Source of the DNA: Bombella intestini
Lineage (GTDB): Bacteria > Pseudomonadota > Alphaproteobacteria > Acetobacterales > Acetobacteraceae
NCBI RefSeq assembly: GCF_002003665.1
Contig: NZ_JATM01000002.1
Location: 248,001-312,000 of the forward strand
Length of the DNA: 64,000 bases
Direction of reading: 5' to 3'
Numbering within the stretch: position 1 is the stretch's first letter; every line of letters begins with the position of its first letter. The position numbers and the translations under genes were made by a program. Below the pieces are notes generated by a model. The model ran no database searches and was not told the DNA's origin. It saw only the letters and a list, made by a program, of their open reading frames with translations. This document shows positions 1-64,000 of this stretch, piece after piece.

Positions 1-2
1 CG

Positions 3-2030
3 CTGGATGAAGCCTTGCGCAACGTTCCCGGTATTACGGCGTCTGTTGGGGAAGGGGCTGGCGGCCTGAATGGGGATCAGTTCCTCATCCGTGGTTTCCC
101 GGCACAGAATGACATTTATGAAGATGGCTTGCGGGACTTTGGTGTCTATTCCCGTGACAGCTTCAATTATGATTCGGTCAACGTCATCAAGGGGCCGTCC
201 TCACAGGTTTTTGGTAATGGTACGACAGGCGGTGCCATCAATGTCGTCACGAAGACGCCAACTGTTAATGACCACTATAATGTGGATTTCAGCGGTGGGT
301 CTGCGAATTATTTCCGTGGCACGGTGGATGTGAATAAGCGCATCAACGATACAACGGCTTTCCGTTTGGAGGGGCTGGGTGCGTCTAATGATGTAGTCGG
401 GCGAGACCATGTCTGGGATCATCGCTGGGGTATTGCCCCCTCCATCGCTTTTGGGCTGGGGACGAAGACGACCGTTGTGCTTCAGGTCATGCATGAGACG
501 GATGACAGCGTGCCGGATTACGGTATGCCGGTTATCAAGGCTCGTGGTTCCGCTTATGGGCGGCCGATCTCGGAATATGGTGTGCCCCGCCAAAACTGGT
601 ACGGCAAGCAGCAGGACCATAACCATACCGATGACACGATGGAGACGTTGCGGTTAAAGCATATCTTCAATGATCATCTGACATTCCATAACGACTTGCG
701 CTTTGGTGAGTATAGCCGTGACTTTGAGGCCTCCAAGGTTCAGTGCGGTACGAAATGCGTCAATGCACTGAATAGTGGCAATTACGGTGCCGGTGTGATT
801 ACTCGCAACACTAATGGTAGTGTGCCGCTGCCTTATAAGCAGAATAGTTGGTCCTTCCAGGATGTCGCTTCCTTACAGGCTGACTTCAATACGGGCTTCC
901 TGCGGCATCAGGTCGTGACCGGGTTTGATATGGAATATGTCCATGATTCCCGTCAGCAGGATACGTATCAGGGTGTGTCTCTTACTAAGGCCGTCCCAAC
1001 GGCGAACATGCTGAACCCGGACCCATATAATGTGCCGGATGCGATGGTTCGCCGTGTTTCAGCTAAAGCGGATTCTATGCCGAATATTGCGGGTATCGGT
1101 AAAAAGCCGAATAGCCGGGGCTATGGGTTTGATACAGGTATCTTCCTGTATGACCAGATATGGCTGACGAAATGGGCGTCTATCAAAGGTGGGTTCCGTT
1201 GGGATCGCTGGCAGAGCAATTACCGGGCATACGGCCTGTCTGAGCTGCCGAATAATCCGGATAAGAGTTTCCCACAGACGACCAATACCTTTAATCCCAC
1301 GGCCAGCCTCGTGCTGACCCCGACCAAATGGCAGACGGTTTATTTCACCTATGCTAGCTCCACCACACCGACAGGTATGTATGTGACCAGCGGTGCCGTG
1401 CCGGTCCGTCCGGGATCACAAGGAACTGTGGATACACGCCCGCAGCGTGCTCGCCTTTATGAGGTCGGTAGTAAGTTTAGCCTGTTCCATGATCGTCTGG
1501 GGGCGACCATCTCGCTCTTCCGCTTGGATAAGAGCAATGCTCTGACGACTGACCCTGTGTCTAACTCCACCATCAACACGGGTGCCCAGCAGCGTAACCA
1601 AGGTATGGAGCTTTCCCTTGGTGGGATGATCCTGCCGGGCTGGAACATCACGGCCACCTATGCGCTGTATGATCCGAAAACGTCTTCCAATGGTGGCGGG
1701 CGGATGCGTAACCAGATTCAGTATGTACCGCACAATCAGGCGACGCTCTGGTCTGCTTATGAGGCCTTTCCCGGTACGCCGTGGAACTTCACTATCGGCG
1801 GTGGTCTGACGTGGCGTCAGGGTGTGTATCTGAATAACGACAACACGGCCAAGGTGCCCGCTAATGTGGATTTTGACTCCGTTATCTCCCATCATTTTGG
1901 GCGGCACTGGCAGGTCTCCCTCAACGGGTACAATCTGGCGAACCGTTTGAATTACAATAGTCTTTTCACGGGCTATGCCACACCGGCACCGGGGCGGACG
2001 TTCCTTGGTCGCCTGACTATGGATTACTGA
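3..2030 (+). CDS. Catecholate-siderophore TonB-dependent receptor, Fiu/PiuA-like (5' end outside window)
   Basis: Outer-membrane beta-barrel receptor that would import ferric catecholate siderophores using TonB energy. The reading frame is open to the first base (LDEALRNVPG precedes any start codon), so the signal peptide, TonB box and start of the plug lie upstream. Visible plug motifs are IRGF, DGLRDFGVYSRDSFN and IKGPSSQVFGNG...GGAINVVTK, the arrangement typical of Fiu/PiuA. The barrel follows and ends in an aromatic residue (LTMDY). The next gene is a PiuC-type hydroxylase, matching the fiu-ybiX and piuA-piuC pairs, which supports the substrate class. A clean terminator follows the stop. 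The precise siderophore cannot be read from the sequence. Confidence 0.88.
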   Translation: MDEALRNVPGITASVGEGAGGLNGDQFLIRGFPAQNDIYEDGLRDFGVYSRDSFNYDSVNVIKGPSSQVFGNGTTGGAINVVTKTPTVNDHYNVDFSGGSANYFRGTVDVNKRINDTTAFRLEGLGASNDVVGRDHVWDHRWGIAPSIAFGLGTKTTVVLQVMHETDDSVPDYGMPVIKARGSAYGRPISEYGVPRQNWYGKQQDHNHTDDTMETLRLKHIFNDHLTFHNDLRFGEYSRDFEASKVQCGTKCVNALNSGNYGAGVITRNTNGSVPLPYKQNSWSFQDVASLQADFNTGFLRHQVVTGFDMEYVHDSRQQDTYQGVSLTKAVPTANMLNPDPYNVPDAMVRRVSAKADSMPNIAGIGKKPNSRGYGFDTGIFLYDQIWLTKWASIKGGFRWDRWQSNYRAYGLSELPNNPDKSFPQTTNTFNPTASLVLTPTKWQTVYFTYASSTTPTGMYVTSGAVPVRPGSQGTVDTRPQRARLYEVGSKFSLFHDRLGATISLFRLDKSNALTTDPVSNSTINTGAQQRNQGMELSLGGMILPGWNITATYALYDPKTSSNGGGRMRNQIQYVPHNQATLWSAYEAFPGTPWNFTIGGGLTWRQGVYLNNDNTAKVPANVDFDSVISHHFGRHWQVSLNGYNLANRLNYNSLFTGYATPAPGRTFLGRLTMDY

Positions 2031-2102
2031 GTGTTGGGGCCGGTCATGCCTCCTGCATGTCCGGTCTTGAAACCTCTGGATGATGGTGTGAAGGTTTCAC
2101 AT

Positions 2103-2130
2103 GGAGCAGACGGCCTCGTCTGCTCCTTTT
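2103..2130 (+). terminator. Rho-independent terminator after the Fiu-like receptor
   Basis: A perfect 10-bp stem (2103-2112 with 2117-2126) closes a GCCT loop and is followed by TTTT. It lies 73 bases after the receptor stop and before the PiuC ribosome site. A weaker inverted repeat, GAAACCT/AGGTTTC, sits just upstream at 2069-2098. Transcription of the hydroxylase may therefore depend on readthrough or its own promoter. Confidence 0.75.
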
Positions 2131-2176
2131 CCTGTAAGTGGCGGTGCCGCCGGGCCTGCCTGAAAGGCATGATCTC

Positions 2177-2860
2177 ATGATGTTGCATATTCCGGGTGTT
2201 CTCACGGCAGAAGAACTGGCCGATCTACGGTCCCGTTTGGCAGCGGGGGAGTGGGTTGATGGCCGGGGTACGGCCGGGGCACAATCTGGCAGTGTGAAGA
2301 ATAATCTCCAAATCGCTCCAGACAGCCCATTAGGGAAGGAACTTTCCACTTTTGTGCTGCGTAAGCTGGGGACGAACCCGCTTTATAACAGTGCCGTTCT
2401 ACCGCTCCGTCTCGTACCACCACTCTTTAATCGTTATGATGTGGGGATGAATTTTGGGGCGCATGTTGATAACGCCCTGCGGCCTATTCCCGGTACGGGG
2501 CATCGCATCCGTACGGATGTGTCCAGCACGCTTTTTATTTCCGATCTTGATGAATATGACGGGGGCGAGCTGGTTCTTCATGGGCCATCAGAAGAAAAGC
2601 GTGTGCGCCTGCCTGCGGGGGATATGATTGTCTATCCTACCACGGCCCTGCATACGGTCACCCCCGTGACACGGGGCAGCCGCTGGGGGTCTTTCTTCTG
2701 GGCACAGTCCGTCATCCGGTCGCAGGAACATCGGTCCATCCTGTTTGATCTGGACCAGAGCATCATGGCCCTGACCCAGAGTCACGGCCCTAAGAACGCA
2801 GAAGTACTGCGTTTGACCAATGTTTATCACAACCTGCTGCGGACATGGGCAGAGATGTGA
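2177..2860 (+). CDS. Fe(II)/2-oxoglutarate PKHD-type hydroxylase (PiuC/YbiX family)
   Basis: A non-heme iron dioxygenase of 227 residues, the usual PiuC/YbiX length. The double-stranded beta-helix fold carries the iron-binding HxD (NFGAHVDNALR), the distal histidine (TALHTVTPVTRGSR) and, nearby, the arginine expected to bind 2-oxoglutarate. Homologues sit beside catechol-siderophore receptors and are thought to help process siderophore-linked cargo; the real substrate is unknown. The start is placed at the ATG at 2177, with GAAAGG nine bases upstream. An upstream in-frame GTG at 2138 would add 13 residues and lacks a comparable ribosome site. The gene is convergent with the next receptor. Confidence 0.85.
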   Translation: MMLHIPGVLTAEELADLRSRLAAGEWVDGRGTAGAQSGSVKNNLQIAPDSPLGKELSTFVLRKLGTNPLYNSAVLPLRLVPPLFNRYDVGMNFGAHVDNALRPIPGTGHRIRTDVSSTLFISDLDEYDGGELVLHGPSEEKRVRLPAGDMIVYPTTALHTVTPVTRGSRWGSFFWAQSVIRSQEHRSILFDLDQSIMALTQSHGPKNAEVLRLTNVYHNLLRTWAEM

Positions 2861-2867
2861 GGTCTGA

Positions 2868-2886
2868 CCCGCTTCTTAGAAGCGGG
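2868..2886. terminator. Hairpin between convergent genes, stop codon in the loop
   Basis: CCCGCTTC (2868-2875) pairs perfectly with GAAGCGGG (2879-2886) around a three-base loop that is the TAA stop codon of the minus-strand receptor. No T-run follows on either strand, so it may block or process transcripts rather than act as a classical terminator. Confidence 0.45.
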
Positions 2887-5428
2887 CTGACACGTCTAGA
2901 TAGTAATAACCACCATTAATGCCGAGCTGGGAGGTACTCATGTAATATTTGGGTGCCCCCAGATAGCGGTTCCCACGGGGCACCTTGCTGGGGAACGCAG
3001 CGAAGATGTTGTTCCCGCCCAGTGTCGCACTCCACACTTTGGTGATGTTGTAGGTCACCGAAAGATTGGTCGTCCATTTCGGCTTGTTATGGAACTGGAG
3101 ATAGTTGGTGGTGGAGGCAGTCGAGGTGTTGTTGTTCTTATAATAGGTAAGAGCGGAAGTCGTCTGTCCGTATCGGATTTCATGCAGGGCTACGGCCCAG
3201 CGATGGGCTGGTGATACCCATGTGCCACCAAAGATGATCTTGCTGCGGGGATAGGCCGTAGTGATGTAGGCTCGGCTTGGCGCATTGAGAACTGGCGTGC
3301 CATCGCTACGGACGGCCTGATGGCGCAGCCTCGTGCGGTTAAGATTGAGGGCGGCATCCCAGTCGATATGTCCAGCGTGGCGGAACTTGGTGGTGTAGGT
3401 GATGGTCATGTCCATGCCCTGCGTGCGGGTATTGGCCACATTGGCAAACCACTGGGTGGACAGGTTATTATTATTGATGTTGGCGGGCAGGTCCGTAATG
3501 CCATTGGCTGCCAGAACATTGGCGGCTTCCACGCCGTAGATATTGTTTCCGGGCAGGATGCGGCCCCGTAGGTCGATTTGGTAAAAGTCAGTCGTGACAT
3601 GCAGCCCTTTGAAGGGCTCGGCAATGATGCCGCCTTCTACGTTCGTGCTTTGCTCCGGCTTCAGACGCTGGGCGCCGCTGGCAATGGCACCGGGTGAGTT
3701 AGCTGCTACCAGCCCACGGGCTACGGTCGGGGAAAGGGTCAGGGCTGAATAATGCTCTTGTGCCAGAGTGGGGGCATGGAAACCGTTGCTAAAGGTTGCC
3801 CGGAAGGCCAGACGTTTTGATACATCATAGCGTGTGGAAATCTTGCCAGTCTGGGTATTGCCGACATCTGTGTAATGTTCATACCGCCCGGCCATGTCTA
3901 GCTGCCAGTTTTTTGTCAGATGGGTGGCGATATCAATATAGCCGGAAACTACATCACGGTTTGAATTGCCTGCACTCCGGGGGCTTGTGCCCGCAAGGGC
4001 TAGGCTTGTCCCGCCGCCATATGTGCTGGCGCTGGAACCTTCAGCGATGGAATATGCTTCATAACGGTAGCCTGCACCCCCGGCGAGGTTGATGCTATGG
4101 GGCCAGAAGGGGAGATAGAGCTTCCGGTTCAGGTTCAGCTCATTATTCCATTGCGTGTCATTAAAGCCCTGCACCCTTTTATAGGTTGTCTGAAGAGCAG
4201 AGGCAGGCAGGGCTTTGTTGGCGTCATTCTTCAGGCCGATATTGTCGAAATCTCGCCCGTAGGTGCTGGAAAGGTCCCAGTGCCAGCCCGCAAGGCGGCC
4301 TTTTAGTCCTGCCGTGATTTCAAAGTCATTTTCTTCCAACGTCTGGAGAGGGGAGTAGCCGTCAGGATAAATGGCGGCATAACCCGGTGTGCTGGAGAGG
4401 GAAGAGGGCAGACGATAATTTTGGAAGGCTTCCGCATGACGGTGGGCATAGGTAGCCGTGCTGTAGAGCTGGAGTGTGTTGGTAATGTCGTAGCCTGCAT
4501 TGATGGCTACGGACTCACGGGTCTGCTCTGGTTGGCTTAGGATTTTGTTGATGGTTGTTCCGGTCCGGCTATCTGGTGCGGAGCGGAAACTGTGATCCTG
4601 ATGGACGAGATCACCGCTGACATGGATGAAACCACGGTCCTGTGCAAACGATGCCCCGCCATCGATGAAGATACCTTGTTGGTAGCCATCGCCATCACTG
4701 GTAATGCCGCTGTTGGAGCGTATCGTCAGGCCATGATCCTGTTTTTTGAGGATGATGTTTACCACGCCTGCAATAGCGTCTGACCCATATTGGGCAGAGG
4801 CACCGTCTCTCAGCACTTCGATATGATCAATAGCGGAGAGGGGGATCATGTCGATGTCGGTAGGGGTGGTGCCTTGCTGTGGGCCAGTATCGGCGTAGAT
4901 GTTGGCCGTGGTGTGCCGCCTGTGCCCGTTCACGAGGATTAGCGTCTCATTGGAACTTAGCCCTCGTAGGCTGATGGAATCAGTTAGGGCACCTGCATCA
5001 AAACCACCTGTGGGTACGGTGAGGGACGGCAGCAGGAGCTGCATGGCATCACGCAGGGTTGGCTGACCGGTGTTGGTGAGCTGCTTGCTGGAGACAACAT
5101 CAACGGGAGCAATGGAATCACGGGCCTTTTTCCCAATCTCTCGTGTACCGGTGACGATGAGGGTTTCCGTGCCGCCCTGCACCTGCTGGACATGTCGTTG
5201 CAGGAGCGGTGCAGCGGCCTGTTTTTTGGTGACCTTCCTTGATGAGGGAGTCTTTTTATGGGGGGTATGTGGCTGCTCAATAGTTTGGTCCCTATCTGCG
5301 GCATTAGCCTGAAGCGGCAGAATGGGGATGCAACCCAGCCCGATTCCAAGCAGGGAGGGCAGGGAAGCGAAACGGCGCGAAAGAAGCAGGGAACGCATCG
5401 GGACCAACTTTCCAGCAGATGAGATCAT
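2876..5428 (-). CDS. TonB-dependent receptor (substrate unknown)
   Basis: Outer-membrane receptor of 850 residues. A signal peptide ends at about residue 43 (PLQANA). It is followed by a Lys/Thr-rich linker, a TonB box near residues 87-96 (TETLIVTGTR), and a plug with LRDAMQLLLPSLTV, LRGLSSNETLILVNGHRRH and IEVLRDGASAQYGSDAIAGVVNIIL. The barrel ends in DVSARF with the terminal phenylalanine expected for BAM recognition. The plug resembles the broad CirA/vitamin B12-type group more than siderophore receptors such as Fiu. The start at 5428 has AGGA only two bases away; the next ATG (5398, MRSLLLSRRF) has GGAAAG at better spacing and leaves an intact signal peptide, so it may be the true start. 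Confidence 0.85.
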   Translation of the reverse strand: MISSAGKLVPMRSLLLSRRFASLPSLLGIGLGCIPILPLQANAADRDQTIEQPHTPHKKTPSSRKVTKKQAAAPLLQRHVQQVQGGTETLIVTGTREIGKKARDSIAPVDVVSSKQLTNTGQPTLRDAMQLLLPSLTVPTGGFDAGALTDSISLRGLSSNETLILVNGHRRHTTANIYADTGPQQGTTPTDIDMIPLSAIDHIEVLRDGASAQYGSDAIAGVVNIILKKQDHGLTIRSNSGITSDGDGYQQGIFIDGGASFAQDRGFIHVSGDLVHQDHSFRSAPDSRTGTTINKILSQPEQTRESVAINAGYDITNTLQLYSTATYAHRHAEAFQNYRLPSSLSSTPGYAAIYPDGYSPLQTLEENDFEITAGLKGRLAGWHWDLSSTYGRDFDNIGLKNDANKALPASALQTTYKRVQGFNDTQWNNELNLNRKLYLPFWPHSINLAGGAGYRYEAYSIAEGSSASTYGGGTSLALAGTSPRSAGNSNRDVVSGYIDIATHLTKNWQLDMAGRYEHYTDVGNTQTGKISTRYDVSKRLAFRATFSNGFHAPTLAQEHYSALTLSPTVARGLVAANSPGAIASGAQRLKPEQSTNVEGGIIAEPFKGLHVTTDFYQIDLRGRILPGNNIYGVEAANVLAANGITDLPANINNNNLSTQWFANVANTRTQGMDMTITYTTKFRHAGHIDWDAALNLNRTRLRHQAVRSDGTPVLNAPSRAYITTAYPRSKIIFGGTWVSPAHRWAVALHEIRYGQTTSALTYYKNNNTSTASTTNYLQFHNKPKWTTNLSVTYNITKVWSATLGGNNIFAAFPSKVPRGNRYLGAPKYYMSTSQLGINGGYYYLDVSARF

Positions 5429-5778
5429 AATCCTGCACGCAGAGTAGGAGGTTCTGGAGCAAGAACTATCTCAAATAGTGAAAATAGAAAAAAACTAAGT
5501 GTTGACCTGATATAGAATGGCTTCTTTTCTGGCTATGGAATAAAGGGTGTTATGAACAAACCGCAGCATGAAAGACACAATTGTGTGTTGTTCAGAACAC
5601 AAAATAAACTATAATTAATAGTTAAAAATCACTCAGCCCGACACCCTATCTACTACAGATGGGCAGGGCAGCAATCAGAAACTATGATGATTGCTTAGTG
5701 ATAGCCTGTCATGGCTGAGGACAACGGCGGGGAAGACCCCGCTCAGGGTCCGGCTAACTGTGGATTACTAAAGCTGAT
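5429..5778. other. A+T-rich intergenic region with short palindromes (350 bp)
   Basis: No gene is visible. The region lies between the start of the TonB receptor and the stop of minE, both on the minus strand. It holds a perfect 12-bp palindrome ACACAATTGTGT (5575-5586), TGTTC-A-GAACA (5589-5599), an AACTAT/ATAGTT inverted repeat overlapping a TATAAT (5610-5615), and a GCGGGG-AAGA-CCCCGC hairpin (5727-5742) that could end minE transcripts although no T-run follows. It should contain the receptor promoter, but I see no convincing -35/-10 pair or Fur box. Confidence 0.5.
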
Positions 5779-6087
5779 TTAGAGGTCCTCATTAGGCGTC
5801 ACGGTGGAGACCTGCGCCCTCAGGCCACTCTGGGGCACTTGAATGTCGATTTCCAGCTTGGAACATTTCTGGCCCCGATCCATCTTAATCTGCACATTGT
5901 CTTCATCAATGGAGACATGACGTGCCAGAACCTCGAGGATTTCCGCATGGAGAGTGCGCAAGAGGGTGGAATCACCTCCCTCTTGAGCTTGACGCTCATG
6001 CGCTAGAAGAATTTGCAGTCGGTCCCGCGCCACATTGCTGCTTGCCTCGGAGCGTTTCCGGGAAAAAAAGCTGTCCAGAAAACTCAT
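5779..6087 (-). CDS. minE: Cell-division topological specificity factor MinE
   Basis: MinE drives pole-to-pole oscillation of MinCD by stimulating MinD ATPase. At 102 residues it is slightly longer than the usual 85-90. It begins with the amphipathic [10 protein letters not shown] membrane-targeting segment, followed by the classic MinD-binding helix [13 protein letters not shown] (residues 20-32). The C-terminal dimerisation domain includes [18 protein letters not shown]-like beta strands. Its ATG overlaps the minD stop by four bases, so translation is probably coupled. The extra length is a short acidic tail ending NEDL. Confidence 0.95.
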
Positions 6088-6899
6088 GAGCCCCTCTTTT
6101 TGAAAATGCGATCAAACAGACCACGTTTCTCTGTCGGAATTGTGACGGGGACGTCTTTGCCTTCCAGCCGGTCTACAGCTTCGAAATAGGCAAGAGCGGG
6201 AGCACTTTCTGGTGAGGCAAAAGTGACAGGGGCACCAACGTTGGAGGCCTTGAGGACGTCTTCACTCTCGGGCACGATGCCAAGCAGGGGAAGGGAGAGA
6301 ATACCCACGACATCCTCAACACTCAGCATCTCCCCACGGGAGGCGCGGCTCGGGTCGTAGCGTGTTACGAGTAGGTGTTTTTCTATCGTCTCACCCTTCT
6401 GTGCACGGGCCGTTTGGCTGTCGAGCATCCCGATGATACGGTCTGAATCACGCACAGAGCTGACTTCAGGGTTGGTGACAATCACGGCATGGTCGGCGTG
6501 GTGCATGGCTAGACGGGCACCGCGTTCAATTCCGGCAGGACTGTCACAGAGGATCCAGTCGAAACGTTCCCGCAATTCGTCCATCACTCGTTCTACGCCC
6601 TCGCTTGTCAGGGCATCTTTATCACGGGTTTGGGAGGCCGGCAGAATGGACAGGGTATCGCAGCGTTTATCACGGATCAGCGCCTGATTGAGTGTGGCTT
6701 CGCCCTGAATCACATTGATGAGGTCGAACACAACGCGGCGTTCCACCCCCATGATGAGGTCCAGATTACGCAGCCCGACATCGAAGTCGACCACCGCCAC
6801 ATTTTGCCCACTTCGTGCCAGAGCGGCCCCAAGGGCGGCTGTTGTGGTTGTCTTACCAACCCCCCCCTTGCCGGATGTAACAACGACGATCTTTGCCAT
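6084..6899 (-). CDS. minD: Septum-site-determining ATPase MinD
   Basis: A membrane-associated P-loop ATPase of 271 residues that recruits MinC. It has the deviant Walker A GKGGVGKT (residues 10-17), the [13 protein letters not shown] switch region and CDSPAGIE (Walker B region). The C-terminal amphipathic membrane helix is [12 protein letters not shown]. It lies downstream of minC with a 177-bp gap, unusually wide for min genes; a TTGACA-like element lies in that gap on the minus strand, but no good -10 accompanies it. Translation is coupled to minE. Confidence 0.97.
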
Positions 6900-7076
6900 G
6901 GACTCTTCAGCTTTCCCGTAGTGGCCCGTAAGCCTTTGTTAACACTGTTACAGACTGTCAAGGTTCAGGAAAAGCGAACCTTATTCTATTGCTTCGTACT
7001 CTACCGCATTGACTAGGCATTGATAAGACATTCTACCGGCAAAATGGGATTTTCCTTTTCGCTGGAAAGATAAATA

Positions 7077-7865
7077 TCATGCCTTAACAGTTCCTGCCGG
7101 AAGAGGAACAACTTTCAAGCGTTCATCTTCTAGATAAACCTGTGCGGCTTGCCCAATTGATTCCTCTGGCATTTCCTCGGCGACCATATAGAAGCCATCA
7201 ATAGCTAGCAGTTCGGCTTCCATTTTGGCGGTATAGATGCGGGCATGGGGGTGGCCGTCTACACCGGCTATGGCCCGCCCGCGCAGTGGGCCATAGACAT
7301 GGACAGACCCCCCGGCAATGATCTCAGCCCCGGAGGAGACGGCTCCCAGCACAATGACATCACCATCAGGATTCTGGATGGACTGCCCGGACCGCACAGC
7401 ACGGTTGATGATGAGGGGCTCCCGCAATGTTACGGCGGTGGAGCTGCTATCCTGTTTATCTTCTTCATTGTCGGGGAGTTTTACAGGGCCGCTCGGGCGT
7501 CCTCCCTGAAGTTCGATGGGCCATTCCCAAGACTGGAGTGCTTCCCAGTGGCGGTCTCCACCTTCTATGCCAATCAGATGCACATGGCGTTGGCGTAGCT
7601 CCTGCTGGAAGTCGGCTAGGCCCTCTGTGTGTTCATCCAGCAAGCTGAGGTCCAGAATGACAGGCTGACGGTTGAAGAACCCGGCTGCCCGCCTCATATG
7701 CTCATCAAGGCCAGCCAGCCATTCCTTTAGAGGTGCCTCTGGAGAGAGGATAAGTGCCAAAAAGGAACGACCCCGGGCACGAATGGTCATAGCGTTGGAT
7801 GCCGGGGCTTGCACTGTAGGCGCATCTGACAGATGGAATGACTGAGATGCTGATGGGCTGGACAT
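7077..7865 (-). CDS. minC: Septum-site-determining protein MinC
   Basis: Inhibitor of FtsZ polymerisation, recruited to membrane by MinD. The 262-residue protein has an N-terminal FtsZ-inhibiting domain (about residues 20-115, FLALILSPEAPLKEWLAGLD), a linker, and a C-terminal beta-helix (about 150-262). The helix carries the conserved VRSGQSIQNPDGDVIVLG and GGSVHVYGPLRGRAIAG motifs that bind MinD and mediate dimerisation. It is divergent from the probable fzlA, separated by 82 bp, so the two sets of division genes share a control region. Confidence 0.95.
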   Translation of the reverse strand: MSSPSASQSFHLSDAPTVQAPASNAMTIRARGRSFLALILSPEAPLKEWLAGLDEHMRRAAGFFNRQPVILDLSLLDEHTEGLADFQQELRQRHVHLIGIEGGDRHWEALQSWEWPIELQGGRPSGPVKLPDNEEDKQDSSSTAVTLREPLIINRAVRSGQSIQNPDGDVIVLGAVSSGAEIIAGGSVHVYGPLRGRAIAGVDGHPHARIYTAKMEAELLAIDGFYMVAEEMPEESIGQAAQVYLEDERLKVVPLPAGTVKA

Positions 7866-7947
7866 GAACTTGGGGTCACCGTAGCTGTGTCTGGATTGAT
7901 CGGAATGGTCTCTGTTCCCTGGTGCAAAAATGCCGTAGGAAAAACAT

Positions 7948-8616
7948 ATGCGTATACTGCATCACTTACCCCTGTCTCCGCAATCGCGTTTTGTACGGCT
8001 TATGCTGGCAGAGAAGAAACTGCCTTTCGAGCTTGTCGTGGAAAAGACGTGGGAGCAGAACGAACGCTTTTACGACCTAAACCCAGCAGGTGAGGTTCCT
8101 GTTTTGGTGGAGGATAACGGCATTATCGTGCCCGGTGGGCGGGTTATTGCTGAGTATCTGGAAGATGCCTATCCGGAGATCTCCCTCATGGGGCGTAGTC
8201 TGACTGATCGTGTGGAGGTCCGCCGCCTGATGGACTGGTTCGAGCGACTGTTCCAGCAGGAGGTTATGGTCAATCTGTTGGGGGAGAAGGTCGAGAAGCG
8301 TCTTTTCGGGCAGGGTCATCCTGATGGTAAAGTGCTTCAGGCTGGTTACAAGAATCTCCGTTTCCATCTCGATTATATCGGTTATCTGGCCGAAACACGG
8401 ACATGGCTTGGTGGTTCTGTTTTGACAGCAGCAGATTTTATAGCCGCAGCCCACATCTCCGCATTGGACTTTCTGGGGGATATCGACTGGCGTCGGGCCC
8501 CATGTGTGCGAGATTGGTACGCCCGCATTAAGTCTCGTCCCTGTTTCCGGGACCTCTTGAGTGATCGTGTTAGCGGTGTGAAGCCTCCTGCCCATTATGC
8601 TGATCTTGATTTTTGA
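7948..8616 (+). CDS. fzlA: GST-fold protein, probable FtsZ regulator FzlA
   Basis: A 222-residue protein with a glutathione S-transferase fold. The N-terminal thioredoxin-like half contains LSPQSRFVRLMLAEK and NPAGEVPVLVEDNG; the C-terminal helical half contains LTAADFIAAAHISALDFLGD. The ending PPAHYADLDF matches my recollection of the conserved tail of FzlA, the alphaproteobacterial protein that binds and curves FtsZ filaments and promotes constriction. The N-terminal SPQSR lacks the usual catalytic Tyr/Ser arrangement of detoxifying GSTs. Location next to minCDE supports a division role. An ordinary GST remains possible. AGGA precedes the ATG by about seven bases. Confidence 0.75.
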   Translation: MRILHHLPLSPQSRFVRLMLAEKKLPFELVVEKTWEQNERFYDLNPAGEVPVLVEDNGIIVPGGRVIAEYLEDAYPEISLMGRSLTDRVEVRRLMDWFERLFQQEVMVNLLGEKVEKRLFGQGHPDGKVLQAGYKNLRFHLDYIGYLAETRTWLGGSVLTAADFIAAAHISALDFLGDIDWRRAPCVRDWYARIKSRPCFRDLLSDRVSGVKPPAHYADLDF

Positions 8617-8643
8617 GCGAACGCCGAGAAAGGTGATGTGGGC

Positions 8644-9834
8644 ATGACAGTATGGGATGTGGCCGTCATAGGGGCGGGGGCAGCCGGAATGATGGCCGCT
8701 GCTACAGCAGGACAGAGAGGGGCGAAGACTATCCTGCTTGATCATGCCGATCAGCCGGGGAAGAAGATTCTCATTTCTGGTGGGGGACGGTGTAATTTCA
8801 CCAACCTAAAAGCGGATTGGACGCATTATCGTTCTGAAAATCCACGTTTCTGCCGGTCAGCGTTAGCACGCTATCGGCCACGGGATTTCCTCTCCCTTGT
8901 CGAAAAACACCGTATCCGCTGGCATGAGAAGGAAGATGGTCAGCTCTTCTGCGATGAATCGGCCAGACAGATCGTCACCATGTTGGAAGATGAGTGTCGG
9001 GCGGGTGGAGTACAGTTTCAGCTTGGGTGTTCTCTGAGCGACATAAGGCACGATGGCCATGTCTTCACGCTGGATACGTCATGGGGGGGTGTTCAGGCAC
9101 GGTCTGTCATTCTGGCGACAGGTGGGCTGTCCATTCCTAAATTGGGCGCAACGGACTTCACCCTGAAAATGGCCCGGCAGTTCGGGTTAAGGGTCGTGCC
9201 GCCGGCCCCGGCTCTCGTTCCTTTCCTCCTTGAGGAACCTTGGCCAGACCTTGCAGGTGTGTCGCTACAGGTTACGGCTTCGCTTGTGGGGCGGAAAAAG
9301 CCCGTCTTTACTGGTGGGATGGTTTTTACTCATCGGGGTGTGTCTGGTCCGGCCATCTTGCAGATATCGTCATGGTGGGAGGGCAATGAGGCTGTGCGCC
9401 TGAATCTGCTACCCGGTCAGGATGCTCATGAGGTCATGCGGACAGTCTGTCATCAGCGGCCTAAGGCGCATGCGCCAGCTCTGCTGGAAGCTCTGCCCTC
9501 TCGGCTGGTGCGTGTTCTGATTGCTGGAAAATTGGATGATCGCCCCTTAGCTGAACAGCCGGGGAAGGCAATCCGGGCTTTAGCTGCAGAGGTGAATGAC
9601 TGGGTGTTGAAGCCCGTTGGGACAGAAGGTTACCTCAAGGCAGAAGTCATGCGGGGTGGCGTGGATACGAGGGACCTATCGTCCCAGACGATGGAGGCCC
9701 GCACGGTGCCGGGACTGTATATGGTTGGCGAGGCCGTAGATGTGACAGGCTGGTTGGGTGGTTACAACTTCCAATGGGCTTGGGCTAGCGGGGTAGCGGC
9801 TGGACAGTCTGCAGCGGAGCGGGCTGGTAGCTGA
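8644..9834 (+). CDS. NAD(P)/FAD-dependent oxidoreductase, HI0933/BaiN (YhiN) family
   Basis: A flavoprotein of 396 residues. The Rossmann motif VIGAGAAGMM is at residues 8-17, the family signature SGGGRCNFTN at 45-54, and the C-terminal FAD-binding motif VGEAVDVTGWLGGYNFQWAW near the end. Family members are widespread and mostly uncharacterised; one gut homologue is linked to bile-acid reduction, which should not be assumed here. The ATG at 8644 is preferred, with GAGAAAGG about ten bases upstream; an in-frame GTG at 8638 is too close to that site. It follows fzlA by 27 bases and is probably co-transcribed. Confidence 0.88.
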   Translation: MTVWDVAVIGAGAAGMMAAATAGQRGAKTILLDHADQPGKKILISGGGRCNFTNLKADWTHYRSENPRFCRSALARYRPRDFLSLVEKHRIRWHEKEDGQLFCDESARQIVTMLEDECRAGGVQFQLGCSLSDIRHDGHVFTLDTSWGGVQARSVILATGGLSIPKLGATDFTLKMARQFGLRVVPPAPALVPFLLEEPWPDLAGVSLQVTASLVGRKKPVFTGGMVFTHRGVSGPAILQISSWWEGNEAVRLNLLPGQDAHEVMRTVCHQRPKAHAPALLEALPSRLVRVLIAGKLDDRPLAEQPGKAIRALAAEVNDWVLKPVGTEGYLKAEVMRGGVDTRDLSSQTMEARTVPGLYMVGEAVDVTGWLGGYNFQWAWASGVAAGQSAAERAGS

Positions 9835-9876
9835 TGGCGGACATGGTATCGTACCCGTCAGAAGAGAGGCTATGAG

Positions 9877-10635
9877 ATGGCGGCAGGAAAGAAGATTAGA
9901 AAAATGGAACGACAGCCCTGGCCAAGTGATGCGTTGCCAGAGGGTGATGAGCAGGCTCCTGTGAAGCTTCTGCTTGTAGAGGATGATGATAGCCTTGCTG
10001 AGGAAATCGTAGGGGACCTGAGCGGGCGAGGCTATGAGGTCTCTCGTGCGGCGACAGGAACCGAAGGGCTGGAGATGGCCCGCAAGGGGGATTACGCCCT
10101 GCTGGTAATGGATCGCATGTTGCCGGGGCTAGACGGGTTAAGCGTGCTGGAGACCCTGAGAGAACAGGGTATGACTATGCCGGTTCTCGTCTTGTCGGCT
10201 CTGTCCGCAGTGGATGACCGCATCAGTGGTCTAAAAGCGGGTGGGGATGATTACCTTACAAAGCCGTTCGTGATGGAAGAACTGGCGGCTCGGCTGGAAG
10301 CTCTGCTGAGGCGACCTGTTTATGGGCGTACGTCCATGCTGAAACTGGGCCCGCTGGAAATGGACCTTCTCGAACGGCGGGTACGGCGGGACGGACGGGA
10401 GATTGACTTGCTCCCTCGGGAGTTTCGGTTGCTGGAATATATGATCCGGCGTCCCAATACGGTTCTGACCCGCACTATGCTGCTGGAAGATGTCTGGAAT
10501 TACCGGTTCGTGCCCCGTACCAATCTTGTGGATGTGCATATCGGCAAATTGCGGCGCAAGGTGGATAAGGACGGAGAAGAGCCGTTGATCCATAGCATCC
10601 GTGGTGCCGGGTTCTGTTTACGTGTTCCGGAGTGA
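9877..10635 (+). CDS. OmpR/PhoB-family response regulator
   Basis: A two-component DNA-binding regulator of 252 residues. The receiver domain starts near residue 29 (VKLLLVEDDDSL), with phospho-acceptor Asp79 in VMDRMLPGLDG and conserved Lys129 in DYLTKPF. A winged-helix output domain follows (about 155-250: LLPREFRLLEYMIRRPN, VDVHIGKLRRKVD, IHSIRGAGF). The 28-residue N-terminal extension is unusual; the ATG at 9904 (MERQPWPS) is an alternative start. The gene overlaps the kinase gene and sits directly before an RND operon, its probable target. Confidence 0.93.
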   Translation: MAAGKKIRKMERQPWPSDALPEGDEQAPVKLLLVEDDDSLAEEIVGDLSGRGYEVSRAATGTEGLEMARKGDYALLVMDRMLPGLDGLSVLETLREQGMTMPVLVLSALSAVDDRISGLKAGGDDYLTKPFVMEELAARLEALLRRPVYGRTSMLKLGPLEMDLLERRVRRDGREIDLLPREFRLLEYMIRRPNTVLTRTMLLEDVWNYRFVPRTNLVDVHIGKLRRKVDKDGEEPLIHSIRGAGFCLRVPE

Positions 10636-12061
10636 CCTGTTCCGCACGGCGGCTTTCCGGCTGACGCTGGGGCTTGTCTGTGTTGTGGTGCTGGGAATGC
10701 TGCTGGAGCTGGTTCTGCTTTATGGGCAGATCAGTACCTATGAGCAGCTCCGTACCAATGATCTGCTGCGCCGTTCGGCTTCTGTCCTCATGCAGGAGGC
10801 CCCGGGGGACTTGGAAGTCCGGCTGAAGGAACGTAGTACCAGTGAGCTGCGTATTTTTCTTAATGCGGCGGCCTTGTTTGATAAGGACCATCACCCCATT
10901 GCAGGGGATATGACGGCATGGCCTGCGGGATTGACGGCCAGTCAGTCCACCCAAAACCTGTCCTTTGTCTTGCCGGATCACTCCGTGACGATCATGCGTT
11001 TTCTGGTGGTGGAAGTGCCGGGGATGCAGCCGGGGAAGACCCGCCTGTTGGTGCTGGGGCGGTCTCGCCATATGGTGGATGAGCTGCGGCATGTCGCTCG
11101 ACAATGTGCCTTGTTCTCCATGTTGCCAGTCGTACTTTTTGCCCTAACTGCCGGAATGATATTGAGCCGCCGGGCATTGGGGCGCATCACCAAGATGCAT
11201 CATTCCATTGAGCAGATTGTTAAAGGGCAGATGCGGGAAAGGCTGCCTGTTGGACGTGGCCATGATGACCTTGACCGTCTGGCAGGGTCCGTCAACCGGA
11301 TGCTGGACCGGTTGGAGCAGCTGATGGGCGAAATGCGGGATGTGGGCAACGATATCGCCCATGACCTCCGCACGCCTTTAGCTCGTGTTCAGGCCCGATT
11401 AGACCGGCTGAACGGTTTTGTTCTGACGATGGCTGCGACAACAGAGGAAGAAGCACGTTTTGAGCAGGCGATGGCACTGTGTCAGCGTGATTTGGAGCAG
11501 TGTTTTTCGGTTATCACAGCTTTGCTGCGGATTGGGGAGATTGAAAATGGGCAGCGGCGGGCTGGTTTCAGGCGCATGGATGTCATGCCGCTGATTGCCG
11601 ATATGGCCGATCTGTACGAACCTAATGCAGAGACGCAAGGGCTGATTCTGTCTGTCGTGCCGCATGAAGGGCCTGTGGAACTATGGGGGGATGCGGACCT
11701 CCTTAATGAGGTACTAGCCAATCTGCTTGATAATGCCCTCAAATTTACGGGGGAGGGTGGTGAGGTTACTCTGCGAGCAGGCTGTAATGAGCTGTGTGAA
11801 CCGTGGTTTGAGGTACGAGATACGGGGGTCGGCATTGCTGTGGAAGAGCGCAATGCTGTCATGAGCCGTTTTTACCGGGCGGATAAAAGTCGTCACATTC
11901 CCGGTAGTGGGTTAGGGCTGAGCCTCGTGGCGGCCATTATTCGGCTGCATGAAGCTCGCCTCGTAATTGAGGAAAACCGCGAGGGAGAGGTGAGGAGTGG
12001 TACAGTATTCCGTCTCATCTTCCCACATCCGGAAGACGCTCAGGGCACGGGGCAAGGGTAA
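10601..12061 (+). CDS. HAMP-domain sensor histidine kinase
   Basis: Inner-membrane sensor kinase of up to 486 residues. TM1 is at about residues 18-41, followed by a periplasmic sensor of about 125 residues, TM2 at about 168-188 and a HAMP linker. The HisKA H-box is DIAHDLRTPLARVQ with His254. The HATPase_c domain carries LLNEVLANLLDNALKF (N box), VRDTGVGI (G1) and GSGLGLSL (G2). It overlaps the regulator gene by 35 bases from the GTG at 10601, or 14 from the GTG at 10622, so translation is coupled. It likely senses an envelope stress or toxic compound and controls the downstream efflux operon. Confidence 0.93.
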   Translation: MVPGSVYVFRSDLFRTAAFRLTLGLVCVVVLGMLLELVLLYGQISTYEQLRTNDLLRRSASVLMQEAPGDLEVRLKERSTSELRIFLNAAALFDKDHHPIAGDMTAWPAGLTASQSTQNLSFVLPDHSVTIMRFLVVEVPGMQPGKTRLLVLGRSRHMVDELRHVARQCALFSMLPVVLFALTAGMILSRRALGRITKMHHSIEQIVKGQMRERLPVGRGHDDLDRLAGSVNRMLDRLEQLMGEMRDVGNDIAHDLRTPLARVQARLDRLNGFVLTMAATTEEEARFEQAMALCQRDLEQCFSVITALLRIGEIENGQRRAGFRRMDVMPLIADMADLYEPNAETQGLILSVVPHEGPVELWGDADLLNEVLANLLDNALKFTGEGGEVTLRAGCNELCEPWFEVRDTGVGIAVEERNAVMSRFYRADKSRHIPGSGLGLSLVAAIIRLHEARLVIEENREGEVRSGTVFRLIFPHPEDAQGTGQG

Positions 12062-12332
12062 CAGATAGGCGTAAATAAAGTGCTGGCAACTGAGCCATGC
12101 TTCTTAAAAATCTTTTCAGATGAAAAGCATTTTTTCTTTGGGCGTCGTCGTTATAATCCCCCGAATGCGGCGCAAGGGGGACCCAGAATATTCGGGGCCC
12201 CTCCAGGTGGAGAGACAGATTGCTCAGCGGTATTGAGACAGAGAGACGAGCCTATTGCGGGATATTAGAGGCGGGAGATGATTCTCTTACTCCGCCGGGA
12301 CTGCATATCTCTAGTGTAGGTTATTGCCTGTC
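12062..12332 (+). promoter_or_regulatory. Leader and candidate promoter of the RND operon
   Basis: A 271-bp gap between the kinase and the efflux permease. A TATAAT hexamer (12152-12157) is followed at once by an inverted repeat CCCCGAAT (12159-12166)/ATTCGGGG (12190-12197), either an operator or a leader hairpin. No good -35 stands at standard spacing, as expected of an activator-dependent promoter. This is the most likely response-regulator target. No credible coding frame is present. Confidence 0.4.
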
Positions 12333-15300
12333 ATGAATGCCATCGTCCTGACAGCCCTGCGGCGGCCTTATACGTTTGTTGTCATGTCCATCATGATCCT
12401 CATCTTCGGGGTGAGGGCCATTTTGGGAACACCAACGGATGTTTTCCCCAACATCAAGATTCCGACCGTTGCGGTTGTCTGGTCTTATACCGGGCTGATG
12501 CCGGAGGAAGTTTCAGGTCGTATTGTTTATTATTATGAGCGAACGCTAACAGCGACCGTAAATAATATCGAACATATCGAGAGTAGCTCCTATTACGGGC
12601 GAGGGATCGTCAAGGTTTTCTTCCAACCGGGCACAGATGTTAGCGTAGCGCAGACGCAGATTACTTCTGTATCGCAGACGGTCATCAAGCAGCTTCCCAC
12701 TGGGGCTACGCCGCCGCTTATTTTGGCACTGGATGCATCTTCTGTCCCGGTGCTGACCCTACAGGTCAATAACCCCAATATGTCCGCTTCGGAAGTCTAC
12801 AATATGGCTTCCAACCTTATCCGTCCTGAACTTGTTTCTGTGGCGGGGACGGCTATCCCCAACCCTTATGGGGGGGTAGCGGCGGATATTATGGTGGACA
12901 TCGACCCAGTGAAGCTGCTGGCCCATCGGCTTTCCGCTGTTGATGTGGCCAGTGCATTGAATAAGCAGAATATCGTTCTTCCGGCTGGAGACCAGAAGGT
13001 CGGGGCTATGGATTTCATGGTGCGGACTAACTCTGCACCTTTGGATATTGCAGCCTTTAACCGAATGCCCATCAAACAGGTGGGCAATTCCGTCATCTAT
13101 CTGAGGGATGTCGCTTGGGTGCATAAAGGCGGCCCGCCGCAGACCAATGCCGTGCTGGTGCGGGGCAAGCAGGCGGTGATGATCGTTATTCTGAAAAGCG
13201 GTAATGCCTCAACGCTGGATGTGGTGAGCGGGATCAAAAAGTTACTGCCTGACATTCAGAAGACACTGCCTCCCGGTACAAGCATGGATGTGCTGACGGA
13301 TGCTTCCAGTTTCGTGAAGGAATCCGTTGTTGATGTGGTGCGGGAAATGATTACCGCTGCCATTCTGACCAGCCTGACCGTTCTGCTTTTCCTGGGGTCA
13401 TGGCGTTCGACTGTGATTGTGGCCGTGTCTATTCCTCTAGCCATGCTCTCAGCCTTGATCGGCCTCAGTTTGGCAGGGCAGTCCATTAATGTGATGACGC
13501 TGGGCGGGTTGGCACTGGCTGTCGGTATTCTCGTGGATGATGCCACGGTGATGATTGAGAATATCGATGCTCATCTTCATATGGGCAAGGAGCTTGAGCC
13601 TGCCATTGTCGATGCCGCTAATCAGATTGTCATCCCGACATTTGTTTCGACAACATGTATCTGTATCGTTTGGTTCCCTCTCTTTGAGCTGACAGGCGTT
13701 GCGGGTTGGCTGTTCATGCCCATGGCCGAGGCTATCATTTTCGCAATGATCGCTTCTTTCATTCTTTCCAGAACGCTCGTGCCGACAATGGCGAACTGGC
13801 TGCTGGCGGCTCAGGTGGAAAAACAGCGACATCCAGATTATGCGAGCCGGAAGAAGGGCTTCTTCGGCAGGTTTCAGGAAAAATTTGAGTCTTATTTTGA
13901 ACAGTTCAGGCAAGGTTATCATGGTATCCTGCTGACTGCTCTGTCGATCAGAACAAAATTCATCGCTCTGTTCCTTTCCGGTGCGCTGGCGTCTCTCCTT
14001 CTTCTTTTCTTTGTTGGGCAGGATTTCTTCTCGGAGATTAAATCCGGGACTATGCAGATGCATTTTCGGGCACCGGTCGGCACCCGTATTGAAGAAAGTG
14101 CAAAATTAAGTGGTCTGATCGAGAAGAAAATTCGGGAGACTTTACCCGGTCAGGTGAAGTTGATCGTCAATAACTGCGGCCTGCCGATGAGTCAGATGAA
14201 TCAGGCAATGGTGCCTTCTCCCACAACGGGGGCGCAGGATTGCGATGTGACGATCCAGCTGGAGGATTCAGAGAGTCCAATCTCCGATTACCGGAAGCAA
14301 CTGCGCCGGTCTCTCGGGGCGGCTTTTCCGGGGATAGGTTTTACCTTCCAGCCGGGTGACCTTACCGCCAAGATTCTCAATTTCGGTCTACCTTCCCCTA
14401 TTGATGTGCAGATCGTTGGGCGTGACCTCCAACATAATTATGATTTTGCTGTTCATCTAGCGCAGCATCTTCGGCAGATCCCCGGTGCTGTGGATGTCAG
14501 CGTGCAGCAGCCGATGACACAGCCGACCATGCTCATCAATGCTCATCGTAGCTTCGCCATGGGTACGGGGATTACCGAAAAAGATATTGCCTTTAATGTC
14601 CTGACGACCCTTTCAGGGAGTTCGCAGGTTGGTCAGACGTACTATCTCAACCCGCAGGGCACATCTCAGTTGATTGATGTGCAGGCTCCTGCCACCTATC
14701 TCCAGACACTCAATGACCTTGAGAAAATGCCCATTGATAGAGGGGACGGGAACCCCCAGAATGGAACCATGCAGATTCTGGGAGGGGTCAGTCATATTGT
14801 GCAGACGGGCACTCCGGCGGAAGTCTCCCACTATAATATCATGCCGGTGTTCGACATTTATGTCGCTGCGGAAGGTGTAGACCTTGGGACCTTATCCCGG
14901 GCTGTTGGGCGAGAGGTAGAGAAAGTCCGCCCCAATCTGCCGCGTGGCTCCAGCATGGTGGTACGTGGCCAAGTCGTGACAATGAATAATGCCTATGTCC
15001 AGCTGATTGGTGGGCTGTTGCTCTCCATTGTGCTGGTCTATCTGATTATTGTCGTGAATTTTCAGTCATGGCTGGACCCATTCGTTATCATCATGGCTCT
15101 GCCAGCGGCTCTGGGTGGTATTTCGTGGAGCCTGTTCCTGACCCATACCACATTGTCCGTTCCAGCTCTGACAGGGGCTATTATGTGTATGGGGACGGCC
15201 ACCGCTAACGCCGTGCTTGTTGTGGCTTTCGCTCGGGAACGTCTGGAAGCGCACGGTAATGCCGTTCTTGCTGCTTCCGAAGCTGGGTTCGAGCGTATTC

Positions 15301-15512
15301 GTCCCGTGCTGATGACGGCTCTTGCTATGATGATCGGTATGGTCCCAATGTCCATCAGTAATTCCTCCAATGCGCCACTGGGCAAGGCGGTCATCGGAGG
15401 GCTATTGATGGCAACAGTAGCAACGCTACTGTTTGTTCCCTGTGTTTTTGCTCTGATCCATGGCGGTGCCCCGAAGGGTGACCAGACCACTCCAGAAGGA
15501 GAACCTTCATGA
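12333..15512 (+). CDS. Efflux RND transporter permease
   Basis: Inner-membrane proton-driven pump of 1059 residues with the RND layout: TM1 near the N-terminus (RRPYTFVVMSIMILIFG), a large porter loop, TM2-6, a second loop, and TM7-12. The TM4 proton relay is present as Asp402-Asp403 in ILVDDATVMIEN. The sequence is nearer the CzcA/HAE-like single-permease group than the MdtB/C pair found later in this window. The ATG at 12333 is preferred to a TTG at 12324. Its stop overlaps the adaptor start (ATGA). Substrate is not predictable; heavy-metal motifs are not evident. Confidence 0.92.
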   Translation: MNAIVLTALRRPYTFVVMSIMILIFGVRAILGTPTDVFPNIKIPTVAVVWSYTGLMPEEVSGRIVYYYERTLTATVNNIEHIESSSYYGRGIVKVFFQPGTDVSVAQTQITSVSQTVIKQLPTGATPPLILALDASSVPVLTLQVNNPNMSASEVYNMASNLIRPELVSVAGTAIPNPYGGVAADIMVDIDPVKLLAHRLSAVDVASALNKQNIVLPAGDQKVGAMDFMVRTNSAPLDIAAFNRMPIKQVGNSVIYLRDVAWVHKGGPPQTNAVLVRGKQAVMIVILKSGNASTLDVVSGIKKLLPDIQKTLPPGTSMDVLTDASSFVKESVVDVVREMITAAILTSLTVLLFLGSWRSTVIVAVSIPLAMLSALIGLSLAGQSINVMTLGGLALAVGILVDDATVMIENIDAHLHMGKELEPAIVDAANQIVIPTFVSTTCICIVWFPLFELTGVAGWLFMPMAEAIIFAMIASFILSRTLVPTMANWLLAAQVEKQRHPDYASRKKGFFGRFQEKFESYFEQFRQGYHGILLTALSIRTKFIALFLSGALASLLLLFFVGQDFFSEIKSGTMQMHFRAPVGTRIEESAKLSGLIEKKIRETLPGQVKLIVNNCGLPMSQMNQAMVPSPTTGAQDCDVTIQLEDSESPISDYRKQLRRSLGAAFPGIGFTFQPGDLTAKILNFGLPSPIDVQIVGRDLQHNYDFAVHLAQHLRQIPGAVDVSVQQPMTQPTMLINAHRSFAMGTGITEKDIAFNVLTTLSGSSQVGQTYYLNPQGTSQLIDVQAPATYLQTLNDLEKMPIDRGDGNPQNGTMQILGGVSHIVQTGTPAEVSHYNIMPVFDIYVAAEGVDLGTLSRAVGREVEKVRPNLPRGSSMVVRGQVVTMNNAYVQLIGGLLLSIVLVYLIIVVNFQSWLDPFVIIMALPAALGGISWSLFLTHTTLSVPALTGAIMCMGTATANAVLVVAFARERLEAHGNAVLAASEAGFERIRPVLMTALAMMIGMVPMSISNSSNAPLGKAVIGGLLMATVATLLFVPCVFALIHGGAPKGDQTTPEGEPS

Positions 15513-16855
15513 AGCCGTCCACCAATCAGACATCATCTGTGGCCCGTGGTAAGGGGCGTTTGCTGATTCTGATAGTTCTGGCCGTGCTGGTCGGGTTGGT
15601 CGTGCTGGGTCTCGTGCAGCGGGCCTTGCATAAGCGGGAATTAGTGCGGGAGACGCAGGATAGTTCTATTGCCCGTGTTGTGCTAATAAAGGCCCAACCG
15701 GGACCAGCGACTAGGACTGTGGACCTGCCCGCCAATCTGGCTGCATGGTACGAGGCGCCGATTTATGCGCAGGTCTCCGGCTATGTGAAGATGTGGTACA
15801 AGGACTACGGTGCCCACGTGAAACGTGGCGACCTGTTGGCCGAAGTCAGCACACCAAGCATCGATGCCCAATACGCAGCAGCCAAGGCGCATTATGAGGT
15901 CGTCAATGCCCGCTATCAGTTGGCTCTCATTACAACAAAACGTTGGACTGCTCTGCGGGGAACACAGGCTGTATCCCGGCAGGAGGTGGACGTGCAGGCC
16001 GCCAATGCTGCCGCCCAGAAGGCTGAGCTTGATGCCGCTGCTCATGAAGTTGAACGGGTGGAGGCTCTGGAAAATTTCAAGCGGATCGTAGCTCCGTTCG
16101 ATGGGATTGTGACATCCCGTCTGGTTAATGTCGGGGACTATGTGAATGCTGCGGGGGGTAACCTCAATTCCCGTGGTGCCATTGCTGAACTCTTCTCTGT
16201 GGCGGATGTGCATCGGATACGTGTTTTTGTGTCCGTCCCGCAGGATTTTGCGAGTGTCATTTCACCGAGCATCAGTGCGGAGCTGAGCGTCCCTCAATAT
16301 CCGGGGCGTGTGTTTAAGGCGCGTTTCCTGGCAACGGCCAATGCCTTCAATGCCTCTACCCGGACAGTGACAACCGAGTTGGTTCTGGATAATCCCGATG
16401 GGCTGCTTTGGCCCAATTCCTACGCTACGGCCCATATTCAGGCTCCGGGTGACCCGGATGTGCTGATTGTGCCGACTAGTGCGCTCATTTTCCGGGCGCA
16501 GGGAATGCAGGTGGCTAAGGTCGTTAATAATCATATCAGGCTGGAAACCGTGCAGGTCGGCACGAATTTCGGCATGACGACACAAGTGCTTTCCGGCATG
16601 TCTCTGAATGATGAGATTGTGGCTAACCCAACGGCGGATATGCTGGATGGCGATGAAGTCCGAGTTGTGACGCCGACCCGTGGTTATAATGACGTGAAAC
16701 CGAAGGAGCTGGAAAAGCCTGTTCCGAATGTGACGTCAAACGATTTGCGCCGTGTCGGTGCTATGCCGCCACCGGAAGAAAACAGCGCGGACGATCAGCC
16801 AAAACCGGGTGAGGGTGGAGCGGCACCTGCGCCGACCAAACAGGGGCAGCACTGA
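15509..16855 (+). CDS. RND efflux periplasmic adaptor (membrane fusion protein)
   Basis: Adaptor linking permease to outer-membrane channel, 448 residues. A single N-terminal transmembrane anchor (about residues 19-40) is followed by a lipoyl/barrel-sandwich half (YAQVSGYVKMWYKDYGAHVKRG), an alpha-helical hairpin rich in Ala/Glu, the second lipoyl half (IVAPFDGIVTSRLVNVGDYV), a beta-barrel and a membrane-proximal domain. The last 40 residues are a Pro/Glu/Gly-rich low-complexity tail not needed by the fold. The start overlaps the permease stop by four bases, and the stop overlaps the next ATG by one base, so all three genes are translationally coupled. Confidence 0.93.
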   Translation: MKPSTNQTSSVARGKGRLLILIVLAVLVGLVVLGLVQRALHKRELVRETQDSSIARVVLIKAQPGPATRTVDLPANLAAWYEAPIYAQVSGYVKMWYKDYGAHVKRGDLLAEVSTPSIDAQYAAAKAHYEVVNARYQLALITTKRWTALRGTQAVSRQEVDVQAANAAAQKAELDAAAHEVERVEALENFKRIVAPFDGIVTSRLVNVGDYVNAAGGNLNSRGAIAELFSVADVHRIRVFVSVPQDFASVISPSISAELSVPQYPGRVFKARFLATANAFNASTRTVTTELVLDNPDGLLWPNSYATAHIQAPGDPDVLIVPTSALIFRAQGMQVAKVVNNHIRLETVQVGTNFGMTTQVLSGMSLNDEIVANPTADMLDGDEVRVVTPTRGYNDVKPKELEKPVPNVTSNDLRRVGAMPPPEENSADDQPKPGEGGAAPAPTKQGQH

Positions 16856-18459
16856 TGATGAGGACATGGCGGAAGCTGCCGCTGTTGGCGGGTGGATTAT
16901 CGTTTTTTCTGACATCATGTGATCTGGCCCCGAAATACCAGACGCCGCATTTCATCTATCCTGATGGCTGGGAAGGCAAAGGCATCATGGGTAATGCCAA
17001 GCCTGCTGATGCGGTCGTAAGGGGAGAGTGGTGGAAGATTTTTCACGATCCCCAGCTTGATGAGCTTGAAGAACGGCTGAACGCTTATAACCCTGACCTT
17101 CAGGCGGCGGCAGAAGTTTTCACGCAGGAGCGTGATATCGCCCGTGAGACAGAAAGCCGACTGTATCCTCAGATCGCCGGTGGGGCGCAGATGAGCCGGA
17201 ATAAGCAGTCGGAAGGGCGGCTTTTCCTGCGGCGTACCAATAATACACCTATTTATGAATCCAATGTGGCCTACAGCGGGGCAGCCACGTGGGAGCCGGA
17301 TTTCTGGGATGCCATCCGTAATCAGACGCATATGCAGAAGAATCTGGCACAGGCCGGAGCGGCTGAATATGCCCTGACGAGGTTGAGCCTTCAGGCAGAG
17401 CTTGCATCAAATTATATGGCACTGCGTGGGATTGATGCGCAGCTGGCTGTGTATGACGATTCTATCCGGTATTTCCGTACGGCAGTGGAGATCACCCGTC
17501 TCCGGCAGGGCGGAGCCATCGGAGCAGGGCTAGATGTGTCCCGTGCGGAGAATGAGCTATATTCCGCTCAGGCGGCACAAAGCTATTTATTGGCGACCCG
17601 GCAGGTGCAGGAACATGCCATTGCTGTCATGGTCAATGTGGCACCTACCAGCTTCCACATTCAGCCGATCAAGGATTTCCGGCTTCATTTTGATACGATC
17701 CGGGTCAAGGAAGGGATACCTTCTACCTTGCTGGAAAGACGACCTGACGTTGCTGTGAGTGAGCGTCAAATGGCTGCGGCAGCACGCGCCATCGGTGTAT
17801 CCAGAGCAGCCTTTTATCCGCACATTACTATCAGTGCGACAGGCGGGTTTGAGGACGCCGGGTTTGACCTCGCTAGTGTTGCTAAGGCGTTCTGGCGGGT
17901 GGCTGTGCAAGCTGTGGAGCCGCTCTTTACGGGTGGAATGCGGCGTGCTGCCCTGCAACGGGCATGGTCGCAGTATCGGGAGCGTGTGGATTCCTACCGA
18001 GCTACGGTTCTTGCTGCGTTTCAGGACGTGGAAGATGGTTTGAGTCAGACAGCCTTGTATCATCAGGAGCAGCTGCAGCAGCATCAGGCTGTAGATGCCG
18101 CCTTGAGGACGCAGGCTATGACGATGGCTCTTTATACGGGCGGGCTGACAAACTATCTGGATGCACTGGTAGCGCAGCAGGATGCCCTTAAGGCTCGTTT
18201 GCTGGAGGTTCAGGCGCAGACGAGGCAGGTGCAGTCCACGGTCCGGCTGATTCGTGCCCTTGGTGGGGGGTGGTCAAACACGTTGCTACCGGACATTAAG
18301 AGCATCGATCCGATTGGACCGTTACAGTATGAGGGTCTCCATCATGCTCGGCCTGCTGGAGAGGTCCCGGTGGGGACACAGCAGAAAGGGTCTGAGATTC
18401 AACCCCCGGCTGCTGAAAGTGATCTGACAGGGAAGGCCGCCGTGCCAGCTCATCCCTGA
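16855..18459 (+). CDS. RND efflux outer-membrane factor (NodT/TolC-like lipoprotein)
   Basis: Outer-membrane channel subunit of 534 residues. A lipoprotein signal peptide ends in lipobox LTSC with Cys22. Two OEP repeats follow, with the family motif SLLERRPDVAVSERQMAAA-like stretch in the middle and a helical C-terminal half. A Pro/Gly-rich tail of about 60 residues extends past the second repeat. It completes the tripartite pump with the two preceding genes. No terminator is visible after the stop, 120 bases before rplK, so some readthrough into the ribosomal genes is possible. Confidence 0.92.
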   Translation: MMRTWRKLPLLAGGLSFFLTSCDLAPKYQTPHFIYPDGWEGKGIMGNAKPADAVVRGEWWKIFHDPQLDELEERLNAYNPDLQAAAEVFTQERDIARETESRLYPQIAGGAQMSRNKQSEGRLFLRRTNNTPIYESNVAYSGAATWEPDFWDAIRNQTHMQKNLAQAGAAEYALTRLSLQAELASNYMALRGIDAQLAVYDDSIRYFRTAVEITRLRQGGAIGAGLDVSRAENELYSAQAAQSYLLATRQVQEHAIAVMVNVAPTSFHIQPIKDFRLHFDTIRVKEGIPSTLLERRPDVAVSERQMAAAARAIGVSRAAFYPHITISATGGFEDAGFDLASVAKAFWRVAVQAVEPLFTGGMRRAALQRAWSQYRERVDSYRATVLAAFQDVEDGLSQTALYHQEQLQQHQAVDAALRTQAMTMALYTGGLTNYLDALVAQQDALKARLLEVQAQTRQVQSTVRLIRALGGGWSNTLLPDIKSIDPIGPLQYEGLHHARPAGEVPVGTQQKGSEIQPPAAESDLTGKAAVPAHP

Positions 18460-18466
18460 TTCCAGC

Positions 18467-18495
18467 TTGACGCTATGGGGGGAATGGTCTAGGCA
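18467..18495 (+). promoter_or_regulatory. Candidate promoter of rplK-rplA
   Basis: TTGACG (18467-18472) is separated by 17 bases from TAGGCA (18490-18495), 85 bp upstream of rplK. The -35 and spacing are good, the -10 is weak. It is the best candidate in the short gap after the efflux operon. Confidence 0.4.
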
Positions 18496-18516
18496 CCCTC
18501 TCAGTCGAACGTGGGA

Positions 18517-18535
18517 GGCGGGGATGATCCCTGCC
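18517..18535 (+). promoter_or_regulatory. Leader hairpin before rplK
   Basis: GGCGGGGA (18517-18524) pairs with TCCCTGCC (18528-18535), one G-U pair, around a TGA loop. It lies in the 5' leader of rplK-rplA. In other bacteria L1 represses this operon by binding its mRNA, so this is a candidate L1 target; the structure itself is seen, the binding is inferred. Confidence 0.4.
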
Positions 18536-18579
18536 GTCTCAACCACGGTTCGGGAACTATAAATCAGGGAGTCCCGGAT

Positions 18580-19014
18580 ATGGCCAAAAAAGTAGTTGGC
18601 TACATCAAACTGCAGATTCCGGCTGGCAAGGCTAACCCGTCTCCGCCGGTTGGTCCGGCGCTGGGTCAGCGCGGTCTGAACATCATGCAGTTCTGTAAGG
18701 AATTTAACGCAAAGACGCAGAGTCTCGAGCCGGGTATGCCGATCCCGGTTGTGATCACTGCCTATGCGGATCGCACCTTCACCTTCATCACGAAGACACC
18801 GCCGAACACTTACTTCCTGCTGAAGGCTGCTAAGATCACCAAGGGGTCTCAAACGGTTGGCCGTGCTGCGTCTGTCGGGTCCGTGACGACTTCCCAGCTG
18901 CGTGAAATCGCTGAGAAGAAGTTCCAGGACATGAACGCAAACGACATCGATGGTGCCGTGCGTATGCTGGCTGGGTCCGCCCGTTCCATCGGTCTTGATG
19001 TGGTGGAGGGCTAA
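18580..19014 (+). CDS. rplK: 50S ribosomal protein L11
   Basis: L11 (uL11), 144 residues, part of the GTPase-associated centre on 23S rRNA. It opens [32 protein letters not shown], the conserved proline-rich N-terminal domain cut here at the factor-binding face; the C-terminal rRNA-binding domain includes the MNANDID and GSARSIG segments. AGGGAG lies eight bases before the ATG. It is first in the ribosomal run. Unusually, nusG and secE, its normal upstream partners, are replaced by an RND efflux operon. Confidence 0.97.
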
Positions 19015-19017
19015 GAC

Positions 19018-19710
19018 ATGGCCAAGAATAAACGTATTGCTGCTCTGCGCTCCAAGGTTGAGGCTGATAAGCTGTACTCCCTGAATGAAGCTGTGGCTCT
19101 GGTAAAGGGCAACGCAACGGCTAAGTTCGATGAGACGGTTGAATTCGCTATCGGTCTGGGTGTTGACCCTCGTCATGCCGATCAGATGGTTCGTGGCCTG
19201 ATCTCCCTGCCGCACGGTACAGGTAAGACACTGCGCGTTGGTGTGTTTGCTCGTGGCCCGAAGGCTGAGGAAGCAACTGCCGCTGGTGCCGAGGTTGTCG
19301 GTGCTGAAGACCTGGCCGAGAAGGTGCAGGCTGGCGAGATCGAGTTCGATCGCTGCATTGCTACACCGGACATGATGGCTCTGGTGGGTCGTCTTGGTAA
19401 GATCCTTGGTCCGCGTGGTCTGATGCCGAACCCCCGTCTCGGTACCGTGACGATGGACGTCAAGGGTGCTATCGAGGCTGCTAAGTCCGGTCAGGTGGAA
19501 TATCGCGCAGAGCGTGCTGGTATTGTTCATGCTGGCGTTGGTAAGGCTTCCTTCTCCGAGTCTCAGCTTGCTGAGAACGTGAAGGCTCTGGTGGATGCCC
19601 TGCAGAAGGCTCGTCCGTCCGGTGCGAAGGGAACTTACCTGAAAAAAGCTTCACTTTCTTCCACAATGGGAGTAGGTGTGCGTATTGATCTCTCCAGCTT
19701 CGAAGGCTGA
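19018..19710 (+). CDS. rplA: 50S ribosomal protein L1
   Basis: L1 (uL1), 230 residues, forms the mobile L1 stalk that handles E-site tRNA and often represses its own operon. Conserved motifs are [14 protein letters not shown] and [15 protein letters not shown]. Three bases separate it from rplK. It is followed by a strong terminator, so rplKA and rplJL-rpoBC appear to be distinct transcription units with partial readthrough. Confidence 0.97.
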
Positions 19711-19751
19711 TTGACGAGAGATTAAGGAATCGCCATTTTTCGGAATGGTGT

Positions 19752-19775
19752 GGGAGCAGTTCGCTGCTCCCTTTT
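19752..19775 (+). terminator. Intrinsic terminator/attenuator between rplA and rplJ
   Basis: A perfect 8-bp stem (19752-19759 with 19764-19771) is capped by a stable TTCG tetraloop and followed by TTTT. It is 42 bases past rplA and about 205 before rplJ. Confidence 0.75.
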
Positions 19776-19981
19776 CCTGTCCTAGAACGCATGTGGGACG
19801 TGGTTCCTTAAAGCCCTAGAGGGGCGCAGGCGTGAGACGGGTAGAACGTATTATAGCCCTCGGGTGCGATGCGGTCTTCCTCAATATGGACAGGCGAGCG
19901 GGTCTTGTTATGCCGTAAGGTAGGGCAGGACCTATGGGTAACCTGGTCCGAGATGATCGGACTAACCGAGGAGACAAGGTT
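19776..19981 (+). promoter_or_regulatory. rplJ leader with hairpin
   Basis: A 206-bp leader between the terminator and rplJ, with no gene of its own. GTCCGA (19946-19951) pairs with TCGGAC (19957-19962) around GATGA, ending six bases before the GAGGAG ribosome site (19968-19973). In other bacteria the L10-L12 complex binds this leader to repress rplJL; the position and structure fit. No clear -35/-10 pair was identified. Confidence 0.4.
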
Positions 19982-20506
19982 TTGGACCGTACGGAAAAAC
20001 GGGCCTTTGTCGAGTCCCTCAGCAAAGTGTTCGGTAGCACGTCCATGGTTATCGTCACCCAGAATCTGGGTCTGACGGTTGCTGATGCGACAGAGCTGCG
20101 TCGTAACATCCGCGCTGTGGGTGCGACATACAGGGTCGCGAAGAACCGGCTGGTCAGCCGTGCTCTGGATGGGACCCAGTTCGACGGCATTGCGCCGCTG
20201 CTTAAAGGCCCGACGGCCATTTCTTGGTCGGATGAGCCGGTTGGCGTGGCAAAGGTGCTGGTCGAGTTCGCCAAGAAGAATGACAAGCTGGTGGTACTTG
20301 GTGGTGCCCTTGGCAATCAGACTCTTACGGCTGATAGCGTCAAGGCACTGGCATCCCTGCCATCTCTGGACGAGCTGCGTGCACAGCTGGTTGGTATGAT
20401 CAGTACCCCGGCAACCCGCATTGCAGGCGTCACCCAGGCTCCGGCTGGGCAGCTTGCTCGCGTTCTTGGTGCCTATGCCAGAACAGGCGACACGGAAGCC
20501 GCTTGA
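19982..20506 (+). CDS. rplJ: 50S ribosomal protein L10 (TTG start)
   Basis: L10 (uL10), 174 residues, base of the L7/L12 stalk. Conserved sequence begins at LDRTEKRAFVESL, and the TTG at 19982 has a perfect GAGGAG eight bases upstream, so a TTG start is assigned. An in-frame GTG/ATG at 19934 would add 16 residues encoded by the leader hairpin and is unlikely. The C-terminal helix binding L12 dimers (LAGVTQAPAGQLARVLGAYA-like) is intact. Confidence 0.93.
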   Translation: MDRTEKRAFVESLSKVFGSTSMVIVTQNLGLTVADATELRRNIRAVGATYRVAKNRLVSRALDGTQFDGIAPLLKGPTAISWSDEPVGVAKVLVEFAKKNDKLVVLGGALGNQTLTADSVKALASLPSLDELRAQLVGMISTPATRIAGVTQAPAGQLARVLGAYARTGDTEAA

Positions 20507-20568
20507 TTAACAAGGTGGCCCGCATGAGCGAAGCCGCCTGATATTTACGCATCTTAGAGGATATTATC

Positions 20569-20943
20569 ATGGCCGATTTGGCAAAACTGGTTGACGAACT
20601 GTCCGCTCTTACCGTTCTGGAAGCTGCTGAGCTGTCCAAGCTGCTCGAAGAGAAGTGGGGCGTTTCCGCTGCTGCTCCGGTGGCTGTTGCTGCTGCTGCT
20701 CCGGCTGCTGGTGGTGAAGCTGCTGCTGAGAAGACAGAGTTCGACGTCGTGCTGGCCAAGGCTGGTGACAAGAAGATCAACGTCATCAAGGAAATCCGTG
20801 GCATCACAGGCCTGGGCCTGAAGGAAGCTAAGGACCTGGTCGAAGGCGCTCCGAAGACCATCAAGGAAGGCGCCACGAAGGACGAGGCAGAGAAGATCAA
20901 GAAGGCTCTGGAAGATAACGGCGCTACAGTCGAGATCAAGTAA
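20569..20943 (+). CDS. rplL: 50S ribosomal protein L7/L12
   Basis: bL12, 124 residues, the flexible stalk protein that recruits translation factors. The N-terminal dimerisation helix ([21 protein letters not shown]) is joined by an Ala/Pro-rich hinge to the C-terminal factor-binding domain ([21 protein letters not shown]). GAGG precedes the ATG. The hinge is strongly GCT-rich, a codon bias typical of highly expressed genes. It is followed by a long hairpin before rpoB. Confidence 0.97.
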
Positions 20944-21170
20944 GAGTTACATCCATGCGGTCCCCTTAGGGGAAGCCGTTGGAGCGAGTGGGCGGGTGCT
21001 TTATGGTGCCCGCCCCATTTGCCGTTGACAGGAAAAGTGTCTATACAAGGCATTCCGTCACGCGTCATGGACAGAATTAAGCCAGCCGTTCAAGTCGTCT
21101 GATATTCCATGGGGTAATGGGATGGTCATATAGCGGACGACTTGAAGGTCTGGTTCAGAGGCAGGATAAG
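20944..21170 (+). promoter_or_regulatory. rplL-rpoB spacer with long hairpins
   Basis: A 227-bp spacer with no gene. It contains a G+C-rich inverted repeat GGGCGGG/CCCGCCC (about 20990-21016), and a 13-bp stem 21089-21101 with 21134-21146 (11 perfect pairs, then a G-U and a G-C pair) enclosing a 32-base loop. E. coli has an RNase III processing site and attenuator in the same place. A TTGACA at 21025-21030 lacks a matching -10. Confidence 0.6.
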
Positions 21171-24100
21171 ATGGCGATCACAAAATCGTTCACAGGGCGT
21201 AAGAGGATCCGCAAGAGTTTCGGGCGCATTCCCGAAATTGCGCCGATGCCTAATTTGATTGACGTGCAGCGGGCTTCTTATGAAGCTTTCCTGCAGATGA
21301 ATGTTCGCCCCGACAGCCGCGAGCCGGCTGGCCTTCAGGAGGTGTTCCGTTCAGTTTTTCCGATTCATGATTTCGCTGGCCGTGGTCGGCTGGACTTCCA
21401 GTATTATGAATTCGAAGAACCGAAATATGACGTGGAAGAGTGCATCCAGCGTGGGTTGACCTATGCAGCTCCGCTGAAGGTCATTCTGCGTCTGACAACA
21501 TGGGATATTGATGAAGATACAGGGACCCGCTCCATTCACGATCTGAAGGAGCAGCCGGTTTATATGGGCGATATGCCGCTCATGACGGATAACGGGACCT
21601 TCATCATCAACGGGACAGAGCGTGTCATCGTTTCTCAGATGCACCGTAGCCCCGGTGTGTTCTTCGATCACGATAAAGGCAAGACACATTCCTCTGGGAA
21701 GTATCTCTTTGCCGCTCGTATCATCCCTTATCGTGGTTCTTGGCTCGATTTCGAGTTCGATGCGAAAGACATTATCCATGTCCGTATCGACCGTAAGCGT
21801 AAGCTGCCGGTTACAACACTGCTTTATGCGCTTGAGGGGCAGAACTATCTCACAGCTCGTGAGGGTAAGTTGGCTGAGGGCGGTGATGTTGATGCGCTCG
21901 AAGTCACCGGTATGGATGAGGATGAGATCCTCGCCACCTTCTACGGTATTGTGCCTTTCACTCGCATGGGTAGCGAGTGGGCTCGTCCGTTCGAGCCGGA
22001 TGCCTTCCGTGGTCTGAAACTTCTCAGCCCGCTGGTAGATGCGGATACTGGTGAAGTTGTTGCGGATGCTGAAACGAAGCTGACGGCGCGTCTCGTTCGT
22101 AAAATCGCCGAAAAGACCCGTGTCGTGCAGGTGGGGCGTCTGGATATTCTGGGCCGTTTCATCGCTCATGACCTTGTCAATGAGAAGACCGGTGAGATTT
22201 ATGCCGAGGCCGGTGAAGAACTGACCGAAGAGAAGCTGACCGAGCTGGAAGATCTGGGCCTGAAGGAACTTCCGGTTCTGGCCATTGATGGCACGCATGG
22301 TCCGTGGATCCGCAACACGCTGATGGCGGATAAGAACACCTCACGAGAAGAGGCTCTGATCGATATTTATCGTATCATGCGCCCCGGTGAGCCGCCGACC
22401 CGTGAGACAGCGGAAGCTATGCTGCGTGGTCTGTTCTTCTCTCAGGATCGTTACGACCTGTCTGCTGTCGGTCGTGTGAAGATGAACATGCGTCTGGATG
22501 TGGATGCTCCCGATACGCTGCGGACGCTGCGTAAGGAAGACATTCTGCGGACGGTCAAGATTCTGTGCGATCTCAAGGATGGCCGTGGTCAGGTCGATGA
22601 CATCGACAACCTCGGTAACCGCCGTGTTCGTTCCGTTGGCGAGCTGATGGAGAATCAGTATCGCATCGGTCTGCTGCGCATGGAGCGTGCTATCCGTGAG
22701 CGTATGGGGTCTGTCGATATTGATACGGTCATGCCGCATGACCTGATCAACGCCAAGCCCGCTGCTGCCGCTGTGCGTGAGTTCTTCGGCTCCTCCCAGC
22801 TTAGCCAGTTCATGGATCAGACCAACCCTCTCTCCGAGGTGACCCATAAGCGCCGTCTGTCGGCACTTGGTCCGGGCGGTCTGACCCGTGAGCGTGCAGG
22901 CTTCGAGGTTCGTGACGTTCATCCGACCCATTACGGCCGTATCTGCCCGATTGAAACACCTGAAGGGCCGAATATTGGTCTGATCAACTCTCTGGCTACC
23001 TATGCCAAGGTGAATAAGTACGGCTTTATTGAGACGCCTTATCGCTTGGTGAAGGATGGGGTCTTCCAGGATGGTTGGAAGTATCTGTCCGCCATGGAAG
23101 AAGAGCGTCTCCTGGTGGCGCAGGCTGATGCTAAGCAGAGCGATAACCGCCTGACCGATGAGCTGGTAGCAGTTCGTCAGACTGGTGACTTCCGCCTTGT
23201 GCCGCCGGAGCAGGTAACTGCCTGTGACGTGTCACCGAAGCAGCTGGTCTCTGTGGCTGCTGCGCTGATTCCGTTCTTGGAAAACGATGACGCCAACCGT
23301 GCACTGATGGGTTCCAACATGCAGCGTCAGGCTGTGCCGCTGGTACGGGCTGATGCTCCGCTTGTTGGTACCGGCATGGAAGGCCCCGTGGCGCATGACT
23401 CTGGTGCGACTATCATTGCCAAGCGTGGCGGTGTGGTGGACCAGCTGGATGGTGCCCGTATCGTGATCCGTGCTACGGACGAACAGGGTGCAACTCAGGG
23501 CGTGGATATTTACCGTCTGCGTAAATATATGCGTTCCAACCAGTCCACCTGCCTCAATCAGCGTCCGCTGGTGAAGGTTGGTGATTTGGTTGCTGCTGGT
23601 GACATTATTGCTGATGGTCCGTCCACCGAGCTTGGTGAGCTGGCTCTGGGTCGTAACGTGCTCGTGGCCTTCGTGCCATGGAATGGTTACAACTTTGAGG
23701 ACTCCATCCTGATCTCTGAGCGTATTGCTCGCGATGACATCTTTACTTCAATTCATATTGAAGAATTCGAGGTTATGGCTCGTGATACCAAGCTGGGCCA
23801 GGAAGAGATCACCCGTGATATTCCGAATGTCGGTGAGGAAGCTCTGCGCAACCTCGATGAGGCTGGCATTGTCTATGTCGGTGCTGAGGTCAACCCGGGC
23901 GATATCCTGATTGGTAAAGTCACACCGAAGGGTGAAAGCCCGATGACACCGGAAGAAAAACTTCTGCGTGCCATCTTCGGTGAGAAAGCCTCTGACGTGC
24001 GCGACACCTCCCTCAAGCTGCCCCCGGGCACGAGTGGGACGGTGGTTGATGTCCGTGTCTTCTCCCGTCGTGGTGTGGACAAGGACGAGCGCGCCATGGC

Positions 24101-25337
24101 GATCGAGCGCGCCGAGATCGAACGTCTGGCCAAGGACCGTGACGATGAGCGGGCCATTCAGGAGCGTAGTTTCTATAACCGTCTCAAGGAGCGTCTGATC
24201 GGGCAGGAAGCTGCCGCAGGCTTCAAGGGTGTTCGTGCTGGTACGCCGATCACGGCAGAGCTGCTGGGTGAGCATCCCCGTGTGACGTGGCGCAACATTC
24301 CGGTTGCCGATGTCGCTGTTATGGCCGAGCTGGAGACGCTCTGCCGTGAGTTTGATGGTGCTATCAAGCGCATTAACAACCGCTTCGACAACAAGGTCGA
24401 GAAGCTCCAGCGTGGTGACGAACTGCCACCGGGTGTGATGAAGATGGTTAAAGTCTTCATCGCTGTGAAGCGTAAGCTTCAGCCGGGCGATAAGATGGCT
24501 GGTCGTCATGGTAACAAGGGTGTGGTTTCCCGTGTTGTTCCTGTTGAGGACATGCCGTTCCTTGAGAATGGTCAGCCGGTTGATCTGCTGCTGAACCCTC
24601 TGGGTGTGCCGTCCCGCATGAATGTGGGGCAGATTCTGGAGACACATCTGGGCTGGGCTTGTGCCAATATCGGTCAGAGCATCGGTGCGATGGTTGATGA
24701 ATACCAGCGTACGGGTGAGCGTCGTCAGGAGCTGCTGGATCGCCTGAAAGATGTCTATGGCGAGAAGATCTTCGATGAAGATATTGCCACGATGGACAAT
24801 GATCAGCTGATCGAGCTAGCCAACAATCTGCGCAAAGGTGTGCCGATTGCTACGCCGGTGTTCGATGGTGCTTCCATTCCTGACATTGAAGAAATGCTCA
24901 AGAAAGCGGGTGTCAGCGAAAGTGGTCAGTCCCAGCTGATTGACGGACGTACGGGCGAGAGGTTCGAGCGTCAGTCTACTGTGGGTTACATCTACATGCT
25001 GAAGCTGCATCATCTTGTTGATGACAAGATTCATGCTCGTTCGATCGGTCCTTACTCGCTGGTTACCCAGCAGCCGCTTGGTGGTAAGGCGCAGTTCGGT
25101 GGTCAGCGCTTCGGTGAGATGGAGGTCTGGGCACTGGAGGCATACGGTGCAGCTTATACGCTTCAGGAAATGCTGACCGTGAAGTCGGACGATGTGTCCG
25201 GCCGTACGAAGGTGTATGAGGCGATCGTTCGTGAGCAGGACGACTTTGAAGCTGGTATTCCAGAGAGCTTCAACGTTCTGGTGAAGGAACTGAAGTCGCT
25301 TGGTCTGAATGTCGAACTTGAGCAGGGAGGGCTGTGA
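21171..25337 (+). CDS. rpoB: DNA-directed RNA polymerase subunit beta
   Basis: Catalytic beta subunit, 1388 residues. The conserved start is [19 protein letters not shown], with AGGA just upstream. The rifampicin cluster reads [25 protein letters not shown] followed by ALGPGG; Asp, His and Ser at the major resistance positions are present, so target-site rifampicin resistance is not suggested. The active-site [20 protein letters not shown] and [10 protein letters not shown] motifs are intact, and the C-terminus includes [24 protein letters not shown]-type sequence. Confidence 0.98.
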
Positions 25338-25378
25338 GGGCAGTGCTTTCCGCTTCTTCTTCATTGTTCATGTTTAAC

Positions 25379-25403
25379 GTGCCGGCGGGACGCCGTCCGG
25401 CAC
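25379..25403 (+). promoter_or_regulatory. Hairpin between rpoB and rpoC
   Basis: GTGCCGG (25379-25385) pairs perfectly with CCGGCAC (25397-25403) around 11 bases, ending 16 bases before the rpoC ATG. It may influence rpoC translation or mRNA stability. Confidence 0.45.
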
Positions 25404-25419
25404 AGTGGGGTTTCGGCAA

Positions 25420-28400
25420 ATGAACGAACTCATGAAGATTCTCGGTCAGTCTGGTCAGTCAGGCACATTTGACCAGATTCGAATCCTGCTTGCTTCTAGC
25501 GAGCAGATTCGGTCATGGTCTTATGGCGAGATCAAAAAACCGGAAACGATCAACTATCGTACCTTCAAGCCGGAGCGTGACGGTCTCTTCTGTGCTCGGA
25601 TCTTTGGTCCGACCAAGGACTATGAGTGCCTCTGCGGTAAGTACAAGCGGATGAAATTCCGTGGGATCGTTTGTGAGAAGTGCGGTGTCGAGGTGACGCT
25701 GGCCAAGGTCCGCCGTGAACGGATGGGGCACATCGATCTCGCTTCACCGGTCGCCCATATCTGGTTCCTGAAGTCCCTGCCGAGCCGTATCGCCACGATG
25801 CTGGACCTGCCGCTCAAGGATGTTGAGCCGGTTCTGTATTTTGAGAAGTTCTTGGTGCTCGACAAGGGCGTCTGTGAATCTGATCAGGTCGAGTCTTACA
25901 AGCACGGCAAGCGTCGTGACCAATATCTGCTGGATGAAATCCGTTGCGAAGAGCTGATGGATGAATTCGCTGATGATGGTCTGGATGTCGGCATTGGTGC
26001 CGAGGTGATCAAGCGTGCGCTGTCCAGCTATGACTGGGGTCTGCCGAACGCACAGGAAGCCGAGCTGAGCCGTGCCGCTCGTGAGCGTGGTGAGCCGGAT
26101 CCGTTTGATTATGACGCCGAGGTGATGGAAGGCGATTCGGAAAAGACGATCATGCGCAAGAAATTGCGCAAGGCGACATCCGAAGCGGCCCGCAAGAAGC
26201 TGGTCAAGCGTCTCAAGATGGTCGAGTCCTTCGTGGAAAGTGGTGCTCGTCCGGAATGGATGATCATGGACATCGTGCCCGTGATCCCGCCGGAACTGCG
26301 TCCGCTTGTGCCGCTGGATGGTGGGCGTTTCGCTACATCCGACCTGAACGACCTGTATCGCCGTGTTATCAACCGTAACAACCGTCTGAAGCGGCTGATT
26401 GAACTGCGTGCGCCGGACATTATTGTCCGTAACGAAAAGCGTATGTTGCAGGAAGCTGTTGATGCGCTGTTCGACAATGGTCGTCGTGGTCGTGCTATCA
26501 CTGGTGCCAATAAACGTCCGCTGAAATCCCTTTCCGATATGCTGAAGGGGAAGCAGGGCCGCTTCCGTCAGAACTTGCTCGGTAAGCGTGTGGACTATTC
26601 TGGTCGTTCCGTGATTGTGGTGGGGCCGGAGCTGAAGCTGCATCAGTGTGGTCTTCCTAAGAAGATGGCTCTGGAGCTGTTCAAGCCGTTCATTTATTCC
26701 AAGCTGGAGAAGTACGGTCACGCTACGACCATCAAGGCCGCAAAGCGGATGGTTGAGAAAGAGCGTCCGGAAGTTTGGGATATCCTCGAAGAGGTTATCC
26801 GTGAGCATCCGGTGATGCTGAACCGTGCGCCGACCCTGCACCGTCTGGGTATTCAGGCGTTTGAGCCGAGCCTCGTGGAAGGTAAGGCTATTCAGCTGCA
26901 TCCGTTGGTCTGTACCGCCTTTAATGCGGACTTTGACGGTGACCAGATGGCTGTGCATGTGCCGCTTTCGCTGGAGGCCCAGCTGGAAGCCCGTGTGCTG
27001 ATGATGTCCACTAACAACATCCTCAGCCCGGCTAATGGTAAGCCGATCATCGTGCCGTCTCAGGACATCGTGCTTGGTCTGTATTATCTGAGCCTTGAGG
27101 TGCCTGAATATCGCCTTACGCCGGATGAAGCTGAGATCAAGGATGGCAAGGTCATTAAGGCGGCTCCGCCTGCCTATGCGGCAGTTGCGGAAATTGAAGC
27201 AGCTCTGCTGTCCAATGCCCTGAAGCTGCACGATAAGATTCGTCTGCGTCTGGATGCTCAGGATGAGGACGGTAAGCCGGTTCGTCAGACAATTCTGACA
27301 ACACCGGGCCGTGCCCTGATCGCCCAGATTCTGCCGAAGCATCCAGCTGTTCCGTTCAGCCTGATTAACCGTCAGCTGACAAAGAAGCTGGTGTCCGATG
27401 TGATTGATACTGTGTATCGTCATTGTGGGCAGAAAGAGGCGGTTATCTTCTGTGATCGTCTCATGGCTCTCGGTTTCCGTCACGCCGCTAAGGCTGGTAT
27501 TTCCTTCGGTAAGGACGATATGATCGTTCCGGCCGAAAAGACCACTCTTGTGAACAAGACCACGGAAGAGGTTAAAGAGTTTGAGCAGCAGTATCAGGAA
27601 GGTCTGATCACCGCTGGCGAGCGCTATAACAAGGTGGTGGATGCTTGGTCCCGTTGTACGGATGAAGTGCAGGCGGCCATGCTTAAGGAGATTTCCAAGC
27701 AGGTACCGGGTAAGCCGACCAACTCTGTTTGGATGATGAGCCACTCCGGGGCCCGTGGGTCACCGGCTCAGATGAAGCAGCTGGCCGGTATGCGTGGCCT
27801 GATGGTGAAGCCATCTGGTGAGATTATCGAGCAGCCGATTGTGGCCAACTTTAAAGAAGGTCTGTCGGTTCTTGATTACTTCACATCCAGCCATGGTGCC
27901 CGTAAGGGGCTTGCCGATACGGCGCTGAAGACGGCTAACTCCGGTTACCTGACACGCCGTTTGGTGGATGTGGCGCAGGATTGCATCATCACCGAAACGG
28001 ATTGCGGCAGCGAGCGTGGTCTGGTTGTCCGGGCAGTGACGGATAGTGGTGAGGTCGTGGCCTCCCTTGCAGAACGTGCTCTGGGGCGTACCCTGTCTCA
28101 GGATGCTTTCCATCCGATGACAGGTGAGAAACTGCTTCCCCGGAATCGCCTTCTGGACGAGGCTGATGTCGAACTGCTCGAAGGGGCAGGGATCGAAGCG
28201 GTTGAGATCCGCTCCGTTCTGACCTGTGACAGCAAGGCCGGCATCTGCGCCCATTGCTATGGCCGTGATCTGGCGCGTGGTACGCCGGTGAATATCGGTG
28301 AGGCTGTAGGCGTTATCGCTGCTCAGTCCATTGGTGAGCCGGGTACACAGCTGACGATGCGTACCTTCCATATTGGTGGTGCGGCGACCCGTGGTGCTGA

Positions 28401-29736
28401 ACAGTCCATGGTCGAAGCCTTCCGTGATGGTAAGGTGACCATTCGTAACCGAAACGTCGTTCAGAACTCCCAGAATGTTCCTGTGGTTATGTCCCGGAAC
28501 TGTGAGATTCTGCTTATTGACGAGACTGGTGCGGAGAAAGCCCGTTACCGTGTGCCTTACGGTGCCCGCCTGATGGTTGCCGAAGGGCAGGAGGTCAAGC
28601 GTGGTGATAAGATGGCAGAGTGGGATCCGTACACACTGCCGATCATCACCGAGCAGGCTGGTACAGTCGAGTATCAGGATCTGATCGACAGTATCACACT
28701 GGTTGAGCGGGTTGACGAGGTGACGGGTCTGACCTCACGCGTGGTCGTGGACTATAAGCAGGCTGCCAAGGGTGTGGACCTGCGTCCTCGCCTGCAGCTT
28801 AAGGATGCTGACGGTAACGTGGTCCGTCTGGCCAATGGTAACGAGGCTCGTTACTTCCTGTCTCCTGACAGTATTCTGTCTGTGGAGAATGGGGCTGTGG
28901 TCCATGCGGGTGACGTGCTGGCACGTATTCCGCGTGAGGGCTCCAAGACGCGCGATATTACCGGTGGTCTGCCACGTGTGGCTGAGCTGTTCGAGGCTCG
29001 TCGTCCGAAGGACCATGCGATTATTGCCGAAGGTGATGGCCGTATTGAGTTTGGTAAGGACTATAAGTCGAAGCGTTGTGTTATCGTACATAACGATGAG
29101 ACGGGCGAACGGACGGATTATCTCATCCCTAAGGGCAAGCATATTTCCGTGCAGGAAGGTGACTTCGTCCAGAAGGGTGATCCGCTCGTGGATGGTCCTC
29201 GTGTGCCGCATGACATTCTCAAGGTCATGGGTATGGAGGCTCTGTCAGACTACCTCGTTAACGAGATTCAGGACGTCTATCGTCTGCAGGGTGTGAAGAT
29301 TAACGACAAGCACATTGAAGTGATTGTTCGTCAGATGCTGCAGAAGGTGGAAATTCTGGAGCCGGGTGACTCCACTTACCTTATTGGTGAGACTGTCGAC
29401 CGGATCGAGTTCGAGCGGGATAGCCGGATGCTGCAGGAGCAGGGGCGTGAGCCGGCCAAGGCCATGCCAATTCTTCAGGGTATCACAAAGGCATCCCTGC
29501 AGACGCAGTCCTTTATCTCTGCAGCGTCCTTCCAGGAGACCACGCGTGTGCTTACCGATGCTGCCACATCTGGTAGAATCGACACACTGGGCGGTCTTAA
29601 GGAAAACGTGATTGTGGGTCGCCTCATCCCGGCAGGGACGGGGGGAGCCATGCGGCGTCTGCGTAATCTCGCAGTAGATGACGCCCCAGCCCGCCTCAAT
29701 AAGGGTCTGGCTGAGGTAGAAGACGCTGCTGAGTAA
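25420..29736 (+). CDS. rpoC: DNA-directed RNA polymerase subunit beta'
   Basis: Catalytic beta' subunit, 1438 residues. The N-terminal zinc ribbon has four cysteines (CLCGKY...CEKCGVEV), the magnesium-binding active site NADFDGD is at residues 502-508, and a second cysteine group ([13 protein letters not shown]) lies in the C-terminal half. The bridge helix and trigger loop ([18 protein letters not shown]) are present. The ATG at 25420 ([10 protein letters not shown]) is chosen over an in-frame GTG at 25405. The gene ends with a strong hairpin. Long open frames on the opposite strand are by-products of its codon bias. Confidence 0.98.
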
Positions 29737-29751
29737 GGAATTCTGGTGGTT

Positions 29752-29779
29752 AAGCCTCTCTGCGAAAGCGGAGAGGCTT
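29752..29779 (+). terminator. Hairpin after rpoC
   Basis: A 12-bp stem (29752-29763 with 29768-29779, one G-U pair) capped by GAAA, starting 15 bases past the rpoC stop. No T-run follows, so it may be a processing or Rho-independent-like pause site. Confidence 0.55.
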
Positions 29780-30011
29780 GACTCTTGGGGCAAGCCCACT
29801 TAGGGTCCGCGCCTTAGACAGTTCCCGCCTCTTAAGGTGAAGGAATCGTCCCAGAATAAAAAATAGCATCTGGTACTACTTTTGTTTCTTAGAAAAAAAG
29901 GTTAAGTCCAGAGGCAAGTAGCTTTGGAGGAGGGAAGATTCTTTCCTTTCTTCTGTGCAATCGTGCGAAGACAGGCGGTTCAGCCGCGTGTCGGTTAGAA
30001 CGGAATGTCGT

Positions 30012-30030
30012 GGCAGGGATACTCCCTGCC
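30012..30030 (+). promoter_or_regulatory. Perfect hairpin in the rpsL leader
   Basis: GGCAGGGA (30012-30019) pairs perfectly with TCCCTGCC (30023-30030) across a three-base loop, 29 bases before the rpsL ATG. Candidate autoregulatory element for the str operon. The very short loop makes it almost a DNA palindrome, so a protein operator is an alternative. Confidence 0.4.
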
Positions 30031-30059
30031 AGCATATGGACAAGGATTGGGAAGGGCGC

Positions 30060-30431
30060 ATGCCGACCATCAACCAGTTGATCGCAAAGGGCCGGGAGCC
30101 GGCCGCGAAGCGGAACAAGGTTCCTGCTCTGCAGGGATGTCCGCAGAAGCGTGGTGTTTGCACACGTGTTTATACTGTAACGCCGAAAAAACCGAACTCC
30201 GCCCTGCGTAAGGTCGCCAAGGTGCGCCTGACCAACGGGTATGAGGTGGTGAGCTATATTCCTGGTGAAGGCCACAACCTTCAGGAGCATAGTGTCGTTC
30301 TTATCCGCGGTGGTCGCGTGAAGGATCTTCCCGGTGTGCGTTACCACATCCTTCGTGGTGTGTTGGATACGCAGGGTATCGCAAAACGCCGTCAGCGCCG
30401 TTCGCTGTATGGCGCCAAGCGGCCGAAATAA
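30060..30431 (+). CDS. rpsL: 30S ribosomal protein S12
   Basis: S12 (uS12), 123 residues, at the decoding centre. Sequence begins [14 protein letters not shown] and contains [11 protein letters not shown] and [14 protein letters not shown]. Lys43 and Lys88, the classical streptomycin-resistance positions, are both wild type, so target-based streptomycin resistance is not suggested. First gene of the str operon, 13 bases before rpsG. Upstream in-frame ATGs would add unconserved sequence and are rejected. Confidence 0.97.
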
Positions 30432-30920
<489 letters not shown>

Positions 30921-30940
30921 TTTTACCAGTAGTAGGGCTT

Positions 30941-30971
30941 CTGGCCATTTCCTGGTTTCCAGAATGGCCAG
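30941..30971 (+). promoter_or_regulatory. Hairpin at the expected fusA position
   Basis: CTGGCCATT (30941-30949) pairs perfectly with AATGGCCAG (30963-30971), and CTGG/CCAG inside can extend the stem. No T-run follows. A second hairpin TGGCCC/GGGCCA (30994-31010) precedes the tuf ribosome site. Only 108 bp separate rpsG from tuf, and these structures fill much of it. Confidence 0.5.
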
Positions 30972-31028
30972 CATGAAGTTTCAGTCATACCTCTGGCCCT
31001 TGCCGGGCCAAGGTTTTGGAGAGAGACG

Positions 31029-32219
<1,191 letters not shown>

Positions 32220-32245
32220 GTCCCTGCTGGCTTTAGAATGTGGGG

Positions 32246-32272
32246 CCCCGGTCGAATTTTCTTCGGCCGGGG
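32246..32272 (+). terminator. Terminator-like hairpin between tuf and rpsJ
   Basis: An 11-bp stem, CCCCGGTCGAA (32246-32256) with TTCGGCCGGGG (32262-32272), one G-U pair, five-base loop. The following bases are T-rich but interrupted (TTCCATTT). It divides the str operon from the S10 operon and likely reduces readthrough. Confidence 0.55.
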
Positions 32273-32333
32273 TTCCATTTCTGAAAGAAATGCAGTAGGA
32301 CGGCATCCGGTTTATTAAGGATGAAGTGAAATC

Positions 32334-32642
32334 ATGGACGACCAGAACATCCGCATTCGCCTTAAAGCGTATGATCATCGCGTGCTGGACAACAGCACGA
32401 AAGAGATCGTCAATACGGCGAAGCGTACGGGTGCGCGGGTTCGGGGTCCTATCCCCCTGCCGACGCATATTGCCCGGTTTACTGTGAATCGTTCACCGCA
32501 TGTGGATAAGAAGAGCCGCGAACAGTTCGAAATGAGAACTCACCGTCGGCTGCTCGACATTGTCGAGCCGACCCCGCAGACCGTGGACGCCCTCATGAAG
32601 CTCGATCTCGCCGCTGGCGTAGATGTCGAGATTAAACTCTAA
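32334..32642 (+). CDS. rpsJ: 30S ribosomal protein S10
   Basis: S10 (uS10/NusE), 102 residues, a ribosomal protein that also acts with NusB in transcription antitermination. Conserved segments are [16 protein letters not shown] and [28 protein letters not shown] (shown in part). It opens the S10 operon, 114 bases after tuf. Ten bases separate it from rplC. Confidence 0.97.
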
Positions 32643-32652
32643 GGTCCAGACG

Positions 32653-33336
32653 ATGCGTACCGGATTGATTGCAAAAAAGCTGGGGATGACCCGGCTCTTT
32701 AAAGAAGACGGCACACATGTGCCGGTGACGGTGCTGCACCTTGATAATGTCGAGGTTGTGGATGCCCGTACACAGGAGCGTGATGGCTACACGGCTATCC
32801 AGCTCGGTATGGGGGCTGCAAAGGCCAAGCACGTCACGAAAGCGAACCGTGGGCACTTTGCCCGTGTGAAGGTTGAGCCTAAGAAGAAACTGGCCGAGTT
32901 CCGTGTGGCAGAAGATGCCGTTCTGGAGCCGGGCACGAAGCTTTCTGCCGCCCATTTCGTGGTTGGTCAGAAGGTGGACGTCACAGGCCGGAGTAAGGGT
33001 AAAGGTTTTGCTGGTGTTATGAAGCGCCACAACTTTGCCGGGCTTGAAGCTACGCACGGTGTGTCCATCAGTCACCGTTCTCACGGCTCTACAGGTCAGC
33101 GCCAGGATCCTGGTAAGGTCTTTAAGGGCAAGAAGATGGCTGGTCACCTTGGTGACAAGCGTGTGACAACACAAAACCTCGAAATTGCTGCTGTGGATGA
33201 AGAGCGTAACCTGATTATGGTGCGCGGTGCTATCCCAGGTGCCAAGAACAGTGTTGTTCTGGTTCGCGATGCAATCAAGAAGGCCCGTAATGCGGACGCG
33301 CCATATCCGGCAGCGACCGTTGAGGCCGCCGGGTGA
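32653..33336 (+). CDS. rplC: 50S ribosomal protein L3
   Basis: L3 (uL3), 227 residues, reaches the peptidyl-transferase centre. It begins [16 protein letters not shown] and contains the conserved [20 protein letters not shown] loop and GVMKRHNF. The ATG at 32653 matches the conserved N-terminus; an upstream in-frame ATG would overlap rpsJ. The glutamine methylated by PrmB in other bacteria (GSTGQRQ) is present. Confidence 0.97.
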
Positions 33337-33341
33337 GGGAT

Positions 33342-33956
33342 ATGGAATACGATATCAAAACCCTCGAAAACGGGAGTGACGGCAAAGTCGCACTGCCGAA
33401 AGAGATTTTCGGGATTGTTCCCCGCAAGGACATCATGGCCCGCGTCGTGAACTGGCAGCTTGCCAAGCGTCGCGCTGGTACACACGCAACGCTGGGTAGG
33501 GGTGTCGTTTCGGGCACAACCAAGAAGCCCTATCGTCAGAAGGGAACAGGCTCCGCCCGTCAGGGTTCTTTGAGAGCGCCGCAGTTCCGTACTGGTGGTG
33601 TTGTTCATGGTCCTGTCGTGCGTGATCATGGCTTCGACCTTCCTAAGAAGGTGCGTCGTCTTGGCCTGCGTTCCGCTGTTTCTCAGAAGGCTGCCGATGG
33701 CAAGCTGATCATTCTGAAGGATCTGGCTGGCGTTGAGAAGACTCGTGAGGCTGCAGCTCGTCTGAAGGCACTTGGTTGCTCTTCTGCTCTGATCGTGGAT
33801 CAGGTGGCAGATCAGCCGTTTGCTCGTGCGATTGCCAATCTGCCCAAGATTGATCTCCTGCCCACGATCGGGGCAAATGTTTATGATATTCTCAAGCATG
33901 ACGTGCTGGTGATTACCCAAGCTGCTCTTGAGGGTCTCAAGGAGCGTCTGGCATGA
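33342..33956 (+). CDS. rplD: 50S ribosomal protein L4
   Basis: L4 (uL4), 204 residues, lines the exit tunnel and, in gammaproteobacteria, represses the S10 operon. It contains [20 protein letters not shown] and the tunnel-loop region, plus [10 protein letters not shown]. The ATG at 33342 ([11 protein letters not shown]) is preferred; GAGGGA lies within the rplC stop region. Its last four bases (ATGA) overlap rplW, implying coupling. Confidence 0.96.
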
Positions 33957-34294
33957 CAACGAAAACAGTTCTGAATGCACGTAAGGCGGCTGCTGGTCTG
34001 TCTCAGGAAGCTCTGTTTGATGTGCTGCGTGCACCGCTGATCACTGAAAAGGCAACCATGGCTTCTGAAAAGAACCAGGTTGTGTTCAAGGTGGCACTGG
34101 AAGCAACGAAGCCGCAGATCAAGGTCGCTGTTGAGAAGCTCTTCAATGTGAAGGTTGCTGGTGTCAGCACCCTGATCCAGAAGGGTAAGACAAAGCGCGT
34201 CAAAGGTCGTCCAGGTCGCCGTTCTGACATCAAGAAGGCGTATGTCCAGCTTGCTGAGGGTCAGTCCATTGACCTTACAGCGAAGCTTGGTTGA
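33953..34294 (+). CDS. rplW: 50S ribosomal protein L23
   Basis: L23 (uL23), 113 residues, docks trigger factor and SRP at the tunnel exit. The conserved core starts at [13 protein letters not shown]; the 24 residues before it form a short N-terminal extension compared with the usual 95-100 residue protein. The core ends with [15 protein letters not shown]. The start overlaps the rplD stop. Confidence 0.96.
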
Positions 34295-34312
34295 GGCGCG
34301 GGGTAAGATACC

Positions 34313-35143
34313 ATGGCATTGAAGCACTTTAATCCCACGACACCAAGCACTCGTGGAACCGTGCTGATTGACCGGAGCGAGCTCTGGAAGGGCAAGCCCG
34401 TCAAGCAGCTTACGGAAGGTAAGAACAAGACTGGTGGTCGTAATAACTACGGGCGTACGACTGTGCGCTTCCGTGGTGGCGGGCACAAGCAGTCTTACCG
34501 TTATGTTGATTTTAAACGTCGCAAGTTCGATGTTGTCGGTACGGTTGAGCGTCTGGAATATGATCCAAACCGTACGGCCTTCATTGCACTGGTGCGTTAT
34601 GAAGACGGTGAGCTGGCCTATATTCTGGCTCCGCAGCGTGTGAAGGCAGGTGACCGCGTGGTTGCCTCCCATCATGCTGACGTCCGTCCGGGTAATGCGA
34701 TGCCGCTGGCCTCCATGCCGGTTGGTACGATCATCCATAACATCGAGCTGAAGCCCGGTGCTGGCGGCAAGCTTGCTCGTTCTGCTGGTAACTATGCCCA
34801 GCTCGTGGGTAAGGATGCTGGCTACGCACAGATCAAGCTGCAGTCCGGTGAGCTGCGCATCGTGCGCGCTGAGTGCATGGCAACTGTTGGTGCGGTTTCT
34901 AACCCAGACAACATGAACCAGCATTTCGGTAAAGCTGGTCGTCGCCGTTGGATGGGCCGTCGTCCGCATAACCGTGGTGTGGTCATGAACCCTGTTGACC
35001 ATCCGCATGGTGGTGGTGAGGGACGTACCTCTGGTGGTCGTCATCCTGTCACACCGTGGGGTGTGCCGACCAAGGGCTACAAGACCCGTACCAACAAGAA
35101 GACGGACAGCCTGATTATCCGTCGTCGTAAAACCGGCAAGTAA
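34313..35143 (+). CDS. rplB: 50S ribosomal protein L2
   Basis: L2 (uL2), 276 residues, needed for subunit association and peptide-bond formation. Conserved motifs include [18 protein letters not shown] and the C-terminal [26 protein letters not shown] segment (part shown), whose histidine in HPHGGGEG is catalytically important. It starts 18 bases after rplW. Confidence 0.98.
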
Positions 35144-35159
35144 GAGAGGGGCATAGAAG

Positions 35160-35438
35160 ATGGCACGTTCCGTCTGGAAAGGCCCGTTCGTCGACGGGTA
35201 TCTGTTTGGTAAGGCTGAGAAGGCTCGTGCATCGGGCCGGAATGAGGTGATCAAGATTTGGTCTCGTCGTTCCACCATCCTGCCGCAGTTCGTCGGGCTG
35301 ACGTTCGGCGTCTATAATGGTCAGAAGTTCCTGCCTGTGCAGGTAACGGAGCATATGGTTGGTCATAAGTTCGGTGAGTTCTCACCCACCCGTACTTATA
35401 CCGGTCACGGTTCCGATAAGAAGTCGAAGCGAGGCTGA
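35160..35438 (+). CDS. rpsS: 30S ribosomal protein S19
   Basis: S19 (uS19), 92 residues, in the 30S head near the A site and S13. It reads [15 protein letters not shown], with the conserved [19 protein letters not shown] and [19 protein letters not shown] precedes the ATG. Two bases separate it from rplV. Confidence 0.97.
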
Positions 35439-35440
35439 GC

Positions 35441-35866
35441 ATGAGTAAGCCTAAGCATATCCGTACCCTGGCTGATACAGAAGCGCAGGCTGTTGCCCGT
35501 AATATTCGTGTTAGCCCGCGTAAGCTGAATCTGGTTGCTGCTACGATCCGCAACCAGCCGGCTGATAAGGCCATTGCTGCACTGACGTTCTCACGTCGCC
35601 GCATTGCCCAGCAGGTCAAGAAGGCTCTTGAGAGTGCCGTGGCCAATGCAGAGAACAATCATCAGCTTGATGTTGACAAGCTGGTGGTGAAAACTGCTGA
35701 GGTCGGCAAGTCCATCGTGATGAAACGCTTCCATGCACGTGGCCGTGGCCGTTCTGCTCGTGTTGAGAAGTTTTTCAGCCACCTGAAGATTGTTGTTGCT
35801 GAGCGTGCCGAGGCTGAAGAAGCCCCTAAGGCCGGCAAGAACTCCAAAGAGCAGAAGGCAGCCTGA
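35441..35866 (+). CDS. rplV: 50S ribosomal protein L22
   Basis: L22 (uL22), 141 residues, contributes a tunnel constriction loop. The core (residues 15-125) has [18 protein letters not shown] and [21 protein letters not shown]-type sequence. It carries a 20-residue N-terminal lead and a charged Ala/Glu/Lys tail ([17 protein letters not shown]), making it longer than the typical 110 residues, as in related alphaproteobacteria. Confidence 0.97.
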
Positions 35867-35869
35867 TCT

Positions 35870-36547
35870 ATGGGACATAAGGTTAATCCGATCGGGCTGC
35901 GGCTCGGTGTCAATCGTACGTGGGACAGTCGCTGGTATGCAGGCGGGGATTATGCCCGTCTGCTCCATGAAGACCTTAAGCTGCGTGCGTTCCTGCGTAA
36001 GAAGCTTTCTGGCGCCGGTGTTTCCCGTGTGGTTATTGAGCGCCCGGCCAAGAAGCCTCGCGTGACGATCTATGCGGCACGCCCTGGTGTCATTATTGGT
36101 AAGAAGGGGCAGGACATTGACGCTCTGCGCAAGACCCTTAGTGCCATGGCTAAGGCTGATGTCGCCCTGAATATTGTCGAGATCCGTAAGCCGGAAATCG
36201 ATGCGACTCTGGTGGCTGACAACATCGCCCAGCAGCTGGAACGTCGTGTTGCTTTCCGTCGGGCTATGAAGCGCTCCATTCAGTCTGCTATGCGTCTGGG
36301 TGCCCAGGGTATCCGCGTGACCTGCAGCGGTCGTCTTGGTGGCGCTGAGATTGCTCGTGACGAGCAGTATCGCGAAGGTCGTGTACCGCTGCATACACTG
36401 CGTGCCGACATTGACTATGGGACTTCTACAGCGCACACCACTTACGGTTCCTGCGGCGTGAAGGTCTGGATCTTCAAAGGTGAGATCCTGGCTCACGATC
36501 CGATGGCTCAGGACCGTCGTGCTGCGGAGCAGGCTCCTCAGCGTTGA
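35870..36547 (+). CDS. rpsC: 30S ribosomal protein S3
   Basis: S3 (uS3), 225 residues, at the mRNA entry pore with helicase activity. It begins [20 protein letters not shown], with the KH-domain GxxG as [10 protein letters not shown] and a C-terminal [21 protein letters not shown]-type segment. Three bases follow rplV. A stable hairpin lies between it and rplP. Confidence 0.97.
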
Positions 36548-36551
36548 AGGG

Positions 36552-36568
36552 CGGGGGTTTATCCCCCG
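36552..36568 (+). terminator. Terminator-like hairpin between rpsC and rplP
   Basis: CGGGGG (36552-36557) pairs with CCCCCG (36563-36568) around TTTAT, followed by the T-rich TTCTTTA. It begins five bases past the rpsC stop within what is normally an uninterrupted operon. Confidence 0.5.
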
Positions 36569-36606
36569 TTCTTTATCCGAGGTGCTTGATGTGAGGATAG
36601 AAAATC

Positions 36607-37023
36607 ATGCTTTCTCCAAAGCGGACAAAGTTTCGTAAGGCCCACAAGGGCCGTATTCATGGGATGGCCAAGGGCGGTACGCAGCTGAATTTTGGTGCGT
36701 ATGGTCTGAAGGCTCTGGAGCCGGAGCGTATTACAGCTCGCCAGATTGAGGCCTCCCGTCGTGCCATTACACGTGCCATGAAGCGTGCTGGTCGCGTCTG
36801 GATTCGGATTTTTCCGGACACTCCGGTCTCGACAAAGCCTGCAGAAGTGCGTATGGGTTCCGGTAAAGGTAACCCCGAGTATTGGGCAGCCCGCGTGAAG
36901 CCGGGCCGTATCCTCTTCGAAATCGAAGGGGTGCCACCGGAGGTTGCTCGCTTGGCCCTTAGCTTGGCTGCTGCAAAGCTGCCGATTAAGACCAAGTTCA
37001 TTCAGCGTATCGGGGAGGCTTGA
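36607..37023 (+). CDS. rplP: 50S ribosomal protein L16
   Basis: L16 (uL16), 138 residues, near the A-site tRNA and peptidyl-transferase centre. It starts [19 protein letters not shown] and has [26 protein letters not shown] and [15 protein letters not shown]. The 59-bp gap before it is larger than most in this operon and contains the rpsC hairpin. Confidence 0.97.
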
Positions 37024-37025
37024 GA

Positions 37026-37262
37026 ATGGCTGAGACGACCTATAAGGTTGCTGAGCTGCGCGCAAAGAGTGAGGATGAGCTCAAGGCTCTCCTGATCGAT
37101 CTGAAGCGTGAGCAGATTAATCAGCGTTTCTCTGCGGCTACAGGCCAGTCCGAGAACACCAGCCGTGTTAAGATCGTGCGTCGTGCTGTCGCTCGTATCA
37201 AAACATTGCTGACCCAGTCGAAGAACCGTGCGGGCGCAAAAACGTCCGCCGCTAAGTCCTGA
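37026..37262 (+). CDS. rpmC: 50S ribosomal protein L29
   Basis: L29 (uL29), 78 residues, at the tunnel exit beside L23. The core is [20 protein letters not shown] and [18 protein letters not shown]; a short Lys/Ala tail follows. The ATG two bases after the rplP stop is assigned. GGGGAGG upstream overlaps the end of rplP. Confidence 0.95.
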
Positions 37263-37275
37263 GAGGAGACGGACG

Positions 37276-37551
37276 ATGCCAAGGCGCGTCCTGACAGGGC
37301 GAGTGACAAGCGATAAGATGGACAAGACGGTTACCGTTCTTGTTGATCGTCGTGTGATGCACCCGCTCTACAAGAAGTTTATCCGCCGTTCCAAAAAGTA
37401 TGCAGCGCATGATGATGCCAATGCATGCAAGATTGGTGATGTGGTTCGCATCGTTGAGTGCGCACCTCTCTCCAAGCGTAAGACGTGGACGGTCATTTCC
37501 CGCAATGGAGTCGATGTTGCTGAGGCAGCTTCGTCTTCCGTCGGCGCATAA
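37276..37551 (+). CDS. rpsQ: 30S ribosomal protein S17
   Basis: S17 (uS17), 91 residues, an OB-fold primary 16S binder. It begins [20 protein letters not shown] and contains [19 protein letters not shown] and [25 protein letters not shown] precedes the ATG. An upstream in-frame start inside rpmC is rejected because conservation begins at MPRRVL. Confidence 0.96.
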
Positions 37552-37563
37552 GGGGGTAGACAT

Positions 37564-37932
37564 ATGATTCATCCCGAGACCAACCTTGACGTAGCTGACA
37601 ACTCCGGCGCACGTCGGGTGCAGTGCATTAAGGTGCTGGGTGGTTCCAAGAGGAAGACCGCCTCGGTCGGCGACATCATTGTCGTATCCGTCAAGGAAGC
37701 AATTCCCCGCGGTAAGGTGAAGAAGGGTGATGTCCATCAGGCCGTCATCGTTCGCACATCTTATCCGGTGCGCCGTGCTGATGGCTCTGCCATCCGCTTC
37801 GATCGGAACGCTGCTGTCCTGCTGAATAAACAGCAGGAGCCGATTGGTACGCGTATCTTTGGCCCGGTTGTTCGTGAGCTGCGTGCCCGCAAGTTCATGA
37901 AGATCATCTCCCTGGCTCCGGAGGTGCTGTAA
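37564..37932 (+). CDS. rplN: 50S ribosomal protein L14
   Basis: L14 (uL14), 122 residues, at the subunit interface and contact site for RsfS. It starts [20 protein letters not shown] and includes [15 protein letters not shown] and [10 protein letters not shown]. The first gene of the spc group, 12 bases after rpsQ. Its TAA overlaps the next ATG by one base. Confidence 0.97.
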
Positions 37933-38252
37933 TGGCTGCACGTATCAAAAAAGGTGATCAGGTTCTGGTCCTGACAGGACGCTCCCGCGGTGTGCGTGGG
38001 GAAGTTCTTTCTGTCCTGCCGAAGGTGGAGAAGGCTGTTGTGCGTGGTGTGGCTGTTGCCAAGCGCCATACAAAGCCGAACCGCATGGGCGAGGGTGGCG
38101 GTATCATCGAGCGTGAGATGCCGATTCATCTGTCCAATCTGAAGCTGATCGACCCGAAGAGTGGTAAACCGACTCGTGTTGGTTTCCGTGTTCTGGAAGA
38201 TGGTCGCAAGGTTCGTGTCGCCAAGGTGACCGGCGAAGTGATCGAAGGCTGA
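37932..38252 (+). CDS. rplX: 50S ribosomal protein L24
   Basis: L24 (uL24), 106 residues, an early 50S assembly initiator. The KOW motif is [20 protein letters not shown], followed by [20 protein letters not shown] (each shown in part). TAATG coupling with rplN. Confidence 0.97.
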
Positions 38253-38262
38253 GGAGCGAACG

Positions 38263-38829
38263 ATGAGCGATAACAAGAATGCCGTTCTGCCCCGTCTGCA
38301 GCAGGAATATCAGGACAAGCTCCGCGCTAAGCTGCGTGAGCAGTTTGGGTATAAGAGCGACATGCAGATTCCCAAGCTCGAGAAGATTGTCTTGAACATG
38401 GGTGTCGGTGAAGCTGCTGCTGATCAGAAAAAGCTGGATGCTGCTGTTGAAGAAATGGCTCTGATCTCTGGTCAGAAGCCTGTCAAGACTGTGGCACGTA
38501 AGGCTGTTGCGGGTTTCCGTATTCGTGAAGGACTGCCGATCGGTTGTAAGGTAACGCTGCGTAAGGCTCGTATGTACGAGTTCTTGGATCGTCTGGTGAC
38601 GATTGCTATGCCGCGTATCCGTGACTTCCGCGGTCTTCCGGCGAACAAGGGCTTTGATGGTCGTGGCAATTTTGCCATGGGTCTGAAAGAGCAGATTGTG
38701 TTCCCGGAAATTGATTATGACAGAGTTGATGCTATCCGTGGTATGGACATCATCTTTGTGACAACGGCAAAGACAGATGAAGAAGCCAAGGCTCTTCTGA
38801 AGGCATTTGATCTGCCGTTCGTGTCCTGA
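38263..38829 (+). CDS. rplE: 50S ribosomal protein L5
   Basis: L5 (uL5), 188 residues, binds 5S rRNA and contacts P-site tRNA. Conserved regions are [31 protein letters not shown] and the C-terminal FPEIDYD..GMDI segment. GAGGAG precedes the ATG closely. A 131-bp structured gap separates it from rpsN, unlike the usual tight spacing. Confidence 0.97.
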
Positions 38830-38851
38830 GCGACAATTTTTCGTATCAATC

Positions 38852-38897
38852 ACGGAAAAGTGGACTTTCCCCCTTCACATGAGGGGGGAGTTTCCGT
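38852..38897 (+). promoter_or_regulatory. Two-part hairpin between rplE and rpsN
   Basis: An outer stem ACGGAAA/TTTCCGT (38852-38858 with 38891-38897) and an inner stem 38866-38874 with 38882-38890 (nine pairs, two G-U) form one long structure with a seven-base bulge on the 5' side. It lies about 60 bases before rpsN. In E. coli S8 represses the spc operon near rplE, so a ribosomal protein target is conceivable. Confidence 0.5.
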
Positions 38898-38960
38898 TAC
38901 AAGTCCGGTGATTGGAAAACCGTCGGGATAGGCCTGACAGGTTCCGGGAGAAGATTCGAG

Positions 38961-39266
38961 ATGGCGAAAGTCTCTGCGGTGAACCGTAATAATCGTCGTG
39001 CTGCCATGGCGCAGCGTGACCATGAAAAGCGGACCGCTCTCAAAAATACTATCAAGAACCGCTCTCTCTCCATGGAGGAGCGCTTCGAAGCGACACTGAA
39101 ACTGGCCAAGCTGCCGCGCAATGGGTCTCAGACTCGCGTGCGTCTGCGTTGCAAACTGACTGGTCGTCCCCGTGGGAACTACCGTAAGTTTGAGCTGTGC
39201 CGTATTGCTTTGCGTGACCTTGCTTCTACGGGGCAGATCCCCGGCATGGTCAAGTCCAGCTGGTAA
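38961..39266 (+). CDS. rpsN: 30S ribosomal protein S14 (zinc-independent form)
   Basis: S14 (uS14), 101 residues, in the 30S head. The long C-minus type: no CxxC zinc pairs; the conserved core is [27 protein letters not shown] lies about ten bases upstream of the ATG. It is preceded by the hairpin-rich spacer. Confidence 0.97.
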
Positions 39267-39279
39267 AAGGGTAGTCTGA

Positions 39280-39678
39280 ATGTCTATGTCTGATCCTTTG
39301 GGTGATATGCTCACCCGGGTCCGTAACGCTCAGCGTGCCCGCCATGCTGCCTGCGTTGCTCCGGCGTCCAAATTGCGTGCAAGTGTTCTTGAAGCACTGA
39401 AGCGCGAAGGATATATCCGCGGTTACACAACCGAGGAAGTCCGTAAGGGCATTTCCCAGTTCCGCATCGAGCTGAAGTATGCTGATGGCCAGCCTGTGAT
39501 CCGCGAGATTCATCGTGTATCCCGTCCAGGTCGCCGTGTGTACTCCAAAATTAAAGAGCTGCCCCGTGTTTATGCTGGTCTGGGTGTTTCCATCCTTTCC
39601 ACGCCGCGTGGTGTTCTTTCAGACGTTGAGGCTCGGGCTGCCAATGTTGGTGGCGAGATCCTCTGCCGCGTCTTCTAA
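39280..39678 (+). CDS. rpsH: 30S ribosomal protein S8
   Basis: S8 (uS8), 132 residues, binds helix 21 of 16S rRNA and is a translational repressor of spc genes in E. coli. It begins MSMSDPLGDMLTRVRNAQ and ends GISILSTPRGVLSD-like sequence followed by VGGEILCRVF. It lies 13 bases after rpsN. Confidence 0.97.
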   Translation: MSMSDPLGDMLTRVRNAQRARHAACVAPASKLRASVLEALKREGYIRGYTTEEVRKGISQFRIELKYADGQPVIREIHRVSRPGRRVYSKIKELPRVYAGLGVSILSTPRGVLSDVEARAANVGGEILCRVF

Positions 39679-39687
39679 GGAGGGAAT

Positions 39688-40224
39688 ATGTCTCGCGTAG
39701 GTAAGTATCCTATTGACCTCCCCGCAGGCGTGGAAGCAGCTGTTAAAGACGGTATGTTCTGCGTTAAGGGTAAACGCGGTGAACTGAGTGTGCCGGTGTC
39801 TTCTCATGTTGATGTGAAGATTGCCGATGGCAAGGTTACCGTGTCTCCACTGGGTGGTCGTACCAATAAGAGCTGGACGATGTGGGGGACATCCCGTGCG
39901 GTGTTCGCCAACATGATCAAGGGTGTTTCTGAGGGCTTCCAGAAAGGGCTTGAGATTCAGGGTACGGGTTTCCGTGCTGCTGTTCAGGGCTCCAATCTGG
40001 TCATGAACCTTGGTTTCTCTCATGATGTGGTCTACCCGATCCCGTCTGATGTGAAAATCACGACCCCCCGTCCGACAGCCATTCTGGTTGAAGGTAACGA
40101 CAAGCAGCGCGTTGGTCAGGTGGCTCTGGATATCCGCAGCTTCCGTAAGCCTGAGCCCTATAAGGGTAAAGGTGTCCGTTATGAGACCGAAGTTCTGCGT
40201 CAGAAAGAAGGTAAGAAGAAGTAA
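39688..40224 (+). CDS. rplF: 50S ribosomal protein L6
   Basis: L6 (uL6), 178 residues, near the sarcin-ricin loop. It starts [17 protein letters not shown], with [19 protein letters not shown] and [22 protein letters not shown] is six to ten bases upstream of the ATG. TAATG overlap with rplR. Confidence 0.97.
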
Positions 40225-40586
40225 TGGCATCGCTGCAAGGATTGCAGGAACGCCGCCGCAAGCGGCTGCGTTTCCAGCTTCGTCGCAAGAGCGGCGGCCG
40301 GCCGCGTTTGTCGGTCTTCCGTTCCAGCAAGAATATCCATGTCCAGGTCATCGACGATGCCCGTGGCATTACGCTGGCCAGCGCCTCTACGCTTGAGAAG
40401 ACTGTTCGTGAAGCCGGTAAGACGGGTGCGGACATCGCAGCAGCTACTGTTATCGGTAAGCTGGTGGCTGAGCGCGCTGTTAAGGCTGGGGTCAAGGAAG
40501 TCGTGTTCGACCGTGGCTCCTATCTCTATCATGGCCGGGTGAAAGCCCTGGCAGAGGCTGCCCGTGAGGGCGGGCTGTCTTTCTAA
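40224..40586 (+). CDS. rplR: 50S ribosomal protein L18
   Basis: L18 (uL18), 120 residues, a 5S rRNA-binding protein. Conserved [18 protein letters not shown] and the C-terminal [26 protein letters not shown] segment (in part). Coupled to rplF by a one-base overlap. Confidence 0.97.
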
Positions 40587-40598
40587 GGAGGATCACAC

Positions 40599-41168
40599 AT
40601 GGCACGTGAGCCAAGAGAAGGCGGCCGTGGTGGTCGTGAGCGCGAGCAGGGTGATGAGCTGGTTGATAAGCTGGTAACCATCAACCGTGTCGCCAAAGTT
40701 GTTAAGGGTGGTCGGCGTTTTGCCTTCGCTGCTCTGGTCGTCGTGGGCGATCAGAAGGGCCGCGTTGGTTACGGCGCTGGTAAGGCCCGTGAGGTGCCGG
40801 AAGCCATTCGTAAGGCAACCGAGCGTGCTCGCCGCAACATGATCCGTGTGCCGATGAAAGAGGGTCGTACTCTGCATCATGATGCAGTGGGCCACTTTGG
40901 TGCTGGTGAAGTTGTTGTGCGTGCAGCTGAGGCTGGTACGGGGATCATCGCTGGTGGTCCGATCCGCGCTGTCTTCGAGAGCCTGGGCATCAGTGACGTT
41001 GTCGCTAAGAGCCTTGGAACCCGGAACCCGCATAACATGATTAAAGCTGCTTTTAACGCCCTTGAGCGTGCAAGTAGCCCGCGTCAGGTTGCGGCTCGCC
41101 GTGGCAAGAAGACATTCGAGCTGTTCGGACGTCGTGAGCAGTCAGAGACGGAGGCTGCCAATGTCTGA
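40599..41168 (+). CDS. rpsE: 30S ribosomal protein S5
   Basis: S5 (uS5), 189 residues, acts in decoding fidelity and at the mRNA channel. The double-stranded RNA-binding part is [19 protein letters not shown] and the C-terminal part has [28 protein letters not shown] is a near-perfect ribosome site. Its end overlaps rpmD by eight bases. Confidence 0.97.
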
Positions 41169-41352
41169 GACAAAAGGCAAGACAATCCGGGTGACGCAGA
41201 TCGCTTCTGTGATCGGTTCCAAACCGGGTCAGGCGGAAACGGTAAAGGGGCTGGGCCTTCGTGGCATCGGCTCCAGCCGTGAGCTGGAAGATACCTCTTC
41301 TGTCCGTGGCATGATCCGCAAGGTGTCCCACCTGGTGAAGGTGGAGGGTTGA
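41161..41352 (+). CDS. rpmD: 50S ribosomal protein L30
   Basis: L30 (uL30), 63 residues. The core [20 protein letters not shown] and [15 protein letters not shown] is intact. It starts inside the last codons of rpsE, the longest gene overlap in the cluster (eight bases). Longer in-frame starts within rpsE are rejected as unconserved. Confidence 0.95.
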
Positions 41353-41353
41353 T

Positions 41354-41842
41354 ATGAACCTGAATGAATTGCGTGATAACGCCGGGGCTCGCTATCGCAA
41401 GAAGCGTCTCGGTCGTGGTATCGGTTCCGGGAAGGGTAAGACCTCCGGGAAGGGTCACAAAGGTCAGAAGGCACGCTCCGGTGTGTCCATCAATGGCTTT
41501 GAGGGTGGTCAGCTGCCGATTTATCGCCGTATGCCGAAGCGTGGCTTCGTCAACATTTTCCGTAAGGAATATGCTGCGGTCAATATCGGTGCAGTGAGCA
41601 AGGCTCTGGAAGCTGGTAAGCTTTCTGCTTCTGCTCCTGTGACAGAAGAAGCACTCTACCAGGCAGGTCTGGTCGGTAGCCGTAAGGTTGCTGGTGTGCG
41701 TCTTCTGGCAAAGGGTGAACTGTCTCAGGGTGTGAACTTTGAGGTCTCTGGTGCTTCTGCTGCTGCTGTGGCTGCAGTGGAAAAAGCCGGTGGCTCTGTG
41801 AAGGTTCTTGCTGTGAAAAAGGATGCTCAGGCTGAAGCTTGA
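41354..41842 (+). CDS. rplO: 50S ribosomal protein L15
   Basis: L15 (uL15), 162 residues, a late-assembly 50S protein. It starts [20 protein letters not shown] and carries the glycine/lysine-rich [20 protein letters not shown] segment. A 94-bp spacer with a hairpin and T-run separates it from secY. Confidence 0.97.
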
Positions 41843-41883
41843 GCCTGTCCTGCCCGGCTTGCTGGGACGATGGTGAACTAGTG

Positions 41884-41919
41884 AACAGCGTCCCGTACTA
41901 TGTGCGGCGACGCTGTTTT
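41884..41919 (+). terminator. Attenuator-like hairpin between rplO and secY
   Basis: AACAGCGTC (41884-41892) pairs perfectly with GACGCTGTT (41909-41917), with the stem running straight into TTTT (41916-41919). The loop is 16 bases. Partial termination here would lower secY and adk relative to the ribosomal genes. Confidence 0.55.
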
Positions 41920-41936
41920 CATGAAAGGACGGGGAG

Positions 41937-43313
41937 ATGGCTTCTGCCGCAGAACAGCTGGCCGGTAACCTGAATATGGGTGCCTTTGCGAAGGCGACGG
42001 AGCTGAAAAAACGGATCTGGTTTACGCTAGGTGCGTTGATTGTTTATCGACTGGGAACGTTCATCCCGGTTCCGGGTATTGATGCCTCCGTGCTGGGACA
42101 GCTTGTCGGGGAACATCAGGGCGGTATCCTGGGCATGTTTGACATGTTCACGGGCGGTGCTTTGGGGCGCATGACGATTTTTGCCCTTAACATCATGCCC
42201 TATATCAGTGCCTCCATCATTATCCAGCTTCTTTCTACGGCGCTCCCTTCGATGGAAGCCTTGAAGAAAGAAGGGGAAAGTGGGCGGAAAAAGCTGAACC
42301 AGTATACCCGTTATCTGACGGTTCTGATTGCCATTGTGCAGGCCTATGGTTTTGCCATGGGGCTGAGCAGCCTGCATACCAATGCGGGGCTGAGTGCGGT
42401 CATCTCACCGGGGCCGAGTTTCCTCGTCTCTTACGTTGTGATGCTGGTAACAGGCACATTGTTTTTGATGTGGCTAGGTGAGCAGATTACCTCGCGCGGG
42501 ATTGGTAACGGGATTTCCCTGATTATTTTCTCGGGTATCGTAGCTAATCTGCCTCACGCTTTGGGCAGCCTGCTGGAGTTGGGGCGTACTGGTGCATTGT
42601 CCCCGATTTTTGTAGTGGTCTTTCTGCTGCTGGCGCTTCTGGTTATTGCCTTCATTGTGTTTATGGAGCAGGCACAGCGGCGTGTTGTGATCCAGTATCC
42701 TAAGCGGCAGGTTGGTAACCGTATCTACGGCGGTGATTCCACACATATGCCGTTGAAGGTTAATACTGCGGGCGTCATTCCGCCAATCTTTGCGTCATCA
42801 GTGTTGCTGGTGCCGGCGACGCTTTCTGGATTCATGCATAATAATAGTGGATTCTTGGGGCATATTGGGCAGTGGCTCTCTCAAGGGCAGCCGCTCTATA
42901 TGGCGTTTTATGCCCTTATGATCGTCTTTTTCTCCTATTTTTATGCAGCTGTGACCTTCAACCCTGAAGAAACGGCTGAAAATCTGAGAAAGCAGGGCGG
43001 TTTCGTGCCGGGTATTCGTCCGGGTGCCAATACGGCCCGTTATTTTGACCGGATTCTTTCAAGGCTGACGACCATTGGTGCTGCTTATATGGTTTTGGTC
43101 TGTCTGCTGCCGCAGTTCCTGATCAATAAATATAACGTGCCGTTCTATTTTGGCGGAACCAGCTTGATCATTATCGTTTCAGTGACGATTGATACGGTTA
43201 CGCAGGTACAGTCCCATCTGGTGGCGCATCAGTACCAGGGGCTAATCCGCAAGCAGCGTGGTCGTAAAGGCGCACGTGGCCGGGCCGGTAAGGAAAGAAG
43301 GAACTTACGGTGA
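41937..43313 (+). CDS. secY: Protein translocase subunit SecY
   Basis: Channel subunit of the Sec translocon in the inner membrane, 458 residues with ten predicted transmembrane segments. Family signatures are GTFIPVPGID, FALNIMPYISASIIIQLL, RGIGNGISLIIFSGI and the C-terminal cytosolic loop region with NPEETAENLRKQGGFVPGIRPG (partly shown). GGGGAG sits directly before the ATG. It overlaps adk by four bases (GTGA). Confidence 0.98.
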   Translation: MASAAEQLAGNLNMGAFAKATELKKRIWFTLGALIVYRLGTFIPVPGIDASVLGQLVGEHQGGILGMFDMFTGGALGRMTIFALNIMPYISASIIIQLLSTALPSMEALKKEGESGRKKLNQYTRYLTVLIAIVQAYGFAMGLSSLHTNAGLSAVISPGPSFLVSYVVMLVTGTLFLMWLGEQITSRGIGNGISLIIFSGIVANLPHALGSLLELGRTGALSPIFVVVFLLLALLVIAFIVFMEQAQRRVVIQYPKRQVGNRIYGGDSTHMPLKVNTAGVIPPIFASSVLLVPATLSGFMHNNSGFLGHIGQWLSQGQPLYMAFYALMIVFFSYFYAAVTFNPEETAENLRKQGGFVPGIRPGANTARYFDRILSRLTTIGAAYMVLVCLLPQFLINKYNVPFYFGGTSLIIIVSVTIDTVTQVQSHLVAHQYQGLIRKQRGRKGARGRAGKERRNLR

Positions 43314-43888
43314 ATATTATTCTTCTTGGTCCGCCTGGTGCGGGTAAGGGAACACAGGCCAAGCGGCTTGAGGCCAACCGTGGCATGAAGCAGATCTCCA
43401 CAGGGGATATGCTGCGTGCCGAGGTGAAGGCAGAGACGCCGATTGGTCGTGAGGTCAAAGAGCTGATGGCAAAGGGACATTTTGTCCCCGATCCGATCAT
43501 TGTTCAGATGATCGAGAACCGCATTGCCCAGCCTGACTGTGGGGAGGGTGTTATCCTTGATGGCTTCCCCCGGACTGAAAGCCAGGCTGAGGTCTTGGAT
43601 TCCATGCTGAAGGAGCAGGGATTGAAGATTGATGCGGTCATTCTTCTTGATGTTGATGAGGAAGCGTTGGTGAAGCGTCTTTCGGAGCGTCAGCATGAAG
43701 ATGGTTCCCGGCGTGCTGATGATCATCCAGAGGTGATCCATGCTCGTCTGGAGGTGTATCGGAAGCAGACAGCTCCCATTCTACCCTATTATGAGCAGAA
43801 TGGTCGCTTGAAGCGTATTGATGGCATGCAGGATGTTGAAGCAGTCGGGAAGGCAATTGATGCCTTTCTTGATCAGATCGCTTCCTGA
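43310..43888 (+). CDS. adk: Adenylate kinase (GTG start)
   Basis: Converts ATP and AMP to two ADP, 192 residues. P-loop GPPGAGKGTQA, NMP-binding STGDMLRAEV, and DGFPRTESQAE are present. The LID is the short type without zinc cysteines (SERQHEDGSRRADDHPEVI region). The GTG start overlaps the secY stop (GTGA), so it depends on coupled translation. A hairpin and T-run follow the stop. Confidence 0.97.
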   Translation: MNIILLGPPGAGKGTQAKRLEANRGMKQISTGDMLRAEVKAETPIGREVKELMAKGHFVPDPIIVQMIENRIAQPDCGEGVILDGFPRTESQAEVLDSMLKEQGLKIDAVILLDVDEEALVKRLSERQHEDGSRRADDHPEVIHARLEVYRKQTAPILPYYEQNGRLKRIDGMQDVEAVGKAIDAFLDQIAS

Positions 43889-43899
43889 ATGAATGAGTT

Positions 43900-43920
43900 G
43901 ATCACGGAAAAGTGATCTTT
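43900..43920 (+). terminator. Weak terminator after adk
   Basis: GATCAC (43900-43905) pairs with GTGATC (43912-43917) around GGAAAA, followed by TTT. It is 11 bases past the adk stop. Confidence 0.5.
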
Positions 43921-43925
43921 ATGGT

Positions 43926-43952
43926 TTGACTTGTCTGGCAGGGCAGTATATT
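43926..43952 (+). promoter_or_regulatory. Candidate promoter of the alpha operon
   Basis: TTGACT (43926-43931) and TATATT (43947-43952) are separated by 15 bases, shorter than ideal. They lie just after the adk terminator and 140 bp before rpsM. Confidence 0.4.
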
Positions 43953-44057
43953 CGCCCAGCATGAGATGAACGTGCGGCCCTAGCAATGGGGGCGGAATCG
44001 TTCTGGGGACCGACGCCGGTGAGCGGCCATGGTCCGGTCAGACAAAGATTTTTGTAA

Positions 44058-44076
44058 ACACGGCCGTGAGCCGTGT
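44058..44076 (+). promoter_or_regulatory. Hairpin abutting the rpsM ribosome site
   Basis: ACACGGC (44058-44064) pairs perfectly with GCCGTGT (44070-44076) around CGTGA; the GGGAG ribosome site begins within ten bases. In E. coli and Bacillus, S4 binds a structured leader before rpsM. The position fits such a switch, though the pseudoknot itself is not evident. Confidence 0.4.
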
Positions 44077-44092
44077 GGATGGGAGAATTGGC

Positions 44093-44470
44093 GTGGCACG
44101 TATTGCCGGCGTAAACATTCCGACCAACAAACGGGTGGTCATCGGTCTGCGCTATGTTTATGGCATTGGTCCGTCGAGCGCACAGGCTATCTGTGAGAAG
44201 CTCGGCATCGACAATGCCAAGCGCGTGAATGAGCTGTCTGATGATGAGGTGACGAAGATCCGTGACCTGATCGACAGCGATTATCGTGTGGAAGGTGATC
44301 TCCGTCGTGAGACGGCGATGAACATCAAGCGTCTGATGGACCTTGGCTGCTATCGTGGCCTGCGTCATCGTCGTGGTCTGCCGGTTCGTGGTCAGCGTAC
44401 GCATACCAACGCCCGTACTCGTAAGGGTAAGGCTGTTGCCATTGCAGGTAAGAAGAAAGCAACACGCTAA
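44093..44470 (+). CDS. rpsM: 30S ribosomal protein S13 (GTG start)
   Basis: S13 (uS13), 125 residues, at the 30S head and subunit bridge. Conserved sequence begins at [13 protein letters not shown], so the GTG at 44093 is the start, with GGGAG about eight bases upstream. The C-terminal [18 protein letters not shown] is intact. Confidence 0.96.
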
Positions 44471-44520
44471 TAGGCGCTGCTTCTTTCACGCTATCGCAGA
44501 TTTAGTAGGACAAGCATATT

Positions 44521-44913
44521 ATGGCCAAAGCTGCCGCACCGCGTATCCGTAAGAAGGAACGTAAAAACATCATTTCTGGTGTTGCTCACGTTCTTTCCAC
44601 CTTCAACAACACGATGATTACGATTGCTGATGCCCAGGGCAATGCCATCGCATGGTCTTCTTCTGGCGCACAGGGCTTTAAGGGCTCACGTAAGTCCACT
44701 CCGTATGCCGCACAGGTGGCTGCTGAGGATGCGGGTCGTAAGGCTCGTGAGCACGGCATGGAGACACTGGAGATCGAAGTTTCCGGTCCTGGTTCAGGGC
44801 GTGAGAGCGCACTGCGTGCCCTTCAAGCTGTCGGGTTCACGATCACATCTATCCGCGACATGACACCGGTGCCGCATAACGGCTGCCGTCCGCGCAAGCG
44901 TCGCCGCGTCTAA
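44521..44913 (+). CDS. rpsK: 30S ribosomal protein S11
   Basis: S11 (uS11), 130 residues, on the 30S platform. It has [39 protein letters not shown] and the C-terminal [18 protein letters not shown] (shown in part). The gap to rpoA (137 bp) is filled with hairpins; rpsD is not here, as is usual for alphaproteobacteria. Confidence 0.97.
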
Positions 44914-44936
44914 TCTAGACGCAAAAATCTGGTAGG

Positions 44937-45030
44937 TCTGGCTGTCACGAATGGATGGTGCAGCCAGATTAACCTTGGTGAGTTCGTACCGCACGACATG
45001 TGCGGGCCTGGCACCGCCATCCTATGGCGG
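44937..45030 (+). promoter_or_regulatory. Three consecutive hairpins between rpsK and rpoA
   Basis: Stem 1: TCTGGCTG/CAGCCAGA (44937-44944 with 44961-44968). Stem 2: CCGCAC/GTGCGG (44989-44994 with 45000-45005). Stem 3: CCGCCAT/ATGGCGG (45014-45020 with 45024-45030). All are perfectly paired. The last ends 20 bases before the rpoA ATG. No T-run follows any of them. Confidence 0.5.
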
Positions 45031-45050
45031 GCTTCGTTGTTTGAAAGGCC

Positions 45051-46076
45051 ATGATCTTGGTTCTCCAGAAAAATTGGCAGTCTCTCATCAAACCGGAGAA
45101 GCTTGAAGTCGAGCCCGGCCCGGTTCCCTCCCGCATGGCAACCATTGTTGCAGAACCGCTGGAACGCGGTTTTGGTCTTACAATGGGCAATGCTCTGCGC
45201 CGTATTCTTCTTTCCTCCCTTCAGGGTGCTGCCGTTACGGCCATCCAGATTGACGGGGTCCTGCATGAGTTCTCGTCTGTGGCGGGAGTGCGTGAGGATG
45301 TGACCGACATCGTACTTAACGTTAAGCAGCTTGCTTTGCGTATGCATGGTGAAGGGCCGAAGCGTATGGTTCTCACGGCTACAGGGCCGGGAGAAGTGAA
45401 GGCTGGGCAGATTCAGACGGGCCATGATATCGAGATCATGAATCCGGAACTGGTGATCTGTACGCTTGACGATGATGTCAAGCTTGGCATGGAATTCACG
45501 GTGAACATGGGTAAGGGATATGTCCCTGCTTCTGCTAACCGTCCGGATGATGCGCCAATCGGTCTGATCCCCATTGATGCGATTTATTCACCTGTGCAGC
45601 GTGTCTCTTATAAGGTGGAGCCGACCCGTGTGGGGCAGGTCACCGACTATGACAAGCTGCTGCTGAGTGTCGAGACAAACGGAGTCGTGACTCCGGAAGA
45701 CGCACTGGCACTGGCTGCTCGCATCATGCAGGATCAGCTTCAGCTCTTCATCAACTTTGATGAGCCGCGTCCGGTTCAGAATGAAGAGCCGCAGGATGAT
45801 CTGCCGTTCAGCCGTCACCTTCTGCGTAAGGTGGATGAGCTTGAGCTTTCCGTGCGTAGTGCAAACTGCCTGAAGAACGACAATATCGTGTATATTGGCG
45901 ATCTCGTGCAGAAGAGCGAGCAGGAAATGCTGCGGACTCCGAATTTTGGTCGTAAGTCGCTGAATGAGATCAAGGAAGTGCTCACAGGCATGGGGCTTTC
46001 GCTGGGGATGAATGTCCCGGCTTGGCCGCCGGAGAGCATTGAGGATCTGGCCCGGCGTCTCGACGAGACATTCTAA
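45051..46076 (+). CDS. rpoA: DNA-directed RNA polymerase subunit alpha
   Basis: Assembly scaffold of RNA polymerase, 341 residues. The N-terminal dimerisation domain has [20 protein letters not shown] and a C-terminal domain (about 255-325) contains the [16 protein letters not shown] and [16 protein letters not shown] helices that bind UP elements and activators. GAAAGG lies three to eight bases before the ATG. Confidence 0.98.
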
Positions 46077-46120
46077 GAACCCCGGCTGGGAAGTTCGGGT
46101 AGAAGGATTAGGGAAACAAC

Positions 46121-46537
46121 ATGCGTCATAATCTGAGCGGACGTAAACTTGGCGTCACCTCCACTCATCGCGCTGCGATGTTCCGCAACATGGCTGTTGC
46201 GCTCATCAAGCATGAGCAGATCTCCACGACTCTGCCGAAAGCTAAAGAGCTGCGTCCGGTTGTTGAGAAGCTGATTACGCTGGCAAAGCGTGGCACACTG
46301 CACGCACGCCGTCAGGCTTTTGCACAGCTGCGTGACGATGCCATCGTCAGCAAGCTCTTCTCCGAGCTGAGCCAGCGTTATGCGAGCCGTGCAGGCGGCT
46401 ACAGCCGCGTGCTGAAGGCTGGCGTGCGTTATGGTGATAACGCTGACATGGCTGTGATCGAGCTGCTCGACCGTAATGTCGAAGCCAAAGGCAAAGATAG
46501 TGGTGCTGTTCAGAAAGAAGAACAGGAAGCTGCTTGA
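46121..46537 (+). CDS. rplQ: 50S ribosomal protein L17
   Basis: L17 (bL17), 138 residues, near the tunnel exit. It starts [20 protein letters not shown] and contains [10 protein letters not shown]-like [22 protein letters not shown] (part). A Glu/Ala-rich tail of about 20 residues follows the 116-residue core. Last gene of the ribosomal run, followed by a strong terminator. Confidence 0.97.
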
Positions 46538-46565
46538 GCTTTTTCTCCAATAGGAGAATAAAGGA

Positions 46566-46597
46566 AAGGTCGGTGCCATTAGGCATCGGCCTTTTTT
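46566..46597 (+). terminator. Terminator of the ribosomal superoperon
   Basis: A 12-bp stem (46566-46577 with 46582-46593, two G-U pairs), ATTA loop and a six-T run to 46597. Confidence 0.85.
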
Positions 46598-46636
46598 CAC
46601 GGGGTAAGAGTACCCGATAGAAAAGCAGGTAATGCC

Positions 46637-46804
46637 ATGAGTTCTAATCTGAAAGACGTAAGCCGCCCGATTCTGGGTTTGGTACAGGACGTAATTGAGG
46701 ATCTGGTAATGGACCATCCTTGGGGATGGGCTGGATTTGCTTTTTTTGTAGGGACATTTCTGGGTCGAAAGAAGAAGTCATGTCAGGGGCGGCAGGCTTC
46801 CTGA
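46637..46804 (+). CDS. Small tail-anchored membrane protein, DUF883 (ElaB/YqjD)-like C-terminus
   Basis: A 55-residue frame starting MSSNLKDVSRPILGLVQ, with AGG seven bases before the ATG. An amphipathic acidic N-terminal half is followed by DHPWGWAGFAFFVG and a Lys/Arg cluster (GRKKK). The Pro-Trp plus glycine-spaced helix plus basic end is the pattern of the DUF883 membrane anchor. E. coli YqjD and ElaB use such an anchor to attach inactive ribosomes to the inner membrane; whether this shorter protein does so is unknown. It sits alone between the rplQ terminator and a bidirectional terminator. Expression is not proven; a chance frame is possible but the domain pattern argues against it. Confidence 0.6.
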   Translation: MSSNLKDVSRPILGLVQDVIEDLVMDHPWGWAGFAFFVGTFLGRKKKSCQGRQAS

Positions 46805-46828
46805 AGACACCGGGCTATTCTGCCTCGG

Positions 46829-46870
46829 AAAAAGGCACCTCTCTTCCAGAAGGAAGAGGGTGCTTTTTTT
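46829..46870. terminator. Bidirectional terminator
   Basis: Stem 46835-46847 with 46852-46863 (one bulged base), AGAA loop, preceded by AAAAA and followed by seven T. It can end both the small plus-strand gene and the minus-strand efflux operon. Confidence 0.8.
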
Positions 46871-46876
46871 ATGAAA

Positions 46877-48397
46877 TCAGTTTTTGTCTTTCTGAATGAA
46901 GCTGGGCAGGAAAGGATTGTCCGTCTGAAGGGAATCTTTGCTGGGGAGTTGGTTGGTATCCCAGCCGCCGCCGATATCTGTGATGAGGCGAATAACACTG
47001 TTGAGCCGCTGTTGCTGGATCTGTAGGCGGGATTCTTCATATTGCAGGGCTGTCTGCTGCGCCGTGATGACGGTGGTATAAATTTGTGTTCCGGCCAGAT
47101 ACTCGTTCATGGAGACCTCTACGGCCCGCTGTGCGCTCTCGACAGCCTGATTCTGGTAGGTCATTTGGTCGCCGAGATAATGCAGGTTGGAGAGTTGATC
47201 TTCTGTATCCTGGAGGGCCTTTAGGACGACCTGCCTGTAATTGGCAACGGCATTGTCGTAGTCGGCTTCGGCCTCCCGAACGGCGGCAGAGCGTGCCCCT
47301 CCGTTAAAGAGTGTCTCACTGGCGGCTGCCCCGAGGGACCATGTGCGCGTGGCGAGCTGGATCAGATGTTGGATGGGGTTGCCGCTATAGCCGTAACTGG
47401 CAGAAATGCTGATCTGTGGATAGAATGCTCCGATCTCATAACCGATTTCAGCATTATAGCCTTCCATTTCCCGCTCTGCTTGGGCGACATCCGGGCGTCT
47501 CTGCAATAGGTCTGATGGCAGAAATTGAGGAATGGGTGGAAGGGTGAAGGGTAGTGGGGCGTGTGCGATGGTTAGATCGGCCGGAGGACGGCCGATCAGC
47601 ACGGCAATGGCATGTTCATACTGAGCACGTGCCACATGGGCGTTGGACAAGCTGGCCTGAGTTGATTCTAGCTGATATTTGGCCTGCAACACGCTCGTAG
47701 GGTCGGCGACACCGGCCGCTAGCTGATTGCTGAGAATTTCAAGATTGTGCTGATATAGGCCAACATTGCGTGTAAACAGGTCGATCAGACTGTCCTGATA
47801 ACGCAGGTTCATATAATCGGTGGCGAGTTCCAGTTGGTAGGAGAGCCGCATGTTGGCCAGCAGGGCCGCACTGGATTGTGTCGAGCTAACCTGCTGTTCA
47901 ATTTGCCGACGGATCATACCCCAGACGTCAATTGTCCAGCTGGCATTGGGCCCCATAGTCCACGTGTTGGTCGTGTTGACAAAGGTGTGTGGGTCCGCAT
48001 TTAGGCCGCTGATGGTTCTGCCACCGCTGGAGTTACGGTTAAAACCAAATTTGCCGTTTAGGGTTGGGAAAAGGCTGGCCCGTACGGAGTCAATCATGGC
48101 CCGTGCTTTGCGGTACTGTGCTTCGTACTGCTTCAGGCTTTGATTGGAGCGACTGACTTCCCCTTCAAGCTGGTTCAACGTTGGATCGTTGAACACGGTC
48201 CACCAATCGCCTTTGGGCATGTTGCTCATGGTGGGGTTGGCTTTTATCCAGCCTTTTGGAGGTGGTGCTTCCTTGAAGTGTGCTGAAATGATCGCTTTTG
48301 GCCGGTGGTAATTCGGCCCGACCATACACCCCCCTAGAGTGGCGAGTAGGCCGGTTGTCAGAACAGCAGAACGCAAGGCACGAAAAGGAAACGACAT
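46877..48397 (-). CDS. RND efflux outer-membrane factor (NodT-family lipoprotein)
   Basis: Outer-membrane channel of 506 residues. The start at 48397 gives a lipoprotein signal ending LGGC with Cys24; a longer frame adds 35 unconserved residues. Two OEP repeats with the LLQRRPDVAQAEREMEGYNAEIG-type motif (part) between them. It ends the minus-strand mdtABC-like cluster but is separated from mdtC by a small membrane gene and a 331-bp gap, so it probably has its own promoter; on the minus strand a TATAAT lies at 48643-48638 without a clear -35. Confidence 0.9.
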   Translation of the reverse strand: MSFPFRALRSAVLTTGLLATLGGCMVGPNYHRPKAIISAHFKEAPPPKGWIKANPTMSNMPKGDWWTVFNDPTLNQLEGEVSRSNQSLKQYEAQYRKARAMIDSVRASLFPTLNGKFGFNRNSSGGRTISGLNADPHTFVNTTNTWTMGPNASWTIDVWGMIRRQIEQQVSSTQSSAALLANMRLSYQLELATDYMNLRYQDSLIDLFTRNVGLYQHNLEILSNQLAAGVADPTSVLQAKYQLESTQASLSNAHVARAQYEHAIAVLIGRPPADLTIAHAPLPFTLPPIPQFLPSDLLQRRPDVAQAEREMEGYNAEIGYEIGAFYPQISISASYGYSGNPIQHLIQLATRTWSLGAAASETLFNGGARSAAVREAEADYDNAVANYRQVVLKALQDTEDQLSNLHYLGDQMTYQNQAVESAQRAVEVSMNEYLAGTQIYTTVITAQQTALQYEESRLQIQQQRLNSVIRLITDIGGGWDTNQLPSKDSLQTDNPFLPSFIQKDKN

Positions 48398-48728
48398 GAA
48401 AATCCGGTTATGATGATGGAGACGGCAATCTGTTATCTGAGGGGGCGTTATATCAGATGAAGGCACATTCATGAGCATTATTACTTTTTTAGAATAAGGC
48501 ATATCAGTGGGCTAAGGAGGGGCGGGTAGGTGCTAGCGGTATCATGTGGGGAAAGAAAGGCAGGATGTGATGTTTTTGTGCGGCCAAGCTATTTCCTGTC
48601 TGTGCCGCTTACAGCAGGGGCTTTTTGTCAGAAATGGATTATATGGAAAGGCTCTAAATATACGCTCATATGTGGGTACCTGTTTTGTATGAACAAACCT
48701 GTCGGCACCCACATGGAGCTGTAATCTT
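48398..48728. other. Intergenic region with stem-loop (331 bp)
   Basis: Between the outer-membrane factor start and the stop of the small membrane gene, both on the minus strand. No gene is seen. TGTGGGT/ACCCACA (48671-48677 with 48707-48713) encloses a smaller TGTT/AACA repeat (48681-48684 with 48692-48695), a possible terminator or operator 15-60 bases past the small gene. The remainder is A+T-rich. Confidence 0.45.
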
Positions 48729-49193
48729 TTACGATTTCTTCAGATATTCATGTTTAATAGATTCATTCTGAATGTCGTTCAGGCAATAATTGATATAGAA
48801 TGCATTGAACAGGAATGTGTAGAACCCGTTCATTTTGTAGGGAAAACCAAGCTCCTTCAAGCAATAGAGCTCTATTTTAGTCTTTGCTTGGAAGGCCCAG
48901 TATATAGCCATTCCAGAGAAGGCAATGGAGCATAGAAGTGATACGACACTGTCATCGTCAGCACCTGTGCCAAGGTTGGAGCCGAGGAATAAGATATAAA
49001 ATGCCACGCATACGAACATGATATATTTGAATCTGTCGGAAGCAATTCTCTCTCCCGAGAATGAGTGAATCAGATCATTCATGACGGAAATTCTATAGGC
49101 GAAGAATATATTTAACGTAAAAATATTAAGTAATATAAACTTTGCTGTTCCAAGGTTGTTACTCTTTTTTATTTCTTCAGGAAGCATGTCCAT
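48729..49193 (-). CDS. Small integral membrane protein, DUF4234-like layout, function unknown
   Basis: About 154 residues, not confidently assigned. It begins MDMLPEEIKKSNNLG; hydrophobic segments lie near residues 16-33 (KFILLNIFTLNIFFAYRI), 58-75 (IMFVCVAFYILFLG) and 84-104, with a C-terminal amphipathic FYTFLFNAFYINYCLND. The opening basic stretch, Thr-Leu-rich helix and final aromatic helix recall DUF4234, an impression only. Base composition is visibly richer in A+T than its neighbours, which hints at later acquisition. It interrupts the mdtABC-outer-membrane-factor order. Starts at 49187 (better spaced from GAGAGA) or 49217 (TTG) are possible. Confidence 0.6.
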   Translation of the reverse strand: MDMLPEEIKKSNNLGTAKFILLNIFTLNIFFAYRISVMNDLIHSFSGERIASDRFKYIMFVCVAFYILFLGSNLGTGADDDSVVSLLCSIAFSGMAIYWAFQAKTKIELYCLKELGFPYKMNGFYTFLFNAFYINYCLNDIQNESIKHEYLKKS

Positions 49194-49252
49194 TCTCTCG
49201 CACAAGGTTGACTTCAAGTGACGGTACTATGTTGTCCTGTCTTAATCCAGCT

Positions 49253-52200
49253 TTATGATTTGGTATTGCTCACTATATTTTTTTTGAGGACGGACTGTTT
49301 TACCTTGTGGCTTAGTCGGTCAAGCGAGAGATAAACAACTGGGGTCGTATAGAGGGTCAGAAGCTGGCTGAGGCATAGTCCCCCTAGAATAGATAGGCCG
49401 AGTGGTTGGCGCATTTCGCTGCCATAATCATTGCCAATTAGCAGAGGAACGGCACCCAGAGCCGCCGCAAAGGTTGTCATAAGAATAGGGCGGAAGCGCA
49501 GATGGCTGGCTGTCAGAATGGCTTCTTGTGCGCCTTTGCCATGATGCCGAGCATGGATGGCAAAGTCGATAAGCATGATGGCGTTCTTTTTTACGATGCC
49601 GATGAGCAGGATGACGCCGATTAGTGTCAGAAGCGAGAAAGGTTGCCCGAAAAAACCAACAGCCAGTAATGCCCCTACACCGGCAGAAGGTAGCGTGGAA
49701 AGGATGGTCAGCGGGTGGATCAGGCTCTCATAGAGGATACCCAGCACGACATAAACGGCAACCAGTGCTGCAAGGATCAGTAGGGGTTCCCGGCTAACGG
49801 ATTTTTTGAGGCTGGCAGCATTGCCGGTAAAGCCGCCTTGTATGTCGTTGGGGAGGTGGAGCTGAACCATGGCCTGCTCCACAGCCTGAATGGCAGGCCC
49901 TAACGTGGCACCCGGTGCAAGGTTGAAGGATATGGTCGTAGCGACAAACTGCCCCTGATGGTTAACGGACAGAGGTGCATTGACATCCCGTAAGGGGCCG
50001 AGCAGCGGCAGGGGCACCATGGTCTCGCTGCTAGTCGTCACTGCGGACCCACTGGAGGCTGACTTCCCCCCGGCGAGCGCATTGGCCACGGAGTTCATGT
50101 AAGAAAGTTGGCTTTGCGAAAGAGAGGTGGACGTTTTGTTAGCCCGTACGCGGATGTTGTTGGAGGCATAGGCCCCGTTGGCTGTGCCCCCCGTAATGCT
50201 GACGCGCATCTGCGCTAAAAAGTCTGGGTCAGACCAGAAAACGGGGGCTGCCTCCATGATGACACGATATTGGTTTAGAGGCTCATAGATGACGGAGGCC
50301 GCTCGCTGGCCGAAGGCATCATACAGGGCGTTGCTAACAAGCTGGGGGGTGATGTTGTAGCGGGCTTCCGTGTCCCGAGTAATGGCCAGTGTGATACCAC
50401 GGCCGCCTTGTTCCATGTCGGAGGTGACATCAGTCAGCATGGGTAGGTGAGAGAGAGCCTCTACAACCCGTGGTGTCCATTGGTACAGTTCTTCGGCAGA
50501 ATCCCCTTGCAGGCTGTATTGATAGGCACCATCGGTCGAGCGAGCCCCTCCGCCGATCATGCTGGGCAGACGCAGCCGGATGGAAAAGTCCGCCTTGCGG
50601 TGGAAGATGTGGTTGAGCCGGTTGATTGTGACGGAAATATCGTCCGTGCGTTCAGCTTTGGGTTTCAGCGTGACAAACAGGTTCACAGAGTTGGCGGAGC
50701 GTTTCCCGGGACCGCCGATAACGCTGACAACGTCGGGGTCCTTTGCCAATCTTTTTTCTACCTTGATGGTCAGAGCCTGAAGAGCATGGAAGGAAATGTC
50801 CTGATCGGCCACTAACCGCCCCATGAGCATACTTTCATCCTGTTGAGGGAATAGCTCTTTGGGGAGGGTGGTGAAGAGCCAGCCCGCAAAAATAAGGCTG
50901 AGAGGTAAGGAGAGCAGCACAGGCACCGGGTGGCGCATGACTACCCGGAGAGAGCGCATATAGCCCACCGTTAGCTTGTGGAAGCCTGTGTCCAGTTTTT
51001 GCCCGCACCAGCTCAGACTACGGCGGAGAGAGCCTGCATTGGGTCGGTTGTTTCCCTCAAGGGATAGCAGCAGGGCACTAAGCATAGGGGTCAGGCTGAG
51101 AGACAGCATCATGGAAACGCAGAGCGCCAGAATGATCGTCACGGCAAATTCATGGAAGAACAGGCCAGACACGCCATCCATAAGCAGGATAGGCACGAAC
51201 ACCACGACCAGAGAGAGCGTGATGGAAATCACGGTGAATACGACTTCCCCGGCGCCATCTATGGCGGCTTGTTGTGCTGTTTTGCCCATTTCCCGGTGAC
51301 GGGTAATATTCTCCAGCACGACAATAGCATCATCCACCACAAAGCCGGTGACGATGGTCAACGCCATGAGTGACATGGTGTCTAGCTGATACCCCAGAAG
51401 CTCCATCAAGGCGAAGGTGGTGATGATAGAGGCAGGCACAACGATAGCGGGGATGAGGACAGACACACCGTCCCGCAGGAAGAGTAGCACCACGAACACG
51501 ACCAAAATGACGGACAGGATGAGCGTGCGCTGTGTGTCGGCCAGAGAGGCCCGGATGGTGATGGAGCGGTCTAATTGGATATCTAAATGTGTATTGCCCG
51601 GAAGGGCCGCCTGTAGCATGGGTAGGCGGGCTTTCAGCCCATCAGTGGTCCTGATGATATTGGCCCCGCTTTGAGGATAGACGGTGCAGATGATATCTGG
51701 CTCTCCGTTGACATACCCTGCCTGACGGAGGTCTTCTGCACTGTCCACGACCTCTGCCACATCGGAGAGGCGGACAGGCTGGCCATTGCGGTAGGCGATG
51801 ATGAGGGATCGGTACGCACTTGCCTTCGTGGCTTGGTCATTCGTGGCGAGGATGAGGCGTTTGCCCCGAATTTCGATAAAGCCTTTGGGCGTGTGAGCAT
51901 TGGCGGATGTGAGGGCCGCTCGGATATCTTCAAAACCGATGCCATAGCGGAAGAGCCGTAGAGGGTTGATCTCCACCCGCACAGCTGGCAGGGCGCTACC
52001 GTGAATGTCCACATTGCCAACCCCTTCGACCTGACTAAGGCCGGGCATGATGACGTTGTTGGCAAAATCATAGAGCTGCTGGGGCGTGCGTGTGGATGAA
52101 GTCAGCGAGAGAACCATGATGGGCGGCCCGTTTGCATTGGCCTTCATATAGCTGGGGTCGCTGCGCAGGGTAGTGGGCAGGTCCTGTCGAGCCGCCCTGA

Positions 52201-52534
52201 GGGCAGACTGAACATCTCTGGCCGCACCATCGATGTCTCGTGAAAGATCAAATTGAAGAAGGATTCTGGTCTGGTTAACGGTAGATTGGGAGGTGATCTC
52301 CCTAATCCCGGCAATGGCCCCAAGATGACGTTCCAGTGGCTCGGCAACTGTGCTGGCAATTTCGGAAGGGGAGCCACCCGGTTGGTTGGCAATGACCATA
52401 ACAACCGGGAAATCAACGTCCGGAAGGTTAGAGACAGGCAGGTTCACATAGCCGATGCAGCCCGCCAAAAACATGGCCAGCGTCATGAGGATGGTCCCGA
52501 CCGGTCGGGTGACGAAGAGGCGTATAAGCGTCAC
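49253..52534 (-). CDS. mdtC: Multidrug efflux RND permease, MdtC-like
   Basis: Second permease of an MdtBC-type heteromeric pump, 1093 residues. TM1 region is TRPVGTILMTLAMFLAG, proton relay Asp401-Asp402 in GFVVDDAIVVLEN. Compared with the usual 1025 or so residues it has an extra Ser/Ala-rich insert in the second periplasmic loop (around NALAGGKSASSGSAVTTSS). The GTG start overlaps the mdtB stop by four bases, so translation is coupled. MdtBC pumps export bile salts, novobiocin and other amphiphiles in E. coli; the substrate here is inferred only. Confidence 0.88.
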   Translation of the reverse strand: MTLIRLFVTRPVGTILMTLAMFLAGCIGYVNLPVSNLPDVDFPVVMVIANQPGGSPSEIASTVAEPLERHLGAIAGIREITSQSTVNQTRILLQFDLSRDIDGAARDVQSALRAARQDLPTTLRSDPSYMKANANGPPIMVLSLTSSTRTPQQLYDFANNVIMPGLSQVEGVGNVDIHGSALPAVRVEINPLRLFRYGIGFEDIRAALTSANAHTPKGFIEIRGKRLILATNDQATKASAYRSLIIAYRNGQPVRLSDVAEVVDSAEDLRQAGYVNGEPDIICTVYPQSGANIIRTTDGLKARLPMLQAALPGNTHLDIQLDRSITIRASLADTQRTLILSVILVVFVVLLFLRDGVSVLIPAIVVPASIITTFALMELLGYQLDTMSLMALTIVTGFVVDDAIVVLENITRHREMGKTAQQAAIDGAGEVVFTVISITLSLVVVFVPILLMDGVSGLFFHEFAVTIILALCVSMMLSLSLTPMLSALLLSLEGNNRPNAGSLRRSLSWCGQKLDTGFHKLTVGYMRSLRVVMRHPVPVLLSLPLSLIFAGWLFTTLPKELFPQQDESMLMGRLVADQDISFHALQALTIKVEKRLAKDPDVVSVIGGPGKRSANSVNLFVTLKPKAERTDDISVTINRLNHIFHRKADFSIRLRLPSMIGGGARSTDGAYQYSLQGDSAEELYQWTPRVVEALSHLPMLTDVTSDMEQGGRGITLAITRDTEARYNITPQLVSNALYDAFGQRAASVIYEPLNQYRVIMEAAPVFWSDPDFLAQMRVSITGGTANGAYASNNIRVRANKTSTSLSQSQLSYMNSVANALAGGKSASSGSAVTTSSETMVPLPLLGPLRDVNAPLSVNHQGQFVATTISFNLAPGATLGPAIQAVEQAMVQLHLPNDIQGGFTGNAASLKKSVSREPLLILAALVAVYVVLGILYESLIHPLTILSTLPSAGVGALLAVGFFGQPFSLLTLIGVILLIGIVKKNAIMLIDFAIHARHHGKGAQEAILTASHLRFRPILMTTFAAALGAVPLLIGNDYGSEMRQPLGLSILGGLCLSQLLTLYTTPVVYLSLDRLSHKVKQSVLKKNIVSNTKS

Positions 52535-55500
52535 GGCGTATCAGCAGGCAGGCCGTTTCTGTCAGGACGGTTCTGGAAAAGACGTTTCACCTTCTGGCTG
52601 CATGTATTCATGAAAAGATAAATGACGGGCGTGGTGAACAGAGTCAGAAGCTGCGACAGCATAAGCCCAAAAACGATGGCCACACCGAGCGGGCGGCGCA
52701 GCTCCGCCCCTGTTCCTACGCTCAGCAGGAGAGGTAATGCCCCGAACAGGGCAGCGAGGGTTGTCATGAGAATAGGGCGGAACCGTAGCAGGGCAGCCTG
52801 ACGGATGGCTTGGATAGGGGGCAAGCCATCCTGACGCTCGGCCTGAAGGGCAAAGTCGATCATCATGATAGCGTTTTTCTTCACAATGCCGATCAATAGC
52901 ACAATGCCGATGATACCCATGATGTCCAGCGGCATACCGAACATATACAGCCCGAGGAGGGCCCCAATAGCTGCGGAGGGTAGGGTCGAGAGGATCGTCA
53001 CAGGATGGATGAAACTCTCATACAGAACACCCAGCACGATATAAACAGCCACAACAGCGGCAATAACCAGCCCCAGCTCATTCGTCAGAGAGTTTTGAAA
53101 GGCCGCCGCTGTACCCTGAAAGGCCGTCTGGAAGGTAGCAGGCAGGCCGATTTTCTCACGGATATGTTCAATGGCCGTGGTGGCCTCGCCCAGAGCATGG
53201 TGCGGTGCGACATTAAAGGAGATGGTCGTGGCCGGGAACTGCCCGTAATGGGTAATGAGCAACGGAGAGACCATGCGGGAGAGGGTCGTGACCTGAAGCA
53301 GAGGAACAAGGCCTGATGTAGGTTGTCGGCTAGGGCCGGTCGTGCTGCCGCCCGCCTCGGAGGATATGCCGGGTAGGTAGAGCTGGGAGAGGCTACTCTC
53401 ATGCGTTTGGAAGCGTGGATCAGCTTCCAGAATCACACGGTATTGGTTGGACTGTGTGTAGATAGTGGAAATCTGACGCTGGCCGAAACTGTCATAAAGA
53501 AGGTTATCGACCGTCTGCGGTGTGATGGAATAGCGGGCACCGTTGGTTCGGTCCAGCGTGAGCATGGCTGTCAGCCCGTCCGCCTGAAGGTCCGAAGTGA
53601 CACCACCTAGTGAGGGTTCATGCTTCAGCGCATCGAGAAAGCGGGGTACCCAGAGCGAGAAATCACTATAATCGGGCGTTTCTAGCAAGAACTGATACTG
53701 CATGGCCGAAACGGAGGATTCCAGTGAAAGGTCCTGCACGGGCTGGGTGTAGAGATGAACCCCCGGGAGGGATGTGGCGGCTTTTTCTAGTCGGGCCTGT
53801 ATTCCAGCCAGAGAGTCTTCCCGTTCTTCTTTCGGCTTAAGATTGATGAGAAAGCGGCCGGAATTGAGCGTCATATTCTGGCCATCAATGCCGATGAAGG
53901 AGGATAGGCTGACAATATCCGGGTCTTGAAGGAGGAGAGCCCCCAGTTCGGCTTGTTTTTTCTGCATCCCCTCAAAGGAGATATTTGCTGGCATGACAGA
54001 AATGGCCTGAATGACCCCCGTATCCTGTGGCGGAAAAAAGCCTTTGGGGATGGACCATGCCAAAAGACATGTAATGATGAGGCTGCCCACCGTTGTCAGC
54101 AATGTTAGAGGTTGATGCTGGAAGACGATATTTAGCGCGCGGTCATAGCGGCCGATGGCCCATTCCATCATCTGATTCGTTCGTCGGGCGAAGAGGGCTA
54201 GACGGCCTTCCCGGTGGGTTGGGCCTTCTTCATCCAGCCTATGCTCGCTCAGCATGCGAGCGCACATCATGGGAACGAGCGTGATGGAGACGAGGGCCGA
54301 TATGGTGATGGTGATGGCCAGCGTCATGGCGAATTCATGAAAGAGACGGCCCACGACATCGCTCATAAAGAGTAGTGGAATGAGAACAGCAATGAGCGAC
54401 ACAGTCAGGGAAATGATGGTGAAGCCAATTTCCTTTGCCCCCTTTAGGGCTGCGCTATAGCGGTCTTCTCCGGCCTCTACGAAGCGGGAAATATTTTCAA
54501 TCACCACAATGGCATCATCTACTACGAAGCCAGAAGCAATGGTGAGGGACATAAGGGATAGATTATCCAGCGAGAAACCCATCATGTACATCGCCGACAG
54601 GGTGCCGATCAGTGAGAGCGGAACGGAGAGGCCGGGAATGATGGTGGCCGGTATATTGCAGAGGAAGACGAAGATAACACCCACCACAAGGAGCATGGCG
54701 AGGACAAGCTCGAACCCTACATCATTAACGGAAGCCCGGATGGTGGTAGTGCGATCGGTCAGTGGAATGATGTCGATGCCCGGCGGGAGGTCCTGTTTCA
54801 GGCGGGGTAGAATGGTCCGTACATTATCCGCCACGGCAATGACATTAGCCCCGGGCTGACGTTGGATATTGAGGATGAGAGCGGGCGTCTTGTTAGCCCA
54901 TGCAGCAAGCTGACTGTTTTCTGCACCTTCTACAACACGTCCGACATCCCGTAGGCGGATCGGTCCGTTGTTCTGATAGGCGATAATTTGATCCATAAGT
55001 TGCTGGACGGACTGAATCTGCCCATCAATCCGCAGAGACGTGGCGTGCTGTGGTCCATCGAACGTCCCGGTTGGGGAGTTGACGTTTACGGTACCGATGA
55101 TGGTTCGGACTGTATCTAGGGCGATGCCGTAAGAGGTGAGCTTGGGAACATTGATCTGGACCCGATAGGCCTTGCGGTTACCGCCAGAGAGTGTCACCAG
55201 CCCCACACCGGAGATCTGACTGATCTTCTGGACCAGCCGTGTATTGACGTAATCTTCCACCTCCGGCAGCGGCATGATGCGGGAGGTGATGCCTAATGTC
55301 ATGACCGGTGTATCGGCCGGATTAACCTTGGCATAGATGGGTGGAGCGGGGAGGTCGCTGGGTAATAGCGAGCCAACATTGTTGATGGCGGCCTGCACTT
55401 CCTGTTCGGCAATATCTATCTTCATATTCAGGCCGAAACGCAGCGTGATGACTGAGGCCCCGCCAGAAGATTGTGATGTCATCTGGTCCAAGCCGGCCAT

Positions 55501-55719
55501 CTGGCCTAGCTGGGTCTCTAGCGGAGCGGTAATAGATGTGCTCATCACGTCCGGGCTGGCACCGGGGTAGAAGGTGGAGACCGTGATGGTAGGATATTCC
55601 ACTTCCGGTAGGGCCGAGATGGGCAGGAAGTGATAGCCCAGCAGACCAGCCAGCAGAATGGCCAGCATGAGCAGGCTGGTGGCAACGGGGCGTTCGATGA
55701 AGAGACGTGAAGGATTCAC
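52531..55719 (-). CDS. mdtB: Multidrug efflux RND permease, MdtB-like (GTG start)
   Basis: First permease of the pair, 1062 residues from the GTG at 55719 (VNPSRLFIERPVATSLLM), which has GGAAG nine bases upstream. A longer frame overlaps mdtA and is unconserved. Proton-relay Asp401-Asp402 in GFVVDDAIVVIEN. The second half ends in the typical LRFRPILMTTLAALFGALPLLL (part) segment. Both permeases keep the Asp pair; in E. coli only MdtC needs it for proton flow. Confidence 0.9.
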   Translation of the reverse strand: MNPSRLFIERPVATSLLMLAILLAGLLGYHFLPISALPEVEYPTITVSTFYPGASPDVMSTSITAPLETQLGQMAGLDQMTSQSSGGASVITLRFGLNMKIDIAEQEVQAAINNVGSLLPSDLPAPPIYAKVNPADTPVMTLGITSRIMPLPEVEDYVNTRLVQKISQISGVGLVTLSGGNRKAYRVQINVPKLTSYGIALDTVRTIIGTVNVNSPTGTFDGPQHATSLRIDGQIQSVQQLMDQIIAYQNNGPIRLRDVGRVVEGAENSQLAAWANKTPALILNIQRQPGANVIAVADNVRTILPRLKQDLPPGIDIIPLTDRTTTIRASVNDVGFELVLAMLLVVGVIFVFLCNIPATIIPGLSVPLSLIGTLSAMYMMGFSLDNLSLMSLTIASGFVVDDAIVVIENISRFVEAGEDRYSAALKGAKEIGFTIISLTVSLIAVLIPLLFMSDVVGRLFHEFAMTLAITITISALVSITLVPMMCARMLSEHRLDEEGPTHREGRLALFARRTNQMMEWAIGRYDRALNIVFQHQPLTLLTTVGSLIITCLLAWSIPKGFFPPQDTGVIQAISVMPANISFEGMQKKQAELGALLLQDPDIVSLSSFIGIDGQNMTLNSGRFLINLKPKEEREDSLAGIQARLEKAATSLPGVHLYTQPVQDLSLESSVSAMQYQFLLETPDYSDFSLWVPRFLDALKHEPSLGGVTSDLQADGLTAMLTLDRTNGARYSITPQTVDNLLYDSFGQRQISTIYTQSNQYRVILEADPRFQTHESSLSQLYLPGISSEAGGSTTGPSRQPTSGLVPLLQVTTLSRMVSPLLITHYGQFPATTISFNVAPHHALGEATTAIEHIREKIGLPATFQTAFQGTAAAFQNSLTNELGLVIAAVVAVYIVLGVLYESFIHPVTILSTLPSAAIGALLGLYMFGMPLDIMGIIGIVLLIGIVKKNAIMMIDFALQAERQDGLPPIQAIRQAALLRFRPILMTTLAALFGALPLLLSVGTGAELRRPLGVAIVFGLMLSQLLTLFTTPVIYLFMNTCSQKVKRLFQNRPDRNGLPADTP

Positions 55720-55774
55720 AGGCTCGTACTTCCAGTCGGCGGGCAGGAAAAGGGCGTGGGTATCCGTGCAGTCA

Positions 55775-56971
55775 TTAATGTGACGGCGTGTTGGCAGGAG
55801 GCTCGGGGGAGCCGGGGCCAGCGGCAATGACGACTTTGCTGCCGGGCCGCAGATGATTGATGCCATCCGTCACGACCCGCTCCCCTTCCTTTAGGCCAGA
55901 TAGGATGACAGTCAGATGGTCATCACTATAGCCGGTCTTCACGGGGTGGATAGCAACCGTCATGTCCTGCTGTACGGCATACACAAAGGCACCATCAGGG
56001 CCTGTCTGTATGGCGTTACCGGGCACAACAAGGGCACCCTTCAGTGTCTGGACGAGAAGATGAGTATTGACGAACTCATTCGGGAAGAGGCGTTCGCCCT
56101 CATTGGGGAAGATACCACGCAGGCGGACCGTGCCGGTTGCGGTATCAATCTGACTATCTAATGCTTTGACCGTACCAACGGCGAGACGAGTGGTATTGTC
56201 GCTGCTCCATGCTTCCACGGTTAGGCTGGGGTGATTGGCAAGCTGATCCTGCACATCCGGTAGGTTGTTCTGTGGCAAGGTGAAAATAACGGAAATGGGC
56301 TGCATCTGCGTTAGGGTCGTTAGCCCGCCAGACTGCCCGACAGTGACATAGTTTCCAGCATCCAGCGCACGGATACCTACACGGCCATCCACGGGGGCTA
56401 CGATATGACAATACAGGACATTGAGTGTAGCGTTGCGGACGTTGGCTTCATCGAAGGCAACTTGCCCTTCTAGTTGTTGGACGGTGAATTCCTGATCCTT
56501 TGCCAACATGGCGGAGGTGGAGTTTTGTTTTATCAACTTCTGGTAACGGGCATTGTCCACACGGGCCTTGGCTAGCTGGGCTCGGTCGGCGGCAAGAGTA
56601 CCCATATATTGGTGCAAAGTGGCTTCGTAGGGGCGGGGGTCGATGAGTTCCAGCTCCTCACCACGATGAACATGCTGCCCCTCTTGATAATAGACGGCTA
56701 GTATATGCCCGCTGACACGGGGGGTGATGGTGACGTTGGTAATGGGTACGACCGTACCAAGTAGCTGGAGAATAACGGGGACATCGGCCCGATGGGCTGT
56801 ATCCACGGCCACGGCCTGCACAGTATCGCCACGGGTATGAGCAGAGCGATTATCACCGAGGTTTGGGCGCAGAAAAAGGAAAAGAAGGACGGCGAGCAGG
56901 ACTGCCCCAATGATCCACCATTTTTTCCCCTTTTTGGCCTGTCTTATGTCTGAAGCTGGGGCGGTGCTCAT
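55775..56971 (-). CDS. mdtA: Efflux periplasmic adaptor, MdtA-like
   Basis: Membrane fusion protein of 398 residues. N-terminal TM at about residues 18-34 after a Lys-rich stretch, lipoyl halves PRVSGHILAVYYQEGQHVHRG and IVAPVDGRVGIRALDAGNYV, then beta-barrel (ISVIFTLPQNNLPDVQ) and membrane-proximal domain. The ATG at 56971 is chosen, with AGGAG 12 bases upstream; a longer frame would start 45 bases earlier. First gene of the minus-strand operon. A palindrome about 45 bp upstream is a likely operator. Confidence 0.92.
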   Translation of the reverse strand: MSTAPASDIRQAKKGKKWWIIGAVLLAVLLFLFLRPNLGDNRSAHTRGDTVQAVAVDTAHRADVPVILQLLGTVVPITNVTITPRVSGHILAVYYQEGQHVHRGEELELIDPRPYEATLHQYMGTLAADRAQLAKARVDNARYQKLIKQNSTSAMLAKDQEFTVQQLEGQVAFDEANVRNATLNVLYCHIVAPVDGRVGIRALDAGNYVTVGQSGGLTTLTQMQPISVIFTLPQNNLPDVQDQLANHPSLTVEAWSSDNTTRLAVGTVKALDSQIDTATGTVRLRGIFPNEGERLFPNEFVNTHLLVQTLKGALVVPGNAIQTGPDGAFVYAVQQDMTVAIHPVKTGYSDDHLTVILSGLKEGERVVTDGINHLRPGSKVVIAAGPGSPEPPANTPSH

Positions 56972-57014
56972 GGCAGAAGGGCACTCCTGATGGTAGAAAT
57001 AGTGAGGGGCATAC

Positions 57015-57032
57015 ACATTATCGACATAATGT
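57015..57032. promoter_or_regulatory. Operator-like palindrome upstream of mdtA
   Basis: ACATTAT-CGAC-ATAATGT, perfect 7-bp arms with a 4-bp spacer, 44 bp before the mdtA ATG on the minus strand. Size and symmetry fit a TetR- or MarR-family operator. No regulator gene adjoins. Confidence 0.45.
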
Positions 57033-57254
57033 CAGAAGGTCTGGCGCATATTAAAGATGGTTGATTGGAATTGCACCAAAACATTCGGTAATCATAAAAA
57101 TACCTTTCTCCTTTCGGAGTGCTTGCCTCTCCCTCTTGAAGAAAACCCTTAAGGGTTACATATCTGCGGGGTGGTGCTTCGCCGTATGGTGCGCAGGGCA
57201 CCGCATGTGAAATGATGCATGGAAAATGCACGGCGCTGATTGGGAGCGATGGAT
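57033..57254. promoter_or_regulatory. Divergent control region mdtA / CsbD-like gene
   Basis: Shared upstream region of the divergent genes. It contains a perfect 14-bp palindrome AACCCTTAAGGGTT (57144-57157), a CTCC-TTTC-GGAG hairpin and a GGTGC/GCACC repeat. No confident -35/-10 pair was seen and no gene. Confidence 0.4.
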
Positions 57255-57542
57255 ATGGTGGATACAACATCTATGAAGGCCGAAGGGTTCGTGCAGGAAG
57301 CCAAGGGCCGGGTTAAGGATGCAGTGGGTGCAATCTCTGGCGATGCTGCTATGCAGGCAGGCGGCAAGATTGATCAGCTGGGCGGCCGTGCCAAGCATGA
57401 ATTTGCAGACCTTTACGATGCTAATGAGAGCCGCCTGGAAGCAGTGACAGCTTTCATTCAGGAGCGTCCCTTTGTTGCTCTGGGGATTGTTTCCCTCGTT
57501 GGGCTGGTGATTGGTCGCCTTATTTTCAGAAAGCGTGGCTAA
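57255..57542 (+). CDS. CsbD-like protein with C-terminal membrane anchor (DUF883-type)
   Basis: A 95-residue protein. The N-terminal half (EGFVQEAKGRVKDAVGAISG) looks like CsbD, a general stress protein, and the C-terminal half (AFIQERPFVALGIVSLVGLVIGRLIF-type, part) is a single glycine-spaced transmembrane helix with RKRG end, as in ElaB/YqjD. The ATG at 57255 has GGGAG eight bases upstream. Likely an inner-membrane stress protein with a cytosolic N-terminus. Role unknown. Next gene is 30 bases away. Confidence 0.8.
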   Translation: MVDTTSMKAEGFVQEAKGRVKDAVGAISGDAAMQAGGKIDQLGGRAKHEFADLYDANESRLEAVTAFIQERPFVALGIVSLVGLVIGRLIFRKRG

Positions 57543-57572
57543 ACCAAGAATAGAGGGAGCTGGAGAGGGTTC

Positions 57573-58283
57573 ATGCAGTGGTATTACGAACGTGATGGTC
57601 AGCAGGTTGGGCCGGTATCGCACAGCGAGATGGTACGGCTGATCGTTCATCGTCATATCCGTCCGCAGACCCTCGTATGGCATCCGGGGTTCGGAAATGA
57701 GTGGCGACCCGCTAGTAAGGCTGGATTAGTTTCGCCTTCCTCTGGTGTTCGGATACTCATTTCCACCGAGAAACAGCTCGCATCTGGTGAAGCTAAAAAG
57801 GAGGGGCATGTTTCCTCCATCTGGGCTTGGCTGATGCTAGTGCCCGGGCTGATTGACCTTCTACTATTGGTGGTTGGCCAGCAGACACATTGGGCCGTGA
57901 CACCGGGGCGACCCATAACGGGCCTCTGCATCTCTGCCATTTTGTTTCTAACTCTCGTGAAAGATCGGCAGACGCTAGCTCGTGCTGGGGTGAGGCCGCC
58001 ATCTTTCTGGTGGTGGCTGTTTCTACCGGGGTATTTTTGGTGCCGTAAAAAGGTGCTCCATCGGGGAGGTGGGTTATTTGCTGCCTATATTTTGCTGAAC
58101 CTTCTGCAAGCGGCCATTTTGCTTTCTAATCCTCCGCCGGGGTTCGATCTGTTCTTGAAGCAGAAACAGGTAGAGCAGCCTGCTGCCTCTGCGCCGCATA
58201 AAGTGCAGCCGGGTCAGGATGGGCACCACGATGCTGGAACAGACGAGACAGCCCCCTCTCAGGATGGGCAGGAACAGCTTTAA
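57573..58283 (+). CDS. GYF_2-domain membrane protein
   Basis: A 236-residue protein. The N-terminal GYF_2 (DUF4339) domain at residues 1-50 has the signature WYYERDGQQVGPVSHSEM and EWRPA. Three to four hydrophobic segments follow from about residue 90 (WAWLMLVPGLIDLLLLVV, LCISAILFLTL, WWLFLPGYFWC, AAYILLNLLQAAILL), then a Gln/Glu/Asp-rich tail of about 50 residues. GYF_2 proteins are thought to bind proline-rich partners. Function unknown. AGAGGG lies just upstream of the start. Confidence 0.82.
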   Translation: MQWYYERDGQQVGPVSHSEMVRLIVHRHIRPQTLVWHPGFGNEWRPASKAGLVSPSSGVRILISTEKQLASGEAKKEGHVSSIWAWLMLVPGLIDLLLLVVGQQTHWAVTPGRPITGLCISAILFLTLVKDRQTLARAGVRPPSFWWWLFLPGYFWCRKKVLHRGGGLFAAYILLNLLQAAILLSNPPPGFDLFLKQKQVEQPAASAPHKVQPGQDGHHDAGTDETAPSQDGQEQL

Positions 58284-58344
58284 TAGAGCGGTTTGATGAG
58301 TGTATGCCTATTTTTTAGGCAGTATCATTCCAAATTCTACTCTT

Positions 58345-58399
58345 GACTCATTTTATTTTAAAAAAGGTCTTTTCTTTCGACTCGGAGTGATTCAGAATC
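58345..58399. promoter_or_regulatory. Cluster of four GANTC methylation sites upstream of rnhB-ccrM
   Basis: GACTC (58345-58349), GACTC (58379-58383), GATTC (58389-58393) and GAATC (58395-58399). The last two form GATTC-A-GAATC, an 11-bp palindrome. GANTC is the target of CcrM, which is encoded in the operon that follows. In Caulobacter, GANTC methylation state controls ccrM transcription. The region is A+T-rich and likely holds the promoter. Confidence 0.6.
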
Positions 58400-58448
58400 G
58401 GCGCATTACAGATGATGTGCCGTGTGAGGCGAGCGGAAGAAGGACCCC

Positions 58449-59084
58449 ATGCCGGATTATAGCCTGGAAGAACAGTATGACGGGCTTGTGGCCGGTGTGG
58501 ACGAAGTCGGTCGTGGCCCTTTGGCTGGGCCTGTTGTGGCGGCTGCTGTTGTGTTCCGCACGCCGCCATCGCCCTTTCTGTCCGGCTTGTTGGATGATTC
58601 CAAGAAGCTGACAGCCCGCCGGCGTGAGAAGGCTTATGCGGCCCTGCTAGAGGACGATACGGTCTGTGCTGCTCTTGGTGCGGCTTCTGTCCCGGAGATC
58701 GACCGGCTGAATATCGGTCAGGCCTGCCATTTGGCTATGCAGCGTGCCATGTATCGTCTGGCTGAAGAGCTGGGGGAATGGCCGGTTGCTGCCCTGATTG
58801 ATGGTAACCGTGCTCCGAAGCTGCCTTGTACGGTGGAGACGGTTATCAAGGGGGATGGCAAGAGCCTCTCCATTGCTGCAGCCTCCATTCTGGCTAAGGT
58901 TGTACGGGATAGGCTCATGACCCGCCTTGCCACACGGCATGGTGATTACGGCTGGGAGCGAAACGCCGGATACGGCACGGCACATCATCTGACAGGATTA
59001 AAAGAAGAGGGTGTAACCCTCCACCACAGGCGCAGCTTTGCCCCTGTGAAGCAGATGATCGCAGCAAAGGTTCACGCAGCATGA
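58449..59084 (+). CDS. rnhB: Ribonuclease HII
   Basis: Endonuclease that cuts at ribonucleotides in DNA and RNA-DNA hybrids, 211 residues. The catalytic residues are Asp18 and Glu19 (DEVGRGPLAGPV), Asp118 (ALIDGN) and Asp136. LDDSKKLTARRRE and ASILAKVVRD are conserved. It overlaps ccrM by four bases (ATGA), so the two are coupled. The upstream region carries the GANTC cluster. Confidence 0.96.
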   Translation: MPDYSLEEQYDGLVAGVDEVGRGPLAGPVVAAAVVFRTPPSPFLSGLLDDSKKLTARRREKAYAALLEDDTVCAALGAASVPEIDRLNIGQACHLAMQRAMYRLAEELGEWPVAALIDGNRAPKLPCTVETVIKGDGKSLSIAAASILAKVVRDRLMTRLATRHGDYGWERNAGYGTAHHLTGLKEEGVTLHHRRSFAPVKQMIAAKVHAA

Positions 59085-60166
59085 AAGCGGATATGCCCCT
59101 GAACAGGATTTTACGTGGGGAATGTGTGGAGGTGATGAAGACCCTCCCAGATGCCAGTGTGAACTGTATTTTTGCCGATCCCCCTTATAATCTCCAGTTG
59201 AGGGGAGAATTGCGCCGCCCGGATGAGAGCGTGGTGGATGGCGTGGATGACGACTGGGATAAGTTCACGGGCTATGAGGCCTATGATGAATTCACCCGTG
59301 CATGGCTAGGTGAGGCACGACGCCTATTGCACAAGGATGGTACCATCTGGGTTATTGGTTCTTATCATAATATCTTTCGTCTTGGGGCGATCATGCAGGA
59401 TTTGGGCTTTTGGATCCTGAATGATATTATCTGGCGTAAGTCGAACCCAATGCCCAATTTCCGGGGACGTCGCTTTACAAATGCTCATGAAACGCTGATC
59501 TGGGCAGCTCGTGGCCCGGAGAGTAAGTATCGTTTTAATTATCAGGCGATGAAGGCCCTTAATGAGGACCTTCAGATGCGTTCGGATTGGTATCTACCTC
59601 TTTGCACGGGGAATGAGCGGCTGAAGAATGAGCATGGGCTGAAGCTGCACCCAACGCAGAAGCCGGAAAGCCTTCTGCACCGTACTCTGCTGGCCTCGAC
59701 CGTAGAGGATGATGTGGTGCTAGATCCGTTTTGTGGAACGGGTACCACGCCCGCCGTGGCCAAAAAGCTAGGGCGTCGTTATCTCGCTATTGAGCGTCAC
59801 CCGGATTACATCAAAGCAGCAGAAGCCCGTCTGGAGCGGGTGGAGGCTCTCCCGGCGGATCAGTTGGAGATCACTCCGGCCAAGAGGGAGATGCCCCGTA
59901 TTCCCTTCGGGTCATTCGTGGAGAATGGCAGTTTGCCTGCCGGTACGGTTGTGTACGATCGTCAACGGCGGTTGAAGGCCCGTGTCTCGCCAGATGGCAC
60001 GCTGGTTTCTGGCCAGCATCGGGGGTCTATCCATAAACTGGGGGCTCTGTTGACGAATGCGGCATCCTGCAACGGTTGGACATTCTGGTATTTTGAGCGG
60101 GACGGGCAGTTCTTACCCATTGATACCTTGCGGCAAGAGACGCACCTGTTGCGTAGGAGTGCCTGA
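59081..60166 (+). CDS. ccrM: Cell-cycle adenine DNA methyltransferase CcrM (GANTC)
   Basis: An orphan beta-class adenine methyltransferase of 361 residues that methylates GANTC. Catalytic motif IV is DPPYNLQL (Asp33-Tyr36 and on), the SAM-binding motif I is DPFCGTGTT (residues 215-223) in the permuted order, and the C-terminal RAMA domain (about 275-355, VSPDGTLVSGQHRGSIHKLGA, part) gives specificity. No restriction gene adjoins. Start at 59081 overlaps rnhB; an ATG at 59093 is an alternative. Usually essential or important for cell-cycle timing in alphaproteobacteria. Confidence 0.95.
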   Translation: MKADMPLNRILRGECVEVMKTLPDASVNCIFADPPYNLQLRGELRRPDESVVDGVDDDWDKFTGYEAYDEFTRAWLGEARRLLHKDGTIWVIGSYHNIFRLGAIMQDLGFWILNDIIWRKSNPMPNFRGRRFTNAHETLIWAARGPESKYRFNYQAMKALNEDLQMRSDWYLPLCTGNERLKNEHGLKLHPTQKPESLLHRTLLASTVEDDVVLDPFCGTGTTPAVAKKLGRRYLAIERHPDYIKAAEARLERVEALPADQLEITPAKREMPRIPFGSFVENGSLPAGTVVYDRQRRLKARVSPDGTLVSGQHRGSIHKLGALLTNAASCNGWTFWYFERDGQFLPIDTLRQETHLLRRSA

Positions 60167-60201
60167 AGTCGGGTACTTCAGGACATGAAGGAGGGTGGAG
60201 C

Positions 60202-60405
60202 GTGAATTTTTTTGAGACACATACAGGGCTGGTCATTGCTGTTATCGCACTGGTTTTTGCCATTCTGTTTCATATCGTCATCATGCGCCCGCAGAAGCGC
60301 TCTGCGTTTGTTAGTTTCTGTTGGGACCTGTTGGTGTTCCTCATCTGCCTCGCAGGTATTTCCATCATTTATTACAGCGCACTGCCCCTGATGGCGTCTT
60401 CCTGA
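60202..60405 (+). CDS. Small two-helix membrane protein, function unknown
   Basis: A 67-residue protein from a GTG start with a strong GGAGGGTGGAG ribosome site. Hydrophobic helices at about residues 8-28 (GLVIAVIALVFAILFHIVIM) and 40-60 (CWDLLVFLICLAGISIIYY), with a basic MRPQKR loop between. Thirty-five bases after ccrM and before a strong terminator, so it is probably the last gene of rnhB-ccrM. Family not recognised. Confidence 0.72.
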   Translation: MNFFETHTGLVIAVIALVFAILFHIVIMRPQKRSAFVSFCWDLLVFLICLAGISIIYYSALPLMASS

Positions 60406-60423
60406 CTAGGCCGTAGAGATCAT

Positions 60424-60466
60424 AAAAAAAAGCCCTTCTCCGGGTTCTCCCGGGAAGGGCTTTTTT
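60424..60466. terminator. Bidirectional terminator
   Basis: A run of A leads into a 14-bp stem (60430-60444 with 60449-60462, one bulge), TTCT loop and six T ending at 60466. It ends both the plus-strand ccrM operon and the minus-strand ankyrin gene. Confidence 0.85.
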
Positions 60467-60492
60467 GTGGGCTTCAGGAACGAAGCGGTCGC

Positions 60493-61194
60493 TTACTGCG
60501 GCGTTGCCGTATGGGCGGGCGCATTGTGGTGAGTTGTATGATGTGCAACCGGACGGACACCATGTTGCGGTGCATGGGTCACGGCCTTCCGAGCTGGAGG
60601 AGCGGATGGCCCATTAAAGCCTAGGAAGCCGACTGATGGGAGTGGCTGCCCCGGATTTTCCACAACAGGCGCCGGAGCTTTAGCAGCGAGGCTGGCTTGA
60701 CCGTTGATGGAAATATGGGTGTCGGTTTCATCATGTGTAGTGCTGGTGATGAGCTTGCCGTCTGGGTTGTAGGTCCGCAGGGAGAGAAGCTGGAACATGA
60801 TGTCATTGCGACCGAGGTCGATGGCGAGGTCCAGCGGGGTCTGCTCCAGTACGTTACGGGCATTGATGTCCGCACCACGGCTCAGGGCCTCTTTTGCACC
60901 AAGGAGGGAGCCACGATTGATGGCATCAAAGAGGGCAGCCGTTGGATTGATGTCCACTCGAGCGTGGCTGTTGTCGCCATCATCGGCGTCAGCACCCGGC
61001 AGAGCTGAAGGCGGAGCAGAGCGGCGTGCCTCCTTGCGGGCGTCAGCCTGTTTCTGGGCATCCATAGCTTCCTGTTCGGCTTCAGCTTCATCAGCGGACT
61101 GTGCATGAGCACGGTGTGGCATAACCACAACCGAAGCAGCCGAAAGACCGATGGCGAAAGCGAGACGGGGCAGGAATGAACTCAATGGGCGCAT
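60493..61194 (-). CDS. Secreted ankyrin-repeat protein
   Basis: A 233-residue protein with a signal peptide ending at RAHA (residue 31). A charged Glu/Ala/Lys region (33-60) precedes two ankyrin-like repeats (about 85-145): TAALFDAINRGSLLGAKEAL and NVLEQTPLDLAIDLGRNDIM. The C-terminal 80 residues are Pro/His-rich low complexity, with repeated HH pairs that could bind metals. Likely periplasmic. No enzymatic domain. A 123-bp gap separates it from the vWA gene upstream. Confidence 0.75.
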   Translation of the reverse strand: MRPLSSFLPRLAFAIGLSAASVVVMPHRAHAQSADEAEAEQEAMDAQKQADARKEARRSAPPSALPGADADDGDNSHARVDINPTAALFDAINRGSLLGAKEALSRGADINARNVLEQTPLDLAIDLGRNDIMFQLLSLRTYNPDGKLITSTTHDETDTHISINGQASLAAKAPAPVVENPGQPLPSVGFLGFNGPSAPPARKAVTHAPQHGVRPVAHHTTHHNAPAHTATPQ

Positions 61195-61317
61195 GATCGG
61201 GAACAGTGCCTTCTCTTCTACCAGCCACGGGACGGGCCGCAGGGATCACGTCAGGCCGTGGCAAGGGCCTGTCAGTTTTACAGAACCACGGGGCCACAAC
61301 GCAGGATTATTGTTGTT

Positions 61318-63423
61318 CTACCGTCCTTCACGCCACCAGCCAAGGCCCATCATTGCAAGAATGAGGATGAGAAGCAGCCATCCCGGTAGAAAAGCTGTGC
61401 TGGTATTGCCGGTGGAGAGGGCTGTTTGGTGTAGAGGCAAACCGGCCCAGCCTTTACCATGCAGGGTATGGCCCTCGGCAATTTGTCTTATCTCCGGCAC
61501 GCTGCCAGACCCCAGCCAGAACACACCCCCACCAGAGTGGGCGACAAGAGAGGCCAGCCCGGTAGCGGTACTGCGGAGGTCTTGATCCTCCAGCGGGTTA
61601 GTATCAGGCAAGGCTACGGTCGTGCTGAGTTCATCCTGACGAATGGTCCATATCCGCCCGGTTTGTTCGGGCAGGGAGGGTAGCAGCAGGTTCCCCGACC
61701 AGAGGTTTTCATGTTCTGGCACATGGGTGAGGGGAAGAGCTGTATGGTGCCCATTCGGCCCGATGACATCCGCTTGCACATCATGCAGCGGTGTGAGGGT
61801 GGTTCTGGTGACGGTCAGGCGGCCTTGGTCGATGTGAGCTTCGAGTTGATTTTCCTCTAGCTCCGGTTCTTTCATCAGCCAGTGCGAAAGGCGGCGCAGC
61901 AGCTCGGCTTGTGGGCCGCCGCCTTTTTCCCCACGAGACCAGAGCCATATCTGGTCCGAGAGCAGCATGGCCACACGCCCCTGTCCCCGTTGGTCCAACA
62001 CAAGTAGAGGCGAGCCGGATGGTGTGGCTAGTAGAGTACGGCCCTGCGTCTGGTCCGTGCGGAGAGCCCTGTACCATGGCCCCCATTTACTACCCCATGG
62101 TCCATGTTCTGGCAGAGCCTGCGTAACAGGATGGGAAAGGCCCAACGTTGTACGCTCTGGAGAGAAAGATTGTGTAATGACACCATTTTCCGCCGGGATA
62201 TGAGCCGGTAGAACAGAGCCGACAGGGGTATCTTGCAGGGTACCGATCTGCGTCATTTCTGGCCCACCGACTACCAGCAGCCCCCCACCTTTGCGGACAT
62301 AACGGGCAATATTTTCCAGATAGCTTTCCGGTAGGATGTTCTGGTTGCGGAAGCCGTCCAGAATGATGAGATCGAAGCTGTTGATCTTTTGGGCGAATAG
62401 TTCGTGCGTAGGAAAGGGGATCAGGGCGAGATCGGAAAGAGGCGTGTCATCCTCCGTATCCGGGGAGCGCAGAATGGTAAAATGCACGAGATCAACAGAA
62501 GGATCGGCCTTTAGCAGAGTACGCCAGACACGGGCCCCCTGATTGGGCACGCCGGAAACCAGAAGCACCCGCAACCTGTCCCGCACACCTTGAAGGCGCA
62601 GGATGGTGCTGTTGTTCCGTAGGGAGGCTTCACCCTGTAGGGGAGAAGCCGTGAGTTCTTTTAGAGTAAGGCCAGCATGGGTAACGGGCACATCTAGGTC
62701 CACAGGCTGGCCGCTTTGCGTATGGGCCAGTATTTTGCTTTGGCCATCGGGGCCATGTTCCAGAATATCGACAGGCTGCCCCTCTGTTGTGCCGAGATCA
62801 TCTACCTGAATGCGGATATGCGCTGTCTGGCCGATAATAACGTAAGGCGGAGCACTAAGAACTCTCAGCCGTCTATCTGTTTCTTCTCCCTTGGCAGAAA
62901 GTAGAAGATGTAGGGGAATGACACGTCCTGTCATATCCTTGAGGGAAGGAGGAAGCTGGCTGGGAATGTCATGGTCCATCCCATCAGTCAGTAGGAAGAT
63001 TCCTGCCGGATTGTTCAGGGAGAGAGCCGCCCGGTCCATGGCCTCAAAAAGGCGTGTTCCCTGTCCGTTTCCACCGGGAACCTCCAGCTCATGGATCGTC
63101 AGGTCATGCAGCGTCTGGCCTTGCTTCAGCAGTTGGGTTCGGGCCTGCTGGACGAGTTTCTGCCGGTCTCCAATCCCCATGGAGGGGGATATGTCCACTA
63201 CAAGGAGCGCATCTTGTGGTTGGACCTGCATGTGAGGATGTGTCTGTCGTGGGTTAGCCAGCCAGAGTAGCCCCAGCAGTAGGGCACCCATTCGCCAGAG
63301 GACGCCCCGGCTCCTCCGTAATGCACCATAAAGGCCGATCAGCAGGCAGAGGGCGGCCAGTGTCGTGAGGAGCCAGAGAGGCAGAAAAGGTGCCCAAATG
63401 ATGGAAGAAGGTGCGCCTGTCAT
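61318..63423 (-). CDS. Membrane vWA / glutamine-amidotransferase-like protein (BatA-type module)
   Basis: A 701-residue membrane protein. N-terminal TM helices at about 12-30 and 44-56, then a vWA-type domain with MIDAS motif DISPSMG (Asp77, Ser79, Ser81) and TDG later. A second region resembles class-I glutamine amidotransferase folds (DLIILDGFRNQNILPESYLE, VRKGGGLLVVGGPEM) without an obvious catalytic cysteine. A C-terminal TM (about 675-697) follows. Such proteins accompany MoxR ATPase and DUF4159/BatA genes; the biochemical role is unknown. ATG start overlaps the upstream stop by four bases. Confidence 0.82.
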   Translation of the reverse strand: MTGAPSSIIWAPFLPLWLLTTLAALCLLIGLYGALRRSRGVLWRMGALLLGLLWLANPRQTHPHMQVQPQDALLVVDISPSMGIGDRQKLVQQARTQLLKQGQTLHDLTIHELEVPGGNGQGTRLFEAMDRAALSLNNPAGIFLLTDGMDHDIPSQLPPSLKDMTGRVIPLHLLLSAKGEETDRRLRVLSAPPYVIIGQTAHIRIQVDDLGTTEGQPVDILEHGPDGQSKILAHTQSGQPVDLDVPVTHAGLTLKELTASPLQGEASLRNNSTILRLQGVRDRLRVLLVSGVPNQGARVWRTLLKADPSVDLVHFTILRSPDTEDDTPLSDLALIPFPTHELFAQKINSFDLIILDGFRNQNILPESYLENIARYVRKGGGLLVVGGPEMTQIGTLQDTPVGSVLPAHIPAENGVITQSFSPERTTLGLSHPVTQALPEHGPWGSKWGPWYRALRTDQTQGRTLLATPSGSPLLVLDQRGQGRVAMLLSDQIWLWSRGEKGGGPQAELLRRLSHWLMKEPELEENQLEAHIDQGRLTVTRTTLTPLHDVQADVIGPNGHHTALPLTHVPEHENLWSGNLLLPSLPEQTGRIWTIRQDELSTTVALPDTNPLEDQDLRSTATGLASLVAHSGGGVFWLGSGSVPEIRQIAEGHTLHGKGWAGLPLHQTALSTGNTSTAFLPGWLLLILILAMMGLGWWREGR

Positions 63424-64000
63424 GGAGCCTCACTTTCATCGGGGCCATCTGACCCATCATCCGGCCCGTTTTTGAGGCGTTTCAGCATTTCTGGATAATG
63501 GCGTTGGTCGTTTTTATAGTTGCCTGTCAGCGCATAGATGATGGTGTTGAAGCCAAAACGATAGGCCAGAGTACGCTGGCTCTCTCCATCAGGGATGACA
63601 GCGAAGGGATGCTCCCCGTTTCTGTCCACGGCCCAAGCATGGGCCCAGTCGGCATTGCCGATGATGACAGGGCTAACATTCTCGCTATCGTCATTCCCCT
63701 GTCGGGCGACATAGACGGGCTGTCCTGCAATGCGGCCGGGAAAGTCGTGTAGCAGATAGAAGGTATGGGAAAGGGTATGCTGCTCATTCAGGGTGGTGAG
63801 TGACGGGATGGGCAGACCTTCTGTCGCATTTTTGAGGGCCGTACGCGTGGCGGAACCATCTGTACCGTCCATAGCACCTCCTGCGCCCATTTCATCAATC
63901 AGGATCATACCGTTATGCTGGATATAGGCCTTCAGTGCGGCTTTCCCTGCATCATCCAGATGGGTTCCGGGTATGATGGGCCAATAGAGAAGCGGGTAGA
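63420..64000 (-). CDS. DUF4159-domain protein (3' part; start beyond window)
   Basis: The frame is open to the window end; 193 C-terminal codons are present. The visible part carries YPLLYWPIIPGTHLDD, AALKAYIQHNGMILID, GYGTRFG-like fold and the AYRFGFNTIIYALTGNYKNDQRHYPEML (part) ending, characteristic of DUF4159, and an acidic C-terminus (PDDGSDGPDESEAP). Full-length homologues have an N-terminal BatA-like membrane region. It overlaps the downstream gene by ATGA, so both act together. Confidence 0.8.
   Translation of the reverse strand, partial: YPLLYWPIIPGTHLDDAGKAALKAYIQHNGMILIDEMGAGGAMDGTDGSATRTALKNATEGLPIPSLTTLNEQHTLSHTFYLLHDFPGRIAGQPVYVARQGNDDSENVSPVIIGNADWAHAWAVDRNGEHPFAVIPDGESQRTLAYRFGFNTIIYALTGNYKNDQRHYPEMLKRLKNGPDDGSDGPDESEAP

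Follow-up and report, generated by a model that had tools for sequence, protein, structure and literature searches.

The closest described counterpart of the locus reported here is the ccrM promoter of Caulobacter crescentus, which, like that of Bombella, has sites for the GANTC methyltransferase CcrM near the promoter of the enzyme's own gene. In excerpts of the published accounts, this promoter carries two GANTC sites and its expression is tied to hemimethylation (PMC10073500, PMC2217572), a precedent that the initial annotation of the present locus had rightly invoked; part of a further paper states that methylation most probably affects ccrM transcription in Caulobacter (PMC3973325). A second group of described promoters comprises the GcrA/sigma-70 promoters of Caulobacter (mipZ, podJ, tipF and ctrA P1), with GANTC in or beside the -35/-10 elements (excerpts of PMC4287350 and PMC3667746), and one of these excerpts has GcrA acting, within the -35/-10 region, on GANTC that is methylated (PMC3667746). 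A previous survey, which took promoters as 500 bp, concluded that control cannot be demonstrated from the number of GANTC sites (PMC2877005). Caulobacter is the only organism for which the portions of the open-access literature covered describe such self-control of ccrM through methylation; no open-access paper on ccrM in acetic acid bacteria was found, the combination of GANTC and Gluconobacter matched only a Phenylobacterium genome paper, and a search on ccrM, rnhB and operon gave no paper with both ccrM and rnhB among the matches listed. In gammaproteobacteria, clusters of GATC at promoters controlled by Dam and SeqA provide a further example of dense methylase sites that become hemimethylated on replication.

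The window, the whole stretch of 64,000 nt that was analysed (C8:248001-312000), belongs to the 2.0-Mb genome (G000) of an acetic acid bacterium of the genus Bombella; of the relatives listed, Bombella favorum and strain B3987 are the nearest, with CcrM 99% identical. Its relevant features are as follows.

58345-58349: GANTC site 1, GACTC, within TTGACTC
58379-58383: GANTC site 2, GACTC (GAGTC in locus L006), which would occupy the -35/-10 spacer
58389-58393: GANTC site 3, GATTC, whose final C would open the -10 hexamer, matching the class-wide ccrM promoter model described below
58395-58399: GANTC site 4, GAATC, overlapping the putative -10 and missing in three of 11 genus genomes (L008, L009 and L010)
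58449 to 59084, forward strand: rnhB, RNase HII (NF000595, 223.8 bits, cut-off 167)
59081 to 60166, forward strand: ccrM, homologue of GANTC adenine methyltransferases, its start overlapping the rnhB stop

As first noted in the initial annotation, four GANTC sites lie within 55 bp upstream of rnhB-ccrM (starting at 58345, 58379, 58389 and 58395), and two of them, sites 3 and 4, together form the dyad GATTC-A-GAATC (58389-58399); 49 bp separate the end of the cluster from the start of rnhB. The claim that the operon downstream encodes CcrM is likewise borne out: the protein is a homologue of the solved Caulobacter enzyme over both domains (6pbd_A, E 5.3e-141, residues 9-353 on 15-360), and the RNase HII gene rnhB precedes it. 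The best family for the protein is the NCBIfam equivalog NF050803, by its name a model of Caulobacter-type CcrM, against which it scores 611.6 bits, under the cut-off of 830. The rnhB stop codon (59082-59084) overlaps the ccrM ATG at 59081, so that promoter control would affect both genes. No Rfam element was found in 57200-60500 at the gathering threshold, and the Bombella leader RNA folds weakly, with a z of -1.2 for the window and of -0.5, -0.6 and -2.0 for three relatives. Separately, strong structure was seen on folding the leaders of six of seven Acetobacter (L052, L053, L054, L069, L072 and L088) and both Komagataeibacter loci (L076 and L082), with z of -3 to -7 against shuffles, at most 72 bp before rnhB; these hairpins have a GANTC in each arm (for example, GACTC..GAGTC or GAATC..GATTC) and may be either RNA hairpins or DNA dyads.

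The comparison with Caulobacter ccrM also brings out differences. That promoter combines two sites with activation by CtrA, whereas the Bombella locus has four sites, and no full CtrA box (TTAA-N6/7-TTAA) was found in the 250 bp before rnhB, either in the window or in the relatives scanned; half-sites and degenerate boxes lay outside this scoring, and CtrA control through a full TTAA box was rejected for want of one in the scanned loci. Unlike the Caulobacter sites, the Bombella array stands before rnhB. The best CtrA-like protein of the genome (C7:221341-221943) is 49% identical to the Caulobacter-type query, as against 79-84% in four other members of the class. Relative to the Dam/SeqA clusters, site density at the promoter is similar, whereas methylase and motif differ. 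With the GcrA/sigma-70 promoters, the Bombella region, a candidate GcrA-dependent promoter in a genome that encodes GcrA, would share GANTC in or beside the -35/-10 elements; its number of sites exceeds that of most, since among the 96 cell-cycle-regulated starts of Caulobacter that have a GANTC upstream, 11 have more than one (excerpt of PMC4287350).

The cluster had been judged against an expectation of one GANTC per 256 bp. That it is rare holds; the figure itself understates how scarce the motif is here, with 731 sites, or about 1 per 500 bp, in 364 kb of the contig (the window plus 15 stretches of 20 kb) and, within the window, 127 observed against 274.5 expected from shuffles. Four GANTC in 55 bp and three in 21 bp each occur once in the 364 kb, in both cases at the rnhB-ccrM cluster. 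When 731 sites were placed uniformly in 364 kb, the mean number of four-in-55 clusters was 0.117, and at least one appeared in 10% of trials. By itself, the cluster is mildly to moderately unusual, and it is the position before ccrM and the conservation that carry weight. The remaining clusters of four GANTC within 100 bp of sequence in the 364 kb (25437-25510 and 14189-14277 in the window, and L147:11247-11325) all fall inside long reading frames; that at 25437-25510, with four GANTC in 74 bp, lies at the 5' end of a frame whose protein resembles RpoC.

Absence from relatives had been named in advance as evidence that would refute the proposed feedback, and on this point the sites hold up. 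Within the genus, sites 1-3 are kept in 11 of 11 genomes, TTGACTCATT at site 1 being unvaried in all of them, and site 4 in eight of 11. Across 125 bp, all genomes agree at 14 of the 16 columns with fixed GANTC letters and at 48 of the remaining 105 (p 0.002), and the same contrast confined to the block gives p 0.076; genus-level conservation is thus modest and alone would not settle selection on GANTC. Among acetic acid bacteria at large, 3-7 GANTC sites (mean 4.37) occur in the 150 bp before rnhB in all 46 loci counted, which belong to Bombella, Gluconobacter, Asaia, Swaminathania, Brytella, Acetobacter, Gluconacetobacter and Komagataeibacter, together with L012, L014, L035 and L064. In control 150-bp windows from 44 of these loci, at least three GANTC occurred in five of 24,614 and four in none, and in 44 of 44 loci no control window matched the count before rnhB; most control windows are coding, so that an intergenic excess of GANTC is only partly controlled. 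Assignment of the 44 loci to the acetic acid bacteria followed genus names and was made with the counts already known, L035 and L064 being placed with Bombella, and 14 of the set of 80 loci, in which there was no rnhB hit, were excluded from the upstream counts and the control-window test. Commensalibacter is usually placed with the acetic acid bacteria; its locus L065, with one site, was counted in the non-acetic-acid group.

These counts bear on the simplest alternative, that the cluster reflects chance and a general excess of GANTC between genes. Such an excess is reported for Alphaproteobacteria (part of PMC3973325), and the uniform placements yield a cluster of this kind in one 364-kb sample in ten; however, with arrays in 46 of 46 loci from eight named genera, and four sites in none of the 24,614 mostly coding control windows, we consider this explanation very improbable.

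The arrays vary in detail between genera. A GANTC-N4/5-GATTC arrangement is shared by Bombella, Gluconobacter, Asaia, Swaminathania and Brytella, its N bases and spacers varying. At the same slot, G, A, T and C are constant and the N base differs, with GACTC or GAGTC for Bombella, GAGTC for Gluconobacter, GAATC for Brytella and GATTC for Asaia; in Acetobacter, Gluconacetobacter and Komagataeibacter, the layouts differ. N bases, spacers and individual sites turn over across genera, and the array persists. A constant GANTC with changing letters and layout is as would be expected from selection for recognition by CcrM, not for one fixed operator. This pattern also weighs on the proposal that the sites are operators of another protein favouring GANTC-like dyads, with methylation by CcrM incidental or the sites shielded, as with MucR. 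Shielding of GANTC from CcrM by MucR is described in Caulobacter and Sinorhizobium, and CtrA is able to shield GANTC on a synthetic promoter (both from an excerpt of PMC5172544); sites 3 and 4 do form a dyad. Yet across genera GANTC stays, with different N bases and spacers and no constant dyad, and the site-4 arm of the dyad is gone in three of 11 genus genomes, so that we regard operators of this kind as unlikely. A common helical phasing was also considered and rejected: an interval of 10-11 bp between adjacent sites is the commonest for several genera and among arrays of the class, but Acetobacter mostly has 16-18 bp.

In an RnhB and CcrM tree (28 of 66 loci), the arrays fall on the side of the acetic acid bacteria, and the Commensalibacter metagenome-assembled genome forms a long branch in which the array is absent. 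In this genome (L065) and the similar genome L150, rnhB lies 11-14 bp from ccrM, with one GANTC before rnhB and none before ccrM; the single site is perhaps the result of array loss.

The class as a whole was surveyed at 76 alphaproteobacterial loci, made up of 74 of 85 matching genomes (the window's own excepted) plus three family loci, less L173 with its short upstream region; 11 matching genomes were left out and 29 of 115 genomes had no match. TTGAC-N1-5-GANTC (searched with spacers of N0-6) occurs within 200 bp before ccrM in 45 of the 76 and is absent in 31, against a single occurrence when 361,318 strand-bases from these loci, taken away from the ccrM upstream region, served as background; at least three GANTC lie in the 200 bp before ccrM in 44 of 76. 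In 22 of the 42 module loci outside the family, the start of a GANTC lies exactly 19 bases downstream of the T that opens TTGAC, and A, three free bases and T follow. The resulting module, TTGAC(G)-N17-CAnnnT, places one GANTC directly against the -10 and a second within the spacer in these 22 loci, and is read here as CcrM sites inside the predicted ccrM core promoter in more than half of the loci surveyed in the class. Among the 45 module loci, 18 have a TTGAC that starts 35-38 bp before the assigned ccrM start, which suggests that the ccrM messages of these loci would be leaderless; the start codons were assigned automatically.

A first survey, confined to the region upstream of the operon's first gene, gave a mean of 0.44 GANTC and no TTGAC-GANTC in 57 tight rnhB-ccrM operons, as against 2.68 and 11 of 19 in the 19 others. 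The view of these 57 operons as free of the module was discarded, since 34 of them carry it within 200 bp before ccrM.

Where the sites stand, before rnhB or before ccrM, was compared within the family at 24 loci, one per genus, with rnhB readable in 21. Five loci with overlapping rnhB and ccrM have 3-4 GANTC before rnhB and 0-1 before ccrM, and at least three before rnhB are found in exactly these five of the 21 readable loci. In seven family loci, whose CcrM is 62-67% identical, TTGAC-GANTC stands before ccrM; the six of these with a readable rnhB show 0-1 GANTC before that gene. L023 and L026, whose CcrM is also 62-67% identical, are without TTGAC-GANTC before ccrM, and the remaining family loci have neither arrangement. 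Of 44 acetic-acid-bacteria loci, 24 have an assigned rnhB-ccrM gap of -4 or -1 and the other 20 one of 8-26 bp, and the 200 bp before ccrM hold 0-1 GANTC. In 34 non-acetic-acid relatives (L084 and L099 having been dropped as short), the mean before ccrM is 0.56 and TTGAC-GANTC occurs in none. By position, GANTC sites tend to go with the promoter that would be able to drive ccrM. The promoter may have moved within the family; relocation fits the data, and so does loss followed by regain. A nearby rnhB does not force the array upstream, because in L178 and L131 the module lies before ccrM despite assigned rnhB-ccrM gaps of -43 and 32 bp, and in L065, L071, L094 and L150 (gaps of 11-14 bp) there is one site or none before either gene.

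To place the Bombella cluster in relation to this module, a 33-bp ccrM core-promoter model, trained on the 22 modules outside the family, was scanned over both strands of the 364 kb, with the following candidate elements.

58370 to 58402, forward strand: best forward match to the core-promoter model (score 5.2)
58370-58375, forward strand: degenerate -35, TTTTCT, N17 before the -10
58393-58398, forward strand: putative -10, CAGAAT, for which the transcription start would be at about 58405
58343 to 58348, forward strand: alternative -35, TTGACT, for which the start would be at about 58378, with sites 2-4 in the leader

Position 58370 ranks 49 of 726,976 and is the top forward position in 58300-58448. 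Two features of the module are present, GACTC (58379) in the spacer and GATTC (58389) directly 5' of a CAnnnT -10; the third, TTGAC at the -35, is not, TTTTCT standing at 58370 and TTGAC 27 bp farther upstream at 58343. Of 44 acetic-acid-bacteria loci, 38 have a hexamer of the TTGAC or TTGC type at a distance of 101-117 bp upstream of rnhB. The model fit is partly circular because much of the score derives from the GANTC letters. Within their own loci, the model ranks are 1-5 in Bombella (seven loci) and 1-2 in Asaia and Swaminathania (three loci); those in Gluconobacter and Brytella (11-62) are no better than in non-acetic-acid loci (10-192), and Acetobacter, Komagataeibacter and Gluconacetobacter are not outstanding; one rank-1 match, in L066, contains no GANTC. 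A sigma-70 scan of 58270-58470 found no forward promoter.

GcrA is encoded in the genome (Pfam PF07750, above cut-off), and solved GcrA (7ye1_G, E 8e-23) can be aligned with both its DNA-binding end and its sigma-interacting end. The Ala/Pro/Lys-rich linker between these ends (protein at L139:17133-17825) has about 135 residues, compared with 62 in Caulobacter.

Taken together, we consider it likely that selection maintains the four GANTC sites as an element of ccrM operon control that is linked to methylation. We interpret the array as a core promoter of rnhB-ccrM that would sense methylation, with GcrA as its probable reader. CcrM would methylate the array before rnhB, and RNA polymerase with the sigma-70 cofactor GcrA would engage the hemimethylated and the fully methylated promoter differently. 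In the likeliest cycle, passage of the replication fork would render the array hemimethylated and switch rnhB-ccrM transcription on, whereupon newly made CcrM would methylate it fully and output would drop. This order, on when hemimethylated and off when fully methylated, is the one stated for Caulobacter ccrM (excerpt of PMC2217572); whether full methylation lowers rnhB-ccrM output is for us an evenly balanced judgement.

The same methylation-sensing element could act with the opposite sign, in a GcrA-driven positive loop in which methylated sites would recruit GcrA and sigma-70 and raise rnhB-ccrM transcription, and replication would dilute the signal; the claim of a selected, methylation-linked element is common to both. 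A genome-encoded GcrA and the location of GANTC between -35 and -10 in the class model are in keeping with such a loop. Against it, the Caulobacter ccrM promoter is stated to be active when hemimethylated (excerpts of PMC10073500 and PMC2217572), and GcrA binding here is predicted from a protein that scores 94.7 against an NCBIfam equivalog cut-off of 280. We view the positive loop as a tentative possibility.

Direct autorepression is a further alternative: CcrM itself would occupy un- or hemimethylated promoter sites and block RNA polymerase until these are methylated. Dense sites overlapping a putative promoter would suit this, and restriction-modification methylases can repress their own promoters. 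CcrM is also reportedly termed processive in the title of one paper. Long occupancy is, however, at odds with the statement that CcrM leaves the DNA after methylating one site (part of PMC10073500), and autorepression appears improbable.

For the class, we lean slightly towards a general reading. CcrM sites would be built into the ccrM core promoter across much of the Alphaproteobacteria (TTGACG, a GANTC in the spacer, a GANTC whose last base opens the CAnnnT -10, and 17-nt spacing), the methylase reading its own product where polymerase opens the DNA; in acetic acid bacteria, in which ccrM abuts or overlaps rnhB, the sensor would stand before rnhB and be elaborated to 3-7 sites. A recurring module with CcrM sites at the -10 would make self-control of ccrM testable across many species, including tractable acetic acid bacteria whose scanned ccrM operons showed no canonical CtrA box, and the position of the array before rnhB would tie RNase HII to the methylation cycle in this group.
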